From Lachnospiraceae bacterium (GTDB lineage: Bacteria; Bacillota; Clostridia; Lachnospirales; Lachnospiraceae): a stretch of DNA of 64,000 bases. Position numbers and translations under genes: made by a program. Of this stretch, positions 1 to 64,000 are shown piece by piece (position 1 is the stretch's first letter; each line of letters opens with the position of its first letter). The notes beneath the pieces were generated by a model. The model was not told the DNA's origin, made no database searches, and saw only the letters and a program-made list of their open reading frames with translations. The DNA is taken from NCBI GenBank assembly GCA_024691305.1, contig JAILNS010000015.1:1-64000 (forward strand), in the 5' to 3' direction.

Positions 1-1
1 T

Positions 2-538
2 AACCAAAACGATAAGGCACTCAGGGAAAAGATAGACGGAGTAAACCGTAGGGAAAAATTCAGGATCAGATATTACAACCTTGATACGTCTCTTATAAAT
101 CTGGAAAAGAAAAGCAGACAAAACGGTCTGGGTACCAAATACAGTGCCAGGCTTACCAAAGATCAGGCACAGGCTATAGTGAACGGTGATACGGACTGGA
201 TGATGGATTCTGGAAACGACCTGATACAGGAACTGTACTGTAAGATGACTTATCAGGGAATGAGACCGAAGACGATCGTTGATTATACAAGAGAGCCTTT
301 TATATATGAAGCCGGAAACGTAAGAGTAACGTTTGATTACAATATAAGAACAGGCCTTTGGGTCACGGATTTTCTTAATCCCGATTGCGTGACGATCCCG
401 GCAGGTGATTACTCACCGATAATACTCGAAGTCAAATGGGATGAATACCTGCCCTCGATCATCAGGGATTGTGTACAAACACCCGGAAGACATGTAACTG
501 CTTTTTCAAAATATGCACAGTGCAGATTATACGGATAA
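2..538 (+). CDS. VTC-domain polyphosphate polymerase, 3' part
   Basis: The reading frame is open from base 2, so the GTG at 179 in the ORF track is not the start; the gene begins upstream of the window. The visible 178 residues begin with a basic stretch (REKFRIRYYNLD, then LEKKSR) typical of the tunnel-lining lysines and arginines of VTC/CYTH-like polyphosphate polymerases. The C-terminal part contains VTFDYNIRTG and ILEVKWDEYLP, matching the acidic strand and EVK motif that bind metal and phosphate in this fold. The family makes polyphosphate from ATP. In Firmicutes it typically sits, as here, next to a DUF4956 membrane protein and a secreted carbohydrate-binding or CotH protein. Function is by family; the substrate here is unproven. 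Confidence 0.85.
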   Translation, partial: NQNDKALREKIDGVNRREKFRIRYYNLDTSLINLEKKSRQNGLGTKYSARLTKDQAQAIVNGDTDWMMDSGNDLIQELYCKMTYQGMRPKTIVDYTREPFIYEAGNVRVTFDYNIRTGLWVTDFLNPDCVTIPAGDYSPIILEVKWDEYLPSIIRDCVQTPGRHVTAFSKYAQCRLYG

Positions 539-597
539 GTTGGAATTAAAGATCATACTTTATAAATATCCGGTGAACAGATAAGGAGGAATAGGAA

Positions 598-1269
598 ATG
601 ACATTCAGTGATATTTTTAAATCCAGTTTTTTGGAAAATGTGACCGCGGTCACGGCTTTTGATATGGTGATTGGGCTTCTGTTAGCCTTTTGCGTAGGAT
701 TATTTATCTTTTTCATATATAAAAAGACATATGCGGGAGTCATGTACTCATCCAGCTTCGGTGTAACTCTGGTAGCGCTTACAATGATCACAACACTTGT
801 AATACTTGCGGTAACTTCCAATGTTGTTCTTTCACTTGGTATGGTCGGTGCGTTATCTATCGTTCGTTTCCGTACAGCGATCAAGGAACCTATGGATATA
901 GCATTTTTGTTCTGGGCTATAGCAGCAGGTATCGTGCTGGCAGCCGGAATGATCCCTCTTGCGGTACTTGGCAGTGTATTTATCGGAATAGTTCTTCTTG
1001 TTTTTGCAAACCGCAAGGATATGTCAAACCCTTATATCATGGTTATAAGATGTGAAGGACATGACAGCGAGACAAAGGCTGTAGAGTATTTAAAGTCACA
1101 TACTAAGAAGTGTAGTGTTAAGAGTAAATCGGCACAGAAAGGTGATGTTGAACTTAATCTTGAAGTGAGATTAAATGACGATAATACTGATTTTGTTAAT
1201 GAACTCTCGGATATCGAGGGTGTAAACAGCGCAGTACTCGTTACATTTAACGGGGATTACATGGGATAA
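598..1269 (+). CDS. DUF4956 family membrane protein
   Basis: 223 residues with a strong AAGGAGGA ribosome site 6 bases before the ATG. The first ~135 residues hold about four hydrophobic segments, and the conserved stretch SLGMVGALSIVRFRTAIKEP is the family hallmark. A soluble tail of ~85 residues (roughly 140-223) is probably cytoplasmic. It lies 60 bases after the VTC polymerase and 24 bases before a secreted carbohydrate-binding protein, so the three form one operon. The family recurs beside VTC-domain proteins, which suggests a membrane partner for polyphosphate synthesis or export. No biochemical role is established that I can name. Confidence 0.85.
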   Translation: MTFSDIFKSSFLENVTAVTAFDMVIGLLLAFCVGLFIFFIYKKTYAGVMYSSSFGVTLVALTMITTLVILAVTSNVVLSLGMVGALSIVRFRTAIKEPMDIAFLFWAIAAGIVLAAGMIPLAVLGSVFIGIVLLVFANRKDMSNPYIMVIRCEGHDSETKAVEYLKSHTKKCSVKSKSAQKGDVELNLEVRLNDDNTDFVNELSDIEGVNSAVLVTFNGDYMG

Positions 1270-1293
1270 ACGCATGCTTTTGGAGATATACAT

Positions 1294-3273
1294 ATGTCTA
1301 CAAACAAACACATTGACAGAATTTGCATAATCATAACCATACTGGCTGTCTTGTTTACCGTTATCTTTATGAACGGTGAAAAGATCGGTATCAAAGCCGT
1401 GATCGATGAAGATGCGGAAGGTTATGAAGGTACCGCTGATTTTACTGCAAATGACCTTGACGGAAAATGGGATACATCTTCATCTACGTATATAACGCTC
1501 GAGGATGATACGGCTACGATTTCAGGAACCGGCGCCTATGTTTACGACGGAAGCGTGTATATTTCAAACGGCGGAACGTATGTGGTATCGGGTTCATTAA
1601 CCGATGGGCAGATAGTTGTGGATGCGTATCAATCGTCAAAGATATGGATACTTTTTGACGGAGTTGATATATACTGTGAGGACAGTGCAGCATTATATGT
1701 GGCACAGGCCGAAAAAGTATTCTTAACACTGGCTGACGGAACTAAGAACTTACTGACAAGCGGAGCGGAATATTCCGAAGAGGCACTTGCCGACAACGCC
1801 GGCGGTACGGTCTTTACACATGATGACCTTACGATAAACGGAAGCGGAAGTCTTGAGATCACAGCCTCATATAAGCATGGTATAGATGCCAACGACTCAC
1901 TTGTCATAACAGGTGGGAATGTCACAATAACCGCTCCTCAGGACGGCATTCATGTAAATGATGATATGAAGTTTACCTCTGCAGAACTTACGATATATGC
2001 AGATGATGACGGTATACATGCCGGACAGGCTTTTATGATCGAGTCGGGAACCATCCTGATAGACGGATGCTATGAAGGTATAGAAGCCATAACGATAGAG
2101 ATAAGAGACGGCGATATAACAATATATCCTACAGATGACGGGTTAAATGCCAATGGAGGAAGTTCGACATTTGGTTTCGGCGGTATGCAGGATAGAGGCC
2201 CTCAAGGTCAGGATGATCAAAGCGCAGAAGCAGGAACAGAGGTTGCGGGCAGTGAAGAAGTTATGGCACAGTCTGATGATACCGTAGGAACCGGATCAGA
2301 GAGCGAAGCAGATGCAGCGGAAGATGAAGAAACCTGGATCCATATTTCGGGAGGAACGCTTACTGTCCTTAATGACAGCGGACGTGATGCCGACGGTATT
2401 GATTCTAACGGAGATATCATCATCACAGGCGGTACCATACGTGTAAGTGTAGTCAATTCCGGATCGAACAGCGCGATAGATTACGGCTCCGAGAGCGGAG
2501 GAGTCTGTGAGATAAGCGGCGGTACAGTTATCGCATGCGGAAGTTATTCAATGGCAGAGGCGTTTGATTCATCCTCTGAGCAATGTGCGATCCTGTACAT
2601 ATACAGCGAGGGTGCGGAAGCAGGTACACCCGTGACGCTGTCAGATAAGGACGGAAATGTAATTCTTGAGTGGGATGTTCCCTACAGTTATTCGGCCATA
2701 TCATTAAGCTGTCCCGAACTAAAGGTCGGTGAAACATATACCGTTAAGATCGGTGATAATGAGGAAAGCATAACGCTTGAAGAATCATCCGCTTCTTACG
2801 GCGATGCATCCAGCACGATGTTTGGCGGAAACCATATGGGCGGCGGAATGATGGGACATGGTACAAGGCCGGGCTCTGAAGATGAAAATGAATCTTCCGA
2901 AAGCGGTATGGAAGGAAATGTGAGCGGATCAGGGAATGATTCGGGAGGCGGCCCCGGAGATTTTGGCGGAGGCCATGGAAATAAAGGCGACTTCGGAGGC
3001 AGGGATTCGGAGAACGGTGAGATGCCACAGATGCCCGAAGGAATGGAAGAAGGCGAGATGCCCGAGATGCCCGAAGGAATGGAAGAAGGCAATATGGGCG
3101 GTGGTGCAATGCCCGGCGAGTTTGAAGAAGCATCGGCTGCAACCGAAGAGAGTACTGTCTCAAACGGAACCTCACTTACGGAGTATTCTTCCGAAACATG
3201 GTTGTGGCTTGGAGTATCTGTTCCGGTACTGATAGGTGCGATCATATTTGCAAAGCTTTTTAAGAAACATTGA
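1294..3273 (+). CDS. secreted carbohydrate-binding domain protein (DUF4353-type)
   Basis: 659 residues. An N-terminal hydrophobic segment (about 10-28) acts as signal or anchor, and a C-terminal membrane helix (WLWLGVSVPVLIGAIIFAKL) is followed by a short basic tail, so the protein is exported and anchored. The middle (about 90-480) is built from repeating short beta strands with GxxxITG and DDGIH-like turns, as in right-handed beta-helix carbohydrate-binding domains. Two acidic low-complexity insertions interrupt it (about 290-345, and a Gly/Met/Glu-rich region about 510-630). It closes the VTC-DUF4956 operon. The ligand is unknown; the family annotation is moderately secure. Confidence 0.75.
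   Translation: MSTNKHIDRICIIITILAVLFTVIFMNGEKIGIKAVIDEDAEGYEGTADFTANDLDGKWDTSSSTYITLEDDTATISGTGAYVYDGSVYISNGGTYVVSGSLTDGQIVVDAYQSSKIWILFDGVDIYCEDSAALYVAQAEKVFLTLADGTKNLLTSGAEYSEEALADNAGGTVFTHDDLTINGSGSLEITASYKHGIDANDSLVITGGNVTITAPQDGIHVNDDMKFTSAELTIYADDDGIHAGQAFMIESGTILIDGCYEGIEAITIEIRDGDITIYPTDDGLNANGGSSTFGFGGMQDRGPQGQDDQSAEAGTEVAGSEEVMAQSDDTVGTGSESEADAAEDEETWIHISGGTLTVLNDSGRDADGIDSNGDIIITGGTIRVSVVNSGSNSAIDYGSESGGVCEISGGTVIACGSYSMAEAFDSSSEQCAILYIYSEGAEAGTPVTLSDKDGNVILEWDVPYSYSAISLSCPELKVGETYTVKIGDNEESITLEESSASYGDASSTMFGGNHMGGGMMGHGTRPGSEDENESSESGMEGNVSGSGNDSGGGPGDFGGGHGNKGDFGGRDSENGEMPQMPEGMEEGEMPEMPEGMEEGNMGGGAMPGEFEEASAATEESTVSNGTSLTEYSSETWLWLGVSVPVLIGAIIFAKLFKKH
3019..3090 (+). repeat. 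tandem 36-bp coding repeat
   Basis: Two nearly identical 36-base units encode EMPQMPEGMEEG and EMPEMPEGMEEG, followed by a degenerate Met/Gly-rich run. The repeat lies in the linker before the C-terminal anchor and could expand or contract by slippage. Confidence 0.85.
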
Positions 3274-3310
3274 ACAAAGCATACAGTTTGATTATAATGT
3301 TTACAACTGT

Positions 3311-3348
3311 TTTTGAGACTATAGTCCTAAGCGGCCATAGTCTCAAAA
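3311..3348. repeat. 12-bp perfect inverted repeat between operons
   Basis: TTTTGAGACTAT and ATAGTCTCAAAA flank a 14-base spacer, between the carbohydrate-binding protein and the histidine phosphatase. The arms begin with T and end with A, the reverse of a normal intrinsic terminator, and no U tract follows on either strand. It may be a protein-binding site or a Rho-independent-like 3' end stabiliser. Confidence 0.6.
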
Positions 3349-3377
3349 CTTAATATGAAATCCTCGGGGAGAGTATT

Positions 3378-4028
3378 ATGAGATTATTATTTGTTCGTCA
3401 CGGTGAACCTGATTATATGCACGACTGTCTTACCGAAACCGGTAAGAAGCAGGCTGCCGAGGTTTCCGAAGTACTTGCCAAAGAAAACATATCCAAAATA
3501 TATGCTTCCCCGATGGGCAGAGCACTGGAGACAGCTGTTTTTACTGCAGACAAGCTCGGAATATCCAAAGATGATATAGAGATACTTGATTATATGCATG
3601 AACTTGTATGGGGCAACTTTGACAAGGAACCATATGAAGACGGACATCCATGGACTATTTCCGATGATCTGGTAAAGGAAGGATGGGACCTGAATGATAA
3701 GTCATGGCCCAAGCATCCGTACTTTAAAAACAACAGGGTTACAGAGTGCTCATTTAAGACTGCTGAAGGAATAGACCGTCTTCTGCAAAGTCTGGGATAC
3801 GTAAGAAACGGTATGTATTACACTAACAAGCGTGAAGATGATGAACAGTATACGGTAGCGCTTTTTAGTCACGGAGGATCTTCATCGGCTGCCATAGCGC
3901 ATATCCTTAATCTTACATTTCCCTATGTTTGTGCGACTTTTCATTCGCCTTTCACCGGTATAGTTACGATAAGATTTGACAAAAACCCAGGGAGTGTGTG
4001 CATTCCGTGTCTGGAGTTTATTGATTAA
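3378..4028 (+). CDS. histidine phosphatase family protein
   Basis: 216 residues starting MRLLFVRHGEPDY; the RHG motif near the N-terminus holds the phospho-accepting histidine. YASPMGRALETA supplies the second arginine region, and LFSHGGSSSAA supplies the late catalytic histidine of phosphoglycerate-mutase-like phosphatases. An insertion around residues 70-130 (YMHELVWGNFDKEPYEDGHPW) is larger than in small family members. It has a GGGAGAG ribosome site and is followed after 6 bases by ylmH, so it probably heads that operon. The substrate cannot be told from sequence. Confidence 0.85.
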   Translation: MRLLFVRHGEPDYMHDCLTETGKKQAAEVSEVLAKENISKIYASPMGRALETAVFTADKLGISKDDIEILDYMHELVWGNFDKEPYEDGHPWTISDDLVKEGWDLNDKSWPKHPYFKNNRVTECSFKTAEGIDRLLQSLGYVRNGMYYTNKREDDEQYTVALFSHGGSSSAAIAHILNLTFPYVCATFHSPFTGIVTIRFDKNPGSVCIPCLEFID

Positions 4029-4034
4029 AATGCG

Positions 4035-4778
4035 ATGATAGATGAACAACTTTTGAACAGGTACCGGGAACTTGCGGACAGATCCGCATACTCCGGTATC
4101 TATGTTTATACGGACTTTCATTCACTCTCAGGAGCCTCTTATGCTTATACGGTTGCAGATAAGGCTTTTATTAAACTATGGGGCGGTGCCGAAGAAGCCG
4201 AGAGGGTCATAGTACGTTTCGGAGATCCGAAAGATATAGGATATGAAGAGGATTTTCCGATAAGAATAATCCATATAAGCCCTATACAACCCAAATTTGC
4301 GGATAAACTTACGCATAGGGATTTTCTCGGAGCTCTTATGAATCTGGGCATCGAGCGGGATGTCATCGGCGATATATATGTCGCAGAGTCTGAAGCATAT
4401 GTTTTTGTATGTGAAAAGATCGCCGGTTATATCATTGAGGAACTGACCAGGGTTAAGCATACTCAGGTTAAGTGTGTGATAACAGGTACGATACCGGAAA
4501 GCGTACGTCCGAAACTCAAAGAAGAGACAGTGACAGTATCATCTCTTCGTTTGGACGGGATAATCGCACATGTTTATCATATGTCCCGTACGGCTGCAAA
4601 ATCACTTTTTTCCTCTGAGGAGGTATTTATTAACGGGGCATTGTGTACGAGCCCTTCTGCTGAAGCAAAAGACACGGACGTCATAAGCGTACGCGGTTAC
4701 GGAAAGTTCATCTATGACGGAGTAGGACGTAAAACTTCCAAAGACAGGTATGCTGTCAATATCAGGAGATATATTTGA
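4035..4778 (+). CDS. ylmH: YlmH-type S4 RNA-binding protein
   Basis: 247 residues. The N-terminal ~160 residues match the YlmH fold (FIKLWGGAEEAERVIVRFG and HRDFLGALMNLGIERDVIGDI are family signatures), and the C-terminal ~75 residues form an S4 domain (SRTAAKSLFSSEEVFINGALC). In Bacillus, YlmH is a ribosome-associated RNA-binding protein able to stand in for RqcP in ribosome-associated quality control. It normally sits in the ylm/divIVA cluster. Here its stop overlaps the TTG start of a TetM-like GTPase by 4 bases, so the two are translationally coupled. Confidence 0.85.
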   Translation: MIDEQLLNRYRELADRSAYSGIYVYTDFHSLSGASYAYTVADKAFIKLWGGAEEAERVIVRFGDPKDIGYEEDFPIRIIHISPIQPKFADKLTHRDFLGALMNLGIERDVIGDIYVAESEAYVFVCEKIAGYIIEELTRVKHTQVKCVITGTIPESVRPKLKEETVTVSSLRLDGIIAHVYHMSRTAAKSLFSSEEVFINGALCTSPSAEAKDTDVISVRGYGKFIYDGVGRKTSKDRYAVNIRRYI

Positions 4779-7468
4779 AAAAAATAAGTATCGGAATACT
4801 CGCACATGTTGATGCGGGAAAAACTACATTGACGGAAAGCCTGCTCTATACGACCGGAATGATCCGGTCACAGGGAAGGGTAGACAACGGAGACGCTTTT
4901 TTGGATACGGAAGCCATAGAAAAAAGGCGTGGTGTCACAGTCTATTCAAAGCAGGCACTTATAGAGCTTCCAAAAGACCATGAGCTTAACAGATCGGGAG
5001 ATGACTGCCTGATAACTCTGATAGATACTCCCGGACATGCTGATTTTGTCGGAGAGACCGAGCGCTCAATGTCGGTCATGGATCTTGCGGTTCTTATAAT
5101 AAGCGCCATAGACGGTGTGACCGACAGCGTGCGTAAACTTCTCATCATGTTAAAAGAATACAAGGTTCCTTATGTGATATTCGTAAATAAGATGGATATG
5201 TCGCTAAAGGACAAAAAGCAGATAGAGGAAGACCTGAAAATAAAGACTGGTCCGGGTGCTATAAGCATCGATAAGAATTACGGAACGGTTTTTGATCCGG
5301 ACACAGAGAGCATAGCAACGCTGAGTGAAAAGACGATAGAGAAGTACCTGGCCGATGAGAAGCTGTCCGATAAGGATGCTTCCGAACTTATATACGAGGG
5401 ATCATATCATCCGGTCATATTCGGTTCCGCTCTTAAAAATGACGGAACCTGTCTGCTGACAGAGGTCATAACGAGATATTTACCAGATATCAAATACAGG
5501 GAACAGCTTTCTGCCAGGGTCTATAAGGTGGCATATGAGGACGGACATAAACTCAGTTTTGTCAAGGTGACAGGCGGTGAAATAAGCGTAAGGGACAGTC
5601 TTCCCGATGAGAGGTTAAAAGGGGATAAGATCACTCAGATAAGATCTTATAACGGCGGTAAATACAAGACTCTCGATAAGGCAATAGCCGGAGATGTTGT
5701 GACACTTACCGGTCTTGAAGAGACATTTGCAGGGATGGGTATAGGAGATGAACCGGATGATGATATCACGATAAACAGGCCTGTTCTTAAGTACCAAATG
5801 ATATTGCCCGATGATATCCCGGTAAGAACATTTATACCCAGACTTAAGGAGCTGGCTTTTGAAGATCCTCTTTTGAATATCGATACTGCGGGAGATGTTA
5901 TCAGTCTTTCCGTGATGGGTGAATTCCAGCTTGAAGTTTTAACATCGGTAATTGAGGACAGATACGGTATAAAAGTCTCTTTTGATAAGGGAGAGATCAT
6001 ATATAAAGAAACCATAGCAAACCCCGTCATGGGATTTGGGCATTTTGAACCCTTGAGGCATTATGCCGAAGTCCAGCTTTTCATGGAACCGCTGCCTCAG
6101 GGAAGCGGTATAGAGGTAGCAAGTGCGGTCAGTGTCAATGATCTTTCGATCAATTGGCAAAGAAATATTATGTCAACCATAATAAATGATCTGCCCACAG
6201 GAATCCTCACGGCTTCTGAACTTACGGATATTAAGTTTACGATCGCAGGAGGAAGGTCTCATGTTAAGCATACGGAGGGCGGAGATTTTAGGGAAGCCGT
6301 AAGGCGTGCCGTAAGACAGGGGCTTATGAAGGGGGAAAGCATACTCCTTGAGCCGTATTATGAATTCAGTATAAATCTGCCTGCGGAAAATCTCGGGCGT
6401 GCAATGAATGATATAAGCCAGATGGGCGGTACTAGTTATATAGATGCACAGGATGAATTAAACTCGACCCTTAAGGGTGAAGCGGCAGCCGGAAAACTTA
6501 TGAATTACCAGAGTGTACTTACATCTTATACTTCGGGCAAGGGAACAATAGAACTTGGTTTTGCCGGATACAGACCGTGTGACGATGAAACAGCCGCAAG
6601 TGTCATCCAAAAGATAAATTACGATCCGGACAGTGATCTTAAAAATCCGTCCGGAAGTGTCTTTGTTTCACACGGAGCAGGAGAATATATACCCTGGTAT
6701 GAGTGCGAAGAACGTATGCATATAGAGAGCCGCGAAGCGGAATTGATCTTCGGGGAAGAAGAAACCGAAGAGGAAAGACTTGAACGAGAGGCTTATGTTT
6801 TGGAAAGGGCAGCTGCTGCCAAAGCCGGTGAGCTTCACGGAAGTTTATCGGAGCGCCTGTATGCTCTGGGGACAGATGAGATAGATGAGATACTAAAGAA
6901 GAATACCCATGCTAATGCTTCATCCAAAAAAGGAACGACCAAGAGAGTATACCATCAAAAAAGAGTCATATCATCATCTGCGTCACTGTCTGAAAAAAAC
7001 GGATCAAAACAAAACCGGGGTTCCGATAAAAAGAACAGACCAAGATATCTTCTCGTAGACGGATATAATATAATACATGCGTGGGATGAACTGAAGAAAC
7101 TGTTAGACGGAAAACAGTACGATATGGACGGTGCCAAATATGCGCTTCTTGATATACTTGCAGAATACAGGGTTATCAAAGAAACCGAGATAATTGCTGT
7201 TTTTGACGCATATAAAGTTCAGGGACACAGACTTGAAAAAATGGATTATCTGGGTGTACATGTGGTATATACAAAAACCGCCGAGACAGCCGATCAGTAT
7301 ATAGCAAGATTTACCGTGCAAAATTCAAAGGATATGGATATAACCGTTGCAACCTCCGATGGACTCGTCCAACTGATCATAAGAGGAGAGAACGCAAGGC
7401 TTATGTCAGCAAGGGAACTTAAAGAAGACGTGGCAAACACAAAAGCCCTTATAGGCTTACAGGAGTAA
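4775..7468 (+). CDS. TetM-like translational GTPase fused to NYN/YacP (Rae1-type) domain
   Basis: 897 residues from a TTG start that overlaps the ylmH stop. The GTPase motifs are intact: AHVDAGKTT (10-18), RRGVTV (51-56), DTPGH (84-88) and NKMD (138-141). EF-G domains II-V follow to about residue 645, arranged as in TetM-type ribosomal protection proteins. A charged linker (about 670-750) leads to a NYN domain (about 754-890, RYLLVDGYNIIHAW, TVATSDGLVQ) of the YacP/Rae1 type, a family of ribosome-associated mRNA endonucleases. The chromosomal, operonic setting next to ylmH argues for a housekeeping ribosome-rescue or release role rather than acquired tetracycline resistance. That role is inference. 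Confidence 0.85.
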   Translation: MKKISIGILAHVDAGKTTLTESLLYTTGMIRSQGRVDNGDAFLDTEAIEKRRGVTVYSKQALIELPKDHELNRSGDDCLITLIDTPGHADFVGETERSMSVMDLAVLIISAIDGVTDSVRKLLIMLKEYKVPYVIFVNKMDMSLKDKKQIEEDLKIKTGPGAISIDKNYGTVFDPDTESIATLSEKTIEKYLADEKLSDKDASELIYEGSYHPVIFGSALKNDGTCLLTEVITRYLPDIKYREQLSARVYKVAYEDGHKLSFVKVTGGEISVRDSLPDERLKGDKITQIRSYNGGKYKTLDKAIAGDVVTLTGLEETFAGMGIGDEPDDDITINRPVLKYQMILPDDIPVRTFIPRLKELAFEDPLLNIDTAGDVISLSVMGEFQLEVLTSVIEDRYGIKVSFDKGEIIYKETIANPVMGFGHFEPLRHYAEVQLFMEPLPQGSGIEVASAVSVNDLSINWQRNIMSTIINDLPTGILTASELTDIKFTIAGGRSHVKHTEGGDFREAVRRAVRQGLMKGESILLEPYYEFSINLPAENLGRAMNDISQMGGTSYIDAQDELNSTLKGEAAAGKLMNYQSVLTSYTSGKGTIELGFAGYRPCDDETAASVIQKINYDPDSDLKNPSGSVFVSHGAGEYIPWYECEERMHIESREAELIFGEEETEEERLEREAYVLERAAAAKAGELHGSLSERLYALGTDEIDEILKKNTHANASSKKGTTKRVYHQKRVISSSASLSEKNGSKQNRGSDKKNRPRYLLVDGYNIIHAWDELKKLLDGKQYDMDGAKYALLDILAEYRVIKETEIIAVFDAYKVQGHRLEKMDYLGVHVVYTKTAETADQYIARFTVQNSKDMDITVATSDGLVQLIIRGENARLMSARELKEDVANTKALIGLQE

Positions 7469-7472
7469 GTAT

Positions 7473-7733
7473 ATGGTCAGGATCATATTTATCATAATAG
7501 GCATAGTTCTAATGATCGTGGGAGCCATAGGTCTTGCACTGCCCGTGATACCACAGATACCTTTTCTGGCAGGAGGGGTGGTTTTTCTTATGATGGGATC
7601 GAAACGGTTTTCTGACTGGATCAAGGGTACCGGGCTATATAAGGATCATTTGGAAAAACATATATTAAAAAGTGCTTTTCTTACGAAACTTCTATACAGG
7701 AATGAAGATACAATTGACGTTTCAGATTCATAA
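7473..7733 (+). CDS. DUF454 (YbaN-like) small membrane protein
   Basis: 86 residues with two closely packed hydrophobic helices (about 3-22 and 28-45) and the DUF454 signature GLALPVIPQIPFLAGG. It is shorter than typical YbaN (~115-125 residues), ending in a charged tail. It starts 4 bases after the TetM/NYN gene and is followed by a terminator, so it is the last gene of that operon. Function unknown. Confidence 0.75.
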   Translation: MVRIIFIIIGIVLMIVGAIGLALPVIPQIPFLAGGVVFLMMGSKRFSDWIKGTGLYKDHLEKHILKSAFLTKLLYRNEDTIDVSDS

Positions 7734-7746
7734 AGGTACAATAAAT

Positions 7747-7779
7747 AGCGGTGCTTTCACACAGGTACCGCTGTTTTTA
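7747..7779 (+). terminator. intrinsic terminator after the ylmH operon
   Basis: AGCGGTGC pairs with GTACCGCT (one G-U pair), a 10-base loop lies between, and five T follow. Confidence 0.85.
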
Positions 7780-7830
7780 TATATAAGGTTACAATGATTG
7801 AACGTATCACAAGATGAGGAGATGAAAGAA

Positions 7831-8913
7831 ATGGGAAGAGTTTATAATTTTTCTGCCGGTCCTGCAGTCCTTCCGGAGAGCGTATTAAAGGAAGCCGCAG
7901 ATGAGATGCTTGATTATAAGGGAAGCGGAATGTCCGTAATGGAGATGAGCCACAGGTCAAAGGTTTATGACGGGATCATCAAGGAGGCTGAAGCAGACCT
8001 TCGTAAACTCATGAACATACCCGATAATTATAAAGTTCTCTTTTTACAGGGCGGAGCAAGCCTGGTATTTGCATCGGTTCCCATGAACCTGATGAAGAAT
8101 AAAAAAGCAGGATATATCTTGACCGGACAGTGGGCTAAGAAGGCTTTTCAGGAAGCCAAGATATACGGAGAGGCAGTTGAACTTGCAAGCAGTGCAGATG
8201 AGACATTCTCATATATCCCCGATTGCTCGGATCTCCCCATAACCGATGATATGGATTATGTCTATATCTGTGAGAACAATACGATCTACGGAACCAAGTT
8301 CTGGACACTTCCCGATACTAAGGGAAAGATCCTTGTTGCAGACCAGTCATCATGCTTTTTGTCCGAGCCCGTAGATGTTACCAGGTATGGAATGATCTAT
8401 GCAGGAGTACAGAAGAATGTCGGCCCTGCTGGTGTTCAGGTAGTCATCATTAGAGAAGATCTTATTACAGACGATGTTCTTCCCGGAACTCCTACCATGA
8501 TGAAATATAAGACTCATGCCGACAATGATTCTTTGTATAACACACCTCCGTGCTACGGAATCTATATCTGCGGCAAGGTATTTAAGTGGATCCTTGATAT
8601 GGGCGGACTTGAAGCAATGAAGGCTCATAATGAGAAAAAAGCAAAGATCCTGTATGATTTCCTTGATTCATCAAAGCTTTTCAAGGGAACTGTCAGAAAA
8701 GAGGACAGATCACTTATGAATGTTCCTTTTGTCACAGGAAACGAAGAACTCGATGCCAAATTTGTAAAAGAAGCAACAGAAGCCGGATTCGTGAACTTAA
8801 AAGGACACCGTACCGTTGGCGGTATGAGAGCATCCATCTACAATGCGATGCCCATGGAAGGTGTTGAGAAACTTGTTGAGTTCATGAAGAAGTTTGAAGA
8901 AGCAAACGCATAA
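7831..8913 (+). CDS. serC: phosphoserine aminotransferase
   Basis: PLP-dependent conversion of 3-phosphohydroxypyruvate and glutamate to phosphoserine, the second step of serine synthesis. The protein begins MGRVYNFSAGPAVLPESVL, the classic SerC N-terminus, so the ATG at 7831 (AGGAG 9 bases upstream) is preferred over the TTG at 7798 in the ORF track. At 360 residues it is the expected length. LVADQSSCFLS and YAGVQKNVGPAG hold the PLP region, with the Schiff-base lysine in the latter. It is followed after 23 bases by serA. Confidence 0.95.
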   Translation: MGRVYNFSAGPAVLPESVLKEAADEMLDYKGSGMSVMEMSHRSKVYDGIIKEAEADLRKLMNIPDNYKVLFLQGGASLVFASVPMNLMKNKKAGYILTGQWAKKAFQEAKIYGEAVELASSADETFSYIPDCSDLPITDDMDYVYICENNTIYGTKFWTLPDTKGKILVADQSSCFLSEPVDVTRYGMIYAGVQKNVGPAGVQVVIIREDLITDDVLPGTPTMMKYKTHADNDSLYNTPPCYGIYICGKVFKWILDMGGLEAMKAHNEKKAKILYDFLDSSKLFKGTVRKEDRSLMNVPFVTGNEELDAKFVKEATEAGFVNLKGHRTVGGMRASIYNAMPMEGVEKLVEFMKKFEEANA

Positions 8914-8936
8914 ACATTTAAGTTAGGAGAAAGATC

Positions 8937-10100
8937 ATGTATAAATATCATTGCTTAAATCCGATCTCACCCGTAGGTACAAGTGAGTTCACAAGTAATT
9001 ATGCCAAGACAGAAGATGTTAACGAGGCAGCAGGCATTCTGGTAAGAAGTGCTTCAATGCATGACATGGAATTACCGAATTCGCTTTTGTGCGTGGCAAG
9101 AGCAGGAGCGGGAGTTAACAATATCCCTCTTGATAAATGTGCCGAAGCCGGAATAGTAGTATTTAATACTCCCGGTGCAAACGCAAACGCAGTTAAGGAA
9201 CTTGTTATTGCAGGTATGCTTCTCGCAGCCCGTGATATCAAAGGCGGTATGGACTGGGTGCTTGAAAATGCATCTGATGCCGATGTCGGAAAGAATGCAG
9301 AGAAGGCTAAGAAGGCATTTGCCGGTACTGAACTTATGGGTAAGAAACTCGGTATCATCGGTCTTGGAGCCATAGGTATCAAGGTGGCAAATACGGCGAG
9401 GCATTTTGGCATGGAAGTGTACGGATATGATCCCTACATATCGGTAGATGCCGCATGGAACTTAAGCCGTGATGTTAAGCATGTTGTCAATGTTATGGAT
9501 ATATATTCGGAGTGTGATTACATCACGATACACGTGCCGCTCATGGATGCGACCAAGGGTATGATCAGTGCGGAGGCAGTTGCCAAGATGAAACCCGATG
9601 CGGTGATCCTTAACTTTGCACGTGATCTGCTTGTTGATGAGCAGGCGGTCGTTGATGCTCTTGCAGCAGGTAAACTTCGTAAGTATGTATCCGATTTTGC
9701 AAACCCCGTAACGGCAGGTAAGCCCGGATGTCTCGTACTTCCTCATCTTGGAGCATCTACGGAAGAAGCTGAAGATAACTGTGCGCTTATGGCAGTTAAG
9801 CAGATGAAGGATTATCTTGAAAACGGTAATATCATAAACAGCGTTAACTATCCTAAATGTGATATGGGTGTTTGCGAGCAGGCAGGCCGAGTTGCCGTAC
9901 TTCATAAGAACATCTCAAACATGATAGGACAGTTTACATCTATCTGCGGTGATGCAGGCGTAAACATTTCCGATATGACCAATAAATCCAAAGGAGACTA
10001 TGCATATACTCTTATGGATCTTTCGAGCCCTGTATCGGATGAGATCATAGACAAGATGTCAGCCGTAAACGGCGTATTCAGAGTAAGAAAAGTTAAGTAA
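8937..10100 (+). CDS. serA: D-3-phosphoglycerate dehydrogenase
   Basis: 387 residues of the short SerA form: substrate-binding domain, a Rossmann domain with GLGAIGIKVA (around 140), the catalytic arginine/glutamate/histidine region (LPHLGASTEEAEDN, about 268), and a C-terminal ACT-like domain from about 315 (MIGQFTSICGDAGVNISDM) that in the family binds serine as feedback inhibitor. It catalyses the first committed step of serine synthesis. It forms a two-gene operon with serC, closed by a strong terminator. Confidence 0.95.
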   Translation: MYKYHCLNPISPVGTSEFTSNYAKTEDVNEAAGILVRSASMHDMELPNSLLCVARAGAGVNNIPLDKCAEAGIVVFNTPGANANAVKELVIAGMLLAARDIKGGMDWVLENASDADVGKNAEKAKKAFAGTELMGKKLGIIGLGAIGIKVANTARHFGMEVYGYDPYISVDAAWNLSRDVKHVVNVMDIYSECDYITIHVPLMDATKGMISAEAVAKMKPDAVILNFARDLLVDEQAVVDALAAGKLRKYVSDFANPVTAGKPGCLVLPHLGASTEEAEDNCALMAVKQMKDYLENGNIINSVNYPKCDMGVCEQAGRVAVLHKNISNMIGQFTSICGDAGVNISDMTNKSKGDYAYTLMDLSSPVSDEIIDKMSAVNGVFRVRKVK

Positions 10101-10125
10101 GATCAAAAGACGATAACAATAATAA

Positions 10126-10157
10126 AGGACAGCGGCTTATTTGCCGCTGTCCTTTTT
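10126..10157. terminator. strong terminator after serCA
   Basis: An 11-bp stem (AGGACAGCGGC/GCCGCTGTCCT) with a 6-base loop and a T5 tail on the plus strand. The A-rich 5' flank lets it also serve the convergent small gene that ends at 10171. Confidence 0.95.
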
Positions 10158-10170
10158 GTATTAGCCTGTT

Positions 10171-10452
10171 TTAGTTTATAAAGTTTGCGATATCGGAAAA
10201 AGACTTCGGTGATTCTCCAAGGTCGTCCTGAAGTTTCTTCTCTGCAATAACTCCGGCTTCACTTGCAAGATCCATGTAGAGGATGAACATATCTTCAAGT
10301 GACATTCCTTCTTCATCGGCTATTTCCTGCATGATGGGCTTTAAAGTCTCGAGCTGGTAACTTACCGGGGTTTTCTGAGGGTCTATATCAGCAAGCTTTT
10401 CTTCAGCATATGCGTTGATCCTGGATAGTATTTTTGCATTTTTTTCGGTCAT
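10171..10452 (-). CDS. hypothetical 93-residue protein
   Basis: The ORF track extends it to 10515, but AAGGGAGAC just before the internal ATG at 10452 supports a start at MTEKNAKILSRI. The protein is acidic and helical, without Cys or membrane segments, with a conserved-looking middle (SYQLETLKPIMQEIADEEGMSLEDMFILYMDLASEAG). It lies alone and convergent to serA. I do not recognise a family. Confidence 0.6.
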   Translation of the reverse strand: MTEKNAKILSRINAYAEEKLADIDPQKTPVSYQLETLKPIMQEIADEEGMSLEDMFILYMDLASEAGVIAEKKLQDDLGESPKSFSDIANFIN

Positions 10453-10615
10453 TGTAATGTCTCCCTTGTGTAACATATGATACGGTTTTTCAAACCTATG
10501 ATAAGTATAGCACAAGAAGGCATCTTTTTAATGGGATTTATTGAGAATATGAAGTATTTCTGTTAAGATAAATATGTATGTAATTCTATAATATATTGAT
10601 TCAGGAGACCTAATT

Positions 10616-11845
10616 ATGGCCGATATCAGACCTTTCAGAGCATACAGACCAAGACCGGATCTGGCCTGGCAGATCGCTTCCTTACCCTATGATGTATATA
10701 GCAGAGAAGAGGCTTATGAACTCACACGCGGTGATGAGCATTGTTTTTTGCGTATAGACAGACCGGAAACCCAATTTGAACCCGGACATGATATGTATTC
10801 GGATGAGGTTTATGAGTGTGCCAAAGATATGCTGCGTAAGCAGATGGCAGACGGAGAGTTCGTTCAGGACAACGAAGCATATTATTATATTTACTCCCAG
10901 ACTTTTAAGGGGCGTACACAGACAGGCATTGTTGCCGTAAGTTCTGTGCAGGACTATGTTGACGGAGTGATCAAAAAGCATGAGAATACGCGTGCGGATA
11001 AAGAAGCGGACAGGATAAGGCACGTTGATACATGTAATGCCCAGACAGGTCCTATCTTTTTGGCATATCGAAGCTTAGATACGATCGAGCAGATCATAAG
11101 CCGGATAACACAGTCTAAGCCGGTTTATGATTTTGTCAAGGCAGATACCAGACAGCAGGTTTGGATAGTTTCTGCCATAGATGATGTTAACGGTATAAGA
11201 TCTTCTTTTGAAAAGATGGACAGCATCTATATCGCAGACGGCCATCACAGATGTGCTTCCGCAGTCAGGGTTGCACTAAACAGGCGAAAAGATCCGGAAG
11301 TTCCGGAGGATACCGAGGCAGAGTATTTTCTTTCCGTTCTGTTCCCGGACAGCGAGCTTATGATAATGGATTATAACCGTGTCATCAAGGATTTAAACGG
11401 CTTAAGCAAATCTGAGTTTATCGACAGGGTCGGACAGATATATGAAGTAAGTAAGACGGATGGGAGATTCAAACCCGGACAAAAAGGCGAATGCGGTATG
11501 TATATAGACGGTTCATGGTATAAGCTTAACTATGATATGTCTAAACTTACAGGAGATCCGGTTAACGATCTTGATGTAGCAATACTTCAGCAGAACGTAC
11601 TGGGTCCCATACTTGATATCAAGGATCCCAAAACGGATAAAAGGATAGATTTTGTAGGCGGGATAAGAGGTATAGAAGAACTTGAACGCAGATGTAAGGA
11701 AGATTGTGTATGTGCTTTTGCAATGTATCCTACCGATATTTCGGAACTGTTTGCGGTTGCAGATGCGCATCTTCTGATGCCGCCCAAATCCACATGGTTT
11801 GAACCTAAACTGCTAAGCGGATTATTTATACATGATCTGATGTAA
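10616..11845 (+). CDS. DUF1015 family protein
   Basis: 409 residues starting MADIRPFRAYRPRPDLAWQIASLPYDVY, the DUF1015 signature. YIADGHHRCASAVRVA (about 205) is the conserved nucleotide- or ParB-like motif of the family. The gene has its own upstream region after the serCA terminator. In many Clostridia DUF1015 genes lie next to serA, which suggests a link to serine or phosphoserine metabolism (some relatives resemble serine kinases of the ParB fold). The exact activity is unproven here. Confidence 0.85.
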   Translation: MADIRPFRAYRPRPDLAWQIASLPYDVYSREEAYELTRGDEHCFLRIDRPETQFEPGHDMYSDEVYECAKDMLRKQMADGEFVQDNEAYYYIYSQTFKGRTQTGIVAVSSVQDYVDGVIKKHENTRADKEADRIRHVDTCNAQTGPIFLAYRSLDTIEQIISRITQSKPVYDFVKADTRQQVWIVSAIDDVNGIRSSFEKMDSIYIADGHHRCASAVRVALNRRKDPEVPEDTEAEYFLSVLFPDSELMIMDYNRVIKDLNGLSKSEFIDRVGQIYEVSKTDGRFKPGQKGECGMYIDGSWYKLNYDMSKLTGDPVNDLDVAILQQNVLGPILDIKDPKTDKRIDFVGGIRGIEELERRCKEDCVCAFAMYPTDISELFAVADAHLLMPPKSTWFEPKLLSGLFIHDLM

Positions 11846-11881
11846 ATCCTATAAAAAGGAATTATACGGAAAGGCGTAGCT

Positions 11882-14287
11882 ATGAATAACAGAATGTACA
11901 AACTTATGAATTGGCCGGCAATAGAGGCTGTGGTATATGCGGAATCAGATAAGCCATCTGAAGTGCTGGGACCTCATGTGAGCGGAAAATCCACTTTATA
12001 TCAGGTTTTTGTTCCCGGTGCCAAAGAGGTAAGGCTTCAGGTTCCGGACGAAGATAAGGCCATCAGAATGGAATGTGTGGATGAAGCGGGCTTTTTTGCT
12101 TTGCTCAAGTCAGGTAAGGCACCTGAGGATTATTCATATATAGCGGAATTTGAAGGCGGCAAGATGACCAAAATAGAGGACGCCTACAGATATGACTACA
12201 AACTTCCCGCAAAGGCACTTAAAGAGTATATGCAGGGAAAATCCGATAATGCGTACGAGTTTATGGGGGCTCATCCCATGACTATCGACAAAAAAGCAGG
12301 TACGGTATTTACAATGTGGGCTCCCAATGCAAGAAGAGTCAGCGTTGTGGGTGACTTTAACAATTGGGACGGAAGAGTTCATCAGATGAACAGGATCGAT
12401 GATACAGGTATCTTCTGGTTATTTGTTCCCGGAGTCGGCAAAGGGGAACATTACTACTATGAAGTTAACATGAAGGGCGGGCTTTCAAAGACCGTGATCG
12501 ATCCTTTTTCCAATTATGTCATAAACGATGAGGGCTGGTATATGTCGGTCGTAAGCGATATATCAGACCTTGAGTGGTCAGACGAGCGGTTCATATCCGA
12601 CAGGGACAGCGAAGATGTTACAAAATCAGTTCCGATAAGCATATATGAGTGCTCACTTGCGGATTATGCAAAAGACAAAGATACTCCCAAATATCCGGAA
12701 CTGGGTGAGGAGATAGCCGATCATGCAAGGAGCATGGGCTATACCCACGTTGAACTAAAACCCATTGCCGAATACGAATTTGATGCAAGCCTTGGGTATG
12801 AAACGGTCGGTTATTATGCACCGACAGCCAGATACGGAACCCTTGAGGACTTTGCCCGGATGATAGACATCTTCCATAAGAACGGGTTAAGGGTGATCAT
12901 TGACTGGACACTTGCACATCCTTCATCTTCCAATTATGCACTTCGCAAGATCGACGGAACCGGGTGTTATGAGCATGAAGACCCCAGACAGGGCATACAG
13001 CCTCAGTGGGGGACACTACTGTTTAACTACGGAAGAGGGGAGACGGTGAGTTTCTTAAGATCCAATGCGCTCTACTGGATCAAGGAATTTCATATCGACG
13101 GTTTAAGAGTTGATTCGCTGGCGGCTGTTATATGTCTTGATTATGGCAGAAACTCAGGTGACTGGATCCCGAATATGTATGGCGGACATGAGAATCTTGA
13201 GGCACTTGAGTTTATCAAGAACTTAAACAATACGATATCCAGAAAATATCCCGGCGTAATAACCATAGCGGAGGATACTTCGGCATGGCCGCAGGTTACC
13301 GGTAAGGTTTCGGATGGCGGACTCGGATTTACTTACAAGTGGAATATAGGCTGGAGAGATGATTATTTAAGGTACATAAACAAGGATCCTCTATTCAGGG
13401 GCGGAAGCCATAACGATCTTACGCTGAGTATGGTTTATTGCTATTCCGACAGGTTCGTTCTTCCTCTCAGTATAGATGATATAAACGACCGAAAACTGTC
13501 CATAGCATATATGATGACTCATCCCGGAATTAAGCTTATGAGTGCCGGACTTGACTCAAAGCATGATCTGAAAGACGGTACGGATAAAATGGTCAAGGCA
13601 TTAAATCAGTTCTATGTAAAACATCCCGCAATGTACGCCCTGGATGATGAGGAAGAGGGCTTTGAGTGGATCAACTGCATGGATCAGGCACGTTGTACTC
13701 TTTCCTTTATAAGAAAGGGAGAGAAAGAAAGTGATGTTCTGGTAGTTGTAGCAAACTTCTCCGGAATAGAGCAAAGCCTTAATGTGGGTGTATCACTTCC
13801 CGGTAAATATACAAGGATATTTAATACCGATGCAACTACTTACGGCGGTGCGTCCAAGACCAAAGAAATGTATATTTATTCGATAGATGATGATGTTGAT
13901 TCAAGACCTTATCATATTCCCGTAACGATCCCGGCTCTGAGCCTGTCGATCTTCGGTTATGAGCCGTTTGATGAAAACGACAGGGAATATATGTTAAGCC
14001 TTCAGGAAGAGGCCAAAAAGAAAGCCGATGAAGCCAAAGCAGATGCCGAAAAAGAAAAGGCAAAAGCCAAGGCAGCACAGAAGAAGGCCGAAACCGAAGA
14101 GAAAAAGGCAAATGAAGCAGCTAAGGCGGCGGAAGCTGCACGTATAAAGGCCGAGCAGGAGTATGAAAAGGCTCAGGCCGAACTTGAAAAGGCCCGTATT
14201 GCGATGGAAAAAGCCAATGAAGCCGCACAGAGAGCGGAGCTTGCCGCACACAGACTTAAAGTTACAGAAGACAGTATGAAGAAATAG
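11882..14287 (+). CDS. divergent GlgB-like GH13 protein with coiled-coil tail
   Basis: 801 residues. An N-terminal domain is followed by CBM48 (MWAPNARRVSVVGDFNNWDG, about 142) and a GH13_9-type barrel: RVDSLAAVICLDYGR carries the nucleophile D411 and TIAEDTSAWPQVT the acid/base E464. The usual SHDEVVHGK region of branching enzymes reads S530-I-D-D, so the conserved histidine is lost while one aspartate remains. The alpha-amylase C-terminal beta domain follows. From about residue 703 a ~95-residue KAE-rich coiled coil is added, absent from normal GlgB. It sits 13 bases before malQ, so a glycogen or maltodextrin role is likely, but branching activity is uncertain. Confidence 0.8.
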   Translation: MNNRMYKLMNWPAIEAVVYAESDKPSEVLGPHVSGKSTLYQVFVPGAKEVRLQVPDEDKAIRMECVDEAGFFALLKSGKAPEDYSYIAEFEGGKMTKIEDAYRYDYKLPAKALKEYMQGKSDNAYEFMGAHPMTIDKKAGTVFTMWAPNARRVSVVGDFNNWDGRVHQMNRIDDTGIFWLFVPGVGKGEHYYYEVNMKGGLSKTVIDPFSNYVINDEGWYMSVVSDISDLEWSDERFISDRDSEDVTKSVPISIYECSLADYAKDKDTPKYPELGEEIADHARSMGYTHVELKPIAEYEFDASLGYETVGYYAPTARYGTLEDFARMIDIFHKNGLRVIIDWTLAHPSSSNYALRKIDGTGCYEHEDPRQGIQPQWGTLLFNYGRGETVSFLRSNALYWIKEFHIDGLRVDSLAAVICLDYGRNSGDWIPNMYGGHENLEALEFIKNLNNTISRKYPGVITIAEDTSAWPQVTGKVSDGGLGFTYKWNIGWRDDYLRYINKDPLFRGGSHNDLTLSMVYCYSDRFVLPLSIDDINDRKLSIAYMMTHPGIKLMSAGLDSKHDLKDGTDKMVKALNQFYVKHPAMYALDDEEEGFEWINCMDQARCTLSFIRKGEKESDVLVVVANFSGIEQSLNVGVSLPGKYTRIFNTDATTYGGASKTKEMYIYSIDDDVDSRPYHIPVTIPALSLSIFGYEPFDENDREYMLSLQEEAKKKADEAKADAEKEKAKAKAAQKKAETEEKKANEAAKAAEAARIKAEQEYEKAQAELEKARIAMEKANEAAQRAELAAHRLKVTEDSMKK

Positions 14288-14300
14288 GAGCTTGCATTAA

Positions 14301-15815
14301 ATGAGAGAAAGCGGAATTCTGTTTCCTGTCTTTTCGATCCCGTCAAGATTCGGAATAGGAAGTTTTTCAAAGGAAGCATATGATTTTGTTGATTTTTTGG
14401 AAGGAGCGGCACAGGGCTACTGGCAGATTCTTCCGATAGGACCAACCGGATACGGGAATTCACCCTATCAGTCTTTTTCGGCCTTTGCCGGAAATCCGTA
14501 TTTTATCTCACCCGAGAAACTCATAGAAGATGAACTTCTTACCTGGGATGAGTGTAACAGTGCTTTTTTCGGAGGCGATGAAAATAAAGTTGATTACGGT
14601 GCGATGTATGAGAACCGTGACAAACTGTTGAAGATCGCTTTCGGCCGTTTCAGAGAGCAGCTAAAAGACAGGAAGGAACTTGACAGGGAGTATAAGTCCT
14701 TTTGCAAAAAAGAGATCGACTGGCTGGATGACTATGCATTATTTACGGCGATCAAAAGCAAGATGAACGGTGCATCATGGCTTACCTGGGAAGATGATCT
14801 TAAACGCAGGAAGGCTTCGGCACTTGAGAAAGTAAAAAAAGAGCTTAAAGAAGATGTGGAATTTGTATACTTTAAGCAGTTCATATTCGACAGGCAATGG
14901 AGAGCACTTCGGAAATATGCCAATGAAAAGAACGTAAAGATCATAGGTGATCTGCCTTTTTATGTATCTCTTGACAGTGCAGACTGCTGGTCGCACCCGG
15001 AAGTATTTCTGATGGATAAGAATCTGAATCCGAAGGTTGTTGCGGGATGTGCACCTGATGCTTTTTCGCGTACCGGACAACTGTGGGGTAATCCCATCTA
15101 TGACTGGAAGGCACAAGCAAAGGATGAATACGGATGGTGGGAACGCAGGATCAGAAGAAACTATGATTTCTATGATGTTATCAGGATCGATCATTTCCAC
15201 GGATTCTGTGAATACTATGCGATCCCATATGAGGATGAGACTGCGGAAAATGGTAAACTCTGCAAAGGCCCCGGCATAGATCTTTTTAATACCCTGAAAA
15301 AGAAGATAGGAGACCTTAGGATAATCGCAGAGGATCTGGGTAATAATACTCCCGAAAATGAGGCACTTCTTAAGGAGTCCGGGTTCCCGGGAATGAAGGT
15401 TTTACAGTATGGTTTTACAAGCTGGGATAGTTGTTATGTTAACCATAGACATATCAATAACTGTGTCGTTTACACCGGAACTCATGACAATACCCCTACA
15501 AGGGCATGGGTTGAAGAGATAAATGACGGTGAGAGGAGCTTTTGCAGAAGATATATCAATTCTCAGAATTCCGATTACGGACAGCTTGTATGGGATATTA
15601 TCAGAGAAGCATACAGGTCGGTAGCAGACCTTTGCATCATACCGCTTCAGGATTATCTGTGTCTGGGCAGGGAAGCAAGACTCAATACCCCCGGCACATC
15701 AGATGGCAATTGGGAATGGAGGCTTAAACCCAATTTTCTGTCCGAGGATCTTAAGAGAAGCATAAGAGAAATGACGGAATTGTACAGTCGCGTACCAAAG
15801 ATACCGGAGGACTGA
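14301..15815 (+). CDS. malQ: 4-alpha-glucanotransferase
   Basis: GH77 enzyme (504 residues) that transfers maltodextrin segments between glucans. It begins RESGILFPVFSIPSRFGIGSF and has IGPTGYGNSPYQSFSAFAGNPYFI, both diagnostic. The catalytic residues are visible: nucleophile Asp in RIDHFHGF, acid/base Glu in IIAEDLG, and Asp in TGTHDNTP. It is co-transcribed with the GlgB-like gene upstream and abuts the next gene by 2 bases. Confidence 0.95.
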   Translation: MRESGILFPVFSIPSRFGIGSFSKEAYDFVDFLEGAAQGYWQILPIGPTGYGNSPYQSFSAFAGNPYFISPEKLIEDELLTWDECNSAFFGGDENKVDYGAMYENRDKLLKIAFGRFREQLKDRKELDREYKSFCKKEIDWLDDYALFTAIKSKMNGASWLTWEDDLKRRKASALEKVKKELKEDVEFVYFKQFIFDRQWRALRKYANEKNVKIIGDLPFYVSLDSADCWSHPEVFLMDKNLNPKVVAGCAPDAFSRTGQLWGNPIYDWKAQAKDEYGWWERRIRRNYDFYDVIRIDHFHGFCEYYAIPYEDETAENGKLCKGPGIDLFNTLKKKIGDLRIIAEDLGNNTPENEALLKESGFPGMKVLQYGFTSWDSCYVNHRHINNCVVYTGTHDNTPTRAWVEEINDGERSFCRRYINSQNSDYGQLVWDIIREAYRSVADLCIIPLQDYLCLGREARLNTPGTSDGNWEWRLKPNFLSEDLKRSIREMTELYSRVPKIPED

Positions 15816-15817
15816 AT

Positions 15818-17983
15818 ATGACAGACAGTGAGCGGAAACTCGGTTTATTAAGGCTTGTAAACGGCTTACTTGTTTTTGTGTTAGTATTAACCGCTATACT
15901 AATAGGATTCGTGATAAAAGACGACTGGATAAGTCCGAGGGTGGATTATACGGTTTCGCTTGATGATGGATGGACACGTATAAATGCTGACGGAACCGAA
16001 GAAGAGGTATCAGGAAGATTCAGTATCGGAAAGACTGATCCGGTTACATTTTACAGGACTTTGCCGGATTTTATCGGATACAAGGATCTATTAAGGATCA
16101 AATGCCCTTATACTACCGTGGATGCATATATAGACGGCGAACTCATATATCATGCCGGTCCCGCAAAACTCGGTCATATAACTACTACGTTAGGTAATGT
16201 ATTTGCACTTATTCCGCTGGAAAGGGAATACGCAGGTAAGGATATATATATTACCGTAGAACCCAGGCATTATCATTTTGAGGTCATTATAAAGGACGCA
16301 GCGATCACCACGATGTCTACATATGCACTTATGAGAGTATATGAGTGCATACCTTATGGTCTGATCTGTGTGATCCTGATCATCATAAGTGTAATCTCGA
16401 TCGTTCTTTTTGGAGTATTTAAGGCATCATCCAGGATAAAACAAAATGATCTTTACAAGGGATTCTTTCATCTGGCCATGTTTGGCTTTAGTGCTGTTGC
16501 ATGGATAATCGCAGATTATCATATTGCGGGTATGCTGACGGGCAGGATGGTCTTATCGGGCATTATAAACTATATCGGTTTTATGCTCTGTCCGTTTATG
16601 TTTGCGGGTATCCTCATCCATGTATTCGGAAATAATAAGTTCTTCAGGATACTGTTTATTCTTTCCGAACTAAATTTTGTGATCCAGATGATCCTGTTTT
16701 TTGCAGGAATCATCGACCTGCCGGATGGCCTTATAGTATCGCAGTGTATCTCAATGCTGATAATCATAGGGATGGTTTATTTCGGCCTTACGATGATGAA
16801 GAATATGGCAGACAAAAATGTGATGCTTCTGGCACTTCCGACATCGCTGTTTGTTGTTTTTTCTTTTATCGCTGCGATCGCCTATGCTCTTAACGGGGAA
16901 TGGATGTTGTGCGTGGCGCTGGCAATGACGTTTTTTGCTTTTACCGTAATAACCTATCTGCTGATCAATCTGTGGGCTTCGCTAAAGACAAATATTGAAC
17001 TGGACCAGATCAAAAAGATAGCTTATCTCGATGATATGACAGGCCTTGAAAACAGAAGAGCTTATGATGATTACGTTGATGAACTGACCCAAAAAGCCGA
17101 GGCCGGTAACAAGGATATGCTTCTGTCTACCATAGTACTTGATGTTAACGGTCTTAAGAAGACAAATGATATATACGGACACGCCGCGGGAGATGAGCTC
17201 ATTATCGGCTCTTCAAACTGTATCAAGGAGGCTTTCGGAGATCTCGGAAGGTGTTTCAGGACCGGAGGCGATGAATTTGTGGTAATAGCCGATATGCCAT
17301 ATAAACAGTTTATAGAAAGAGCTCTGATCTTAAACGAAGGTCTTACGACGTGGACCGGTGAATACGTTAAAGGTATTTCAATTTCCCTGGGTAATGCCGA
17401 CAGAAATGAATTTCCGGAATTCTCCATTCAGGAACTGCTTGATATGGCTGACAAGCGGATGTATGAGAACAAGCAGAACTATTATGGGAGCCAGCTTATA
17501 GTGGACGATCCTTCGTACAGCACCGATCCCAATGATCCCAAGAGTAAACGTAAATTCCGCTATGTCGATAACTTTGCTCTTACCAAATATACCATGCCCA
17601 TCATACGTCAGATGGCGGAAGTCATACCGGGCGGTTTTTTCATATATCGTGAAGATTCAACCAGAGAACTCATTTATCAGAACAGAAAGGTACTGGAGAT
17701 ATACGGATGCAGCAGCCTCGACGAATTTAAAGATCTGACAGGATATACATTTAAGGGTATGGTTCATCCTGATGATTTTGACAAGATCCAGAATTCAATA
17801 GATAACCAGATCGATTCCGAACTCGGTGACGGAATGGATCATGTCATATACAGGATAGTCAGAAAGGACGGGCAGGTCAGACTTGTTGACGATTACGGCC
17901 ATTACAGTCATTCCCAGGACTTTGGAGATATATACTATGTATTTATAAGCGATATCACGGATACTCGAGGAAGAAATTATTAA
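15818..17983 (+). CDS. membrane diguanylate cyclase with C-terminal PAS
   Basis: 721 residues: an N-terminal helix (about 12-31), an extracytoplasmic beta-rich sensor (about 35-175), 7-8 membrane helices (about 180-385), a GGDEF domain (LDDMTGLENRRAYDD; intact GGDEF at about 483-487), and a C-terminal PAS-like domain (about 600-715, IPGGFFIYREDSTRELIYQNR, VHPDDF). The layout resembles 7TM-DISM sensors. It should make cyclic di-GMP. It starts 2 bases after malQ, which suggests that glucan metabolism and signalling are co-expressed. A terminator follows. Confidence 0.85.
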   Translation: MTDSERKLGLLRLVNGLLVFVLVLTAILIGFVIKDDWISPRVDYTVSLDDGWTRINADGTEEEVSGRFSIGKTDPVTFYRTLPDFIGYKDLLRIKCPYTTVDAYIDGELIYHAGPAKLGHITTTLGNVFALIPLEREYAGKDIYITVEPRHYHFEVIIKDAAITTMSTYALMRVYECIPYGLICVILIIISVISIVLFGVFKASSRIKQNDLYKGFFHLAMFGFSAVAWIIADYHIAGMLTGRMVLSGIINYIGFMLCPFMFAGILIHVFGNNKFFRILFILSELNFVIQMILFFAGIIDLPDGLIVSQCISMLIIIGMVYFGLTMMKNMADKNVMLLALPTSLFVVFSFIAAIAYALNGEWMLCVALAMTFFAFTVITYLLINLWASLKTNIELDQIKKIAYLDDMTGLENRRAYDDYVDELTQKAEAGNKDMLLSTIVLDVNGLKKTNDIYGHAAGDELIIGSSNCIKEAFGDLGRCFRTGGDEFVVIADMPYKQFIERALILNEGLTTWTGEYVKGISISLGNADRNEFPEFSIQELLDMADKRMYENKQNYYGSQLIVDDPSYSTDPNDPKSKRKFRYVDNFALTKYTMPIIRQMAEVIPGGFFIYREDSTRELIYQNRKVLEIYGCSSLDEFKDLTGYTFKGMVHPDDFDKIQNSIDNQIDSELGDGMDHVIYRIVRKDGQVRLVDDYGHYSHSQDFGDIYYVFISDITDTRGRNY

Positions 17984-18032
17984 GGGAATTATTCAGCCGG
18001 TAATACCGGCTAAGGATATACCGGTAAAATAA

Positions 18033-18064
18033 GCCCCATGATCTAAAGTGATCATGGGGCTTTT
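18033..18064 (+). terminator. terminator after the malQ operon
   Basis: GCCCCATGATC/GATCATGGGGC, an 11-bp perfect stem with a 6-base loop and T4. A smaller hairpin (AGCCGGT/ACCGGCT, 17995-18011) precedes it. Confidence 0.95.
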
Positions 18065-18067
18065 ATG

Positions 18068-18140
<73 letters not shown>

Positions 18141-18220
18141 TTGTGATGACGAAAAGTATCTTCGACAACTTTGATATTATATATGATTTAGAACCTGTTT
18201 GCAACAATTAGAAGACCGGT

Positions 18221-19135
18221 TTAAATTGTTCTTATATCATAAGGCGTGCTCTGGTAAACGTAGAAGTTAAGCCAGTTTGAATACAAAAGCTGCCCGGTGG
18301 ATCGCCAGTTTACAACAGGCGGTTTTGAAGGATCGTCATCGGGAAAATAGTTTTTGGGTATCCCGGGATCCATCCCTTTGCCCAGGTCTCTTTCGTATTC
18401 CAGTTTTAAAGTATCAACGTCATATTCCGCATGGCACGTAACGAAGAATCTGTGAGAGTCTACGGATTTTCCTATCGTAAATCCGGCTTCGTCTGATACT
18501 GCCATGATCTCCAGGTCGGAGATCTTTTCAAGATCTTCTAAATGCACATCGATACCTCTCGACTGAGGAGCATAGAAGATATCATCGAATCCTCTGAAAA
18601 GAGGAGATGTTGGCTTTAACATACGATGAGGATATATCCCGCTCAGTTTTTCGGGCAGATGATAAGGCGATATATCGTAGAAATAATAAAGGCCGGCATA
18701 TGCTCCCCAACACAGGAAATATGTACAGTGAACATGTGTAGTCGACCAGTCCATTATCGTACAAAGTTCATCCCAGTAAGCAACATCTTCAAATGCAAAA
18801 TTTTCAAGAGGTGCACCGGTTATGATCATTCCGTCAAATTTACGGTCTTTTATCTCATCAAAGGTACGGTAGAAGGTCTGGAGATGCTCATGATCTGTAT
18901 GCTGAGGTGTATAACTGGCAGTCTGTAAAAACTCCGCATCGATCTGAAGAGGAGTGTTGGACAGTTTTCTCAGAAGCTGCGTTTCGGTGACTATCTTGGT
19001 AGGCATCAGATTCAGGATAAGAATGTTCAAGGGCCTGATATCCTGATGCATAGCCCTGAATTCAGTCATTACAAATATGTTTTCGCTTTCCAGTATCTCA
19101 GTAGCGGGAAGCTGATCGGGTATTTTGATTGGCAT
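18221..19135 (-). CDS. metA: homoserine O-acetyltransferase (MetA family)
   Basis: 304 residues; activates homoserine for methionine synthesis. The catalytic Cys is C142 in YFLCWGAYAGLYY; the His and Glu of the triad lie in PHRM and nearby C-terminal motifs. Position 111 is Glu (TGAPLE). Work on Bacillus cereus MetA showed Glu111 selects acetyl-CoA while Gly111 (as in E. coli) selects succinyl-CoA, so O-acetylation is predicted despite the common succinyltransferase label. It stands alone with a short leader; I see no SAM riboswitch or T-box in the 120 bases upstream. A TTGCGA-16-TAATAT promoter is plausible on the minus strand. Confidence 0.92.
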   Translation of the reverse strand: MPIKIPDQLPATEILESENIFVMTEFRAMHQDIRPLNILILNLMPTKIVTETQLLRKLSNTPLQIDAEFLQTASYTPQHTDHEHLQTFYRTFDEIKDRKFDGMIITGAPLENFAFEDVAYWDELCTIMDWSTTHVHCTYFLCWGAYAGLYYFYDISPYHLPEKLSGIYPHRMLKPTSPLFRGFDDIFYAPQSRGIDVHLEDLEKISDLEIMAVSDEAGFTIGKSVDSHRFFVTCHAEYDVDTLKLEYERDLGKGMDPGIPKNYFPDDDPSKPPVVNWRSTGQLLYSNWLNFYVYQSTPYDIRTI

Positions 19136-19269
19136 AATAAATCTCCGTTATTTTTAATCACTCATACTATATTATCACAATTCGGAGATGTCGCAAGTTG
19201 TAAGTTTTTCTTGTTTTTTGCCCTGTAAAAAAGTATACTAATTGTTGGATATTATATGGGGTGAACTAC

Positions 19270-19569
19270 ATGATGGAAACAACATACCAAAAAGAAAAAG
19301 TGAATAATGAAGTTGAGTGGTGTCAGATATATGATATCGATCTCAAGGAAAAGATAGAGAAAGTGCTTTTGAAGAACAGGGTATCGTATTGTATATTGTT
19401 CGAAAAACCGAGACTTTTCTCGAGTGATAAAAGAGAAAAATATGTTTTTTGCGTAAATGCACTGCAAAAAGAGACCGCAGATAATGCAATAGCTGAAATC
19501 GGAGATCTCGAAAGCCTTAAGGGAAAGATCAGTTTTCTCAATCGTAAAGTTGAAAAAACATATATATAG
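19270..19569 (+). CDS. hypothetical protein, ~99 residues
   Basis: The ORF opens with GTG at 19261, but a GGGGTG ribosome site just upstream favours the ATG at 19270. The protein mixes charged helices with a short beta segment (KNRVSYCILFEKP, EKYVFCVNAL) and no membrane segment. It is followed by a small DUF6472-type gene after 9 bases and is divergent from metA. The family is not recognised; the context suggests a small Lachnospiraceae housekeeping pair. Confidence 0.65.
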   Translation: MMETTYQKEKVNNEVEWCQIYDIDLKEKIEKVLLKNRVSYCILFEKPRLFSSDKREKYVFCVNALQKETADNAIAEIGDLESLKGKISFLNRKVEKTYI

Positions 19570-19578
19570 GTAATTGTT

Positions 19579-19752
19579 ATGTCGCAGTGTGATACTTGCA
19601 GTAATTACGTTTATGATGAAGAGTATGATGATTATATGTGCATGGTAGACATAGACGAGGATGAAATGGCGAGAAGTTTCACCGATTCCCATTATTCCTG
19701 CGCATACTATTCATACGATAATGAATATGACGTGGTAAAGCATCAGATGTAA
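19579..19752 (+). CDS. small cysteine-containing protein (DUF6472-like)
   Basis: Missing from the ORF track. 57 residues starting MSQCDTCSNYVYDEEYDDYMC. Cysteines at CxxC, a later C and YSCAYY suggest a zinc-binding knuckle, as in the DUF6472 small proteins of Lachnospiraceae. It begins 9 bases after the previous gene and ends just before a terminator. Function unknown. Confidence 0.7.
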   Translation: MSQCDTCSNYVYDEEYDDYMCMVDIDEDEMARSFTDSHYSCAYYSYDNEYDVVKHQM

Positions 19753-19764
19753 AAAGATATAAGC

Positions 19765-19793
19765 CCCCCGGTTCGTAAGAATCGGGGGTTTAG
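19765..19793 (+). terminator. terminator between convergent genes
   Basis: CCCCCGGTTC pairs with GAATCGGGGG (one G-U pair) with a 4-base loop and a short T-rich tail. It separates the small operon from the convergent activase gene. Confidence 0.85.
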
Positions 19794-19797
19794 TATT

Positions 19798-22700
19798 TTA
19801 ACTGACTTTTTCTTTATATTCCTTTCCGGAGTTTTTGGTATCCGCGTTTGAGGTTTCGTCTTTATTTAAGGCTTTTTGCGCCGTTGAGAGCATAAGCTTG
19901 ATACGGTTTAACTGATTTACTTCACTGGCGCCGGGATCGTAATCGATAGCTACGATATTTGCACCCGGATAGTTGTGACGTATCTGTTTTATAACCCCCT
20001 TACCCACAACATGGTTTGGAAGGCAGCCAAAAGGCTGGGTACATACTATGTTACTTACTCCGTGATGTATGAGTTCTATCATTTCGCCCGTAAGAAACCA
20101 CCCTTCACCGGTCTGATTGCCCAGATCAACTATGGTCTTTGCATAATCCTTGGTCGTATAGATACTTATCGGAGCATCGAAGTGCTCACTTTTGTTCAGT
20201 TCATCTACAGCAGCGGATCTTAGCCATTCGATAGCGCTTATTCCGATCTTACTTACGATCTTGGTCTTAACGGAAGTTCCCAAATGATCGGCTTTGTATA
20301 TCTGATTGTAGAAACAGTAGAGCATGAAGTCCATAAGATCCGGACAAACCGCTTCCGCACCCTCTGATTCTAACAGATCTACGAGATAGTTGTTTGCAAA
20401 AGGAGCAAACTTAACGAGTATTTCACCGACTATGCCTACCCTGGGTTTTTTGACATCTGTTATCGGAATGGCATCAAAATCCCTTACCATCTGTCTGCAG
20501 AGATTTCTGAATCTGGCTATGCTGTGATGTTTTCCGTTTATATAATCTATGCTCTTTTGAATCCATTCCTGATGCAGCTTTTCTGTACTGCCGGGGGTGA
20601 CCTCATAAGGTCTCATGCGGTAGATGCATCTCATCATTATATCGCCGAATACGCATGCGAAGGATGCTTTTATGAGCATCTCGGTATTAATATGGAATCC
20701 GGGATTGGTTTCTATCGATCCCAGATTGAGTGATATTACCGGAACCTGATCCATGCCTGCTTTGTGGAGCGCGCGTCTTATGAAACCTACATAGTTGGTA
20801 GCACGGCATCCGCCGCCTGTCTGTGTCATAAGAAGGGCAGTGTGGTCAAGATCATATTTTCCTGATTCAAGTGCATTCATAAACTGTCCGACAACACACA
20901 GGGAAGGATAGCATGCATCGTTATTTACATATTTAAGACCGGCGTCTATGGCCGCACGGTTGTCGTTGTCCATGACTTCCACATTGTATCCGCAGGCTGC
21001 AAATGCGGGACCTAACAGATCCATGTGGATGGGAGATAACTGCGGTACGAGTATTGTATATTTTGCACGCATTTCTTCGGTAAATATTACACGGTTGTGG
21101 GCTGCGGATCCTGTATGTCTCGTTATGTTTTTCTTTTTGCGTTCGTTGATCGCGCTGATCAGACTTCTTATGCGGATGCGTACAGCGCCGAGATTGTTGA
21201 TCTCGTCTATCTTTAAGCATGTATAGATCTTACCCGAAGCCTGGAGTATATCATTTACCTGGTCTGTCGTGACTGCATCGAGGCCGCACCCGAAGGAATT
21301 AAGCTGTACCACATCGAGGTCTTCTCTGGTCGTTGAATAAGTGGCTGCTGCATAAAGCCGGGAGTGATACATCCACTGATCCGAAACGATAAGAGGCCTG
21401 TCGGGATGTCCCAGATGCGATACACTGTCTTCGGTAAGTACGGCAAAACCGTAAGAAGTGATAAGCTCCGGAATGCCGTGATTGATCTCGGGATCCAAGT
21501 GATAAGGACGTCCGGCCAGGATTATCCCGTGGACGTTGTTATCTTCCATGTATTTAAGTGCATCTTCACCTGCTTTTTTGACATCATCCCTGGCTCTTTG
21601 CTGTTCTTCCCATGCTTTGGCGCAGGCTGATTGTATCTCATCGACCGGAATTTCCTGAAACTCATCGCACAGTGCCTGTGTAACGGTTTCCAAAGAACTA
21701 AAGGACATGAAAGGATTGCGGAGTCTGACTTTACCGCCCGTGATCTCTTCGACATTGTTTTTGATGTTCTCAGAGTAGGAAGTGACGATGGGACAGTTGT
21801 AGTGATTGGTACTTCCCTCGACTTCGTTTCTTTCATAGAAGAGTCCGGGGTAGAATATGAAATCCGTATGAGCATGCTTTATGAGCCATGATACATGGCC
21901 GTGAGCAAGTTTGGCAGGATAACATTCGGACTCCGAAGGTATGGACTCTATGCCCATTTCATAGATGGATCTTGTTGATAAGGGGGAGAGTACCACACTG
22001 TATTTAAGCTCTTTGAAAAATACAGCCCAGAACGGATAATTTTCATACATATTAAGGACGCGGGGAATACCTACGACTCCGCGGACTGCTTCGTCTTCGG
22101 GCAGAGGTTCGTATCCGAAAATTCTCTTTAGTTTGTAGTCAAAAAGGTTGGGGATCCCGGTATTCTTTTTTTCCTTACCGAGCCCCCGCTCGCAGCGGTT
22201 GCCCGAAATGAATTGTCTTCCGCCGGAGAACCTGTTTATGGTAAGTCTGCAGCTGTTGGTACAGCCCTTGCACTTGGCCATGCTGGTCTCGTATTTAAGT
22301 TCGTTTATCTGCTTCATTGAGAGCATGGAAGACTGATAGCCCTCCTCATAGCGTTCTCTAGCTATAAGAGCAGCACCGAATGCACCCATGATACCTGCGA
22401 TATCGGGGCGGATGGCTTCACATCCCGCTATTGTCTCAAAACTTTTTAATACCGCATCGTTATAGAAGGTTCCTCCCTGAACGACTATGTGTCTGCCAAG
22501 AGAAGAGGCATCTGATACCTTGATGACCTTGAAAAGAGCATTCTTTATGACGGAATAAGCAAGCCCCGCGGAAATATCAGCAACGGAAGCACCTTCCTTT
22601 TGTGCCTGTTTAACCTTGGAATTCATAAATACCGTACATCTGGTTCCGAGGTCGATCGGGTGCTCTGCAAATAATGCGGCCTTGGCAAAATCCTCAACGC

Positions 22701-24081
22701 TGTAATTAAGTGACTTGGCAAAAGTCTCTATGAAGGATCCGCAACCCGAAGAGCAGGCTTCGTTCAGCTGTACGGTATCAACGCTGTGGTTCTTGATCTT
22801 GATGCATTTCATGTCCTGTCCGCCGATGTCTAAGATACAGTCTACATCGGGATCAAAGAAGGCGGCGGCCTTGTAATGTGCGACAGTCTCGACTTCACCG
22901 TCATCAAGCATGAGAGCGGCTTTGATGAGTGCCTCTCCGTAACCTGTTGAGCAGGCCCTCGATATTACGGCTCCTTCGGGAAGTATATCCTCGATCTCCT
23001 GAATGGATCTGATACAGGTCTTTAGAGGAGAACCGTCATTTCCGGAATAAAAAGAATACAAAAGAGAACCGTCTTCTCCGATAAGAGCGGTCTTAGTGGT
23101 TGTTGAGCCGGCATCTATTCCAAGAAACAGTTTACCTGTGTATGAACCGATATCTCCGCGGACGATCTTGTATTTGCTTTGCCTGTCGCAGAAAGCATCA
23201 TATTCCGCATTGCTTGCAAAAAGAGGATCAAGCCTTGCTACTTCAAAATCCATATGGATCTCTTTGGACAGTTTATCAGCCATTTCCTCCATGGTGTAAT
23301 GAACATCTTCTTTTGCGCAAAGGGCTGAGCCGATAGCTGCAAAGAGGTGTGAATTATCGGTATCTATAGTATGCTCGTCGTCAAGATGAAGAGTCCTGAT
23401 GAAGGCAGCTTTTAACTGATCGAGGAAGTGTAGAGGACCGCCAAGAAAAGCAACATGTCCTCGGATGGGCTTACCGCAGGCCAGTCCGGATATCGTCTGG
23501 TTGACCACTGCCTGGAAGATTGATGCTGCCAGGTCTTCCTTGGTAGCACCCTCGTTGATGAGGGGCTGTATGTCGGTCTTGGCAAATACACCGCATCTTG
23601 CAGCGATGTTATATAAAGAATTATAACCGCGGGCATATTCGTTTAATCCTGCCGCATCGGTCTGTAACAGAGAAGCCATCTGGTCTATGAAAGAGCCTGT
23701 ACCACCGGCGCATATACCGTTCATACGCTGTTCTACGTTACCATCTTCAAAGTAGATGATCTTGGCATCTTCTCCTCCGAGTTCGATCGCAACATCGGTC
23801 TGCGGAGCATATTTTTCAAGTGTTGTTGCCACCGCTATGACTTCCTGGGTAAACGGGACCTCGAGATGATTTGCAAGAGTAAGACCGCCCGAACCCGTTA
23901 TCATGGGGTGTACGGTTACGTTTCCGAGTTTTTCGGAAGCCTCTTTCAAAAGATTTCTCAAAGCATTCTGTATATCGGCATAGTGTCTTACATAATCCGA
24001 AAAAACAAGTTCACCTTCCGGATCAAGTAAAGCTATCTTTACAGTCGTTGAACCTATGTCGATTCCAAGTGTGTATTGCAT
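19798..24081 (-). CDS. large 2-hydroxyacyl-CoA dehydratase activase-like protein
   Basis: 1427 residues. Two BadF/BadG-type ASKHA ATPase domains lie in tandem (LGIDIGSTTVKIALLD at 4 and LFLGIDAGSTTTKTALIG at ~318), each with the downstream GGED/GGQD phosphate-binding motifs and CAGGTGSF/CSSGCGSF cysteine loops that ligate the 4Fe-4S cluster in activases. Then come a CKGCTNSC cysteine motif (~607) and a long DUF2229 plus 2-hydroxyacyl-CoA-dehydratase-like C-terminal half. It is a single gene where amino-acid fermenters have separate activase and dehydratase genes. The substrate is unknown; no dehydratase operon is adjacent. Confidence 0.85.
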   Translation of the reverse strand: MQYTLGIDIGSTTVKIALLDPEGELVFSDYVRHYADIQNALRNLLKEASEKLGNVTVHPMITGSGGLTLANHLEVPFTQEVIAVATTLEKYAPQTDVAIELGGEDAKIIYFEDGNVEQRMNGICAGGTGSFIDQMASLLQTDAAGLNEYARGYNSLYNIAARCGVFAKTDIQPLINEGATKEDLAASIFQAVVNQTISGLACGKPIRGHVAFLGGPLHFLDQLKAAFIRTLHLDDEHTIDTDNSHLFAAIGSALCAKEDVHYTMEEMADKLSKEIHMDFEVARLDPLFASNAEYDAFCDRQSKYKIVRGDIGSYTGKLFLGIDAGSTTTKTALIGEDGSLLYSFYSGNDGSPLKTCIRSIQEIEDILPEGAVISRACSTGYGEALIKAALMLDDGEVETVAHYKAAAFFDPDVDCILDIGGQDMKCIKIKNHSVDTVQLNEACSSGCGSFIETFAKSLNYSVEDFAKAALFAEHPIDLGTRCTVFMNSKVKQAQKEGASVADISAGLAYSVIKNALFKVIKVSDASSLGRHIVVQGGTFYNDAVLKSFETIAGCEAIRPDIAGIMGAFGAALIARERYEEGYQSSMLSMKQINELKYETSMAKCKGCTNSCRLTINRFSGGRQFISGNRCERGLGKEKKNTGIPNLFDYKLKRIFGYEPLPEDEAVRGVVGIPRVLNMYENYPFWAVFFKELKYSVVLSPLSTRSIYEMGIESIPSESECYPAKLAHGHVSWLIKHAHTDFIFYPGLFYERNEVEGSTNHYNCPIVTSYSENIKNNVEEITGGKVRLRNPFMSFSSLETVTQALCDEFQEIPVDEIQSACAKAWEEQQRARDDVKKAGEDALKYMEDNNVHGIILAGRPYHLDPEINHGIPELITSYGFAVLTEDSVSHLGHPDRPLIVSDQWMYHSRLYAAATYSTTREDLDVVQLNSFGCGLDAVTTDQVNDILQASGKIYTCLKIDEINNLGAVRIRIRSLISAINERKKKNITRHTGSAAHNRVIFTEEMRAKYTILVPQLSPIHMDLLGPAFAACGYNVEVMDNDNRAAIDAGLKYVNNDACYPSLCVVGQFMNALESGKYDLDHTALLMTQTGGGCRATNYVGFIRRALHKAGMDQVPVISLNLGSIETNPGFHINTEMLIKASFACVFGDIMMRCIYRMRPYEVTPGSTEKLHQEWIQKSIDYINGKHHSIARFRNLCRQMVRDFDAIPITDVKKPRVGIVGEILVKFAPFANNYLVDLLESEGAEAVCPDLMDFMLYCFYNQIYKADHLGTSVKTKIVSKIGISAIEWLRSAAVDELNKSEHFDAPISIYTTKDYAKTIVDLGNQTGEGWFLTGEMIELIHHGVSNIVCTQPFGCLPNHVVGKGVIKQIRHNYPGANIVAIDYDPGASEVNQLNRIKLMLSTAQKALNKDETSNADTKNSGKEYKEKVS

Positions 24082-24333
24082 GTCATCTGCTCCTGATCAA
24101 TGTTTATGCCTGAAACTTACTGAAATTCGGTATAATTTCTTTTCTTATTTTATACTTGTATAATTAAAGCATCATTTGGCATTATAAAGCCCGTTTATAC
24201 AAAAAGCAATCGACCAAATCATTACTTTTTTATAAACAGTAAAAGACATATTCGTCATTTTGTGGTAAAATAATCTAAATCAAACTGTGTTTGATGGTAA
24301 AAATTGCCATCATGGCAGGAAGGAGGAGAGCAT
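24082..24333. promoter_or_regulatory. divergent intergenic region with overlapping small hairpins
   Basis: A 252-base AT-rich gap between the activase (minus) and the HDOD gene (plus). ATCAAAC-TGT-GTTTGAT (24279-24295) is a perfect inverted repeat. GATGG...CCATC (24293-24311) overlaps it by GAT, so the two stems exclude each other just before the AAGGAGGAG ribosome site. No RNA family is recognised. Confidence 0.45.
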
Positions 24334-25572
24334 ATGCTTTCAACACTAATACCCCTATTTGACCAAAATAAGAGCGTTACAGCATATTCCCTGTTCACGC
24401 TTAAAAAGAATTATCTGTTAAATCCGACATCTGTAGGTATAGCTGCATTTGACGGTGCGGGAACCATAGCGGGACTCGAAGTATTAAATAATATAGGTCT
24501 TGAGACATTATCGGACGATAAAGAGGTTTTTGTGGAAGTTAACCACATTTCCATATATTCGGATATAGCAAGCCAGTGTAAGGTTCCGAACGAAAGAGTG
24601 GTACTTCTGTTAAGCACAAGGATAAAACCTACCGAGGAGATCATAAAGCGCGTGGAAGAACTTAAAGGACAGGGATTTAAACTGGCCATGCGTAAACTTG
24701 CAGTCAGTGATTTTGAGGCATATACCCCTATACTCAGATTGCTTGATTATGTTCTTCTTAATCATGCAAGGATCGATATAAGTAAGGCTCAGATCTATTT
24801 CGGAAAGCTTTTCCCGAATATTGAGCTTTGTGCAGTTAATGTAAATACTCAGGAGGATTTCGACAAGTTAACAGATAATGGCGGATATAAGTATTACGAG
24901 GGTGCTTTTTTCCGTGTTCCCCATGTTAAGACCGATACCGAGATCGCTCCCTTGAAGGTCAATTACATTGAACTCCTTAATGTTATAAATGATATCGATT
25001 TTGATCTCGAAGATGCCGCAGATGTTATCAGCCGAGATGCCGCTCTTGTAATTTCACTTCTTAAGATCGCCAACAGGCTGTCAAGAAATTCGGAGATCAC
25101 TTCCGTTAAGCATGCCTGTGCGATGATAGGACAGAAGGAACTGAAACGCTGGATCAATACCGCAGTTACCGAAGCTCTTTGTGCGGACAGACCCAATGAG
25201 ATCATACGTATGGTAATGATCAGGGCCAAATTTGCGCAGGAGATCGCGCCGTTATTTGATTTTGCAATGGATGCCGATGAACTGTTCCTGATGGGACTTT
25301 TCAGTATGCTTGACATCATGCTCGAGAAACCTATGGAAGAAGCTCTTGACATGGTAGTTGTTGCCAAAGAGATCAGAGAATCCCTTCTTACCGATAACGG
25401 TAAATATTCGGAAGTCATGAGCTTTATAAGAGGATATGAAGCTGCTGACTGGACAGAGGTTTCAAGAGTAATGCTTCTTAGGAACATTTCCGAGAAACAG
25501 ATTGAGGATAAATATATTGAATCACTCAAGTGGTATCATGATATGTTCGGACTTACCGAAAGCGGAAACTGA
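24334..25572 (+). CDS. degenerate EAL/HDOD (YuxH-type) signalling protein
   Basis: 412 residues from the ATG at 24334, chosen for AAGGAGGAG 8 bases upstream (the ORF track's earlier start lacks one). The N-terminal ~195 residues follow an EAL-domain pattern (ISIYSDIA, RVVLLLS, LDYVLLNHARIDI, YYEGAFF), but the catalytic EAL, NE and DDFG residues are not present, so no phosphodiesterase activity is expected. The C-terminal half is an HDOD domain (DAALVISLLKIANRLS, MIGQKELKRWI). YuxH-like proteins are thought to be scaffolds. Single-gene unit. Confidence 0.8.
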   Translation: MLSTLIPLFDQNKSVTAYSLFTLKKNYLLNPTSVGIAAFDGAGTIAGLEVLNNIGLETLSDDKEVFVEVNHISIYSDIASQCKVPNERVVLLLSTRIKPTEEIIKRVEELKGQGFKLAMRKLAVSDFEAYTPILRLLDYVLLNHARIDISKAQIYFGKLFPNIELCAVNVNTQEDFDKLTDNGGYKYYEGAFFRVPHVKTDTEIAPLKVNYIELLNVINDIDFDLEDAADVISRDAALVISLLKIANRLSRNSEITSVKHACAMIGQKELKRWINTAVTEALCADRPNEIIRMVMIRAKFAQEIAPLFDFAMDADELFLMGLFSMLDIMLEKPMEEALDMVVVAKEIRESLLTDNGKYSEVMSFIRGYEAADWTEVSRVMLLRNISEKQIEDKYIESLKWYHDMFGLTESGN

Positions 25573-25631
25573 TCTTAGTGGAGTTATATACAGTTATATA
25601 AAAGTTATATAAATAAACCAGCGGATTTTGT

Positions 25632-27512
25632 ATGAACACAGTTAATGAGATAAATGAAAATCTGATCCCCTCCCGGTTGTCACGTCTAAAGGACGTGATG
25701 CATAAGGAGGGGATTACCATGTATATGGTTCCCACCGCAGATCCCCATGACTCTGAGTATGTCGGGGAACATTATAAATTCAGGGAATATCTGTCCGGAT
25801 TTACCGGCTCGAACGGGACACTTATCGTAACCGACAAAGAGACGGGCCTTTGGACGGACGGAAGATATTTTATTCAGGCAGAGAATGAACTTAAAGGCAG
25901 CGGTATCACTCTTTTTAAAATGGGCGAAAAAGATGTTCCCACCGTCAAAGAATACATTCGGTCCAATTTAAAAAAAGATGATGTATTCGGTATAGACGGA
26001 CGAATCCTTAATACAAGGGATGGTATATCTTTTGAGGGCATAGTTAAAGAGCGTGAAGCGATCATGCGTTCCGATATCGATCTTGCAGACGAAGTCTGGG
26101 AGGGAAGACCAAAGATAAAGTCATATCCCGTAACGATACTTGGCGATGAGATAACCGGAGAAAACACGGGCTCCAGGATAAAAAGAGTTCGTGAAAAGAT
26201 CCAAAAAGCCGGAGCAGATGCATATATACTGTCAAGACTTGATGATATATGCTGGCTTATGAACATAAGAGGCAGGGATATCGAATGCAATCCGGTAGTG
26301 CAGTCGTATGTGTATATGACTATGGACGAAGTCCATATATTTATTTTGGACTCCGCGCTTACCGATGAAGCACGAGTTTATTTTTTGTCCAATGATATCT
26401 GCATTCATCCATATGATGAGATAATTCCCTTTTTGAAAAAAGAAATATCGTCAAAAAAAGATTCTGCAAAGGATAAGTTTAAAGTTTACGCGGATCTGAG
26501 GGCAGTTAACTATGCGGTTTATACCTGTATCAAAACCGCCGGAACTTACGATGAGACGAATAACAGGGTGATCATAAAAGATAAACCCAATCCTACTGAA
26601 CTCATGGAAGCCGTAAGGAACGAAACGGAACTTAAGAATATAAGGGAAACATATTTGCGGGATTCCGCGGCTTTGACGAGATTCCTGTTCGGGCTGAAAA
26701 AGGATATCCGTGACGGTAAACTTATCGATGAATATACAGCGGCGATGCGGCTCGATGACATGCGTGCAAGGCTTCAGGGGTTTATGGAATTATCTTTTCC
26801 GACCATAAGTGCTTACGGGGCAAATGCTGCGATGATGCATTACGAGGCAACTGAATGTGATCATTCCGATATCAGGCCCGAGGGTATGTATCTTGTAGAC
26901 AGTGGAGGACAGTATCTGGGCGGAACTACAGATGTTACCAGAACCATAGCGCTTGGCCCGGTGACCGATGAGATGCGCAGGGATTTCACTCTGGTATGCG
27001 TGGGAATGCTAAAACTTGCGGACTCTGTATTTATGGAGGGGTGTACGGGAAGAAATCTCGATATTCTTGCCCGCGGCGCGCTCTGGAAATACGGAACCGA
27101 TTATAAATGCGGTACGGGACACGGAGTCGGTTATATACTCGGAGTACATACCGGACCTCAGAATATCAGATACAGATATAACGAAAGAGTACGTGAAGAG
27201 GTCTTGAAGGCGGGTATGACCTTATCGGATGAACCCGGTGTATATATAGAAGGCAAATACGGTATAAGGACGGAGAATATTCTTGAAGTAAAGGATGCAT
27301 TTGAAAATTCCGACGGACGTTTCCTTAAGTTTGAGCACCTGACATATGTTCCGATCGACCTTGAACTTATAGACACTTCTTACATGGAAAAAAGTGATGT
27401 GGAACGGCTTAACCGTTACCATGAAAGTGTCAGGGAGAAACTGTACGGCTATATGGAAACGGAAGAAGAGAGAATATGGCTTGAGAGAGCAACTGCTTCT
27501 GTAACATTGTGA
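25632..27512 (+). CDS. Xaa-Pro aminopeptidase (M24B)
   Basis: 626 residues, the large aminopeptidase P form: two creatinase-like N-terminal domains (about 10-320) and the pita-bread C-terminal domain. Metal ligands are visible in VDSGGQYLGGTTDVTRT (two Asp), GTGHGVGYILGVHTGP (His) and DEPGVYIEGKYGIRTEN plus a later Glu. It removes N-terminal residues preceding proline in the cytoplasm. An internal AAGGAGGGG...ATG at 25720 could give a shorter product, but conserved N-terminal sequence (RLSRLKDVMHKEGITMYMVPTADPH) spans it, so the upstream ATG is kept although its own ribosome site is weak. Confidence 0.9.
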   Translation: MNTVNEINENLIPSRLSRLKDVMHKEGITMYMVPTADPHDSEYVGEHYKFREYLSGFTGSNGTLIVTDKETGLWTDGRYFIQAENELKGSGITLFKMGEKDVPTVKEYIRSNLKKDDVFGIDGRILNTRDGISFEGIVKEREAIMRSDIDLADEVWEGRPKIKSYPVTILGDEITGENTGSRIKRVREKIQKAGADAYILSRLDDICWLMNIRGRDIECNPVVQSYVYMTMDEVHIFILDSALTDEARVYFLSNDICIHPYDEIIPFLKKEISSKKDSAKDKFKVYADLRAVNYAVYTCIKTAGTYDETNNRVIIKDKPNPTELMEAVRNETELKNIRETYLRDSAALTRFLFGLKKDIRDGKLIDEYTAAMRLDDMRARLQGFMELSFPTISAYGANAAMMHYEATECDHSDIRPEGMYLVDSGGQYLGGTTDVTRTIALGPVTDEMRRDFTLVCVGMLKLADSVFMEGCTGRNLDILARGALWKYGTDYKCGTGHGVGYILGVHTGPQNIRYRYNERVREEVLKAGMTLSDEPGVYIEGKYGIRTENILEVKDAFENSDGRFLKFEHLTYVPIDLELIDTSYMEKSDVERLNRYHESVREKLYGYMETEEERIWLERATASVTL

Positions 27513-27557
27513 CCAATGCTCTGCCCATAAATTAACGATTTTTTAACAAGTTCGTTG

Positions 27558-27586
27558 TTGCTATCCAAAACAAAAAGAGATATTAT
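27558..27586 (+). promoter_or_regulatory. pckA promoter
   Basis: TTGCTA, 17 bases, TATTAT; transcription would start near 27593, about 60 bases before the pckA ATG. Confidence 0.6.
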
Positions 27587-27652
27587 ATAGGACGGTGGTC
27601 GTAAGAAATTACGGCGTGTAATAACATTCTTTACAAGAAGAGGAGAAAAAAT

Positions 27653-29263
27653 ATGGCAATCGATTTAACTCAGTATGGTATCACAGACGTTACCGAGATC
27701 ATTTACAACCCCTCATACGAATTCCTGTATGAAGAGGAAATGAAGGAAGGCCTTACAGGCTATGACAAGGGCGTACTTACCGAGCTTGACGCAGTTAATG
27801 TTATGACAGGCGTTTATACCGGTCGTTCTCCTAAAGACAAATACATCGTTATGGATGAGAACTCCAAAGACACTGTTTGGTGGACTTCAGACGAGTATAA
27901 GAACGACAATCATCCCATGGATCAGAAGACATGGGAAACCGTTAAGGAAATGGCTAAGAAGCAGCTTTCCGGAAAGAGACTTTTCGTAGCTGATGCGTTC
28001 TGTGGTGCAAACAAGGACAGCCGCATGGCAGTTCGTTTCATCATGGAAGTTGCTTGGCAGGCACATTTCGTTAAGAATATGTTCATCCAGCCTACAGCAG
28101 AAGAGCAGGAGAACTTCAAGCCCGATTTCGTTGTTTACACAGCATCCAAGGCAAAAGTTGACAATTATAAGGAACTTGGCATCAACTCCGAGACATGTGT
28201 AGCTTTCAACATCACTTCCAAAGAGCAGGTTATCTTAAATACATGGTACGGCGGAGAGATGAAGAAGGGTATGTTCTCCATGATGAACTACTTCCTTCCT
28301 CTTAAGGGTATGGCTTCCATGCACTGCTCAGCTAATACTGATATGGATGGAAAGCATACAGCAATCTTCTTTGGTCTTTCAGGAACAGGTAAGACCACAC
28401 TTTCAACAGATCCCAAGAGACTTCTTATCGGTGATGATGAGCACGGCTGGGATGACAACGGTGTATTCAACCTTGAAGGCGGATGCTATGCCAAGGTTAT
28501 CAACCTTGATAAGGAATCAGAGCCCGACATCTACAATGCGATCAAGAGAAATGCACTTCTTGAGAACGTTACCGTAGATGCTGCAGGCAAGATCGATTTC
28601 GCAGACAAGAGCGTTACAGAGAATACCCGTGTATCATATCCTATCGAGCATATCGAGAAGATCGCAAAGAATGTTAACAAGATCTCATCAGGTCCTGATG
28701 CAGAGAACGTTATCTTCCTTTCAGCAGATGCATTCGGAGTACTTCCTCCTGTATCCATCCTTGATCCCGAGCAGACACAGTATTACTTCTTAAGCGGATT
28801 CACAGCTAAGCTTGCAGGTACAGAGCGTGGAATCACCGAACCTACACCTACATTCTCAGCTTGCTTCGGACAGGCTTTCCTTGAACTTCATCCTACCAAA
28901 TATGGTGAGGAACTCGTTAAGAAGATGAAGAAGAGCGGAGCTAAGGCTTATCTTGTTAACACAGGATGGAACGGAACAGGTAAGAGAATCTCAATTAAGG
29001 ATACCAGAGGTATCATCGATGCCATCTTGAACGGTGATGTTCTTAAGGCACCCACAAAGACTATTCCTTACTTCAACTTCGTTGTTCCTACAGAGCTTCC
29101 CGGTGTTGATCCTGCTATCCTTGATCCCAGAGATACATATGCTAATGCTTCTGATTGGGAAGAGAAGGCTAAGGATCTTGCATCAAGATTCCAGAAGAAC
29201 TTCGTTAAGTATGAGGGTAATGAGGCCGGTAAGGCACTTGTTAAGGCAGGTCCTCAGCTTTAA
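27653..29263 (+). CDS. pckA: phosphoenolpyruvate carboxykinase (ATP)
   Basis: 536 residues, the usual length of the ATP-dependent enzyme. [14 protein letters not shown] near the N-terminus binds substrate, [15 protein letters not shown] is the P-loop (about 240) and [19 protein letters not shown] the metal-binding kinase-2 region. It interconverts oxaloacetate and PEP; in rumen Lachnospiraceae it often runs toward oxaloacetate, capturing CO2 and ATP. It has a strong AGAGGAG ribosome site and codon choice suggestive of high expression. A single-gene unit with its own promoter and terminator. Confidence 0.97.
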
Positions 29264-29300
29264 TCTTAAGATTCTTAATAAAAGATACTTAAAACTATTC

Positions 29301-29335
29301 GAACCGCGGCCAAAAATGGTCGCGGTTCTTGTATT
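29301..29335 (+). terminator. pckA terminator
   Basis: GAACCGCGGCCA and TGGTCGCGGTTC pair over 12 bp around AAAA, followed by a T-rich tail. Confidence 0.93.
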
Positions 29336-29424
29336 TTATGCTCTCAGGTATTGTTATTTTCTTAATAAAGTGCTACATTATATTTTAGTTTGAATTTAGA
29401 AGTATTTATAATTTTTTAAGATTC

Positions 29425-29967
29425 ATGATTGAGTATGACCGCTTCTTAAACCAAATATTGAATGGATACCGCACTAATTATGACGTGAGCGTACATGATG
29501 ACGGCGATGATCTGGTCGCAACTGCCGAATCCCATGTGAGGCAGGGACAACATGTAGTTTTTAAGGAGTTTGAGATGTGGTCTGCTAACGACGATGAATA
29601 TGTATATGTTTTCCGTATACCTCATCTGACAGCGGAACTTGTCCAAAATGCCATAAGCAGAGCATATGACGACGGATTCCCCAAGATCAAACTCGATCAT
29701 GTTGATTTTAAACATCAGCACATGTGCACCAGACTGGTAGCATTGTTTTTATTTGATGATGCTGATGAAGATGCTCTTACCGCAATACGTAAGTGCAAGA
29801 TTTACAAAAGTTTTCAATTTTCGCTGAAAGGATGGATGGAGATGCATACCGCAGGCATCTGTTTAGCCGATGAGAGGGTCATTTCCAACCGTTACGGCAG
29901 GGAAACAGCGAAATTTTTGAAAATGCATGCCAAGCATTATGCCAAGCATGTAGAATCTATAAACTAA
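29425..29967 (+). CDS. hypothetical protein, 180 residues
   Basis: A soluble alpha/beta protein without a recognisable motif. The N-terminal half is acidic (DDGDDLVATAESHVRQGQ) and the C-terminal end is rich in His and Lys (KMHAKHYAKHVES). It lies 25 bases before the CstA gene on the same strand and may be co-transcribed with it. I see no strong ribosome site (only TTTTTTAAG upstream). Function unknown. Confidence 0.6.
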   Translation: MIEYDRFLNQILNGYRTNYDVSVHDDGDDLVATAESHVRQGQHVVFKEFEMWSANDDEYVYVFRIPHLTAELVQNAISRAYDDGFPKIKLDHVDFKHQHMCTRLVALFLFDDADEDALTAIRKCKIYKSFQFSLKGWMEMHTAGICLADERVISNRYGRETAKFLKMHAKHYAKHVESIN

Positions 29968-29991
29968 CTTGGGAAAAGGAGATTAAACAAC

Positions 29992-31716
29992 ATGAATGGT
30001 TTATTACTTCTGATCATCTGTGTTGCCCTTCTTGTTTGCGGCTACATCTTTTACGGTGGATGGCTTTGCAAGCAGTGGGGTGTAGGTGAGAGTAATGAGG
30101 AAACTCCTGCTCACACCGTAGACGACGGCGGCGTGGATTATGTTCCTGCCAAGGCTGCTGTCCTGATGGGTCATCATTTCTCATCAATCGCAGGCGCAGG
30201 CCCTATAACCGGACCTATCAGTGCTGCAGGTTTGGGATTTGGCTGGCTCGCTTGCTGTATCTGGATCGTACTCGGTGGTATTTTCTTCGGTGGCGTACAT
30301 GATATGGGTGCTCTTTTTGCATCTGTTCGTCACGGCGGAAAGTCTATCGGTGAGGTTATCTCACTCAACATGTCCAGACGTGCCAAGAAACTCTTTATTA
30401 CATTTGCTTATCTGACACTGATCCTTGTCGTTGCTGCATTTGCTTCTATCGTTGCTACTACATTTAAGGCAACTTACGATGATGCCGGTGTTCTTGATAA
30501 GGCAGCTTCCGCAACTAACGCTCAGGTTGCTATGGTATCCCTGCTGTTCATCCTGATCGCTATCGTTTTCGGTTTTGCTGTATACCGTAGAAATGTTCCT
30601 ATGGGCATTGCTACCATTATCGGCGTTGTTGCAATTGTTCTTATAATCATCATCGGCCTTAACTTCCATCCTATATATCTCTCTGAGAAGACATGGATGT
30701 GGGTTGTTGGTGTTTATATAACAATAGCCAGCGTAACTCCGGTTTGGATCCTGTTACAGCCCAGAGATTACCTTTCAAGCTTCCTGCTTTATGCAATGCT
30801 TGTTATCGCGATCATAGCTGTATTTGTAGCTCATCCTTCAATGGATGCTCTTCCGGTGATCCAGTCCGCAGAGTCTACCAAGCCGGTATTCCCCGTACTG
30901 TTCACAACTATCGCCTGCGGTGCTATCTCAGGTTTCCATTCACTGGTTTCTTCAGGTACTACATCCAAGCAGCTCGATAAGGAAAAAGACGCAAAGCCTA
31001 TCGCTTACGGCGGAATGCTTCTTGAGTGCGTACTTGCAGTTGCTACACTTGTAGCTGTAGCTTATGCATACAAGTACAACGCAGCTAATCCCGATGCTCC
31101 TCTTACAGGTGCAACAGCAATCTTCGGCGGTGGTCTTGCACATATGATCGATGATGCTATACCGGGAACATTTACAGTTCTTAACATCCTGCTCGTACTT
31201 ACATATTCTGCTTTCTGTCTTACATCTCTGGATACTGCAACACGTCTTGCACGTTTTATGTTCCAGGAGTTCTGGATCGATTCAGACCAGGGTGAGACAG
31301 CAGAGAATGTTACAGGATACAAGAAAGTACTTTGCAATCCTTATGTAGCAACTGTCATTACCGTTGTACTCGGCATCCTGCTTGGTCTTAACGGTTATGC
31401 TAAGATCTGGGCATTGTTCGGATCAGCAAACCAGTTGCTTGCAGCTATAGGTCTTCTTGCAGTAGCTACATGGCTCGGAAATGTAGGCAAGAACAATAAG
31501 ATGGTAGTAATCCCCATGGCATTCATGCTTTGTGTTACTATCGCATCACTTATCATCAATACCAAAGACCAGATCGCAGTTATCGCCGGTGGCGAAGCAG
31601 ACTGGGGTCCCTGGGTACAGGCTATTGTTGGTGTCCTTCTTATAGTTCTGGCTGTTATCCTTGCTATCGAAGGCGTTCAGCATATAATGAAGCCCAAGGC
31701 TAAGGCAGCAGCATAA
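29992..31716 (+). CDS. CstA-family carbon starvation transporter
   Basis: 574 residues with about 14-16 membrane helices and the family hallmark HHFSSIAGAGPITGP near residue 61. GAISGFHSLVSSGTTSKQL is the second conserved motif. CstA proteins take up pyruvate or peptides. At 574 residues this is the shorter Gram-positive form. It has an AAAAGGAG ribosome site and a terminator follows directly. The substrate is not decidable from sequence. Confidence 0.9.
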   Translation: MNGLLLLIICVALLVCGYIFYGGWLCKQWGVGESNEETPAHTVDDGGVDYVPAKAAVLMGHHFSSIAGAGPITGPISAAGLGFGWLACCIWIVLGGIFFGGVHDMGALFASVRHGGKSIGEVISLNMSRRAKKLFITFAYLTLILVVAAFASIVATTFKATYDDAGVLDKAASATNAQVAMVSLLFILIAIVFGFAVYRRNVPMGIATIIGVVAIVLIIIIGLNFHPIYLSEKTWMWVVGVYITIASVTPVWILLQPRDYLSSFLLYAMLVIAIIAVFVAHPSMDALPVIQSAESTKPVFPVLFTTIACGAISGFHSLVSSGTTSKQLDKEKDAKPIAYGGMLLECVLAVATLVAVAYAYKYNAANPDAPLTGATAIFGGGLAHMIDDAIPGTFTVLNILLVLTYSAFCLTSLDTATRLARFMFQEFWIDSDQGETAENVTGYKKVLCNPYVATVITVVLGILLGLNGYAKIWALFGSANQLLAAIGLLAVATWLGNVGKNNKMVVIPMAFMLCVTIASLIINTKDQIAVIAGGEADWGPWVQAIVGVLLIVLAVILAIEGVQHIMKPKAKAAA

Positions 31717-31739
31717 GATTCTTACAAATAAGTTTTATT

Positions 31740-31775
31740 CAGACCTCCGGAAAGTTGTCCGGAGGTCTGTTTTTG
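31740..31775 (+). terminator. terminator after the CstA gene
   Basis: An 11-bp perfect stem CAGACCTCCGG/CCGGAGGTCTG with an 8-base loop and T5. Confidence 0.95.
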
Positions 31776-31822
31776 TGTTAGAATATTCCCTGTATGTTAA
31801 GCATATTGAGGAGGATGAAAAT

Positions 31823-32848
31823 ATGCCAAAAGATCCCAATATATTTGATCAGAATCCGGTTTCAAAATTTAATGCCGGAAAGATAGGACGTACCTTTGGA
31901 CTTATTGTGCTTGGCGTTGTGATCGCATCTATGATCTTCAGGTGCTTTTACAGTGTTGACGAACAGAGCAATGCCGTCGTAACACAGTTTGGACGGGTTG
32001 TACGTGTAGATACCGCGGGCTTTTATTTTAAGGCTCCCTGGCAGAATGTTAATCAGGTGGATATGACAACACACGGTACAAGTATAGGTTATATAATCGA
32101 CGGTGATTCCCAGAAAGGTTCATATGATGTGGATGCTGATGATGCCATCATGATCACATCCGATTTTAACCTGCTTGATATCGATTTTTATATTGAATAC
32201 AGGGTGTCAGATCCCATTGCCTATGTGTATAACGCTGAGGATCCCGAAGGGGTTCTGAGAAATATCGCACTCGCCAACATAAGGACCATGGTTTCCAACT
32301 ATACAGTTGATGAAGCAATGACTACCGGAAAGGGACAACTGCAGGGCGATATCAAGGAAGCAATACTCAGTTCTCTGAGCAATCATGAGATAGGTCTGAC
32401 GGTAGTTAATATCACCATACAGGATTCAAATCCCCCTACGGATACGATCTCTGCAGCATTTAAGGCTGTTGAAACTGCCAAGCAGGGTGCGGATACCGCA
32501 ATGAATCAGGCATATCAGTATCAGAACCAGCAGATCCCTTCGGCAGAAGCTAATGCGGATGCGATCATCCAGAAGGCCAATGCTTATAAGGAAGCCAGAA
32601 TCGCCGAAGCAGAGGGCCAGGTTGCCAGATTCAATGATATGTATGAGGAATACAAAAAATTCCCTACGATCACCAAGAAGAGAATTTTCTTTGAGAAGAT
32701 GGAAGAGATACTTCCGGATCTTAAGGTCATCATAACGGACGGAGATACGCAGACCATGCTTCCGCTTGAAAGTTTTATGGGCAGTGATGAATCTACAGAT
32801 GCAGGAAGCGCGGATTCTTATGCGACGAGCACTACAGGGGAGGAGTGA
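31823..32848 (+). CDS. hflK: HflK-type SPFH protease modulator
   Basis: 341 residues starting at MPKDPNIFDQN; GAGGAGG 8 bases upstream supports this ATG over the TTG at 31775. There is one N-terminal membrane helix (IGRTFGLIVLGVVIASMIF), then a band-7/SPFH domain (NAVVTQFGRVVRVDTAGFYFKAPWQ) and a coiled coil with the typical QAYQYQNQQIPSAEANAD segment. With HflC it forms the membrane cage that restrains FtsH. The next gene starts 4 bases downstream. Confidence 0.88.
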   Translation: MPKDPNIFDQNPVSKFNAGKIGRTFGLIVLGVVIASMIFRCFYSVDEQSNAVVTQFGRVVRVDTAGFYFKAPWQNVNQVDMTTHGTSIGYIIDGDSQKGSYDVDADDAIMITSDFNLLDIDFYIEYRVSDPIAYVYNAEDPEGVLRNIALANIRTMVSNYTVDEAMTTGKGQLQGDIKEAILSSLSNHEIGLTVVNITIQDSNPPTDTISAAFKAVETAKQGADTAMNQAYQYQNQQIPSAEANADAIIQKANAYKEARIAEAEGQVARFNDMYEEYKKFPTITKKRIFFEKMEEILPDLKVIITDGDTQTMLPLESFMGSDESTDAGSADSYATSTTGEE

Positions 32849-32852
32849 TATT

Positions 32853-33722
32853 ATGAAAAAGATAAGCAAGATTTCCATAATCGTGATCCTGGCCGTAGTA
32901 GCTTTGATCATATTTATGTCCGCAACCTTCAGCGTTTCAACGAATCAGGCTGCACTTATAGTAAGACTTGGAAAGATACAAAGAGTAGAGAGTAATACCG
33001 GTCTTCATTTAAGAACTCCTTTTGTTGAAGATGTCATCAAGGTGTATACAGGTGACTATCTTTATGATATTCCCACGTCCGATGTTATCACATCCGATAA
33101 GAAATCCATGATAGCGGACGATTATGTTATCTGGTCGGTTACCGATCCCGTTAAATACTATCAGACACTCGGCGCAGTAAAGGGTAGAGCGGAAGAACGT
33201 ATCGAGGCGGCTGTATATAATGCTACCAAGAATACGATCTCATCCATGACACAGGAAAATATCATAGCTGCCAGGGGTAATGAACTTACCAGGATGATAA
33301 CAAACGAGTCAAATACAGACATATCCCAATACGGAGTTGTGATAGAACTTGCCGAGATCAAGGCTCTTGATCTTCCCGACGATAATAAGGAAGCCGTATA
33401 TGAGCGTATGATATCCGAGAGAAATAATATTGCTGCAGGATATACGGCACAGGGGCAGGCCGATGCTCAGAAGATAAGAAATGATACCGACAGACAGGTA
33501 TCGGTAATCACGGCAAACGCCGAAAAAGAAGCTGCCAAGCTGGAGGCTGAAGGCGAGGCCGAATACATGAGGATTCTGTCCGATGCATATAAAGACGAGG
33601 AAAAAGCAGAGTTTTATAACTTCTTAAGAAGTATGGATGCACTTGATGCTCTTTCGGGAGGAAACAAGACTCTGATACTTGATAAAGAGTCTGAATTTGC
33701 CAGGATCCTTTATGGTGAATAA
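32853..33722 (+). CDS. hflC: HflC-type SPFH protease modulator
   Basis: 289 residues from the ATG preceded by GGGGAGGAG, not the 32766 start in the ORF track, which would overlap hflK. It has an N-terminal membrane helix, then the SPFH domain (TNQAALIVRLGKIQRVESNTGLHLRTPFVEDV) and a C-terminal helix with EAEGEAEYMRI. It is the partner of HflK in the FtsH-associated complex. Confidence 0.9.
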   Translation: MKKISKISIIVILAVVALIIFMSATFSVSTNQAALIVRLGKIQRVESNTGLHLRTPFVEDVIKVYTGDYLYDIPTSDVITSDKKSMIADDYVIWSVTDPVKYYQTLGAVKGRAEERIEAAVYNATKNTISSMTQENIIAARGNELTRMITNESNTDISQYGVVIELAEIKALDLPDDNKEAVYERMISERNNIAAGYTAQGQADAQKIRNDTDRQVSVITANAEKEAAKLEAEGEAEYMRILSDAYKDEEKAEFYNFLRSMDALDALSGGNKTLILDKESEFARILYGE

Positions 33723-33790
33723 GACACAGATCTTTTAAACATAGAACAGATAAGATAACTAAATATTTAGCTTTATGCGATGATTTTGGG

Positions 33791-33819
33791 TTGAACAAAA
33801 GCAGCCGGGATAATATAAT
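33791..33819 (+). promoter_or_regulatory. promoter of the 6S-like RNA
   Basis: TTGAAC, exactly 17 bases, TATAAT; start expected near 33826. Confidence 0.8.
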
Positions 33820-33825
33820 TATATT

Positions 33826-34058
33826 AACCTGGAATGTGCGATAATTCCTGTATTTTTGAACCTACAATACTTTAAACGGGATTCCGATACACAGAGTTGG
33901 ATGTCAGGCCTACGTCGCGTAAGCGAAAAGCAGTGGAAGACAGAAAGTCTGTTGAGGTTGCCCACCTGGCTGATAGCTAGGAGTCAAAGAACAGGAACCG
34001 GCATCCCGGGGGTGAGAGTTACTATTCACTGTGAGTGTTGTGGATAGTAACCTTTTTT
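33826..34058 (+). ncRNA. ssrS: probable 6S RNA
   Basis: A 340-base gap without a gene holds a strong promoter, a structured sequence and a terminator. The 5' CCTGGAATG (33828) pairs with CATCCCGGG (34002-34010), giving a long closing stem. TTTTTGAACCTACA followed by AACGGGATTCC, and GCCCACCTGGCT...AGCTAGGAG with a 7-bp hairpin, are features I associate with clostridial 6S RNAs, which bind sigma-A RNA polymerase as a promoter mimic. Length without the terminator is ~190 nt, fitting 6S. The assignment is from memory of the motif, not a covariance search; another structured RNA is possible. Confidence 0.65.
34018..34058 (+). terminator. terminator of the 6S-like RNA
   Basis: GTTACTATTCAC pairs with GTGGATAGTAAC (12 bp, one wobble pair), then T6. 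It ends 4 bases before the yihY ATG. Confidence 0.92.
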
Positions 34059-34062
34059 GTGT

Positions 34063-34896
34063 ATGAAAAAAACCAGAAAAATATATGGATTTATAAATAA
34101 CTTATCTTTGGCTTTTGGCAGAAAGAATGTTTCGGATTTTGCGGCTAGTGCTGCATTCTTTCTGTTCTTGTCGCTTATACCTCTTATGATACTTGTCTTC
34201 TCGATCATACCGTATACATTTGTGACCGAAGAGATGCTGATAAATCTGGTGGTTCAGTTTATGCCTGCGGCAATACAGCATTTTGTTATAGGTATAATAA
34301 GTGAGATATATGCCAGCTCGGCAGGAGTCCTTACTGTTTCGATAGTTGTTACACTATGGTCTGCAGGTAAGGGGATGCAGTCCCTTATACGAGGCTTAAA
34401 TGTCATATACGAGATAGAGGAGAACCGGAGTTTCCTGGTTTTGCGAGCCATTGCCTGTATATATACGGTCATTATGATGGCTGCCGTTATCATCATGATG
34501 GGTTTACTTATGTTCGGACGTTTGATACTGAATATTATCCTAAGGCATTTTCCCCAGATACAGGAACTTAGCGATAAGATCCTGTCTTTAAGATATCCTG
34601 TGTCGATAGTGGTACTGATAATCATATTCACGGCTTTTTACTGTCTGGTTCCCAGCAAAAAGCAGCGTTTTACCAAACAACTTCCCGGTGCTGTCTTTTC
34701 GGGTATAGTATGGTCGGTCGCTTCGGGAGTGTTTTCGGTATATCTTAATATGTTTGACGGCTTTTCCACATACGGAAGTATGGCGACGATCATTATTTTC
34801 ATGTTTTATATGTACATGATGATGTATATTATATTAATGGGCGCTTTCATAAATCACTGGCTGGGGCGCACAGACAATCAAACTTCCGCAGCTTAG
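34063..34896 (+). CDS. YihY/BrkB family membrane protein
   Basis: 277 residues, six membrane helices, with the family pattern NVSDFAASAAFFLFLSLIPLMILVFS at the N-terminus, TLWSAGKGMQSLIRGLN in the middle and GAFINHW at the end. These proteins were once called ribonuclease BN and are now regarded as inner-membrane transport-like proteins of unknown role. The ATG follows the RNA terminator by 4 bases and has no visible Shine-Dalgarno sequence, so translation start is unusual. It is followed by pheS after 21 bases. Confidence 0.82.
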   Translation: MKKTRKIYGFINNLSLAFGRKNVSDFAASAAFFLFLSLIPLMILVFSIIPYTFVTEEMLINLVVQFMPAAIQHFVIGIISEIYASSAGVLTVSIVVTLWSAGKGMQSLIRGLNVIYEIEENRSFLVLRAIACIYTVIMMAAVIIMMGLLMFGRLILNIILRHFPQIQELSDKILSLRYPVSIVVLIIIFTAFYCLVPSKKQRFTKQLPGAVFSGIVWSVASGVFSVYLNMFDGFSTYGSMATIIIFMFYMYMMMYIILMGAFINHWLGRTDNQTSAA

Positions 34897-34917
34897 CGGA
34901 TAAAGGAGCAATTACTT

Positions 34918-35979
34918 ATGAAAGAAAGAATTGACAAGCTTGGAGCACAGTTTAGTGAGGCATTGGCCAAGGTTTCGGACACGGAAGCACTTGAAAACTT
35001 GCGTCTGGAATTTATGAGCAAAAAAGGATATGTCTCCGATCTCATGAAAGAACTTGGCAAGGTTCCCAATGAGCAGAAAAAAGAAGTCGGACAGATGATC
35101 AACTCGTTTAAGCAGGAGATCACTGAAAGGTTTGACACGAAAAAAGAGGAACTTGTAAAACTTCAGGAACAGATGCTCATAGAATCGGCAGAAAGCTATG
35201 ATGAGTCGCTTCCGACAGATTATCCCTGTGGTTCATATCATCCCATAACCCTGGTTCAGAGAGAACTTGAGGATATATTTGAGTCTATGGGATTCGATAT
35301 AGAAGATTACAGCGAAGTTGTTACCGATTTTGAGTGCTTTGAGGGAGTTAATATTCCCAAATTCCATCCCGCACGTGACATGCAGGATACATATTATCTT
35401 ACCAGTGCAAATCAGCTTCTTAAGTCTCATACATCTGCTGCACAGAATGCCATCTTACGTAAATACGGCGATGCTCTTAAAAAAGACGGACGTCCCATAA
35501 GAGCGGTCTTCCCGGGAAGATGTTTCAGAAACGAAGCTGTTGATGCTTCACACGATAATACTTTCTTCCAGATGGAAGGAGTAATGGTAGATAAGGATAT
35601 ATCCATTTCAAATCTTATTTATTTCATGAAGACCATGCTCTCCGAAGTGTTCGGAAGAGAAGTTACGGTTCGTCTTCGTCCGGGCTTTTTCCCTTTTGTG
35701 GAACCCGGATTTGAGCTTGATATCAAATGCTTAAACTGTGGCGGAACAGGATGTCCTTCATGCGGCAATTCAGGATGGCTTGAACTTTGCCCCTGCGGAA
35801 TGATACATCCCAACGTACTTAAACTCGGCGGAATAAACACGGATGATGATCCGTTTGAATATACCGGTTTTGCTTTCGGACTCGGACTTACGCGTCTTGC
35901 GATGATGAAATACGGTGTAAAGGATATCAGGACATTCAATGACTGTGACCTTAATGCGTTGTCACAGTTCATAGGCTGA
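34918..35979 (+). CDS. pheS: phenylalanyl-tRNA synthetase alpha subunit
   Basis: 353 residues: an N-terminal coiled coil (about 1-90), then the class II core with motif 2 (GRCFRNEAVDASHDNTFFQMEG) and motif 3 (GFAFGLGLTRLAMMKYGV). GCPSCGNSGWLELCPCGM replaces the more usual sequence between strands and contains four Cys that could bind zinc. It charges tRNA-Phe with PheT. The AAAGGAG site is strong. No T-box leader is visible. Confidence 0.95.
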   Translation: MKERIDKLGAQFSEALAKVSDTEALENLRLEFMSKKGYVSDLMKELGKVPNEQKKEVGQMINSFKQEITERFDTKKEELVKLQEQMLIESAESYDESLPTDYPCGSYHPITLVQRELEDIFESMGFDIEDYSEVVTDFECFEGVNIPKFHPARDMQDTYYLTSANQLLKSHTSAAQNAILRKYGDALKKDGRPIRAVFPGRCFRNEAVDASHDNTFFQMEGVMVDKDISISNLIYFMKTMLSEVFGREVTVRLRPGFFPFVEPGFELDIKCLNCGGTGCPSCGNSGWLELCPCGMIHPNVLKLGGINTDDDPFEYTGFAFGLGLTRLAMMKYGVKDIRTFNDCDLNALSQFIG

Positions 35980-36010
35980 CAGGATAAGCTAAAAGAGGAG
36001 ATATAAAACC

Positions 36011-38377
36011 ATGTATGTTTCAATGAATTGGATCAAAGATTTCGTCGATCTTGACGGAGAGGATATAGAGCAGCTGATACAGAGATTTACATTATCGACT
36101 GCGGAAGTTGAAGGAATTGAGTTTAAAGGCCGTAACGTTAAGGATGTGGTGGTAGGAGAGATCGTTTCGTGTGAAGATCATCCTGATTCCGACCATCTTC
36201 ATGTTCTAAAAGTAGATGCGGGAGATCAGGTTTATGATGTGGTGTGCGGAGCACCCAATGCACGCCTTGGTATCAAGACTGCTTTTGTAAAAGTCGGCGG
36301 ACAGGTCGGAGACATGAAGATCAAGGCTGCTAAACTTCGTGGGGTCGAATCTTTCGGTATGTGCTGTTCCGCAAAGGAACTTGGTATATCGGATGATCAT
36401 TCCGGGATAATGGAGATCGATCCGTCGTATGCAAACGGAACCGATCTTAAGACCATATATCCGGTAGATGACGTTATATTTGAAGTTGATAACAAGTCTC
36501 TTACCAACCGTCCCGATCTTTGGGGACATTACGGGATGGCAAGAGAATTTGCCGCACTTACCGGTAAGACATTAAAAGAACTTCCCGTTAAGGAAAGTGA
36601 TTATACCGGTGATGCCGAGGTTCCCGTAGAGATAAGGAACAAGGATCTGGTATTCAGATATTCATCGGTAAGGATTGAGAATATCACCAAAAACGTCAGT
36701 CCCGTTGAAATGCAGGTACGTCTGTATTATTGCGGCATGAGGGCAATAAATCTTCTTGCGGATATAACAAACTATATAATGCTCGAACTCGGTCAGCCTA
36801 TGCATGCTTTTAACGGTGACAAGATGAGTAAGATAGTTGTAGATACTCCGAAAGAAGATATGAAGTTTACAACTCTTGACGGACAGGAGAGAGATATAAC
36901 TACCGATACACTTATGATCTGGGACGGAGATGTTCCTACCGGTATAGCCGGCATCATGGGCGGACTTGATTCCGAGATCGTTGACGATACTCATTCCGTA
37001 ATGCTTGAGTCAGCCAATTTTGACGGAGTATCTATTAGAAAAAGTGCATCACGTATGGGTCTTAGGACCGATGCTTCCGCCAGATATGAAAAGACTTTGG
37101 ATCCCGAGATGACTATGACGGCTGTCAAGAGATTCATCAGGCTTTTGTTTGATGCGGATCCCGGAATGAAGTGCACTACAAACATAACTGATATATATGT
37201 TAAGAAGTACCCGGAACTTACGGTATCTTTTGACAAGAAGTTTATAGACAGATACACCGGAATAGATATCAGTTCGGATCAGATCGAAAAAACTCTTACA
37301 AATCTCGGATTTGCGATCACAAGAAACGGAGATGATTTTAAGGCAGGTATACCTTCGTGGAGAGCTACCAAGGATGTATCCATGAAGGCGGACATAGTTG
37401 AAGAGATCACCCGTATCTATGGTTATGATAACTTTGAGATCAAGACCACATTAAGTCCTATCATTCCTGCAAAGACCACCGTACGAAGATCTGAAGAAGA
37501 CCGTATAAAGGATCTGCTCGTAAAGACATATAAATGCCATGAGATCCACACACGTGTATGGTGTGATCCCGACGCAATGAAGGATCTTGGTCTTACACCC
37601 GAGGATAATGTTAAGCTGCTTCAGGCTTCCGAGGAAAAAGGAACCGGTATCTTACGTACCTCAATGATGGAATGTTTGCTGCCTGCAGTTAAGCAGAACA
37701 TGAACTTTGCAACAGAGTATGGCATATTCGAGATCGGACGTACATTCAAAGGAACAAAAGAAGACGGTACAGCCGATGAACACAGGAATATGGCTCTTTG
37801 TCTATACAGTAAGGACAGAAGTGAGAAAACGCTGTATGTTGAAGCTGTTCAGATAGTTAATGCCATTGTTTCACAGCTCAAGCACAAAAAGGCCGCATAT
37901 GCAAAGACAGAGTGTTCACATGCATGGCAGCACCCCAAGAATACCGCAAATATTCTGGCAGACGGTAAGGTTATAGGTGTTCTCAATACCCTTTATCCCA
38001 GTGTCCGTACCAAAATAGCCAAGAATGCATATGTTGTATGTATTGAGATAGATATGGATGCACTGCTTGAAGTACCGGCTGCAGAACTTGAATACGCTCA
38101 ACCCAGTATATATCCTACAGTGGATTATGACTTAAGTCTTGTTATACCTGAGGGTATAAGATTTGAGAGCATAGAAAAGTGCTGGAATGATCTTAAGATC
38201 AAGGAACTTAATAAGGTTTCCGTGATCGATATGTATGAGGCTTTGGATATAAAGAGTATCGCTGTAAGATTTTCTTTTGTCGCTCCGGACAGAACGCTTA
38301 CAGGTGAAGAAGTACAGGGCAATATGGACAGGATAATAGAGAATCTGTCCAAACTTAACGTAAACCTTAAGGCGTGA
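36011..38377 (+). CDS. pheT: phenylalanyl-tRNA synthetase beta subunit
   Basis: 788 residues with the standard order: N-terminal domain, tRNA-binding OB fold (about 40-150, HPDSDHLHVLKVDAG), B3/B4 editing domain (about 210-380), B5, catalytic-like core and the C-terminal FDX-ACB anticodon domain (YPTVDYDLSLVIPEG, VSVIDMYE). It forms an alpha2-beta2 enzyme with PheS and lies 31 bases downstream of it. Confidence 0.96.
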   Translation: MYVSMNWIKDFVDLDGEDIEQLIQRFTLSTAEVEGIEFKGRNVKDVVVGEIVSCEDHPDSDHLHVLKVDAGDQVYDVVCGAPNARLGIKTAFVKVGGQVGDMKIKAAKLRGVESFGMCCSAKELGISDDHSGIMEIDPSYANGTDLKTIYPVDDVIFEVDNKSLTNRPDLWGHYGMAREFAALTGKTLKELPVKESDYTGDAEVPVEIRNKDLVFRYSSVRIENITKNVSPVEMQVRLYYCGMRAINLLADITNYIMLELGQPMHAFNGDKMSKIVVDTPKEDMKFTTLDGQERDITTDTLMIWDGDVPTGIAGIMGGLDSEIVDDTHSVMLESANFDGVSIRKSASRMGLRTDASARYEKTLDPEMTMTAVKRFIRLLFDADPGMKCTTNITDIYVKKYPELTVSFDKKFIDRYTGIDISSDQIEKTLTNLGFAITRNGDDFKAGIPSWRATKDVSMKADIVEEITRIYGYDNFEIKTTLSPIIPAKTTVRRSEEDRIKDLLVKTYKCHEIHTRVWCDPDAMKDLGLTPEDNVKLLQASEEKGTGILRTSMMECLLPAVKQNMNFATEYGIFEIGRTFKGTKEDGTADEHRNMALCLYSKDRSEKTLYVEAVQIVNAIVSQLKHKKAAYAKTECSHAWQHPKNTANILADGKVIGVLNTLYPSVRTKIAKNAYVVCIEIDMDALLEVPAAELEYAQPSIYPTVDYDLSLVIPEGIRFESIEKCWNDLKIKELNKVSVIDMYEALDIKSIAVRFSFVAPDRTLTGEEVQGNMDRIIENLSKLNVNLKA

Positions 38378-38403
38378 TAAGTTAAAACAGAAAGAGGCAG
38401 GAT

Positions 38404-39831
38404 ATGGAAACAAAGAATGCATGGGAAACATATGACAAAAAGACAATGAAGCAGGTTGAGAAACTCTCTGTGGACTATATCGATTTTATCAGTGAGTGTA
38501 AGACCGAACGAGAGTGCACCGACAGGATAGTCAATATCATTGAGGCTGCAGGATATCGCGAGTTAAACGAACTTATCGACAAGGGAACCAAGCTAAAAGC
38601 CGGAGATAAGGTATACAGCGTTCAGATGAACAAATCGGTGGTCATGTTCAAGATCGGCAAAAGACCGCTCACCCATGGTTTAAATATCTTGGGCGCACAT
38701 ATAGATTCCCCGAGACTTGATATCAAGCAGAATCCTTTGTATGAGGATACCGGAGTTGCATACCTTGACACTCATTATTACGGCGGTGTCAAGAAATACC
38801 AGTGGGTTACCATACCGCTTGCACTTCACGGAGTAGTTGTAAAAAAAGACGGTACGACAATAGAACTGAATATCGGTGAGGAACCTGAAGATCCGGTATT
38901 CTTTGTATCAGACCTTCTTATACATCTTGCGGCAGATCAGCTTGAGAAAAAAGGCTCCAAGGTTATCGAGGGTGAAGCGCTTGATATCATCATAGGCAGC
39001 AAGCCCCTTGTTATTAATGACAAAAAGGACAAGTCAAAAGGAACTGAATCAAAAGAAAAACCCAAAGATCCGGTCAAAGCCGGAATCATTAAGATACTTA
39101 AGGATGAGTATGATTTTGAAGAAGAGGATTTCCTTTCTGCGGAACTTGAGGTAGTTCCCGCCGGCCGCGCAAGAGAAGCAGGATTTGACAGAAGTCTTAT
39201 CTTAGGCTACGGACATGATGATAGAGTATGTGCATATCCTTCCATGCTTGCGATGCTTGAGATCGGAGATGTTGATAAATGCGCATGCTGTATTCTTGTG
39301 GATAAAGAAGAGATCGGATCGGTCGGTGCAACGGGTATGCGTTCTCATTTCTTTGAAAATGCGGTATCCGAGGTAATGGAACTTACGGAAGGCTTTTCGG
39401 AACTCAAACTTAAGAGAGCACTTGCCGCATCCTGTATGTTAAGTTCGGATGTCAGCGCTGCTTTCGATCCTACTTATGCTTCCGCATTTGACAAGAAAAA
39501 TGCAGCTCATTTAGGACACGGACTTGTATTTAACAAATTTACCGGAGCAAGAGGAAAGTCCGGCTCGAACGATGCCAATGCGGAATATATCGCTCACTTG
39601 AGAGATATCCTTGATAAAAAGGGAGTTGCATATCAGACGGCGGAACTTGGCAAGGTCGATCAGGGAGGCGGTGGAACGATAGCTTATATCCTTGCGCTTT
39701 ACGGTATGAATGTTATCGATTCGGGCGTAGCTGTCCTTAATATGCATGCACCATGGGAGGCAATAAGCAAATGCGATCTGTATGAATCTCTTCAGGGATA
39801 TATCGCATTTCTTGAGTGCGCCGGAATGTAA
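38404..39831 (+). CDS. M18 family aminopeptidase
   Basis: 475 residues. Zinc ligands and catalytic residues are visible: His in GAHIDSPRLD, Asp in GYGHDDRVCAY, Glu pair in VDKEEIGSVGATG, Asp in LSSDVSAAFDP and His in NMHAPWEAISK. It removes N-terminal acidic or neutral residues and assembles as a tetrahedral dodecamer in the family. A Lys/Glu-rich insertion (about 202-222) is typical of clostridial members. It follows pheT by 26 bases. Confidence 0.93.
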   Translation: METKNAWETYDKKTMKQVEKLSVDYIDFISECKTERECTDRIVNIIEAAGYRELNELIDKGTKLKAGDKVYSVQMNKSVVMFKIGKRPLTHGLNILGAHIDSPRLDIKQNPLYEDTGVAYLDTHYYGGVKKYQWVTIPLALHGVVVKKDGTTIELNIGEEPEDPVFFVSDLLIHLAADQLEKKGSKVIEGEALDIIIGSKPLVINDKKDKSKGTESKEKPKDPVKAGIIKILKDEYDFEEEDFLSAELEVVPAGRAREAGFDRSLILGYGHDDRVCAYPSMLAMLEIGDVDKCACCILVDKEEIGSVGATGMRSHFFENAVSEVMELTEGFSELKLKRALAASCMLSSDVSAAFDPTYASAFDKKNAAHLGHGLVFNKFTGARGKSGSNDANAEYIAHLRDILDKKGVAYQTAELGKVDQGGGGTIAYILALYGMNVIDSGVAVLNMHAPWEAISKCDLYESLQGYIAFLECAGM

Positions 39832-39847
39832 ATACGAAAGGTGATCA

Positions 39848-40807
39848 ATGGAGAAGAAATATGCGCTTTTGATAGATGCGGAAAATGCTGATATCAAATA
39901 TTTAAGCAATATATTAAAGGAACTTAAAACGTACGGGAATGTAACTTATAAGCGAATGTACGGAGATTTTACTTCCTCTTCGATGCGTGAGTGGAATCAT
40001 AAGGCTCTTGATTATTCAATAGTTCCGATACAGCAGCCGCATTATTCAAAATATAAGAATGCAGCTGATATCATGCTTGTCATAGATGCAATGGATATAA
40101 TGTATAACAGGACCGTGGACGGATTTTGTATAGTATCCAATGATTCTGATTATACAAGGCTTGTAAACCGTCTGTGTGAGGCAGGGTATGAGGTCATAGG
40201 TATGGGTTCGAGCAATGCCTCAAAGACACTCAAAGCTGCCTGTACCGAGTTTAAGAACCTTGAAAAGATATTCTCTGATGATCTGGATGTTTCCGATGTT
40301 AAGCCTGCTCCCGCAAAGAGGGGTAAGAAGGCTTTAGAGACATACGAAGATGAGGATAAGGGCGATACCATAACTACGATAGACGAGATAAGGCAGTCTG
40401 TCATGAATATTGTTCAAAAGGATGAAAAAGCCGGACTTGGCGGTATTAAATCCACATTACAGAGACAGTTTTCGGATTTTGATGAACGTAACTACGGTTT
40501 TACAACTATCCGTAAGTTCATTGAAAGCATGAAGGATTTCCAGCTTGTCCAGGAAGACAGTTCCCTGTATGTGACTCTCAAACATCCTGATATAGATGAA
40601 GATGAGGTCAATCAGTACATAAGGAGCCTTCTTTTCAAAAAGCCATATGAACTGGGCGATCTCTCCAATAAGGTACATGAGAAGTACACGGGATTTGATC
40701 CTAAGAGCTATGGATATAATCAGTTTGGCAAATTTGTTTCGAATATCGATGGGGTAGTTGTCGTAAGAGATGCTAACAACAGTGCGATAGCTAAGTTGGA
40801 AGATTAG
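39848..40807 (+). CDS. NYN domain protein with two OST-HTH/LOTUS domains
   Basis: 319 residues: a NYN (PIN-like) nuclease domain at 1-150 (ALLIDAENADIKYLSNIL with the first Asp, AADIMLVIDAMDIM, VSNDSDYTRLVNRL with the late acidic pair), a linker, then two LOTUS winged-helix repeats (about 180-240, SVMNIVQKDEKAGLGGIKSTLQRQFSDFDERNYGF; about 250-318, YELGDLSNKVHEKYTGFDPKSYGYNQF). LOTUS domains bind RNA, including G-quadruplex RNA. The role is likely RNA decay; the target is unknown. It is spaced tightly with neighbours on both sides. Confidence 0.88.
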   Translation: MEKKYALLIDAENADIKYLSNILKELKTYGNVTYKRMYGDFTSSSMREWNHKALDYSIVPIQQPHYSKYKNAADIMLVIDAMDIMYNRTVDGFCIVSNDSDYTRLVNRLCEAGYEVIGMGSSNASKTLKAACTEFKNLEKIFSDDLDVSDVKPAPAKRGKKALETYEDEDKGDTITTIDEIRQSVMNIVQKDEKAGLGGIKSTLQRQFSDFDERNYGFTTIRKFIESMKDFQLVQEDSSLYVTLKHPDIDEDEVNQYIRSLLFKKPYELGDLSNKVHEKYTGFDPKSYGYNQFGKFVSNIDGVVVVRDANNSAIAKLED

Positions 40808-40826
40808 TTTTTTCGGGGGATTACAG

Positions 40827-41747
40827 ATGGCATATAATACGATGTCTTTTGATGAGAGACTCTCAGAGAACATCAAGAATTATAGTCTGGATACACTTTA
40901 TGACGAAAATGAAGTTATGAGACTCATAAAGCATCTGGCCAGGTTTGCGGGAGTAGAACTGATGCTCACCGACAGACATGGCGAGAAGGCTCTTGTATGC
41001 GGCGATTTTTCACATTTTGAGATCGATGTGGTGGGAGACCCCGGACGGAAGGTGCGTGTCCAGAACAGGACCATAGCTCATCTTTATGTAAAAGAAGACA
41101 GTATCGATATTTCACGTCATGAGGAAATATGCGAACTTGTCGATGATCTTGTGGATCTGCTGGCTTATCTTGGCGAACAGGTATACAGATATAAGGAGTC
41201 ATCCATCTATATCGATGAACTTGAGGGACAGGTCAAAGATAAGATAGCCAGAAGGAGTGATACCGAGAAGACGGATCCTCTCACTGGTGTGTTTAACAAG
41301 ACATATTTTGATAAACGCGTATCGATAATAGACAGGTCGGAGGTGGCTCCGGTTGCCGTAATAGAAGCCAATATAAATGACTGGAAGATAGCAAACGATA
41401 ATTACGGCGATGAGGCTTCCGATAAACTGATAAAGATCATAGCTGACATCATAAAAAAAGAAGCTAAAGATGAGTATGTGATAGGAAGGATAGACGGGGA
41501 TGTATTCATAATCCTTATCCCGATCCCGGAAGACGGCGAAGCGGAAGATTATGTAAACCGCATTCAGAAAGCTTGTAACGATCACGAGGATCCGTATCTT
41601 ACACCTTCTATCGCATGCGGACTTGTATATAAGGAAAACGTGGAAGAGAAGATATATGATAAGATCTCCGATGCAGAGTACCTTATGTTTGAAAATAAAA
41701 TAGAAATAAAAGCCTCACCCGAATACCGGGCAAGGCTTGGTAAATGA
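40827..41747 (+). CDS. GGDEF-fold protein with degenerate active site
   Basis: 306 residues. The N-terminal ~140 residues form a GAF-like sensor (FAGVELMLTDRHGEKALVCGDFSHFEI) followed by a helix. The GGDEF-fold domain starts at KTDPLTGVFNKTYF, but the signature loop reads RIDGDVF near residue 222 instead of GGDEF, so cyclase activity is doubtful. It may bind GTP or cyclic di-GMP as an effector. It lies 19 bases after the NYN-LOTUS gene. The last codons overlap the glmM terminator on the other strand. Confidence 0.82.
   Translation: MAYNTMSFDERLSENIKNYSLDTLYDENEVMRLIKHLARFAGVELMLTDRHGEKALVCGDFSHFEIDVVGDPGRKVRVQNRTIAHLYVKEDSIDISRHEEICELVDDLVDLLAYLGEQVYRYKESSIYIDELEGQVKDKIARRSDTEKTDPLTGVFNKTYFDKRVSIIDRSEVAPVAVIEANINDWKIANDNYGDEASDKLIKIIADIIKKEAKDEYVIGRIDGDVFIILIPIPEDGEAEDYVNRIQKACNDHEDPYLTPSIACGLVYKENVEEKIYDKISDAEYLMFENKIEIKASPEYRARLGK
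41696..41738 (-). terminator. glmM terminator embedded in the GGDEF gene
   Basis: On the minus strand AAGCCT and CCCG arms pair with CGGG and AGGCTT around a small loop, followed by TTTATTTCTATTTT. The structure lies inside the last codons of the convergent gene. Confidence 0.75.
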
Positions 41748-41760
41748 TATATATTTATAT

Positions 41761-43083
41761 TCAGATACTGTCTACGACTGCTTTTGCTTCATCTATTATC
41801 CTGTCGCAGTCTGCTTCGCTTCCTGCTTCCGCCATGATACGGATAAGGGGTTCCGTTCCCGATTTACGAAGAAGCAGACGTCCGCTGCCGTCTAGCTTTT
41901 TGTTGGTCTCTTCTATATAAGACTGCACCTTGGGATCGTTCATGATCCTGTCCTTATCTGTGACGGCTACATTTACGAGTTTTTGGGGAAGGATCTTTAA
42001 GCCAAGCGGAAGAGCTGACGCAAAGGTCTTCTTGTTGACCAGGATCTCGGTAACTATTATCGCCGTGAGTATACCGTCTCCGGTATTGGCATATTTAGAT
42101 ATTATTATATGCCCTGACTGTTCGCCGCCTATCTGATAACCGTGTTCCGTAAGTTCGGCAGCTACGTATTTGTCGCCGACATCGGTTATCACAACTTCTA
42201 TGTCATTTGCTTTTAGGGCATTTATAAGACCGAGATTACTCATGACCGTTATGACAGCTTTATTTCCGGTTAATTTTCCCTGCTCCTTTAACATATTTGC
42301 GATGATATATATGATGTAATCACCGTCCATGACTTCGCCTTTTTCATTAACGGCAATACATCTGTCTGCATCTCCGTCGAATGCAAAGCCGATATCGAGA
42401 CCCTTTTCAACGACAAAATTCTGTAAGGCTTCTATATGCGTGGATCCGCAGCCTCTGTTAATATTCTTGCCGTCCGGCTGGTCGGATATAACATAGGTAT
42501 CTGCACCGAGCATTGTAAATACGTTCTTTGCAATTGTGGAAGATGCGCCGTTTGCACAGTCTAAACCGATCTTATAGCCTCTGAAACTGTTCTCGGGAAT
42601 TGAAGCCAGATGACCGATGTATGAATTACGTCCTGCGAGATAATCTATACATCTTCCTGTCTCTTCACTTACGGGGATCGTTCTGATACCGTCTATATAA
42701 TCCTCTATCTCAGAAAGGAATTCTTCGTTCATTTTGTTTCCGTCGGTATCGATTATCTTGATTCCGTTATCATGATAAGGATTGTGGCTTGCGGTGATCA
42801 TGATACCGCAGTCGAATTTTTCACGTTTTGTAATATATGAAACGCTGGGAGTCGTCGTTACATGCATGATATAAACATCGGCACCTGATGAGGTGATACC
42901 TGCACAAAGCCCGTATTCGAGCATATAACTTGAACGCCTGGTGTCTTTACCTATCACGATCCTTGCAGGGTTCTGGTCTTTGGAAAAATACCATCCTATA
43001 TACTGACCGATCTTTATTGCATGTTCTACGGTAAGATCCTTATTGATACGGCCTCTGAAGCCGTCGGTTCCGAAATATTTCAT
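41761..43083 (-). CDS. glmM: phosphoglucosamine mutase
   Basis: 440 residues; converts glucosamine-6-phosphate to glucosamine-1-phosphate for peptidoglycan. It starts KYFGTDGFRGRIN. The phosphoserine loop is TASHNPYHDNGIKI (about 98), the metal loop FDGDADRCIAV (about 237), the sugar loop GGEQSGHII, and the phosphate loop RKSGTEPLIRIMAE. Slightly shorter than Bacillus GlmM (~448). Divergent from groESL. Confidence 0.94.
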   Translation of the reverse strand: MKYFGTDGFRGRINKDLTVEHAIKIGQYIGWYFSKDQNPARIVIGKDTRRSSYMLEYGLCAGITSSGADVYIMHVTTTPSVSYITKREKFDCGIMITASHNPYHDNGIKIIDTDGNKMNEEFLSEIEDYIDGIRTIPVSEETGRCIDYLAGRNSYIGHLASIPENSFRGYKIGLDCANGASSTIAKNVFTMLGADTYVISDQPDGKNINRGCGSTHIEALQNFVVEKGLDIGFAFDGDADRCIAVNEKGEVMDGDYIIYIIANMLKEQGKLTGNKAVITVMSNLGLINALKANDIEVVITDVGDKYVAAELTEHGYQIGGEQSGHIIISKYANTGDGILTAIIVTEILVNKKTFASALPLGLKILPQKLVNVAVTDKDRIMNDPKVQSYIEETNKKLDGSGRLLLRKSGTEPLIRIMAEAGSEADCDRIIDEAKAVVDSI

Positions 43084-43246
43084 ATCGTTTCTCCATATAT
43101 GTTTATTGTTTGTATCGTACCTATCGCATTATAGCACATACTTTATTTTGATAGGTAGATAAGTGCCCTATTTATTTAAATAATTAACGAATGATAATAA
43201 ATGATAAAAAAATAATAAAGTTGTGGAAATTGGAAACAATGGGTAG

Positions 43247-43252
43247 TATAAT
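43247..43252 (+). promoter_or_regulatory. groESL -10 element
   Basis: TATAAT sits 12 bases before the CIRCE element; the best -35 at 17-bp spacing is only TGGAAA. Confidence 0.55.
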
Positions 43253-43264
43253 ACGATTTAGTTG

Positions 43265-43291
43265 TTAGCAATCGACCAAGTAGAGTGCTAA
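43265..43291. promoter_or_regulatory. CIRCE operator (HrcA site)
   Basis: TTAGCAATC, nine bases, GAGTGCTAA. The consensus is TTAGCACTC-N9-GAGTGCTAA, so the left arm has one mismatch. It lies at the expected start of the groESL transcript, so heat-shock control by HrcA is expected. Confidence 0.93.
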
Positions 43292-43350
43292 CAAGCACAG
43301 GTCGATAAGTAACAGACATATATCAGTGATCATATAAGGAGGCAACAAAG

Positions 43351-43635
43351 ATGAAACTTGTTCCATTAGGTGACAGAGTAGTATTAAAACAGCTTATCGC
43401 TGAGGAGACTACCAAATCAGGTATCGTTCTTCCCGGTCAGAATAAGGAGAAACCCCAGCAGGCTGAGGTTATAGCAGTAGGTCCTGGCGGTGTGGTTGAC
43501 GGAAAAGAGATCAAGATGGAAGTAAAAGTCGGTGATAACGTTATCTATTCCAAGTATTCGGGAACAGAAGTCAAGGTAGATGAAGAAGAGTATATCATTG
43601 TTAAGCAGAATGATATCCTTGCGATCATCGAGTGA
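43351..43635 (+). CDS. groES: co-chaperonin GroES
   Basis: 94 residues, MKLVPLGDRVVLKQLIAEETTKSGIVLPG with the mobile loop and a C-terminal EEEYIIVKQNDILAIIE. It caps the GroEL chamber. AAGGAGG precedes the ATG. Confidence 0.98.
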   Translation: MKLVPLGDRVVLKQLIAEETTKSGIVLPGQNKEKPQQAEVIAVGPGGVVDGKEIKMEVKVGDNVIYSKYSGTEVKVDEEEYIIVKQNDILAIIE

Positions 43636-43646
43636 TAATATCTTAG

Positions 43647-45290
<1,644 letters not shown>

Positions 45291-45308
45291 AAATAAAGGC
45301 GGATAAAA

Positions 45309-46103
45309 GTGACGGAAAATTCCAAGATAGTATTTTTTGATATAGACGGTACTCTCTGGGATTCATCCAACATAATTCCCCAATCAGCCAAAGAGGCCAT
45401 CAAAAGGCTTCAGGAAAACGGACACAGAGCCTATATCAACAGCGGAAGGACAAGAGGATTCATCCGAAGTCGTGAGCTGCTTGATATAGGCTTTGACGGT
45501 ATTGTATGCGGATGTGGGACTATGATAGAGATGGGTTCCGATATTAAGTATTTATATGAGATACCCAAACCTCAGGTCGAAGAAACGCTGAATGTCCTTA
45601 GAAAAAACGATGTCCATGCAATTCTTGAAGGCCGCAGATACTTATATTTCGACGTGGATTATTTTAAGAGCCAGAAAAAGGGCGAGAAGATCCTTAACGA
45701 CATGTGTGAGGATGCAAGAAGCATCGATGAAGAATGGGGTAGATGGGAAATCTCGAAAATGTCCTGTGTAATGACTTCGGAGGAGAGTCTCCAGAATCTC
45801 AGATCTGCGCTTAGCAGCGATTATACGTTTATGACTCACAGTATGGAGATATCCGAACTGGTTCCGATCGGCTTTAACAAGGGTACCGGGATACAGAAGG
45901 TTTGTGAGCTTACAGGTACAGACATTTCCGATACATTTGCTTTTGGCGATTCAATAAACGATGTTGATATGATGCGTACGGCCGGAGTCAGTATAGCTAT
46001 GGGAAACGGTACGGACGAGATAAAACGAATGTGTGATATGGTGACAGATTCGTTATATGATGACGGTATATATAATGCATGCAAAAAAATAGGCCTGATC
46101 TGA
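45309..46103 (+). CDS. Cof-type HAD hydrolase
   Basis: 264 residues from a GTG start. HAD motif I is FFDIDGTLWDSSN, motif II INSGRT, the cap is type C2 (about 85-180), and motif IV is FAFGDSINDVDMM. Family members dephosphorylate sugar phosphates or FMN. It follows groEL by 18 bases and may be carried on the same transcript. Confidence 0.88.
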   Translation: MTENSKIVFFDIDGTLWDSSNIIPQSAKEAIKRLQENGHRAYINSGRTRGFIRSRELLDIGFDGIVCGCGTMIEMGSDIKYLYEIPKPQVEETLNVLRKNDVHAILEGRRYLYFDVDYFKSQKKGEKILNDMCEDARSIDEEWGRWEISKMSCVMTSEESLQNLRSALSSDYTFMTHSMEISELVPIGFNKGTGIQKVCELTGTDISDTFAFGDSINDVDMMRTAGVSIAMGNGTDEIKRMCDMVTDSLYDDGIYNACKKIGLI

Positions 46104-46116
46104 TGATCAGGCCTTT
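46091..46116. terminator. bidirectional terminator with embedded stop codon
   Basis: AGGCCTGATC/GATCAGGCCT with a TGA-containing loop; the HAD stop codon lies in the hairpin. T-rich tails occur on both strands (TTTAATT and, in reverse, ATTTTTTT), so it also ends the DtxR-type gene. Confidence 0.9.
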
Positions 46117-46127
46117 AATTATGGATA

Positions 46128-46496
46128 TTAAAGCATAGAGGTTATGACGCCCTTGATAGCCTCGAAACTTTCTTTGCTTACACAGTGTTCGATCCTGCAG
46201 GCATCATCAACGGCGATCTCTTCATCTACACCGAGTTTTATAAGCCATTTGGAGAGAAGATCATGTCTTTCGTAGATCATCTCGGCTATGGCCTTTCCTT
46301 CTTCAGTAAGCGTTATAAAACCTTCTTCGCTTACTTTTATATGATTTTTTTCACGAAGATTCTTCATTGCGACCGAAACACTTGACTTCTTAAAGCCCAT
46401 TTCATTGGCAATGTCTACGGATCTTACTACCGGTTTGTTCTTGCTTAAGATAAGAATGGTTTCCAAATAATCTTCTGATGATTCGTTGCTTTTCAT
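46128..46496 (-). CDS. DtxR-family metal-dependent regulator
   Basis: 122 residues from an ATG with GGAGAT upstream (the ORF track extends to a TTG). The winged HTH is at about 10-60 (SVDIANEMGFKKSSVSVAMKNLREKNHI) and the dimerisation/metal domain at 60-122 (ERHDLLSKWLIKLGV, DACRIEHCVSKESFEAI). No SH3-like third domain, so it is MntR/IdeR-like in the short form. The metal ligands fit manganese or iron sensing; the regulon is not visible nearby. Confidence 0.85.
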   Translation of the reverse strand: MKSNESSEDYLETILILSKNKPVVRSVDIANEMGFKKSSVSVAMKNLREKNHIKVSEEGFITLTEEGKAIAEMIYERHDLLSKWLIKLGVDEEIAVDDACRIEHCVSKESFEAIKGVITSML

Positions 46497-46613
46497 TGTG
46501 ATTATCTCCAATACCTGATGTTACATAGAATATAATGTCATACCAAGTTGTCTTAAAAATTATAGCACAAATACCGCTACCATGCACCCTTCGTTTTGTG
46601 ATAAGATAGGCGT

Positions 46614-46991
46614 ATGGACAACACACAGAATACTTATGAAAAAAAAGAGATCGTATACAGTTCCACCATGGGAATATGCATCGTATCCGACGTTACCAAA
46701 CTTTCGGCGGACAAGAATACACCTCCGGTACCCTATTATGTACTTAAGTCTTATTATGACAAGACTCATGTTGCTTATATCCCGGTAGAACACCATGAGG
46801 TCGAACTGCGAAGACTCATGGATGAAGATACGGCTAAGGAAGCTTTCGAAGAACTAAAGAAAGCCTACGCAGCAGATGAAGATCATGTACCGGATGAACT
46901 TAAGATCGGAGAGCTGGCTTATATTATGAAGGTTAAGCCCGAAGAACTGAAGGTCATGGCGGGAGCTAAACAGGATACCGAAGAAATATAG
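46614..46991 (+). CDS. CarD/CdnL-like RNA polymerase-binding protein
   Basis: 125 residues. The first ~70 resemble a CarD/TRCF RNA-polymerase-interaction domain (EIVYSSTMGICIVSDVTKL...PYYVLKSYYDKTHVAYIPVEHHEVELRRLMD); the C-terminal helices are shorter than in full CarD. Divergent from the DtxR-type gene. Probably a transcription initiation factor; assignment moderate. Confidence 0.6.
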   Translation: MDNTQNTYEKKEIVYSSTMGICIVSDVTKLSADKNTPPVPYYVLKSYYDKTHVAYIPVEHHEVELRRLMDEDTAKEAFEELKKAYAADEDHVPDELKIGELAYIMKVKPEELKVMAGAKQDTEEI

Positions 46992-47003
46992 CAGGGAACG
47001 GTT

Positions 47004-47402
47004 TTGGCAGATATTAAACTTACCAGAGAACAGGTCGATCAGGCAGCGAAAGAGTGGGCATATGCTCTGTGCGAATGCGCCGGAGAGACTAAAGAATATG
47101 CAGAGGCTTTTTTTGAGAGGATAACCTCTTCCGAGGGAGTGTACGGTGAATTTGTTCATTATATGCTCACGCAGGATTTTGCCTGCACGTATTCCATAGA
47201 AGGAGTTACGATCGTAGATATCATGGTATGGCAGATAGATCTTTTTAAGGCCGGAATGGATACCGCAAGAGCACAAAGAGATAATCCGGACAAGATGCTT
47301 CTTAGTGCTTTCGTGACCATGCTTGATATGGAGGACGATCCGGATACAGTTTTATCTGCATACCGCAGTGATACCGGGACCGATTATCCCGGAAAATACT
47401 GA
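47004..47402 (+). CDS. hypothetical protein, 132 residues
   Basis: It begins at a TTG with AGGGA upstream, 12 bases after the CarD-like gene, so the two are probably an operon. It is an all-helical acidic protein (EQVDQAAKEWAYALCECAGETKEYAEAFFERI) with no membrane segment and no motif I recognise. Confidence 0.6.
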   Translation: MADIKLTREQVDQAAKEWAYALCECAGETKEYAEAFFERITSSEGVYGEFVHYMLTQDFACTYSIEGVTIVDIMVWQIDLFKAGMDTARAQRDNPDKMLLSAFVTMLDMEDDPDTVLSAYRSDTGTDYPGKY

Positions 47403-47460
47403 CATTTTCCATATCATATCTTACAAAAATCATTTCACAAAAGAAAAATGTAAAATATAG

Positions 47461-47489
47461 TTGACATTATTCCAGCGATGCGTTATTAT
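47461..47489 (+). promoter_or_regulatory. strong sigma-A promoter
   Basis: TTGACA, 17 bases, TATTAT, upstream of the membrane protein/Xre pair. The ~95-base leader has a small hairpin CGGCC-GAAG-GGCCG just before the AAGGAG ribosome site. Confidence 0.75.
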
Positions 47490-47585
47490 ACTTATGAAAG
47501 GTAAATGACGCGTCGCCTTTTAGTATGAGAAACAATAAACAATACGCAACCGGCCGAAGGGCCGCAAGAGAATAAGGAGACAACC

Positions 47586-48116
47586 ATGAATGTATTTTTA
47601 TCATACGGAGTTATTGTAGGAATTCTTGTAGGAATAATAATCGCGATCGTATTACTTAAGATGGCGAATACCGATCATAAGGTAAAGACAGAGTACGATG
47701 AGAGACAGGAAGCGATAAGAGGGAAAGCATATTGTTATTCTTTTTATACCACGGTCATCTATGAAGTGCTGATGATCATGTTATCGATGGCTGAGATCGA
47801 ATTACCCATAGAAGATTATATCCTTCATTTCGGAGGAATATTTGCCGGATGTCTGGTGCTTTGTGTTTACAGTATATGGCACGGTGTTTACTGGGGACTC
47901 AATAACGATCATAGGAGATACATGATAGTGATCGCAATCTGTATCGTATTAAACATGATCCCCGTAATAGGCATTTTCAGAGGCAATCTTTTCAGTGAAA
48001 ACGGTAAGATCGGAATGCCGATGTTAAATGTCATGGTACTTATCATGCTTATAGTTGTATGTGCAGAACTTTTGATAAAGAAATCTATGGATAAGAAAAA
48101 CGCAGAGGAGGACTGA
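47586..48116 (+). CDS. four-helix membrane protein paired with an Xre regulator
   Basis: 176 residues with four hydrophobic segments (about 5-24, 50-68, 82-102, 115-170 region) and a conserved KTEYDERQEAIRGKAY motif after the first helix, as in DUF2178-like membrane proteins that are commonly followed by a small Xre gene. The two may form a sensor and regulator pair. Function unknown. Confidence 0.7.
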   Translation: MNVFLSYGVIVGILVGIIIAIVLLKMANTDHKVKTEYDERQEAIRGKAYCYSFYTTVIYEVLMIMLSMAEIELPIEDYILHFGGIFAGCLVLCVYSIWHGVYWGLNNDHRRYMIVIAICIVLNMIPVIGIFRGNLFSENGKIGMPMLNVMVLIMLIVVCAELLIKKSMDKKNAEED

Positions 48117-48118
48117 AT

Positions 48119-48316
48119 ATGAAAAATCTCAGACTAAAATCAGCCCGTGCAGCAAAGGATCTTTCCCAGGATGAGCTTGCAAAACTCTGCGGTGTATCAA
48201 GACAGACCATGAGTGCCATAGAAAAGGGAGATTATAACCCGACAATAAACTTATGTATATCGATATGTAAGGCTTTGGATAAAACTCTTGATGACCTGTT
48301 CTGGGAAGAAGAGTAG
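48119..48316 (+). CDS. small Xre-family HTH regulator
   Basis: 65 residues, LRLKSARAAKDLSQDELAKLCGVSRQTMSAIEKGDYNPTINL, a complete HTH_3 domain with a short DDLFWEEE tail typical of the YozG/Xre minis. It starts 2 bases after the membrane protein and probably controls the pair. Confidence 0.9.
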   Translation: MKNLRLKSARAAKDLSQDELAKLCGVSRQTMSAIEKGDYNPTINLCISICKALDKTLDDLFWEEE

Positions 48317-48351
48317 AAGTGTTTTAATAAAAAATGTTTGACAAAAAATGT

Positions 48352-48380
48352 TTGACATTTGTTTCGATAAGCGTTATGAT
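48352..48380 (+). promoter_or_regulatory. tRNA-Leu promoter with duplicated -35
   Basis: TTGACA, 17 bases, TATGAT, 23 bases before the tRNA. A 15-base unit AAAAAATGTTTGACA occurs twice with a 14-base period (48329 and 48343), so there are two -35-like boxes. Confidence 0.75.
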
Positions 48381-48403
48381 ATCACTTGCGTCTGATGATG
48401 CAT

Positions 48404-48487
48404 GCGGAAGTGCTGGAACTGGCAGACAGGCTAGACTAAGGATCTAGTGTTGGAAACGACGTGAGGGTTCAAGTCCCTTCTTCCGCA
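48404..48487 (+). tRNA. tRNA-Leu(AAG)
   Basis: 84 nt class II tRNA with acceptor GCGGAAG/CTTCCGC, a long variable arm (TGTTGGAAACGACG) and T loop GGTTCAAGTCC. The anticodon stem CTAGA/TCTAG encloses CTAAGGA, giving anticodon AAG (A34, presumably converted to inosine). Its 3' end is the integration site of the downstream element. Confidence 0.9.
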
Positions 48488-48492
48488 GTAAG
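48471..48492 (+). repeat. attL core repeat
   Basis: 22 bases starting AAGTCCCTTC, identical to 58727-58748. It covers the T-arm side and acceptor end of tRNA-Leu plus GTAAG, so the tRNA remains whole after insertion. Confidence 0.92.
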
Positions 48493-48496
48493 TTTT

Positions 48497-48536
48497 AAGG
48501 CTGTTCGTGTAATTGCACTGACAGCCTTTATTTATT
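48497..48536 (+). terminator. element-supplied tRNA terminator
   Basis: AAGGCTGT pairs with ACAGCCTT (8 bp, with a short inner GTG/CAC), followed by TATTTATT. It lies immediately inside attL and replaces the tRNA terminator now displaced beyond attR. Confidence 0.75.
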
Positions 48537-48619
48537 GTATTTACGCGGGTTTCACTTCCTTCACTTTATTTATAACTCTTTACCTGATTGCATCTATATA
48601 CACCCTTTTTCGGTCAAAA

Positions 48620-48640
48620 AGTTGTCAAAAAGGTTGTCAA
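48620..48640 (+). repeat. left arm-type repeat
   Basis: AGTTGTCAAA followed by AAGGTTGTCAA. It matches the right-end copy at 58668 in 20 of 21 positions, same orientation. Each copy is itself a double of TTGTCAA. Confidence 0.75.
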
Positions 48641-48710
48641 AAAGAAGGTCAGAAACCTCGCATGAATACTGAAGATTCCGGGAATCGTTATTCTATAATA
48701 CTTTGCTGAA

Positions 48711-49397
48711 TTATGCCTTCGGTATATTCTTGAATAGATCATGCTTTTCATATACCCGCCTACACATATAGTAATGGTATAGATGCTGATAATTCCCCTG
48801 AAGAAGCTGATAATTCGTTTGTAGCCAGTCCGCAAAGTCTTTATATATTGCATGGCCTGTTTGTATTTTCGTGCGGTTTACAAGATCAGCCCAGTCTATT
48901 GTATTCCGGATATCACCCGCCTGATCCACGGACAACCCCTTGAACTCATATAGATACTTGTTAATCAATACAGCCATCTGTCTATTACGATTTTCAGCCT
49001 GTTCCGTTCTGCGCTCTCTGGATGCAATCTGACCGCGTTGCTGTGCTTCTTTATCCCTTCTATCCAGCTTCCTTTTATTCAGATCATTCACATATGCTTT
49101 CAGCTGTTCATAATTTCCTTGAAGTTGTTTATACTGTGCCTGTATCTGTTCTTTATCTGCCCGGAGCTGATTATTCTGTTCTGTTAAATCTGCAATCTTA
49201 TTTTCAAAAGCAGATAATAGAGAAGTGAAGCTTTCATAATCACTTTTACGCGCGTCAGTTTCATTATCCAAACTGATCTCGTGATCAGCCAAGAGATTGA
49301 ATAGATCGTTAGCTACTTTTGCTTTTCTTTCCAATAGTTTTCTATCATCATCAAAAATATCGCTAACCTGAGAAATGAGCTTATCAAAATCGACCAT
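48711..49397 (-). CDS. coiled-coil protein, element gene of unknown function
   Basis: 228 residues. A predicted coiled coil spans about 60-135 (ENKIADLTEQNNQLRADKEQIQAQ), followed by a helical C-terminal half. A short motif recurs (YKQLQGNYEQLKAY and YQLLQGNYQHLYHY). No enzymatic motif or membrane segment. It is the only gene on this strand at the left end, isolated from the other modules, so it could be cargo or an accessory regulator. I do not recognise a family. Confidence 0.65.
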   Translation of the reverse strand: MVDFDKLISQVSDIFDDDRKLLERKAKVANDLFNLLADHEISLDNETDARKSDYESFTSLLSAFENKIADLTEQNNQLRADKEQIQAQYKQLQGNYEQLKAYVNDLNKRKLDRRDKEAQQRGQIASRERRTEQAENRNRQMAVLINKYLYEFKGLSVDQAGDIRNTIDWADLVNRTKIQTGHAIYKDFADWLQTNYQLLQGNYQHLYHYYMCRRVYEKHDLFKNIPKA

Positions 49398-49536
49398 ATT
49401 AGTCCCCCTTTCACAGTGTCATTTAGTGAACTAAAAATACTTGTATAACAAAATTATCGCGCATGAAATTGACTACAGCAAGGCCATAGCTGGAAGCCTA
49501 TCCCTGTTGGATCTGAGTGCTTTCACGGCGATCTCA
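49398..49536. other. intergenic segment upstream of the sigma leader
   Basis: It holds the start region of the minus-strand coiled-coil gene (GGGGGACTAAT ribosome site in reverse). I see no further feature before the promoter at 49537. Confidence 0.5.
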
Positions 49537-49565
49537 TTGAAAAGAAACGCTATAAACTGTATAAT
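49537..49565 (+). promoter_or_regulatory. promoter of leader RNA copy 1
   Basis: TTGAAA, 17 bases, TATAAT. The 14-base ATAATTATGTAAAC that follows recurs at 52759 in the element. Confidence 0.75.
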
Positions 49566-49571
49566 TATGTA

Positions 49572-49666
49572 AACTGAATAAATACTATATACCTGATAGT
49601 ATTGAAACACGCTGAATGGGAGCACTCACAGATCGCAATGATCTGACTGTGTTCTTTTTCTTTTTT
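49572..49666 (+). ncRNA. structured leader RNA, copy 1 (upstream of sigma gene)
   Basis: Hairpin AATACTAT-ATACCTG-ATAGTATT (8-bp perfect stem), then GCTGAATGGGAGCAC, then a terminator hairpin (GAGCAC...CAGATC-GCAAT-GATCTG...GTGTTC) with TTTTTCTTTTTT, all within ~95 nt and ending just before the GAGGTGT ribosome site of the sigma gene. It matches copy 2 in layout and conserved blocks while the stems differ in sequence. The loop AUACCU could pair with AGGUGU at the ribosome site. Likely an attenuator; the ligand or protein is unknown. Confidence 0.65.
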
Positions 49667-49678
49667 GAGGTGTACTGA

Positions 49679-50548
49679 ATGAAAAATGAAGAACTTGTTG
49701 AACTGATTCGAAGCGGTAAGGATGAAAAGGACAATCTGGAAGCCCTTTACAAACAGAACATGGGCTTTATATGGCAACAAACAGCAAGATATCAGGGTAC
49801 TTATGAAGCTGATGATTTAATGCAAGAAGCTTTTTTCACAATGTATGATGCCATAATGAGTTATGATCCCGAACGCAGCGCATTTATTCACTGGCTTGGA
49901 TATTGCATACAATACAAGATGCCCCAACAACTATTAAAGCTGAATGATGTGAAAATGCCTGTAGCTATGCAGATGCGATTCTATTCCTATAAGAACTTTA
50001 GAAACAAATTCAAACAGGATCACGGTCACAGCCCTACAGATCAGGAATGTATTGAAGCACTTGATATATCTGATAAGGATATGAAGAAACTGAAAAGAAT
50101 TGAAAAGCTACTTGCTAAGGAATACTTATCAGAAACTATAGGTGAAGGAATCACCCTGGAAGAAGCTATCGCAGATGAATCTGATCTTTATCAGATAATA
50201 GAAGATGAAATCGATCATGATACATATATGAAATGGATCAATGAAGCAATGAAGGGATTAAGTGATAGACAAAAGACTGTAGTAAATCTCCGTATGAGCG
50301 GTAAGACGTATGCAGAGATATGCGAACAGCTATCTATCAAACACCGTCAGTCAGCACAACAGACAGAAAAGTCAGGACTTAGGAAAATCAGAGACAACCT
50401 ACAGAAATACGGAACTCTTCAGACGTTACATGATGATTTCTATAAAGGTGGTTTACATCAATTCAACAGAACATTCACATCAACTCCGGAACGCATAGTA
50501 ATCAGGCATCTATCACCACAGATGGATGATACAACGTGTGACGCTTGA
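49679..50548 (+). CDS. sigma-70 family RNA polymerase sigma factor (element-encoded)
   Basis: 289 residues. Region 2 is clear (YEADDLMQEAFFTMYDAIMSYDPERSAFIHWLGYCI), a region-3-like helical segment follows (KQDHGHSPTDQECIEALDISDKDM), and region 4 has LSDRQKTVVNLRMSGKTYAEICEQLSIKHRQSAQQ. A ~50-residue basic tail has no counterpart in ordinary ECF factors. Phages of Clostridia often carry such a factor before their packaging genes, so late-gene control is a reasonable inference. It is preceded by leader RNA copy 1. Confidence 0.85.
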   Translation: MKNEELVELIRSGKDEKDNLEALYKQNMGFIWQQTARYQGTYEADDLMQEAFFTMYDAIMSYDPERSAFIHWLGYCIQYKMPQQLLKLNDVKMPVAMQMRFYSYKNFRNKFKQDHGHSPTDQECIEALDISDKDMKKLKRIEKLLAKEYLSETIGEGITLEEAIADESDLYQIIEDEIDHDTYMKWINEAMKGLSDRQKTVVNLRMSGKTYAEICEQLSIKHRQSAQQTEKSGLRKIRDNLQKYGTLQTLHDDFYKGGLHQFNRTFTSTPERIVIRHLSPQMDDTTCDA

Positions 50549-50562
50549 ACACTTGCATTTTA

Positions 50563-50591
50563 TTGACGAAAAACGATTTAACAAGTATAAT
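50563..50591 (+). promoter_or_regulatory. promoter of leader RNA copy 2
   Basis: TTGACG, 17 bases, TATAAT, directly after the sigma gene; start near 50598. Confidence 0.8.
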
Positions 50592-50597
50592 AATAGA

Positions 50598-50688
50598 TGT
50601 AATTAAATACGTGCTGTAATACCTAACAGCACAAGTAATATGCCGAACGGGGGCACCATGAGAAACATATCTCACGGTGTCTTTTTTG
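50598..50688 (+). ncRNA. structured leader RNA, copy 2 (upstream of zinc-finger gene)
   Basis: Hairpin GTGCTGT-AATACCTA-ACAGCAC, then GCCGAACGGGGGCAC, then terminator GGCACC-a-TGAGA/TCTCA-c-GGTGTC with T6. The spacing from the AUACCU loop to the GCYGAA block is 17 nt against 16 nt in copy 1. The AAAGGAA ribosome site of the next gene lies after the terminator, so expression requires readthrough. Same architecture as copy 1 with different stem sequences. Confidence 0.65.
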
Positions 50689-50708
50689 TTTGTAAAGGAA
50701 TCCGGACA

Positions 50709-50951
50709 ATGATCAGTAAGAGCAAAATTATAAAGTGTTCAGTTTGTGGAAAAGAATATAAGAGCCGAGCCAATAACAGTAAGTATTGTTCATTGTATTG
50801 TATGGACTTTGCAAGAAGGCAGAAACGATCTTGTTGGATTGAATCACATCCGAACTACTACCGTGATTATATGCGACAGTATCGGAGACGTGATGCATCC
50901 CACATCAGAAAACAGGAACAGATTCAACTGAGCATAGGAGAACAAACATGA
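50709..50951 (+). CDS. small zinc-finger protein (FCS/MYM-like)
   Basis: 80 residues from the ATG at 50709, chosen because AAAGGAA precedes it and the ORF-track start (50640) lies before the terminator. IKCSVCGKEYKSRANNSKYCSLYCMDFARR gives CxxC and CxxxC, a treble-clef-like zinc knuckle; the rest is basic and aromatic (NYYRDYMRQYRRR). It resembles the N-terminus of the element's 52216 gene. Probably binds nucleic acid. Overlaps the next gene by 4 bases. Confidence 0.75.
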   Translation: MISKSKIIKCSVCGKEYKSRANNSKYCSLYCMDFARRQKRSCWIESHPNYYRDYMRQYRRRDASHIRKQEQIQLSIGEQT

Positions 50952-51541
50952 TCAAATCAATCGAGCAGACGGAACAAAGAATCAATGAAGTTATCTCAGA
51001 CCGCAAGAAAGACATAGCCGAGCGTGAAGCCCAGCTTGAAGAATCACGTAAGGCATTAAGTGAAGCTGAAGATAATATCAGCAAGGCTATCGAAACGGAC
51101 AACGCTGAACTTTACAGAAAAGCAAAGAAAGAAAAGGCAGACGCTGAAGATGATATTGAACTCAGAGAAAAGCGTCTTGAACTTCTGAAGAAACAACCGC
51201 TTATAGATCAGTCTGAATATAACAAGCGGTGTCAGGCTATCTTTACCGATCTTGATGCTATGACAGTAAGACAGCAGACTGAGATTGTAAAAATAGTTGA
51301 CCAACTAAAAGCTATCTATGATGAAGCAAATGAGAGCATTATCAAAGGGAATGAGATCCTTGAACGGTGGCAACGTGAAGTATATCGTAATGCAGACCGA
51401 AGCAAATCTCCGGAAGGTAAGATCATGAAACTATCCCATGAAACAATGCACTATAACAATTTTAATGTAACTACCTTTATAAGAAATCTATTGGAAGATG
51501 GATATTATCAGGGATTCCTTAATGCTCAAAGGGGGAACTGA
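50948..51541 (+). CDS. coiled-coil protein of unknown function
   Basis: 197 residues with a long charged coiled coil (about 1-85) and a helical C-terminal part (DLDAMTVRQQTEIVKIVDQLKAIYDEAN). It begins in the stop codon of the zinc-finger gene, so the two are translationally coupled, and the next small gene starts 2 bases after. No family recognised. Confidence 0.75.
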   Translation: MIKSIEQTEQRINEVISDRKKDIAEREAQLEESRKALSEAEDNISKAIETDNAELYRKAKKEKADAEDDIELREKRLELLKKQPLIDQSEYNKRCQAIFTDLDAMTVRQQTEIVKIVDQLKAIYDEANESIIKGNEILERWQREVYRNADRSKSPEGKIMKLSHETMHYNNFNVTTFIRNLLEDGYYQGFLNAQRGN

Positions 51542-51543
51542 AG

Positions 51544-51816
51544 ATGCTGAAGTTTAATGATAAAGGGATGCCGGTCTATACTGATCCATCATCTAAACTG
51601 ACAACAAGCATAAAGTTGTCTATTCTTGATACCGAACGCAGAGAACTTGAAAACAAGCGACAGAATGCAGAGGCTTGTATTCAGTCAGAACTCAAACAGA
51701 CTGAAGCGGATATGCGAGAAAAATACCGTGCTGAACTGGGTATAGGTGTAATGGGTGAATCTTCATATATGTCAGCCATGAAGGATTTTACAAGGTGCCT
51801 ATTATCTTCCAAATAG
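51544..51816 (+). CDS. hypothetical 90-residue protein
   Basis: It follows the coiled-coil gene by 2 bases with a GGGGGAACTGAAG ribosome site. MLKFNDKGMPVYTDPSSKLTTSIKLSILDTERRELENKRQNAE suggests a short N-terminal strand pair then helix. Function unknown. Confidence 0.65.
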   Translation: MLKFNDKGMPVYTDPSSKLTTSIKLSILDTERRELENKRQNAEACIQSELKQTEADMREKYRAELGIGVMGESSYMSAMKDFTRCLLSSK

Positions 51817-51834
51817 CAGAAGGAACATACTATC

Positions 51835-51993
51835 ATGCTGTCAATACTTGCAATATGTGGACAGTACATTGATAAGACACTAAAAGCACTAAATCCTCTA
51901 TATGCGACTGTTAATCATATTATTTCAGTATGTCAGAACAGTGATCCAACTAAGTTCGATAATCTTAACTTTCACACAGATGCTGATACTTGA
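51835..51993 (+). CDS. possible small protein, 52 residues
   Basis: Not in the ORF track. MLSILAICGQYIDKTLKALNPLYATVNHI with AGAAGGAA before the ATG, 18 bases after the previous gene. Only position and ribosome site support it. Confidence 0.45.
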   Translation: MLSILAICGQYIDKTLKALNPLYATVNHIISVCQNSDPTKFDNLNFHTDADT

Positions 51994-52215
51994 AGAAAAG
52001 CAACAGGATCACGGAGCAACGCATCACTCACACTGACACCAACCTCATACTACTACTTGCATATGACTGGATGCACTTTTGAAAAAATAAAAATACTATC
52101 CTCATACCTGGGGGGATGGTACCCTACCCATAGGGGCGGAGAAGTTCCCGCCGCACACTGTACATAAATGTCGAGACACTTGTTACAACGAAAACACACA
52201 TTATAAGGTGATACT
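51994..52215. other. gene-free region with GC-rich cos-like palindromic core
   Basis: No convincing ORF. Bases 52107-52158 stand out as GC-rich in an AT-rich surround: a G6 run, KpnI palindrome GGTACC, CCCTACCCATAGGGG and GGCGG-N8-CCGCC. A TGTCGAGACA palindrome lies 20 bases on. Such G/C-rich dyads occur at cos packaging sites of Siphophages near the small-terminase gene. That identity here is conjecture. Confidence 0.4.
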
Positions 52216-52752
52216 ATGAAGAAGATATGCCCTATCTGCAATACTGAATTCATAGCCGGAAAAGGAAACGTGAAATACTGTTCCCCTGAATGCCGTAGAA
52301 AGGCCGAATATGCCCGTCACAACGAATGGGCGACTCGTACTAACTATGCAGAGAAAAAGCGCGTAGAAATGCGTCAGAGACGCTTAAAAGAAGCAGAAGC
52401 ACACAGGGAACACCTCAGACAGATGCATGATGAACGTATAAGGCAGATTCAGGAAGATAATGAACGTGCTGATCAGGAGCTTCACGAACGTGCTGAAGCT
52501 GGTGATAATGAAGCACTGATGAAACTGGCTGAAAAGGCTGGTGATCGAGCTGGGTATTATAAATACTTTGCATTATACGAGATAGAGCGTGAAGAAAAAG
52601 ACTTCGGCCGGAGATCCACGCGGACTGTCAATGGAATAAGTGTCTATGATCCTGACTTCGCAGAACTTGTTATGAAGTCCATAGAGGAAACGGGCCAATG
52701 TATTAGCAAAATAAACGGACAAGGAATCAAGATTGATGCCATGCAGATATAA
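52216..52752 (+). CDS. zinc-finger coiled-coil protein, second element paralogue
   Basis: 178 residues. KKICPICNTEFIAGKGNVKYCSPECRRKAEYAR is a CxxC...CxxxC finger similar to the 50709 gene; then a long Arg/Glu-rich helix (about 45-105) and a C-terminal domain (TRTVNGISVYDPDFAELVMKSIEETGQ). AAGGTGAT precedes the ATG. It lies directly after the cos-like core where phages place the small terminase. Role unknown; nucleic-acid binding is likely. Confidence 0.72.
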   Translation: MKKICPICNTEFIAGKGNVKYCSPECRRKAEYARHNEWATRTNYAEKKRVEMRQRRLKEAEAHREHLRQMHDERIRQIQEDNERADQELHERAEAGDNEALMKLAEKAGDRAGYYKYFALYEIEREEKDFGRRSTRTVNGISVYDPDFAELVMKSIEETGQCISKINGQGIKIDAMQI

Positions 52753-52754
52753 AG

Positions 52755-52783
52755 TTGAATAATTATGTAAACCATTATATAAT
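52755..52783 (+). promoter_or_regulatory. promoter of a short transcript
   Basis: TTGAAT, 17 bases, TATAAT. The only thing downstream is a terminator ~30 bases on, antisense to the end of the repressor gene. Confidence 0.6.
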
Positions 52784-52809
52784 TATTGTATGGTAAGAAT
52801 CTTCCAAGC

Positions 52810-53553
52810 TTAAAGGCTGTCGCTGGTCTCCTCGGTGGCAGTCTTTTTTTTATGCTTCTCCACCTTATCTACAAGCCATTTTTGTATTGAATCCATCAAC
52901 GTACGTCGGAACAGTTTGACCGGATCAGGTAAAGTATATTGCATATAAGTTTCTTGATCAAAAAACATTACCTTATCAAGATCATCACCGTCACGGACTA
53001 TTCCAAAGGCTTTTACATCGTCTAAAGAATTGATGTGCTGAATGTTTTCAGTGTGTAAGTAATCATACATTACAGACAAAATAGGTTCGTCACCATTGTA
53101 ATCGTCACTCATATAGTTATGATCATACATATCTTCGAGGATATAATTGATCATAGCGATATGTTTCCATGAATGATTGTCAATGCCTGAGCCAAAACTC
53201 ATACCGCTTGATGTCTTGCCGGATGTTTCTTTTATTCGTTTTAATACTTCGATTGATTTACTACTTAGCCCCGTAATCTCAGATATCCTATCATATTCTA
53301 TAGTGAAATTTTTATATTTTGGCAAAAGCAGATACTCAGGATCAACTCCATAGAAATCACATATCGAATACAAGCTTTTCCATGGGATTGTTAAATCATC
53401 AGGGCTTAACCATTTATATATACTGGATATAGATACATCCAAAGCTTCAGCCAGTTCTTCATTCGTAGGCACTTTTCCGTTTATTTCTTTTCTTTTCAAG
53501 CCCTTAAATCTTTCAATAAATGTCTCTTTGATTCTTGTTTTATAATCATTCAT
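52810..53553 (-). CDS. HTH repressor of the element
   Basis: 247 residues. An N-terminal HTH (about 28-75, PTNEELAEALDVSISSIYKWLSPDDLTIPWKSLYSICDFYGV) of Xre/Cro type is followed by a ~160-residue effector region with no peptidase motif, so it is not a LexA-like self-cleaving repressor. AAAGGGAGAT precedes the ATG. Divergent from xis; by position it is the CI/Stl-like master repressor. How it is relieved is unknown; satellites often use a helper-phage protein. Confidence 0.8.
   Translation of the reverse strand: MNDYKTRIKETFIERFKGLKRKEINGKVPTNEELAEALDVSISSIYKWLSPDDLTIPWKSLYSICDFYGVDPEYLLLPKYKNFTIEYDRISEITGLSSKSIEVLKRIKETSGKTSSGMSFGSGIDNHSWKHIAMINYILEDMYDHNYMSDDYNGDEPILSVMYDYLHTENIQHINSLDDVKAFGIVRDGDDLDKVMFFDQETYMQYTLPDPVKLFRRTLMDSIQKWLVDKVEKHKKKTATEETSDSL
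52815..52851 (+). terminator. terminator overlapping the repressor 3' end
   Basis: GGCTGTCGCTGG pairs throughout with TCGGTGGCAGTC using five G-U pairs, then T8. It ends the 52216 transcript and lies inside the last codons of the convergent repressor. Confidence 0.8.
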
Positions 53554-53619
53554 TTTTTATATCTCCCTTTATTCCATTTCAATTATATGCTAATGTGCAA
53601 AAATAAAATTTTAAATCTA

Positions 53620-53648
53620 TTACAATTACAATACACCAAGAATAGAAT
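53620..53648 (+). promoter_or_regulatory. promoter of the xis-replication operon
   Basis: TTACAA, 17 bases, TAGAAT; start near 53655, inside the operator. Confidence 0.6.
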
Positions 53649-53653
53649 ATAAA

Positions 53654-53668
53654 CAAGGTCAGACCTTG
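53654..53668. promoter_or_regulatory. 15-bp palindromic operator
   Basis: CAAGGTC-A-GACCTTG is a perfect palindrome at the predicted transcription start between the divergent repressor and excisionase genes. Confidence 0.7.
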
Positions 53669-53716
53669 ACGCATAAAGACAAAGGAACGAAATGAAAAGA
53701 AAGTGAGGATAATTTA

Positions 53717-53920
53717 ATGCACAAAACAGCAATCTCTTTAGATTCCAATTGTCGGTATATGAGTATAGATAATGCTGTTACATATACCGGACTGGGAACT
53801 AACACCCTTCGGAAACTTGCGGAAGATGCCCAGGCGATCAGGCGCGTAGGCAGACGGGTACTGGTGGATAAGATAGTTCTGGATAAGTATCTCGAATCAC
53901 AGGCATCACAGGAGAATTGA
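53717..53920 (+). CDS. xis: excisionase-type HTH protein
   Basis: 67 residues, CRYMSIDNAVTYTGLGTNTLRKLAEDAQAIRRVGRRVLVDKIVLDKYLES, the MerR-like winged helix of Tn916-Xis/excisionase proteins. It directs integrase toward excision. First gene of the rightward operon, 1 base before the primase gene. Confidence 0.85.
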   Translation: MHKTAISLDSNCRYMSIDNAVTYTGLGTNTLRKLAEDAQAIRRVGRRVLVDKIVLDKYLESQASQEN

Positions 53921-53921
53921 G

Positions 53922-54470
53922 GTGATCAGCTTGGGAGACTTCAAAAAACAGAATCGAGATAATCTTCCTATCGGCATAAAGGAAGAAAAGCGATTCTTTC
54001 AAATGTACGCAACAAGGAAGAACGCTACTCCAAAGGGATGGAATGATCCTGATACATGGCTGGAACTGGAAGATATCCCAGATGATAAGCCTTTTGGATA
54101 TGTTTTGACCGACAGCCAGCTTTTAATCGATTTTGACCATATCTTTGATGATAACGGCAATATGGATGCAGAAGTCAGAAAGGTATATGAACGAATCAGG
54201 GCATGCGGTGATACATATACGGAGCTATCCATGTCCGGAAAAGGGCTGCATATGATTGTAGATCTGGGCGATTATGCGGACTGTTTTCAGCCTATAGTTA
54301 ATGATGATGATCATATTATCACACCAACTATGCCTATTGATGCATACAAAGCACTGACCAAAGAAGAAAAGGATAACACACCGAAAGTGGAATTATTCTA
54401 CAACTTGAAGGGCAAGTATGTATTTCTGACCGGAGATATATATGAAGGGGGCGTGAATCATGATCAGTAA
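53922..54470 (+). CDS. primase-polymerase (AEP/Prim-Pol) N-terminal part
   Basis: 182 residues from a GTG with AGGAG upstream. LLIDFDHIFD supplies the DxD metal motif and ELSMSGKGLHMIVDL the SGxGxH motif of archaeo-eukaryotic-type primase-polymerases found in plasmids and phages; KVELFYNLKGKYVFLTG is the late family strand. Usually this domain is fused to PriCT and a helicase; here it ends and the next ORF begins with PriCT-2, overlapping 11 bases in another frame. Confidence 0.78.
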   Translation: MISLGDFKKQNRDNLPIGIKEEKRFFQMYATRKNATPKGWNDPDTWLELEDIPDDKPFGYVLTDSQLLIDFDHIFDDNGNMDAEVRKVYERIRACGDTYTELSMSGKGLHMIVDLGDYADCFQPIVNDDDHIITPTMPIDAYKALTKEEKDNTPKVELFYNLKGKYVFLTGDIYEGGVNHDQ

Positions 54471-55947
54471 AAGTGAAATCGTAATAGGGGAAACATCTGC
54501 CGAGATATTCCGCGTATGTCTGAAGATGATTGATGAATGTCACGGAGACAAAGCGCCCGCATATATCGAAAAAGCATCCACTATCAAATGCAATCTTGAT
54601 GGAGCTACAAAAGAAGCCATCCTTGATGCCCTGAATTACATCAATCCTGATGATCGTGACACATGGATACATGTCGGCATGGCAATATATAATATCGGAC
54701 TTCCCTTCGATCTATGGGATAACTGGAGCAAAGGATCAGACAAGTATAACGATGGCCGAGATGAAAGCACATCTGATAAATGGAACGGGTTTATCCGGAG
54801 TAAATCACGCTGGAATGCTGGAACTATATTCAGACTGGCCAAGGATAGCGGATGGATTGATATCAGGGGAAAGAACAAAGCACCAAAAACAGAGATATCT
54901 ATCAGGAGTGTAAAAGATATTCAAGAATCTGATATCCCGCCTATCGGCTTTTCCGTAGCAGGCATCATTCCCAATGGATATACAGTCATATCTGCTGCTT
55001 TCAAAATCGGTAAATCATGGCTTGTTTTATGGATATGCACCCGTGTAGCACAGGGCTTACCAGTATGGGGCATGTCTACCGAGAAAGGAAGCGTATTGTA
55101 TCTCGATCTTGAAGGCTGTGAGAACCATACAAAAGAGAGAATCAATATGATATTACAAGGTGAACCCGCGCCCAGCAATTTCTATGTATCATATGATGCA
55201 CCAACGCTGGATGATGGCCTGATTGACTATCTTGATACAGCATATCAGCAGATTCCGGAGCTGAAACTGATTGTTATTGATGTACTGGCTATGGTGCAAT
55301 ATCAAACCAAACGGGGCGAAACAGCCTACCAGAACGACTACAGAACAGGAACAGCCCTAAAGCACTTTGCGGATGATAAAGGTATATCCATAGTGGCGGT
55401 CACTCATACAACCAAGAGCCTACACCCGGATGATATATTCATGAATACCACCGGCACAAATGGAGTGACAGCTTCAGCCGATGCAATTATCACTATAGCC
55501 AAGGAAAAACGACAAGATAACAACGCTCTTATGGCTATTACGGGCAGACGAGTGCGCGAACAGTATTTCAATATCCATTTAGATAGTAATTGTATCTGGC
55601 AACTTGATGGAAATGCCGAAGATTCTGAAGGCATATCAGAAGAATTGAAGCAACAGGCGGAATATGAAGCCAGTGAGATCAGAAATGCTGTCATTGCTGT
55701 TGCGATGAATGGAACTCAGGAGCTACGAGCCCGGAGCATAATCGAAAAGGCTTTCGATCAGGGGATCTATATCACCCAGAGTCCTAAGGATGTAGGACTA
55801 TTCATTCACAGGAATCAAGTTAGATTCATGAAATACGATAACGTGAAGATATCCATCATCAAAAATGGCCAAGGATCATCATTATACAGACTTGAAAACG
55901 CAGCCGGAATGGATCACAACCCGTTTATCGATACGATAACAACCTGA
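54460..55947 (+). CDS. PriCT-2 plus RepA-like RecA-fold ATPase
   Basis: 495 residues. PriCT-2 at about 45-130 (AILDALNYINPDDRDTWIHVGMAIYNIG, WSKGSDKYN), then an AAA_25/RepA-like helicase core (about 160-390) with Walker A AFKIGKSWLVLW, Walker B LKLIVIDVLAMVQ and IVAVTHTTKS. A C-terminal winged-helix-like part follows (about 410-490). With the upstream primase it would make a replication initiator and helicase. Iteron-like repeats begin 37 bases after its stop. Confidence 0.83.
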   Translation: MISKSEIVIGETSAEIFRVCLKMIDECHGDKAPAYIEKASTIKCNLDGATKEAILDALNYINPDDRDTWIHVGMAIYNIGLPFDLWDNWSKGSDKYNDGRDESTSDKWNGFIRSKSRWNAGTIFRLAKDSGWIDIRGKNKAPKTEISIRSVKDIQESDIPPIGFSVAGIIPNGYTVISAAFKIGKSWLVLWICTRVAQGLPVWGMSTEKGSVLYLDLEGCENHTKERINMILQGEPAPSNFYVSYDAPTLDDGLIDYLDTAYQQIPELKLIVIDVLAMVQYQTKRGETAYQNDYRTGTALKHFADDKGISIVAVTHTTKSLHPDDIFMNTTGTNGVTASADAIITIAKEKRQDNNALMAITGRRVREQYFNIHLDSNCIWQLDGNAEDSEGISEELKQQAEYEASEIRNAVIAVAMNGTQELRARSIIEKAFDQGIYITQSPKDVGLFIHRNQVRFMKYDNVKISIIKNGQGSSLYRLENAAGMDHNPFIDTITT

Positions 55948-55980
55948 TGCATGCATATTACCCACCCTATTACCGTTTAT

Positions 55981-56040
55981 TTTGTTGATTTTGTTGATAG
56001 GTGTCTATCTGGAATCAACAGTATCAACAGAATCAATAGT
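55981..56040. repeat. iteron-like repeats, candidate replication origin
   Basis: TGTTGAT at 55984 and 55993, then the complement ATCAACA at 56015 and 56024 and ATCAATA at 56033, all on a 9-base period, separated by GGTGTCTATCTGGA. Placed right after the RepA-like gene, as in satellite and plasmid origins. Confidence 0.65.
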
Positions 56041-56078
56041 GATATTTATACTACACCGCAAAGGCGGAGAAAGAGAGA

Positions 56079-56396
56079 ATGATTATGAATGACACAACTG
56101 AAAACAATTTCACAAAAGATCCAGCTACGCAAAGGGCAGAGTTTCTGAAACTTATGAGCGAAAATTGTGAGACTATCATCAAATCTCGCGAAGCTGTAAA
56201 ACAGATTAGAGAATTATTTGCTGAAGGGACGACATGCAGTATCACAGTGTATCAGGTAAATCAGGTTATAGAGCATTGCGATGTGTCTATCCTGCCAGAT
56301 ACTGTTCCGGGATTGATGGACTTGATTGAGACTGACATCCAGAATCGTGAAGCCCTTGTAAAAGATTTAGGCCGTCAGATATCAGAGGTATTATGA
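56079..56396 (+). CDS. hypothetical 105-residue protein
   Basis: AGGCGGAG precedes the ATG. Helical and acidic with a SITVYQVNQVIEHCDVSILPD segment; no motif recognised. Overlaps the next gene by 4 bases (ATGA), so it belongs to a small coupled pair downstream of the origin. Confidence 0.6.
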   Translation: MIMNDTTENNFTKDPATQRAEFLKLMSENCETIIKSREAVKQIRELFAEGTTCSITVYQVNQVIEHCDVSILPDTVPGLMDLIETDIQNREALVKDLGRQISEVL

Positions 56397-56584
56397 TGTT
56401 CCCTATTATAAACCAGCAACAGCTTGACGATGTAATGTCATCCCGGATCAGGCGCGAACGTGCCAAGATCCACCAGAAGCATGCCGAAGAACTTCAGCCT
56501 TTCATTGATAACCTTGACCGGATGCGTGATGATCTCATAGCACTCCGGGATAGATGGAAGGAAGCACGGGAAAATGATAGTTGA
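56393..56584 (+). CDS. hypothetical 63-residue coiled-coil protein
   Basis: MMFPIINQQQLDDVMSSRIRRERAKIHQKHAEELQPF is a charged amphipathic helix. Coupled to the previous gene. Unknown function. Confidence 0.55.
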   Translation: MMFPIINQQQLDDVMSSRIRRERAKIHQKHAEELQPFIDNLDRMRDDLIALRDRWKEARENDS

Positions 56585-56648
56585 TTTATGTTGTAACATA
56601 ACGTATAATTTATGTTGTAACAGAAATCTAACGGAAAGGAGCTGAAAA

Positions 56649-56840
56649 ATGTCACCACGAACGGGCAGACCTACCACAGATCCCAAGACTGTTCATGTTG
56701 GATATCGCATGAGCCCTACAACAGTACAGAAACTTGATGAATGTTGTGAAGCGCTTAATATGAGTAAGTCTGATATTATCCGTCTGGGAATCGAAAAGGT
56801 ACACGCGGAATCTTTCAAGATCGAGCGCAAAAATAAATAA
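56649..56840 (+). CDS. ribbon-helix-helix regulator
   Basis: 63 residues, SPRTGRPTTDPKTVHVGYRMSPTTVQKLDECCEALNMSKSDIIRLGIEKV, a CopG/Arc-type RHH domain with the common GRP N-terminal arm. AAAGGAG precedes the ATG. Such proteins regulate copy number or their own operon in small elements. Confidence 0.85.
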   Translation: MSPRTGRPTTDPKTVHVGYRMSPTTVQKLDECCEALNMSKSDIIRLGIEKVHAESFKIERKNK

Positions 56841-56878
56841 GCGGTCTGAATAGTTTGGCGACCATCAACCGCTTATTT
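56835..56878 (+). terminator. terminator-like inverted repeat after the RHH gene
   Basis: AAATAAGCGGT and ACCGCTTATTT (11 bp perfect) around a 22-base loop; the RHH stop codon lies in the left arm. Confidence 0.65.
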
Positions 56879-56887
56879 ACCCCGTTT

Positions 56888-56987
56888 AGGTAGATAACAA
56901 GAATCAGTCCACGGAGATTCCGAAGAATGACCTGATATCTTCTTTCATTCTAACGTATTTCCGTCACTGATTCAAGTTATCCCACCA
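56888..56987. repeat. ~100-base compound palindrome (cruciform or structured RNA)
   Basis: Nested arms in order: GGT, GATAAC (56893), GAATCAGT (56901), ACGGA (56911), AGAATGA (56924), then TCATTCT (56945), TCCGT (56960), ACTGATTC (56966), GTTATC (56976), ACC. About 29 bp can pair with small symmetric internal loops. It occupies the 57041 gene's upstream gap. Confidence 0.75.
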
Positions 56988-57040
56988 TTACAACTGAATA
57001 TGGAACGTAAAGAACAATAGTCTATATGAAAGGGAAAACT

Positions 57041-57340
57041 ATGGAACAGAATAGACAATATATTGCTTTTAACGTATCAAAAGAGGAAGCCCTTGCTGTT
57101 ATAGAACAGCTGGAAGCAGAACCGGGAACAAAGCGCTTCATTGATGGCCTGAAAACAGCCAAGACATTCAGACGCGCGAAAAATGGCGGACTACTCTCCA
57201 GTGAAGCCAAGTATCTGAGCGCGCGAGTGTATTCCGGAGCTGATGATCTGTATGATCTGATGGCCACTGCCTACAATATCGGATATCGCCGAGGATATCT
57301 TCAATCAGAGCGTAACCACAGAAAGGGGGCAAACTTATGA
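57041..57340 (+). CDS. hypothetical 99-residue protein
   Basis: AAAGGGAAAA before the ATG at 57041 supports this start over 57026. MEQNRQYIAFNVSKEEALAVIEQLEAEPGTKRFIDGLKTAKTFRRAK, then a helix-rich tail. Unknown; overlaps the next small gene by 4 bases and belongs to the integrase transcript. Confidence 0.6.
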   Translation: MEQNRQYIAFNVSKEEALAVIEQLEAEPGTKRFIDGLKTAKTFRRAKNGGLLSSEAKYLSARVYSGADDLYDLMATAYNIGYRRGYLQSERNHRKGANL

Positions 57341-57468
57341 AGCAGCTTCTATCAAGAATGATCCTGATACTGACATGGAAACGCATGGATGCTATTCAAT
57401 ACTATAACTATTGCAAGAAGCATGATATTCCGCTGGATGAAATACCGGAGAGAATGAAAGGAAGGTGA
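57337..57468 (+). CDS. small 43-residue protein upstream of integrase
   Basis: Too short for the ORF track. MKQLLSRMILILTWKRMDAIQYYNYCKKHDIPLDEIPERMKGR, with AAAGGGGGC before the ATG, which overlaps the previous stop. Its stop lies 4 bases before the integrase ATG. Confidence 0.6.
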   Translation: MKQLLSRMILILTWKRMDAIQYYNYCKKHDIPLDEIPERMKGR

Positions 57469-57472
57469 TTAT

Positions 57473-58585
57473 ATGGCAAGACAGAAAAAGCGTGCTGACG
57501 GGCGCTTCATGAAATATACCAAGTGTAATGGCAAGAGATACTATGTATATGGCCGGACTAAAGATGAAGTTGATGAAAAGCTGAATGAATTGAAAGAAAA
57601 ACTGAAGAAGGGGATCCAGGATCATGATGATCCTACTCTGGATAGTTTCCACGTTAGATGGACTGAGAACAGACGCGACAGCATAAAGGAATCAACGCTC
57701 AGATGCCAGCACTTCCAGTACAATAGCTGTGCTGATGTTCTTATCAATGGCAAGAGGTTAGGTGATTATAGACTGTCAGAGATCAAAGCGGATGATATCC
57801 GGCAAGTACAGAAAGCGCTTCAGAACAGTGAAAAGAAGAATCGAACACAGACTATAAATGATAAGATTGCTGTTCTATCTCATATCTTCCATGATGCACT
57901 GGTGGAAAGATACATTGATTATAACCCGTGTGTAGCTGTTAAACCGCTGAAGCGGACAGAAGAACGCGCAAGAGATACCATCCACCGGGCATTGACGATT
58001 GACGAACAGCAGACCTTTTTCCAAAATGCTGAGAAATCATATTATTATGATGTGTTTAGGATGGCAATTCTGACCGGAATGCGTATCGGAGAAATCGGAG
58101 CACTGTATCAATCGGATATCTATGATGATGCTATCCATATCGCGCGGACTATAACCAAGACCGAAACGGGCGGATATCAAATCGGTGAGGACACCAAGAC
58201 CATACACGGAAAGAGAACGATCCCCCTGAACGATCAGATCAGAGAGGTTATAGACCACCAGAAGCAAATCAATAAGATGCTGGATGGTGATAAGATCGTT
58301 GCTATGAACAGTCCGATATTCAAAGCACCGGAAAGAGGATTGCTGATGGCTACTCCATTAGATAGAGAAATCGGAAGGATATGCAAGAGGACAGGGATCG
58401 AAAAGTTTACAGCGCACGCTTTCAGGGCAACTTTTGCAACCAGGTGCATAGAACAGGGCATTGAGCCGAGAACACTACAAGAACTACTTGGACATGCTGA
58501 TTTTGGTATAACAATGAATCTATACGGACATGTCACGGATAACACGCTGGAAACAGCCATGAACAGCTTGAGCATAGCACTATAA
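57473..58585 (+). CDS. int: tyrosine integrase
   Basis: 370 residues. An N-terminal arm-binding domain (KKRADGRFMKYTKCNGKRYYVYGRTKDEVDEKLNELKEKLKKG), a core-binding domain (about 60-160) and the catalytic domain with Arg in LTGMRIGEIGAL, HAFR, LLGHADFGITMNLYGH and the tyrosine nucleophile in NLYGH. Tn916/phage-type. It lies at the right end and reads toward attR, with a GGAAGG ribosome site. Confidence 0.95.
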   Translation: MARQKKRADGRFMKYTKCNGKRYYVYGRTKDEVDEKLNELKEKLKKGIQDHDDPTLDSFHVRWTENRRDSIKESTLRCQHFQYNSCADVLINGKRLGDYRLSEIKADDIRQVQKALQNSEKKNRTQTINDKIAVLSHIFHDALVERYIDYNPCVAVKPLKRTEERARDTIHRALTIDEQQTFFQNAEKSYYYDVFRMAILTGMRIGEIGALYQSDIYDDAIHIARTITKTETGGYQIGEDTKTIHGKRTIPLNDQIREVIDHQKQINKMLDGDKIVAMNSPIFKAPERGLLMATPLDREIGRICKRTGIEKFTAHAFRATFATRCIEQGIEPRTLQELLGHADFGITMNLYGHVTDNTLETAMNSLSIAL

Positions 58586-58607
58586 ACAGATGATACCAGA
58601 GATAGAG

Positions 58608-58641
58608 AGAAGCGGGATAGACACAATGCCCGCTTCTTTTT
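58608..58641 (+). terminator. integrase terminator
   Basis: AGAAGCGGG/CCCGCTTCT (9 bp), 12-base loop, TTTTT. Confidence 0.9.
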
Positions 58642-58667
58642 ATGCGCTTTCATATAGTATTCGTAGA

Positions 58668-58688
58668 AGTTGTCAAATAGGTTGTCAA
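58668..58688 (+). repeat. right arm-type repeat
   Basis: AGTTGTCAAATAGGTTGTCA-type sequence, 20 of 21 identical to 48620-48640, 39 bases inside attR. Confidence 0.75.
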
Positions 58689-58726
58689 TCGTGCATAGAT
58701 GCTGATATATAAAGGGGTGTCAGACA

Positions 58727-58748
58727 AAGTCCCTTCTTCCGCAGTAAG
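58727..58748 (+). repeat. attR core repeat
   Basis: Second copy of the 22-base core, carrying only the tRNA 3' end. The bases just outside lead into the displaced terminator. Confidence 0.92.
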
Positions 58749-58781
58749 AGAGAAGTCTTATGACTTCTCTTTTTATTTTTC
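58749..58781 (+). terminator. original tRNA-Leu terminator, displaced by the element
   Basis: AGAGAAGTC-TTAT-GACTTCTCT then TTTTTATTTTT, directly outside attR. In the empty site it would lie ~5 bases after the tRNA. Confidence 0.85.
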
Positions 58782-59873
58782 ATTTAAGTCTATTCCGTGG
58801 TTTAGCAAAAACTCATGCCATGGTTCATATGAAGATCCTTTTAAGTGGATATCGTCAAATGTAAGATCCGCCCTAAGCCCCCCGGCTTCATCATCGACGA
58901 CTTCATTGACATCGATGTAGTATATGCGGATATTGTCGGCCAGTGTCTTTATTGCTTCGTTTCGCACATTTATGTTTGTGTTGTTATAAAGCTGGTCGGT
59001 GGCGCTCTTTGAGGAAGAAACATGCATTATCCCGTTTATGAATATGATGGCTTCGGGCTGAGCCTGTCTTATTCTGTCGACAACTTCGGAATAAGCATCT
59101 TTAAAGTATTCGGAGTTCCCGACACCGATTTCATTTATCCCGACCATTATATAGATCTTGGAGTAGTTTTTTTCTTCAAGCACTTCCCAGAGGGACTTTT
59201 GAGTCCCGTCAAAGGAACGGATCTGTTTTCCGTCAAGCAGATTAAAAATCGTTAGAGCTTTTTTGACATAAAAATCTGCTCTTTCATCAATCGGCTCACA
59301 GTATTGTGAAAGACCTACCATTCGTGAATCTCCGACAAAGAGAGCATCATTAAAGTAATCATCATCTACTGTTATGAATTCATGAGTCATATCATCGAAA
59401 GTACGCTCGGGTTCGGCTTCTTCCGGGATTACATCCGTTTGACCTGCGTTTGCTGCATCGGTATCTTCCAAGCTGTCCGAAGTAGCATCGGCATCAGATA
59501 TATCCGTTGAAACTGCGTCGGTATTAAGCTCGGTAACTTCGGGAGCGCTGGAGGCGGTATTTAAGTCAGTATCACCATTTTGAACGGGTATATCTTCGTT
59601 GGAAGTTTCACCGGTTTCCGAAGAGACCGAAGTATTTGCAGAGGATGATCCTTTCCACGGATAAATGCCGTTTCGTAAGCCCTGCATTACGATACCTGCC
59701 GTCGGTGTATGGATAAGGTCGTATTGAGGAGATGCATATATCGAAGGCATTCCGATAAGACCTGTTAAGGTGACTACTGCGACGGTCAGCATTACAGACA
59801 TAAGAAGTATATAGTTCTTTTTTTCCGGCTTTTTTTTATGCTGTTTTCTTTTTTGATCTTTTGTATTATTCAT
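58773..59873 (-). CDS. SGNH-fold hydrolase/acetyltransferase partner
   Basis: 366 residues. A basic N-terminus and one membrane helix (about 21-42) place the rest outside the cell. A Ser/Thr/Asp-rich linker (about 75-160) leads to an SGNH domain: block I ALFVGDSRMVGLSQ (Ser nucleophile), block III MVGINEIGVGNSEYF (Asn), block V DDIHLKGSSYEPWHEFL (Asp-His). It lies 25 bases after an MBOAT gene, so together they probably O-acylate a surface polysaccharide. The substrate is unknown. Confidence 0.83.
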   Translation of the reverse strand: MNNTKDQKRKQHKKKPEKKNYILLMSVMLTVAVVTLTGLIGMPSIYASPQYDLIHTPTAGIVMQGLRNGIYPWKGSSSANTSVSSETGETSNEDIPVQNGDTDLNTASSAPEVTELNTDAVSTDISDADATSDSLEDTDAANAGQTDVIPEEAEPERTFDDMTHEFITVDDDYFNDALFVGDSRMVGLSQYCEPIDERADFYVKKALTIFNLLDGKQIRSFDGTQKSLWEVLEEKNYSKIYIMVGINEIGVGNSEYFKDAYSEVVDRIRQAQPEAIIFINGIMHVSSSKSATDQLYNNTNINVRNEAIKTLADNIRIYYIDVNEVVDDEAGGLRADLTFDDIHLKGSSYEPWHEFLLNHGIDLNEK

Positions 59874-59898
59874 GATCTGAATTTAGTGCTCCTGTGGA

Positions 59899-61299
59899 TC
59901 AAAAACTCATATACATAAAAGGATTTGAAGCACTTCCGGCAATGCTGTATATGCTTATCCAAAATAAGATCAGCATGATGAGCGCAACTTTTATGGTGTA
60001 CTTGTTTTTATTCAATACTCTTTTGAGAGAAGGGATAAGAAAGAACAGCGCAGGTAACATATATATCCATCCCTCTCGAAGCAGGGAAACATAATCGGTT
60101 TCATTTATAACGGAAATGGGAGCACTGATATTTATAAGCCTCATGAAATAGTGCAAAAGGTCACTCGAAGATGTGAGAGCAAATATGATCCATGTGAGCG
60201 GGATAAGAATGAGTACATTGAAACGCCCCATTATGCGGCCGAAAACTCCGGCTCCGGTAAGTACGAATTTCTCAAATATTATAATGAGCAGAAGTGATAC
60301 TGCCCATAATATGTAATTAAAGCTAAGACCGTGCCAGAGTCCCGTGAGGAGCCAAACTATACTAAGATTAATAACGGTACGGGTACTTCCTTTTTTGCTT
60401 CCCCCAAGAGGTATATATATATAATCCTTGAACCATTCTCCCAGAGTCATATGCCATCTTCTGTAGAAATCCGATACCGAAGAAGCAAAATAGGGATTCT
60501 TGAAGTTACGGATAAACTTAAAACCAAACATCATTCCTATACCGGCAGCCATAAGTGAGTATCCCCAGAAATCGTAATAAAGATCCATGGAATAGACAAA
60601 AACACCTATCCAGGCCAAAGGGGTAGAGAGGTTTTCGTATCCTATCGTACCTATTTCACGCCAGATCATCGCAAGATGGTCTGCAATAACGACCTTAAAA
60701 AACAATCCGGTTATGAAATATATCAGACCTTCTTCTATATATCCCATGGCGTTTTTAATACGGCTTTTTGCGGATTCATTTGAAACTATAAGTCTGTTAG
60801 GGTTATCCAGTTCATAGGTAAAACGACTTATGGGACCGGAAATTATCTGTGTAAATAAAGATACGTATAATGTAAGGTCGGTCAGAGAGCCTCTGCGAAT
60901 GTTACCTCTGTACAGATCGCATTGATAGGATATCAGTTTGAATATGTAGAAACTCATTCCAAGCGGGAGCATAAACTCAATAACAAGCAAGTCTCCTATA
61001 TTAACCGGTTTCATAAAGGCGGCGCATAATTTAAATGCAATTAAGGCAGATGCATTTATGACCAGTGAAAATATAAGGGCGGGTTTCTTTTTTGCGGAAA
61101 CGGGAAATGAGAGCCCATAATTAATGATTATCGATAATAAAAGGATGATCAGATCGGGGCCGGCGTTTATGGCATAAAATATCAGGCCGGCTACAGAAAG
61201 TACGGGTGACCTGAATTTATACGGAACGATATAGTATATCAGAAGAATTACCGGAAGTACCCTGAATATGAATGTGAGGTCGGAAAATTGCATATTCAT
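59899..61299 (-). CDS. MBOAT family O-acyltransferase
   Basis: 466 residues, about ten membrane helices, AlgI/PatA-like: FYRRWHMTLGEWFKDYIYIPLGGSKKG and the catalytic His in LLTGLWHGLSFNYILWAV. It moves acyl groups across the membrane to a partner such as the adjacent SGNH protein. The start (61299 or 61293) has no clear ribosome site. Confidence 0.9.
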   Translation of the reverse strand: MNMQFSDLTFIFRVLPVILLIYYIVPYKFRSPVLSVAGLIFYAINAGPDLIILLLSIIINYGLSFPVSAKKKPALIFSLVINASALIAFKLCAAFMKPVNIGDLLVIEFMLPLGMSFYIFKLISYQCDLYRGNIRRGSLTDLTLYVSLFTQIISGPISRFTYELDNPNRLIVSNESAKSRIKNAMGYIEEGLIYFITGLFFKVVIADHLAMIWREIGTIGYENLSTPLAWIGVFVYSMDLYYDFWGYSLMAAGIGMMFGFKFIRNFKNPYFASSVSDFYRRWHMTLGEWFKDYIYIPLGGSKKGSTRTVINLSIVWLLTGLWHGLSFNYILWAVSLLLIIIFEKFVLTGAGVFGRIMGRFNVLILIPLTWIIFALTSSSDLLHYFMRLINISAPISVINETDYVSLLREGWIYMLPALFFLIPSLKRVLNKNKYTIKVALIMLILFWISIYSIAGSASNPFMYMSF

Positions 61300-61341
61300 A
61301 ACATGTATAAGTATAACTCATTTGTTCACATATTATTATGG

Positions 61342-61370
61342 TTAACAAAAAATATTATTCATGTTAAAAT
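61342..61370 (+). promoter_or_regulatory. promoter of the GGDEF gene
   Basis: TTAACA, 17 bases, TAAAAT; about 35 bases before the ATG at 61407. Confidence 0.65.
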
Positions 61371-61406
61371 ACTTATAATTGTCTTTTGGTATTATGGGAG
61401 TTTTAT

Positions 61407-62858
61407 ATGGAAAATAAAGTGGTTAAGGTCGAAGATGAACTTCTGGATCCGAGGATCTATCCCGAAGAACAGAGGGAGCTTGTAGAAGATTTTAATTCCA
61501 GATTAAAACTTATCATGGGAATAGTTACGGCACTTGGAAAAGAGTACCACACTATCTGGCTGGTAAACCGTAACGATCTTACGATGCATCTGTACAGGAG
61601 TACAGGTAAGAATACCACACGCGGAGCGGTGGAACTGGGATATAAGTACAACAATTACGATAAGTTCATACGTGATTATATAGATATATATGTAGTAGAT
61701 AATACCGAATCTATACAACAGGAAGTATGTTCGGATGTTATATTTGACAAGATCGGTAAAGGTGAGTTATACACCGTAGATTATATGAGGATGTCCGATG
61801 AGAGTGAGCTGACTTATCATCAGATGGCATTTGCCCTTGCAGGATGTCCTGATAATGCCGATTATTTTACCATAGCCTTCAGAGATATTGACAAATCCAT
61901 ACGCAGGCACATTTCCGACAAGAGATACCTTCGCGAACAGCTCGATATAGTGGCTGCACTCAGCCGGGATTATTATAATATCTTTAAGGTTGATATCAAT
62001 ACGGGTAATGTTGTTATCCTTAAACTTGACGGATATGTGACCAAGGGGATGGATGCTCCGAGTGATAAAGTATACCCTTATGATGTTTTGTACAAACAAT
62101 ATGTTAAGGACAGGGTTTATTCCGAGGACCAGCCGGCGATGCTTGAGGCAATGAGTCTTGAGACTGTGTATGCCAAGATGCAGGAACAGGATGAATATGT
62201 ATCCAGTTACCGTGTTATTGACAATGGAGAGATCCATTATTATCAGTTTACATATATTCCCGTCAATCCCGGGAATCCCGCGAGCGCCATTCTTGCAGGT
62301 TTTAAAAATGTTGATGACATAGTTGAGTCGGCCAAGGAACGGGAAGCTCTGGCAGTTCTTGCGGAAACAGACATAATGACCGGAATTCTTAACCGCGGAA
62401 GCGGTGAAAGAAAGGTTATAGATGCTTTGGCAAACGGCCGTATCGGTATGTTCTGCATACTTGATATAGATGACTTTAAGAATATCAACGATCATTTCGG
62501 ACACAGCGTCGGTGACAAAGTTATCAGGGGGATAGCCGATATCATAAGTAATGAGTTCAGGGAAAGAGATATAGTATTCAGGCTCGGCGGAGATGAATAT
62601 GCGGTCTTTGCACTTAATGTAGTTACAAAGGATGCGGCAGAGACAATAATAGAACGTGTCTTTGCAAAGATCGGTGAAATGGACCTGCCTGAACTTGGAG
62701 GAAGAAAGGTAACGGTAAGTGTAGGTGCAACGATCACAAATCCGGATCACAAATTCGGGTTTGAGACAGTGTATAAACTTGCCGATTCATGTGTGTATAA
62801 GAGTAAAGCCATAGACGGCTGTGCAGTAACTTTCGATGGTTCATGTATTCATAATTAA
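61407..62858 (+). CDS. soluble diguanylate cyclase with tandem PAS-like sensors
   Basis: 483 residues; the ATG at 61407 with GGGAG is preferred to the TTG at 61386. Two related PAS-like units (about 30-165, FNSRLKLIMGIVTALGKEYHTIWLV; about 175-300, QLDIVAALSRDYYNIFKVD) precede a GGDEF domain with intact LGGDEY at about 393 and LDIDDFKNINDHFGH. No membrane segment, so it senses a cytoplasmic signal. It overlaps the next gene by 23 bases. Confidence 0.88.
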   Translation: MENKVVKVEDELLDPRIYPEEQRELVEDFNSRLKLIMGIVTALGKEYHTIWLVNRNDLTMHLYRSTGKNTTRGAVELGYKYNNYDKFIRDYIDIYVVDNTESIQQEVCSDVIFDKIGKGELYTVDYMRMSDESELTYHQMAFALAGCPDNADYFTIAFRDIDKSIRRHISDKRYLREQLDIVAALSRDYYNIFKVDINTGNVVILKLDGYVTKGMDAPSDKVYPYDVLYKQYVKDRVYSEDQPAMLEAMSLETVYAKMQEQDEYVSSYRVIDNGEIHYYQFTYIPVNPGNPASAILAGFKNVDDIVESAKEREALAVLAETDIMTGILNRGSGERKVIDALANGRIGMFCILDIDDFKNINDHFGHSVGDKVIRGIADIISNEFRERDIVFRLGGDEYAVFALNVVTKDAAETIIERVFAKIGEMDLPELGGRKVTVSVGATITNPDHKFGFETVYKLADSCVYKSKAIDGCAVTFDGSCIHN

Positions 62859-63753
62859 TCCTAAATATACGGAAAAGAATTTTGCCACAAAGCTTAGGGA
62901 TCGTCTGTCAAAAATCCCTGAGCTTACATATTATGTTTTTACAACAGGTGCGGCGGGAGATGAAACGGAGCTTGCGCGAACGATAGAGGAAATCTTCGAA
63001 GGAGAGCAGTACAGGATCTATTGTTGCGGAGGTATTCAGTGTGTAAGAAACATAATTAACGGCTTAAGAGACATAAGCAAGGTTGAAATTGCTGTTTTCC
63101 CGACCATGCGTATCAAATATCTGGATGCACTCGGTCCGCAGAGTGCTTTTGAAAATCTTGAAGATCTGATCAACGGCAGCATAAAACGTGTTGATTATAT
63201 CAAAACGAATCACGGTGTTGCATTAAATGTCGTTTCATTCGGGATCGATCCATATATATACAGGGTTCACAACAATATTTCGGAACTTAGGATATTCGGT
63301 AAAAGGCTTCCATGGGGGATCGCTGTCGTTTATGCACTCCTGGTTGCACCGAACTATATCTATAATCTGGAAGTAGAGGGAAAAAGTAAAGTTCAAAAGG
63401 CATCTCATATATCGGTGAGTAATGTTTTGGGCCCCGGTAAGGATTATCTTGATAAGAGTGAATATGATGTCACGGATGGTATGGCATCGTATATGCTTGC
63501 ATACAGGTTCGGATTTATAAGCCGTATCCTGTTTGCGGTAAGGATAACAAAAAATAAGATCAAATACACCGGAGAGGGCGGTCACGATGAGAAGGCCCAG
63601 ATAACCAAAGCAAAGATAAGGCATATGAACGGAGTGCCTATTTGGGGAAATATGGACGGAGAGCAGGTACTTGCTACCGAATGGAAGATAGAGGTTGTAA
63701 AACAGGGACTAAAGCTTGTAATACCTGCGGGGACTATGGATGAAAGAGCATAA
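62836..63753 (+). CDS. diacylglycerol-kinase-fold protein lacking the GGDGT motif
   Basis: 305 residues with the two-domain layout of bacterial lipid kinases (DgkB/YegS): N-terminal Rossmann-like domain, then a beta-sandwich domain (VALNVVSFGIDPYIYR...). The nucleotide motif GGDGTxNEVxNG is replaced by C63-C-G-G-I-Q-C-V-R-N-I-I-N-G, so the aspartate and the threonine are missing. A lipid kinase may be inactive, or the protein may bind lipid or nucleotide. Its start lies inside the GGDEF gene. Confidence 0.75.
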   Translation: MVHVFIINPKYTEKNFATKLRDRLSKIPELTYYVFTTGAAGDETELARTIEEIFEGEQYRIYCCGGIQCVRNIINGLRDISKVEIAVFPTMRIKYLDALGPQSAFENLEDLINGSIKRVDYIKTNHGVALNVVSFGIDPYIYRVHNNISELRIFGKRLPWGIAVVYALLVAPNYIYNLEVEGKSKVQKASHISVSNVLGPGKDYLDKSEYDVTDGMASYMLAYRFGFISRILFAVRITKNKIKYTGEGGHDEKAQITKAKIRHMNGVPIWGNMDGEQVLATEWKIEVVKQGLKLVIPAGTMDERA

Positions 63754-64000
63754 ACTTGGGCTTTCTGCCAACTTAATATGCGCTTTTCTGGTGATGATCA
63801 TATATGCCATCATCATTAATACTGACGGCCATCTGAACATCGACAGCATCATATTTCTTAATCTGTATCTGATAGTGGATGTTGCTGCGATCATAGTGGG
63901 TATGTTATGTTTCGATTCATATCCCTGGGTTCCGAAGGTTGTTTTTCTGGCTCTCTATGAATCCCTTTGCGTTGTTTCGCTTTTTGTAAACGGCAGCAAC
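63740..64000 (+). CDS. membrane protein, 5' part cut by window end
   Basis: Not in the ORF track. The frame is open to the last base. MKEHKLGLSANLICAFLVMIIYAIIINTDGHLN starts inside the end of the lipid-kinase-like gene (14-base overlap). At least two membrane helices. A transcriptional partner of the two upstream genes; a further sensory protein is possible. Confidence 0.65.
   Translation, partial: MKEHKLGLSANLICAFLVMIIYAIIINTDGHLNIDSIIFLNLYLIVDVAAIIVGMLCFDSYPWVPKVVFLALYESLCVVSLFVNGSN

Follow-up and report, generated by a model that had tools for sequence, protein, structure and literature searches.

The window, i.e., the whole 64-kb stretch of DNA analyzed here, belongs to a gut-type Lachnospiraceae chromosome and contains an integrated element of 10,278 bp (48471-58748). 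The element is bounded by 22-bp direct repeats (AAGTCCCTTCTTCCGCAGTAAG), one at the 3' end of a tRNA-Leu gene (attL, 48471-48492, + strand) and one at the far side (attR, 58727-58748, +). Its genes encode a sigma-70-family factor (49679-50548, +), a cI-like repressor (52810-53553, -), an excisionase-like protein (DUF6462; 53717-53920, +), the N-terminal part of a primase (53922-54470, +), a PriCT-2/AAA primase-helicase (54460-55947, +), a 63-aa protein (56393-56584, +) and, as the last gene of the element, a tyrosine integrase (57473-58585, +). Among the predicted proteins of the element, we found no convincing match to terminase, portal, capsid or tail families. With an integrase and att repeats, its own replication genes and no recognized capsid, portal or terminase, the element has the composition of a phage satellite. 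It departs from the strict PICI layout in that its integrase lies at the far end and on the strand opposite to the repressor; a divergent small regulator and replication genes, which are parts of this layout, are present.

The sigma factor gene is followed by genes for a 103-aa zinc-finger protein (50640-50951, +), a 197-aa coiled-coil protein (50948-51541, +) and a 90-aa protein (51544-51816, +) and, after a gap of 399 bases (51817-52215), by the gene for a 178-aa zinc-ribbon protein (52216-52752, +). No other 52-nt interval of the window is as rich in G+C as 52107-52158, which lies in this gap (0.67 vs. 0.42 for the window). The first-pass annotation of this DNA had likened the block to a phage cos site on account of four motifs, all of which we found in the sequence. 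For G6 (52110-52115), CCCTACCCATAGGGG (52122-52136) and GGCGG-N8-CCGCC (52135-52152), the + strand of the window has a single occurrence each; GGTACC (52118-52123) has nine occurrences in the window and is not informative. The proposed limits of the block describe a real GC peak, but the stretch that is probably functional reaches further 3', to about 52167.

Profile Analysis of the GC-Rich Site

We built a profile from 16 cos-region sites found in phages and satellites of Streptococcus, Lactococcus and Latilactobacillus, excluding the window. The best match of this profile in the 64 kb was 52111-52165 (17.3 bits, E = 1.7e-4), with the runner-up at 6.8 bits. When Lachnospiraceae sites were added and the window was still excluded, the window site scored 17.9 bits. 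With the first, window-free profile, 5000 dinucleotide shuffles of the GC-rich site gave no score above 5.0 bits. Scaled to the whole genome, the window-free E-value amounts to about 0.007, which is only modest, and the case therefore leans on position and synteny.

The profile and shuffle results already contradict explanations of the block by chance (as a GC-rich palindromic stretch), by an RNA structure or by a replication origin, and we regard these as barely credible. Three tandem hairpins are predicted for the block, and the primase/helicase of the element needs an origin. However, the hairpins fold no better than shuffled sequences (z about -1.2 to -1.5), so that the palindromic folding is unexceptional, and neither an Rfam match nor a repeat array or iteron-like repeats were found at the block. 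An RNA element was rejected on the grounds of the missing Rfam match and the nonsignificant fold. Further, the exact dyad pattern occurred at 33 loci in viral contigs, which are chance hairpins or coding DNA without further similarity, and CGCCGCACACTGTACAT at 3 loci, all unrelated; both were discarded as leads. The dyad noted in the first-pass annotation does contain palindromes, but these are not the part conserved in relatives, which share a G-run, followed after about 8-12 nt by a C-rich box, and then TTC(A/C)CGCCG and CACTGTACAT.

The whole conserved region spans 52110-52167 (+) in a model that includes the window (R1). Its 5' half consists of the G-run and C-box (GGGGGGATGGTACCCTACC, 52110-52128, +), and in alignment A3 the G-run and CCC box are kept across 15 aligned sites. 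The presumed cosN (TTCCCGCCGCACAC, 52145-52158, +), whose nick positions we infer, is the equivalent of the annotated cos of phage SM1; the aligned core of the window, TTCCCGCCGCACACTGTACAT, corresponds to this SM1 feature, TTCACGCCGTCAC-TGTACAT. The alignment places the conserved box CACTGTACAT at 52156-52165 (+), a box that is nearly invariant in streptococcal and lactococcal sites and partly diverged in Lachnospiraceae sites. Fourteen other sites have 27 invariant columns, and the window agrees with them in 20. The G-run, C-box, TTC(A/C)CGCCG and CACTGTACAT all occur in the same order, spacing and orientation as in the cos of the r1t/SM1-type siphophages (Streptococcus SM1, Javan551 and LF1; Lactococcus r1t and C41431; Latilactobacillus TMW 1.1381 P1).

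At the DNA level, BLASTN searches of phages with the site and with 51800-52800 yielded nothing relevant, and the surrounding gap has no DNA similarity to phages. A DNA search of 299 genomes of the family gave, besides the window itself, only short chance matches, and the papers listed by a literature search for the cos core as text were all unrelated.

The Same Region in Streptococcal, Lactococcal and Other Phages

In satellites and phages, most gaps before zinc-ribbon genes have a GC-rich island whose end is TTCACGCCGTCACTGTACATTTTTT or differs little from it. Searches of phage records retrieved 108 records with the Javan551 version of the region and 147 with the SM1 version, nearly all of them from Streptococcus, Lactococcus and Latilactobacillus. 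The motif lies between HNH and portal genes in phages of Streptococcus, Lactococcus, Latilactobacillus and Ligilactobacillus, and the order HNH-cos-portal was also found in a Ligilactobacillus ruminis genome and one IMG/VR contig. The portal (or first structural) gene is directly downstream of the site in SM1, r1t, TMW 1.1381 P1 and Javan263; in C41431, the site is upstream of the HNH gene, which precedes the portal gene. At least 26 named Streptococcus satellite phage records, among the matches listed, have the SM1/r1t-type cos region.

In phage SM1, TTCACGCCGTCAC (15892-15904) is a "cos site" according to the annotation of the depositors. The linear record of S. suis phage Clyde opens before the HNH gene and closes before the zinc-ribbon gene, and about 36 bases of the cos region are absent at the junction, which fits the expectation if reads stop at the virion DNA ends. 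Phage r1t was reportedly published with 3' cohesive ends. The pneumococcal phage SpSL1 has confirmed cohesive ends but an unrelated cos, and was for this reason left out of the comparison.

The genes that flank the site in the window have counterparts at the cos of these satellites, and the order of a ~195-aa gene, a ~110-aa gene, the gap and a zinc-ribbon gene is common to both. The 197-aa protein is homologous to the product of the ~195-aa gene whose place in streptococcal satellites is two genes ahead of cos (hhalign E = 4.8e-12, 175 columns). The 90-aa protein, encoded directly upstream of the site, occupies the position of the ~110-aa satellite gene and shows weak similarity to its product (E = 0.05, C-terminus only). 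The 178-aa zinc-ribbon protein is a homolog of the post-cos gene product of streptococcal phages and satellites (phrog_2862), with ~24-29% identity over most of its length to the Streptococcus satellite-phage and Javan551-type proteins, and the aligned proteins have an N-terminal zinc ribbon and a C-terminal motif in common. In Javan551, the homolog sits between the HNH endonuclease and the portal protein; in the window, it begins about 50 nt past the site, i.e., the site has the position of a packaging module. HNH and portal genes are missing near the window site, as in satellites.

The 52216 gene had been assigned the position of a phage small terminase, and an identity as small terminase we could not sustain: its product matched no TerS family, and its matches were limited to phrog_2862, a family of unknown function, and zinc ribbons of the HNH type. 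Many, but not all, phages and satellites have the homolog after cos, and the gene is absent from SM1, r1t and two Lachnospiraceae prophages (G040 and G066, see below) despite the same cos. A search for the zinc-finger protein in genomes of the family and in GTDB contigs revealed no close relative. The product of the shorter zinc-finger gene (50640-50951), three genes upstream of the 52216 gene, shows N-terminal similarity to the same zinc-ribbon family, which suggests a duplication within the packaging block.

Related Prophages and Satellites in Lachnospiraceae

The site model that includes the window was run over 397 Lachnospiraceae genomes and gave strong matches in G077, G066 and G040 and a weaker match in G163. 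G066 and G040 both have the site flanked by an HNH-type gene and an SPP1-type portal gene, and after the portal gene come genes for TerL, scaffold and capsid (gene identities with domains checked in G040). G344 contains a weaker copy of the site upstream of the same portal type, with the HNH gene further upstream. The prophage site of G066 has TTCCCGCCG in common with the window. The SPP1-type portal was found in 8 of the 397 genomes. The matching phage type occurs in the same bacterial family, in other genera. The first-pass proposal of a cos site had been made dependent on a match at packaging sites of phages from related hosts, and the prophages of G066, G040 and G344 provide such matches. 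Recovery of the site by the window-free profile, together with Lachnospiraceae prophages carrying this site type at the HNH-portal position, therefore supports the proposal.

An additional model match in G119 (22 bits) is located inside a host gene and was rejected. The G207 prophage (L190) encodes an HNH protein and the same portal type, and the cos profile finds nothing there; this prophage may have another type of cos. In G163, a partial cos-like stretch (L156, 5553-5600) stands isolated next to an integrase gene; neither phage nor satellite genes follow it, and it may be the relic of a satellite or prophage.

The match in G077 belongs to a sister satellite consisting of genes for a repressor, an excisionase-like protein, a sigma factor, a 171-aa and a 119-aa protein, the cos and an integrase; from repressor to integrase, no portal, terminase or capsid gene was seen. 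Window proteins with homologs in this satellite are the integrase, the repressor, the excisionase-like protein, the sigma factor (E = 4e-29, with 30% identity across 292 aa) and the 197-aa protein, whose relative is the 171-aa protein (BLASTP E = 2e-4). A second, truncated copy of the sigma factor is also present in this element. In both Lachnospiraceae satellites, i.e., that of the window and that of G077, the sigma-70-family factor is encoded upstream of the packaging block. To our knowledge, sigma factors are unusual in phage satellites.

The site of G077 is the strongest model match of all, and no open reading frame (ORF) of at least 60 aa follows downstream on the same strand for about 1.6 kb. 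This observation bears on whether the conserved region, instead of being a DNA cutting site, could serve late-gene regulation or act as a promoter ahead of the portal operon, as might be supposed from the gene that lies downstream of it in all phages examined, from the ArpU-like activator gene nearby in phages and from the sigma factor of the element. Against this stand the lack of such an ORF after the strongest match, the annotation of the same sequence as cos by the depositors of SM1, and the record of Clyde, which opens at the site. We thus consider a promoter function highly improbable.

In the genus of the window, where the assemblies are incomplete, searches for terminases and cos over seven genomes and for the portal over three revealed no helper prophage and no second cos. 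Terminases of phrog_2 and PF03354 were not found in the seven genomes, searches that are not ideal because the helper-type TerL falls mainly into phrog_9; portal and cos searches are the better tests for a helper in the genus. Further, no phage with the core variant of the window (CGCCGCACAC) was found.

The site of the window has diverged from r1t/SM1-type cos. Its identity to 14 streptococcal, lactococcal and Latilactobacillus sites is 44-59%, its core has one extra base (CGCCGCACAC vs. CGCCGTCAC in relatives), and the T-rich TTTTTTCTCGCG stretch, located 3' in most relatives, is replaced by AAATGTCGAG. Together with the lack of a helper in the genus, and given that the partial site of G163 shows that relics exist, these differences could indicate a decayed remnant of a phage cos that the element no longer uses, moving, if at all, by other means. 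However, the att repeats are intact and the neighboring ORFs uninterrupted, and the G-run, C-box, TTC-CGCCG and CACTGTACAT are kept in order and spacing within a gap that has no similarity to phage DNA. Decay of the site therefore appears improbable to us.

Discussion

Sequence homology, position, orientation and synteny of the site, the occurrence of such phages in the family, and the lack of recognized packaging and structural genes in the element all point in the same direction. We consider it highly likely that the block is a diverged r1t/SM1-type cos, present in cis on a 10.28-kb satellite that is packaged by an r1t/SM1-like helper. Since it carries a diverged copy of cos, the element probably parasitizes phages by having itself packaged in the particles of another phage. 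Prophages of the type seen in G066, G040 and G344 are the candidate helper class. They resemble the window satellite in their cos type, theirs lying between HNH and portal; unlike the satellite, they encode the portal and, in G040 and G066, also TerL and capsid, and they reside in other genera.

By analogy with cos-type satellites, we propose the following course of packaging and transfer. In the presence of an active r1t/SM1-like helper, the satellite would excise and replicate by means of its own primase/helicase. The HNH endonuclease and terminase of the helper would then recognize the site, presumably cutting within TTCCCGCCG/CACAC, and the satellite DNA would be loaded into helper capsids as a unit or a small multiple. 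Helper genomes measure 31-40 kb in most of the phage records examined, about three times the length of the element, and therefore either a smaller capsid or a multimer would be needed. A speculative candidate for capsid-size control is the 63-aa protein (56393-56584), which may act as a scaffold mimic: its sequence is similar to the N-terminal 60 residues of the DUF4355-type scaffold found in those Lachnospiraceae phages that have the same cos (E = 7e-5 by BLASTP against a small database), and it has no match to a Pfam or PHROG scaffold family. More tentatively still, and with considerable doubt, one could envision an undescribed Lachnospiraceae satellite family defined by an r1t/SM1-type cos, its own sigma factor and a 63-aa scaffold mimic that redirects capsid size. 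The sigma factor of such a family would control genes of the packaging module or late genes of the helper.

If correct, the assignment places cos-dependent phage satellites in Lachnospiraceae, where our literature search found none described. The r1t/SM1-type cos profile would serve as a short sequence test by which phage-packaged satellites can be recognized among the anonymous integrated elements of Firmicutes and the helper-phage class be named for each of them.

Compared with r1t/SM1-type phages, the window shares the zinc-ribbon gene next after the site with a part of them, and differs in that its site is preceded by satellite genes and no HNH endonuclease. The cos sequence of cos-type PICIs (SaPIbov4/SaPIbov5, EcCICFT073) is that of another phage group. 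The window satellite is similar to these elements in carrying a cos without recognized packaging proteins of its own, and unlike them in that its integrase gene is not beside the repressor gene and no homologous operon-I genes were recognized. SaPIbov4/SaPIbov5 and, in E. coli, EcCICFT073 are satellites that carry the cos of their helper and depend on its packaging proteins (PMC5052747, PMC6092414).

Similarity is also seen with the Javan satellites of Streptococcus (e.g., Javan462, Javan395 and Javan218; PMC6813308), which are about 10-15 kb in size, contain integrase, repressor and replication genes, and have the ~195-aa gene, the ~110-aa gene, cos and the zinc-ribbon gene in the same order. 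Unlike in these satellites, the integrase gene of the window element is located at the other end, the replication genes differ and a sigma factor is encoded. The text of their defining paper (PMC6813308) does not mention cos or packaging; with the present assignment, many streptococcal satellites gain a packaging site. The streptococcal satellite records Javan739 and Javan544 have a portal gene after the cos.
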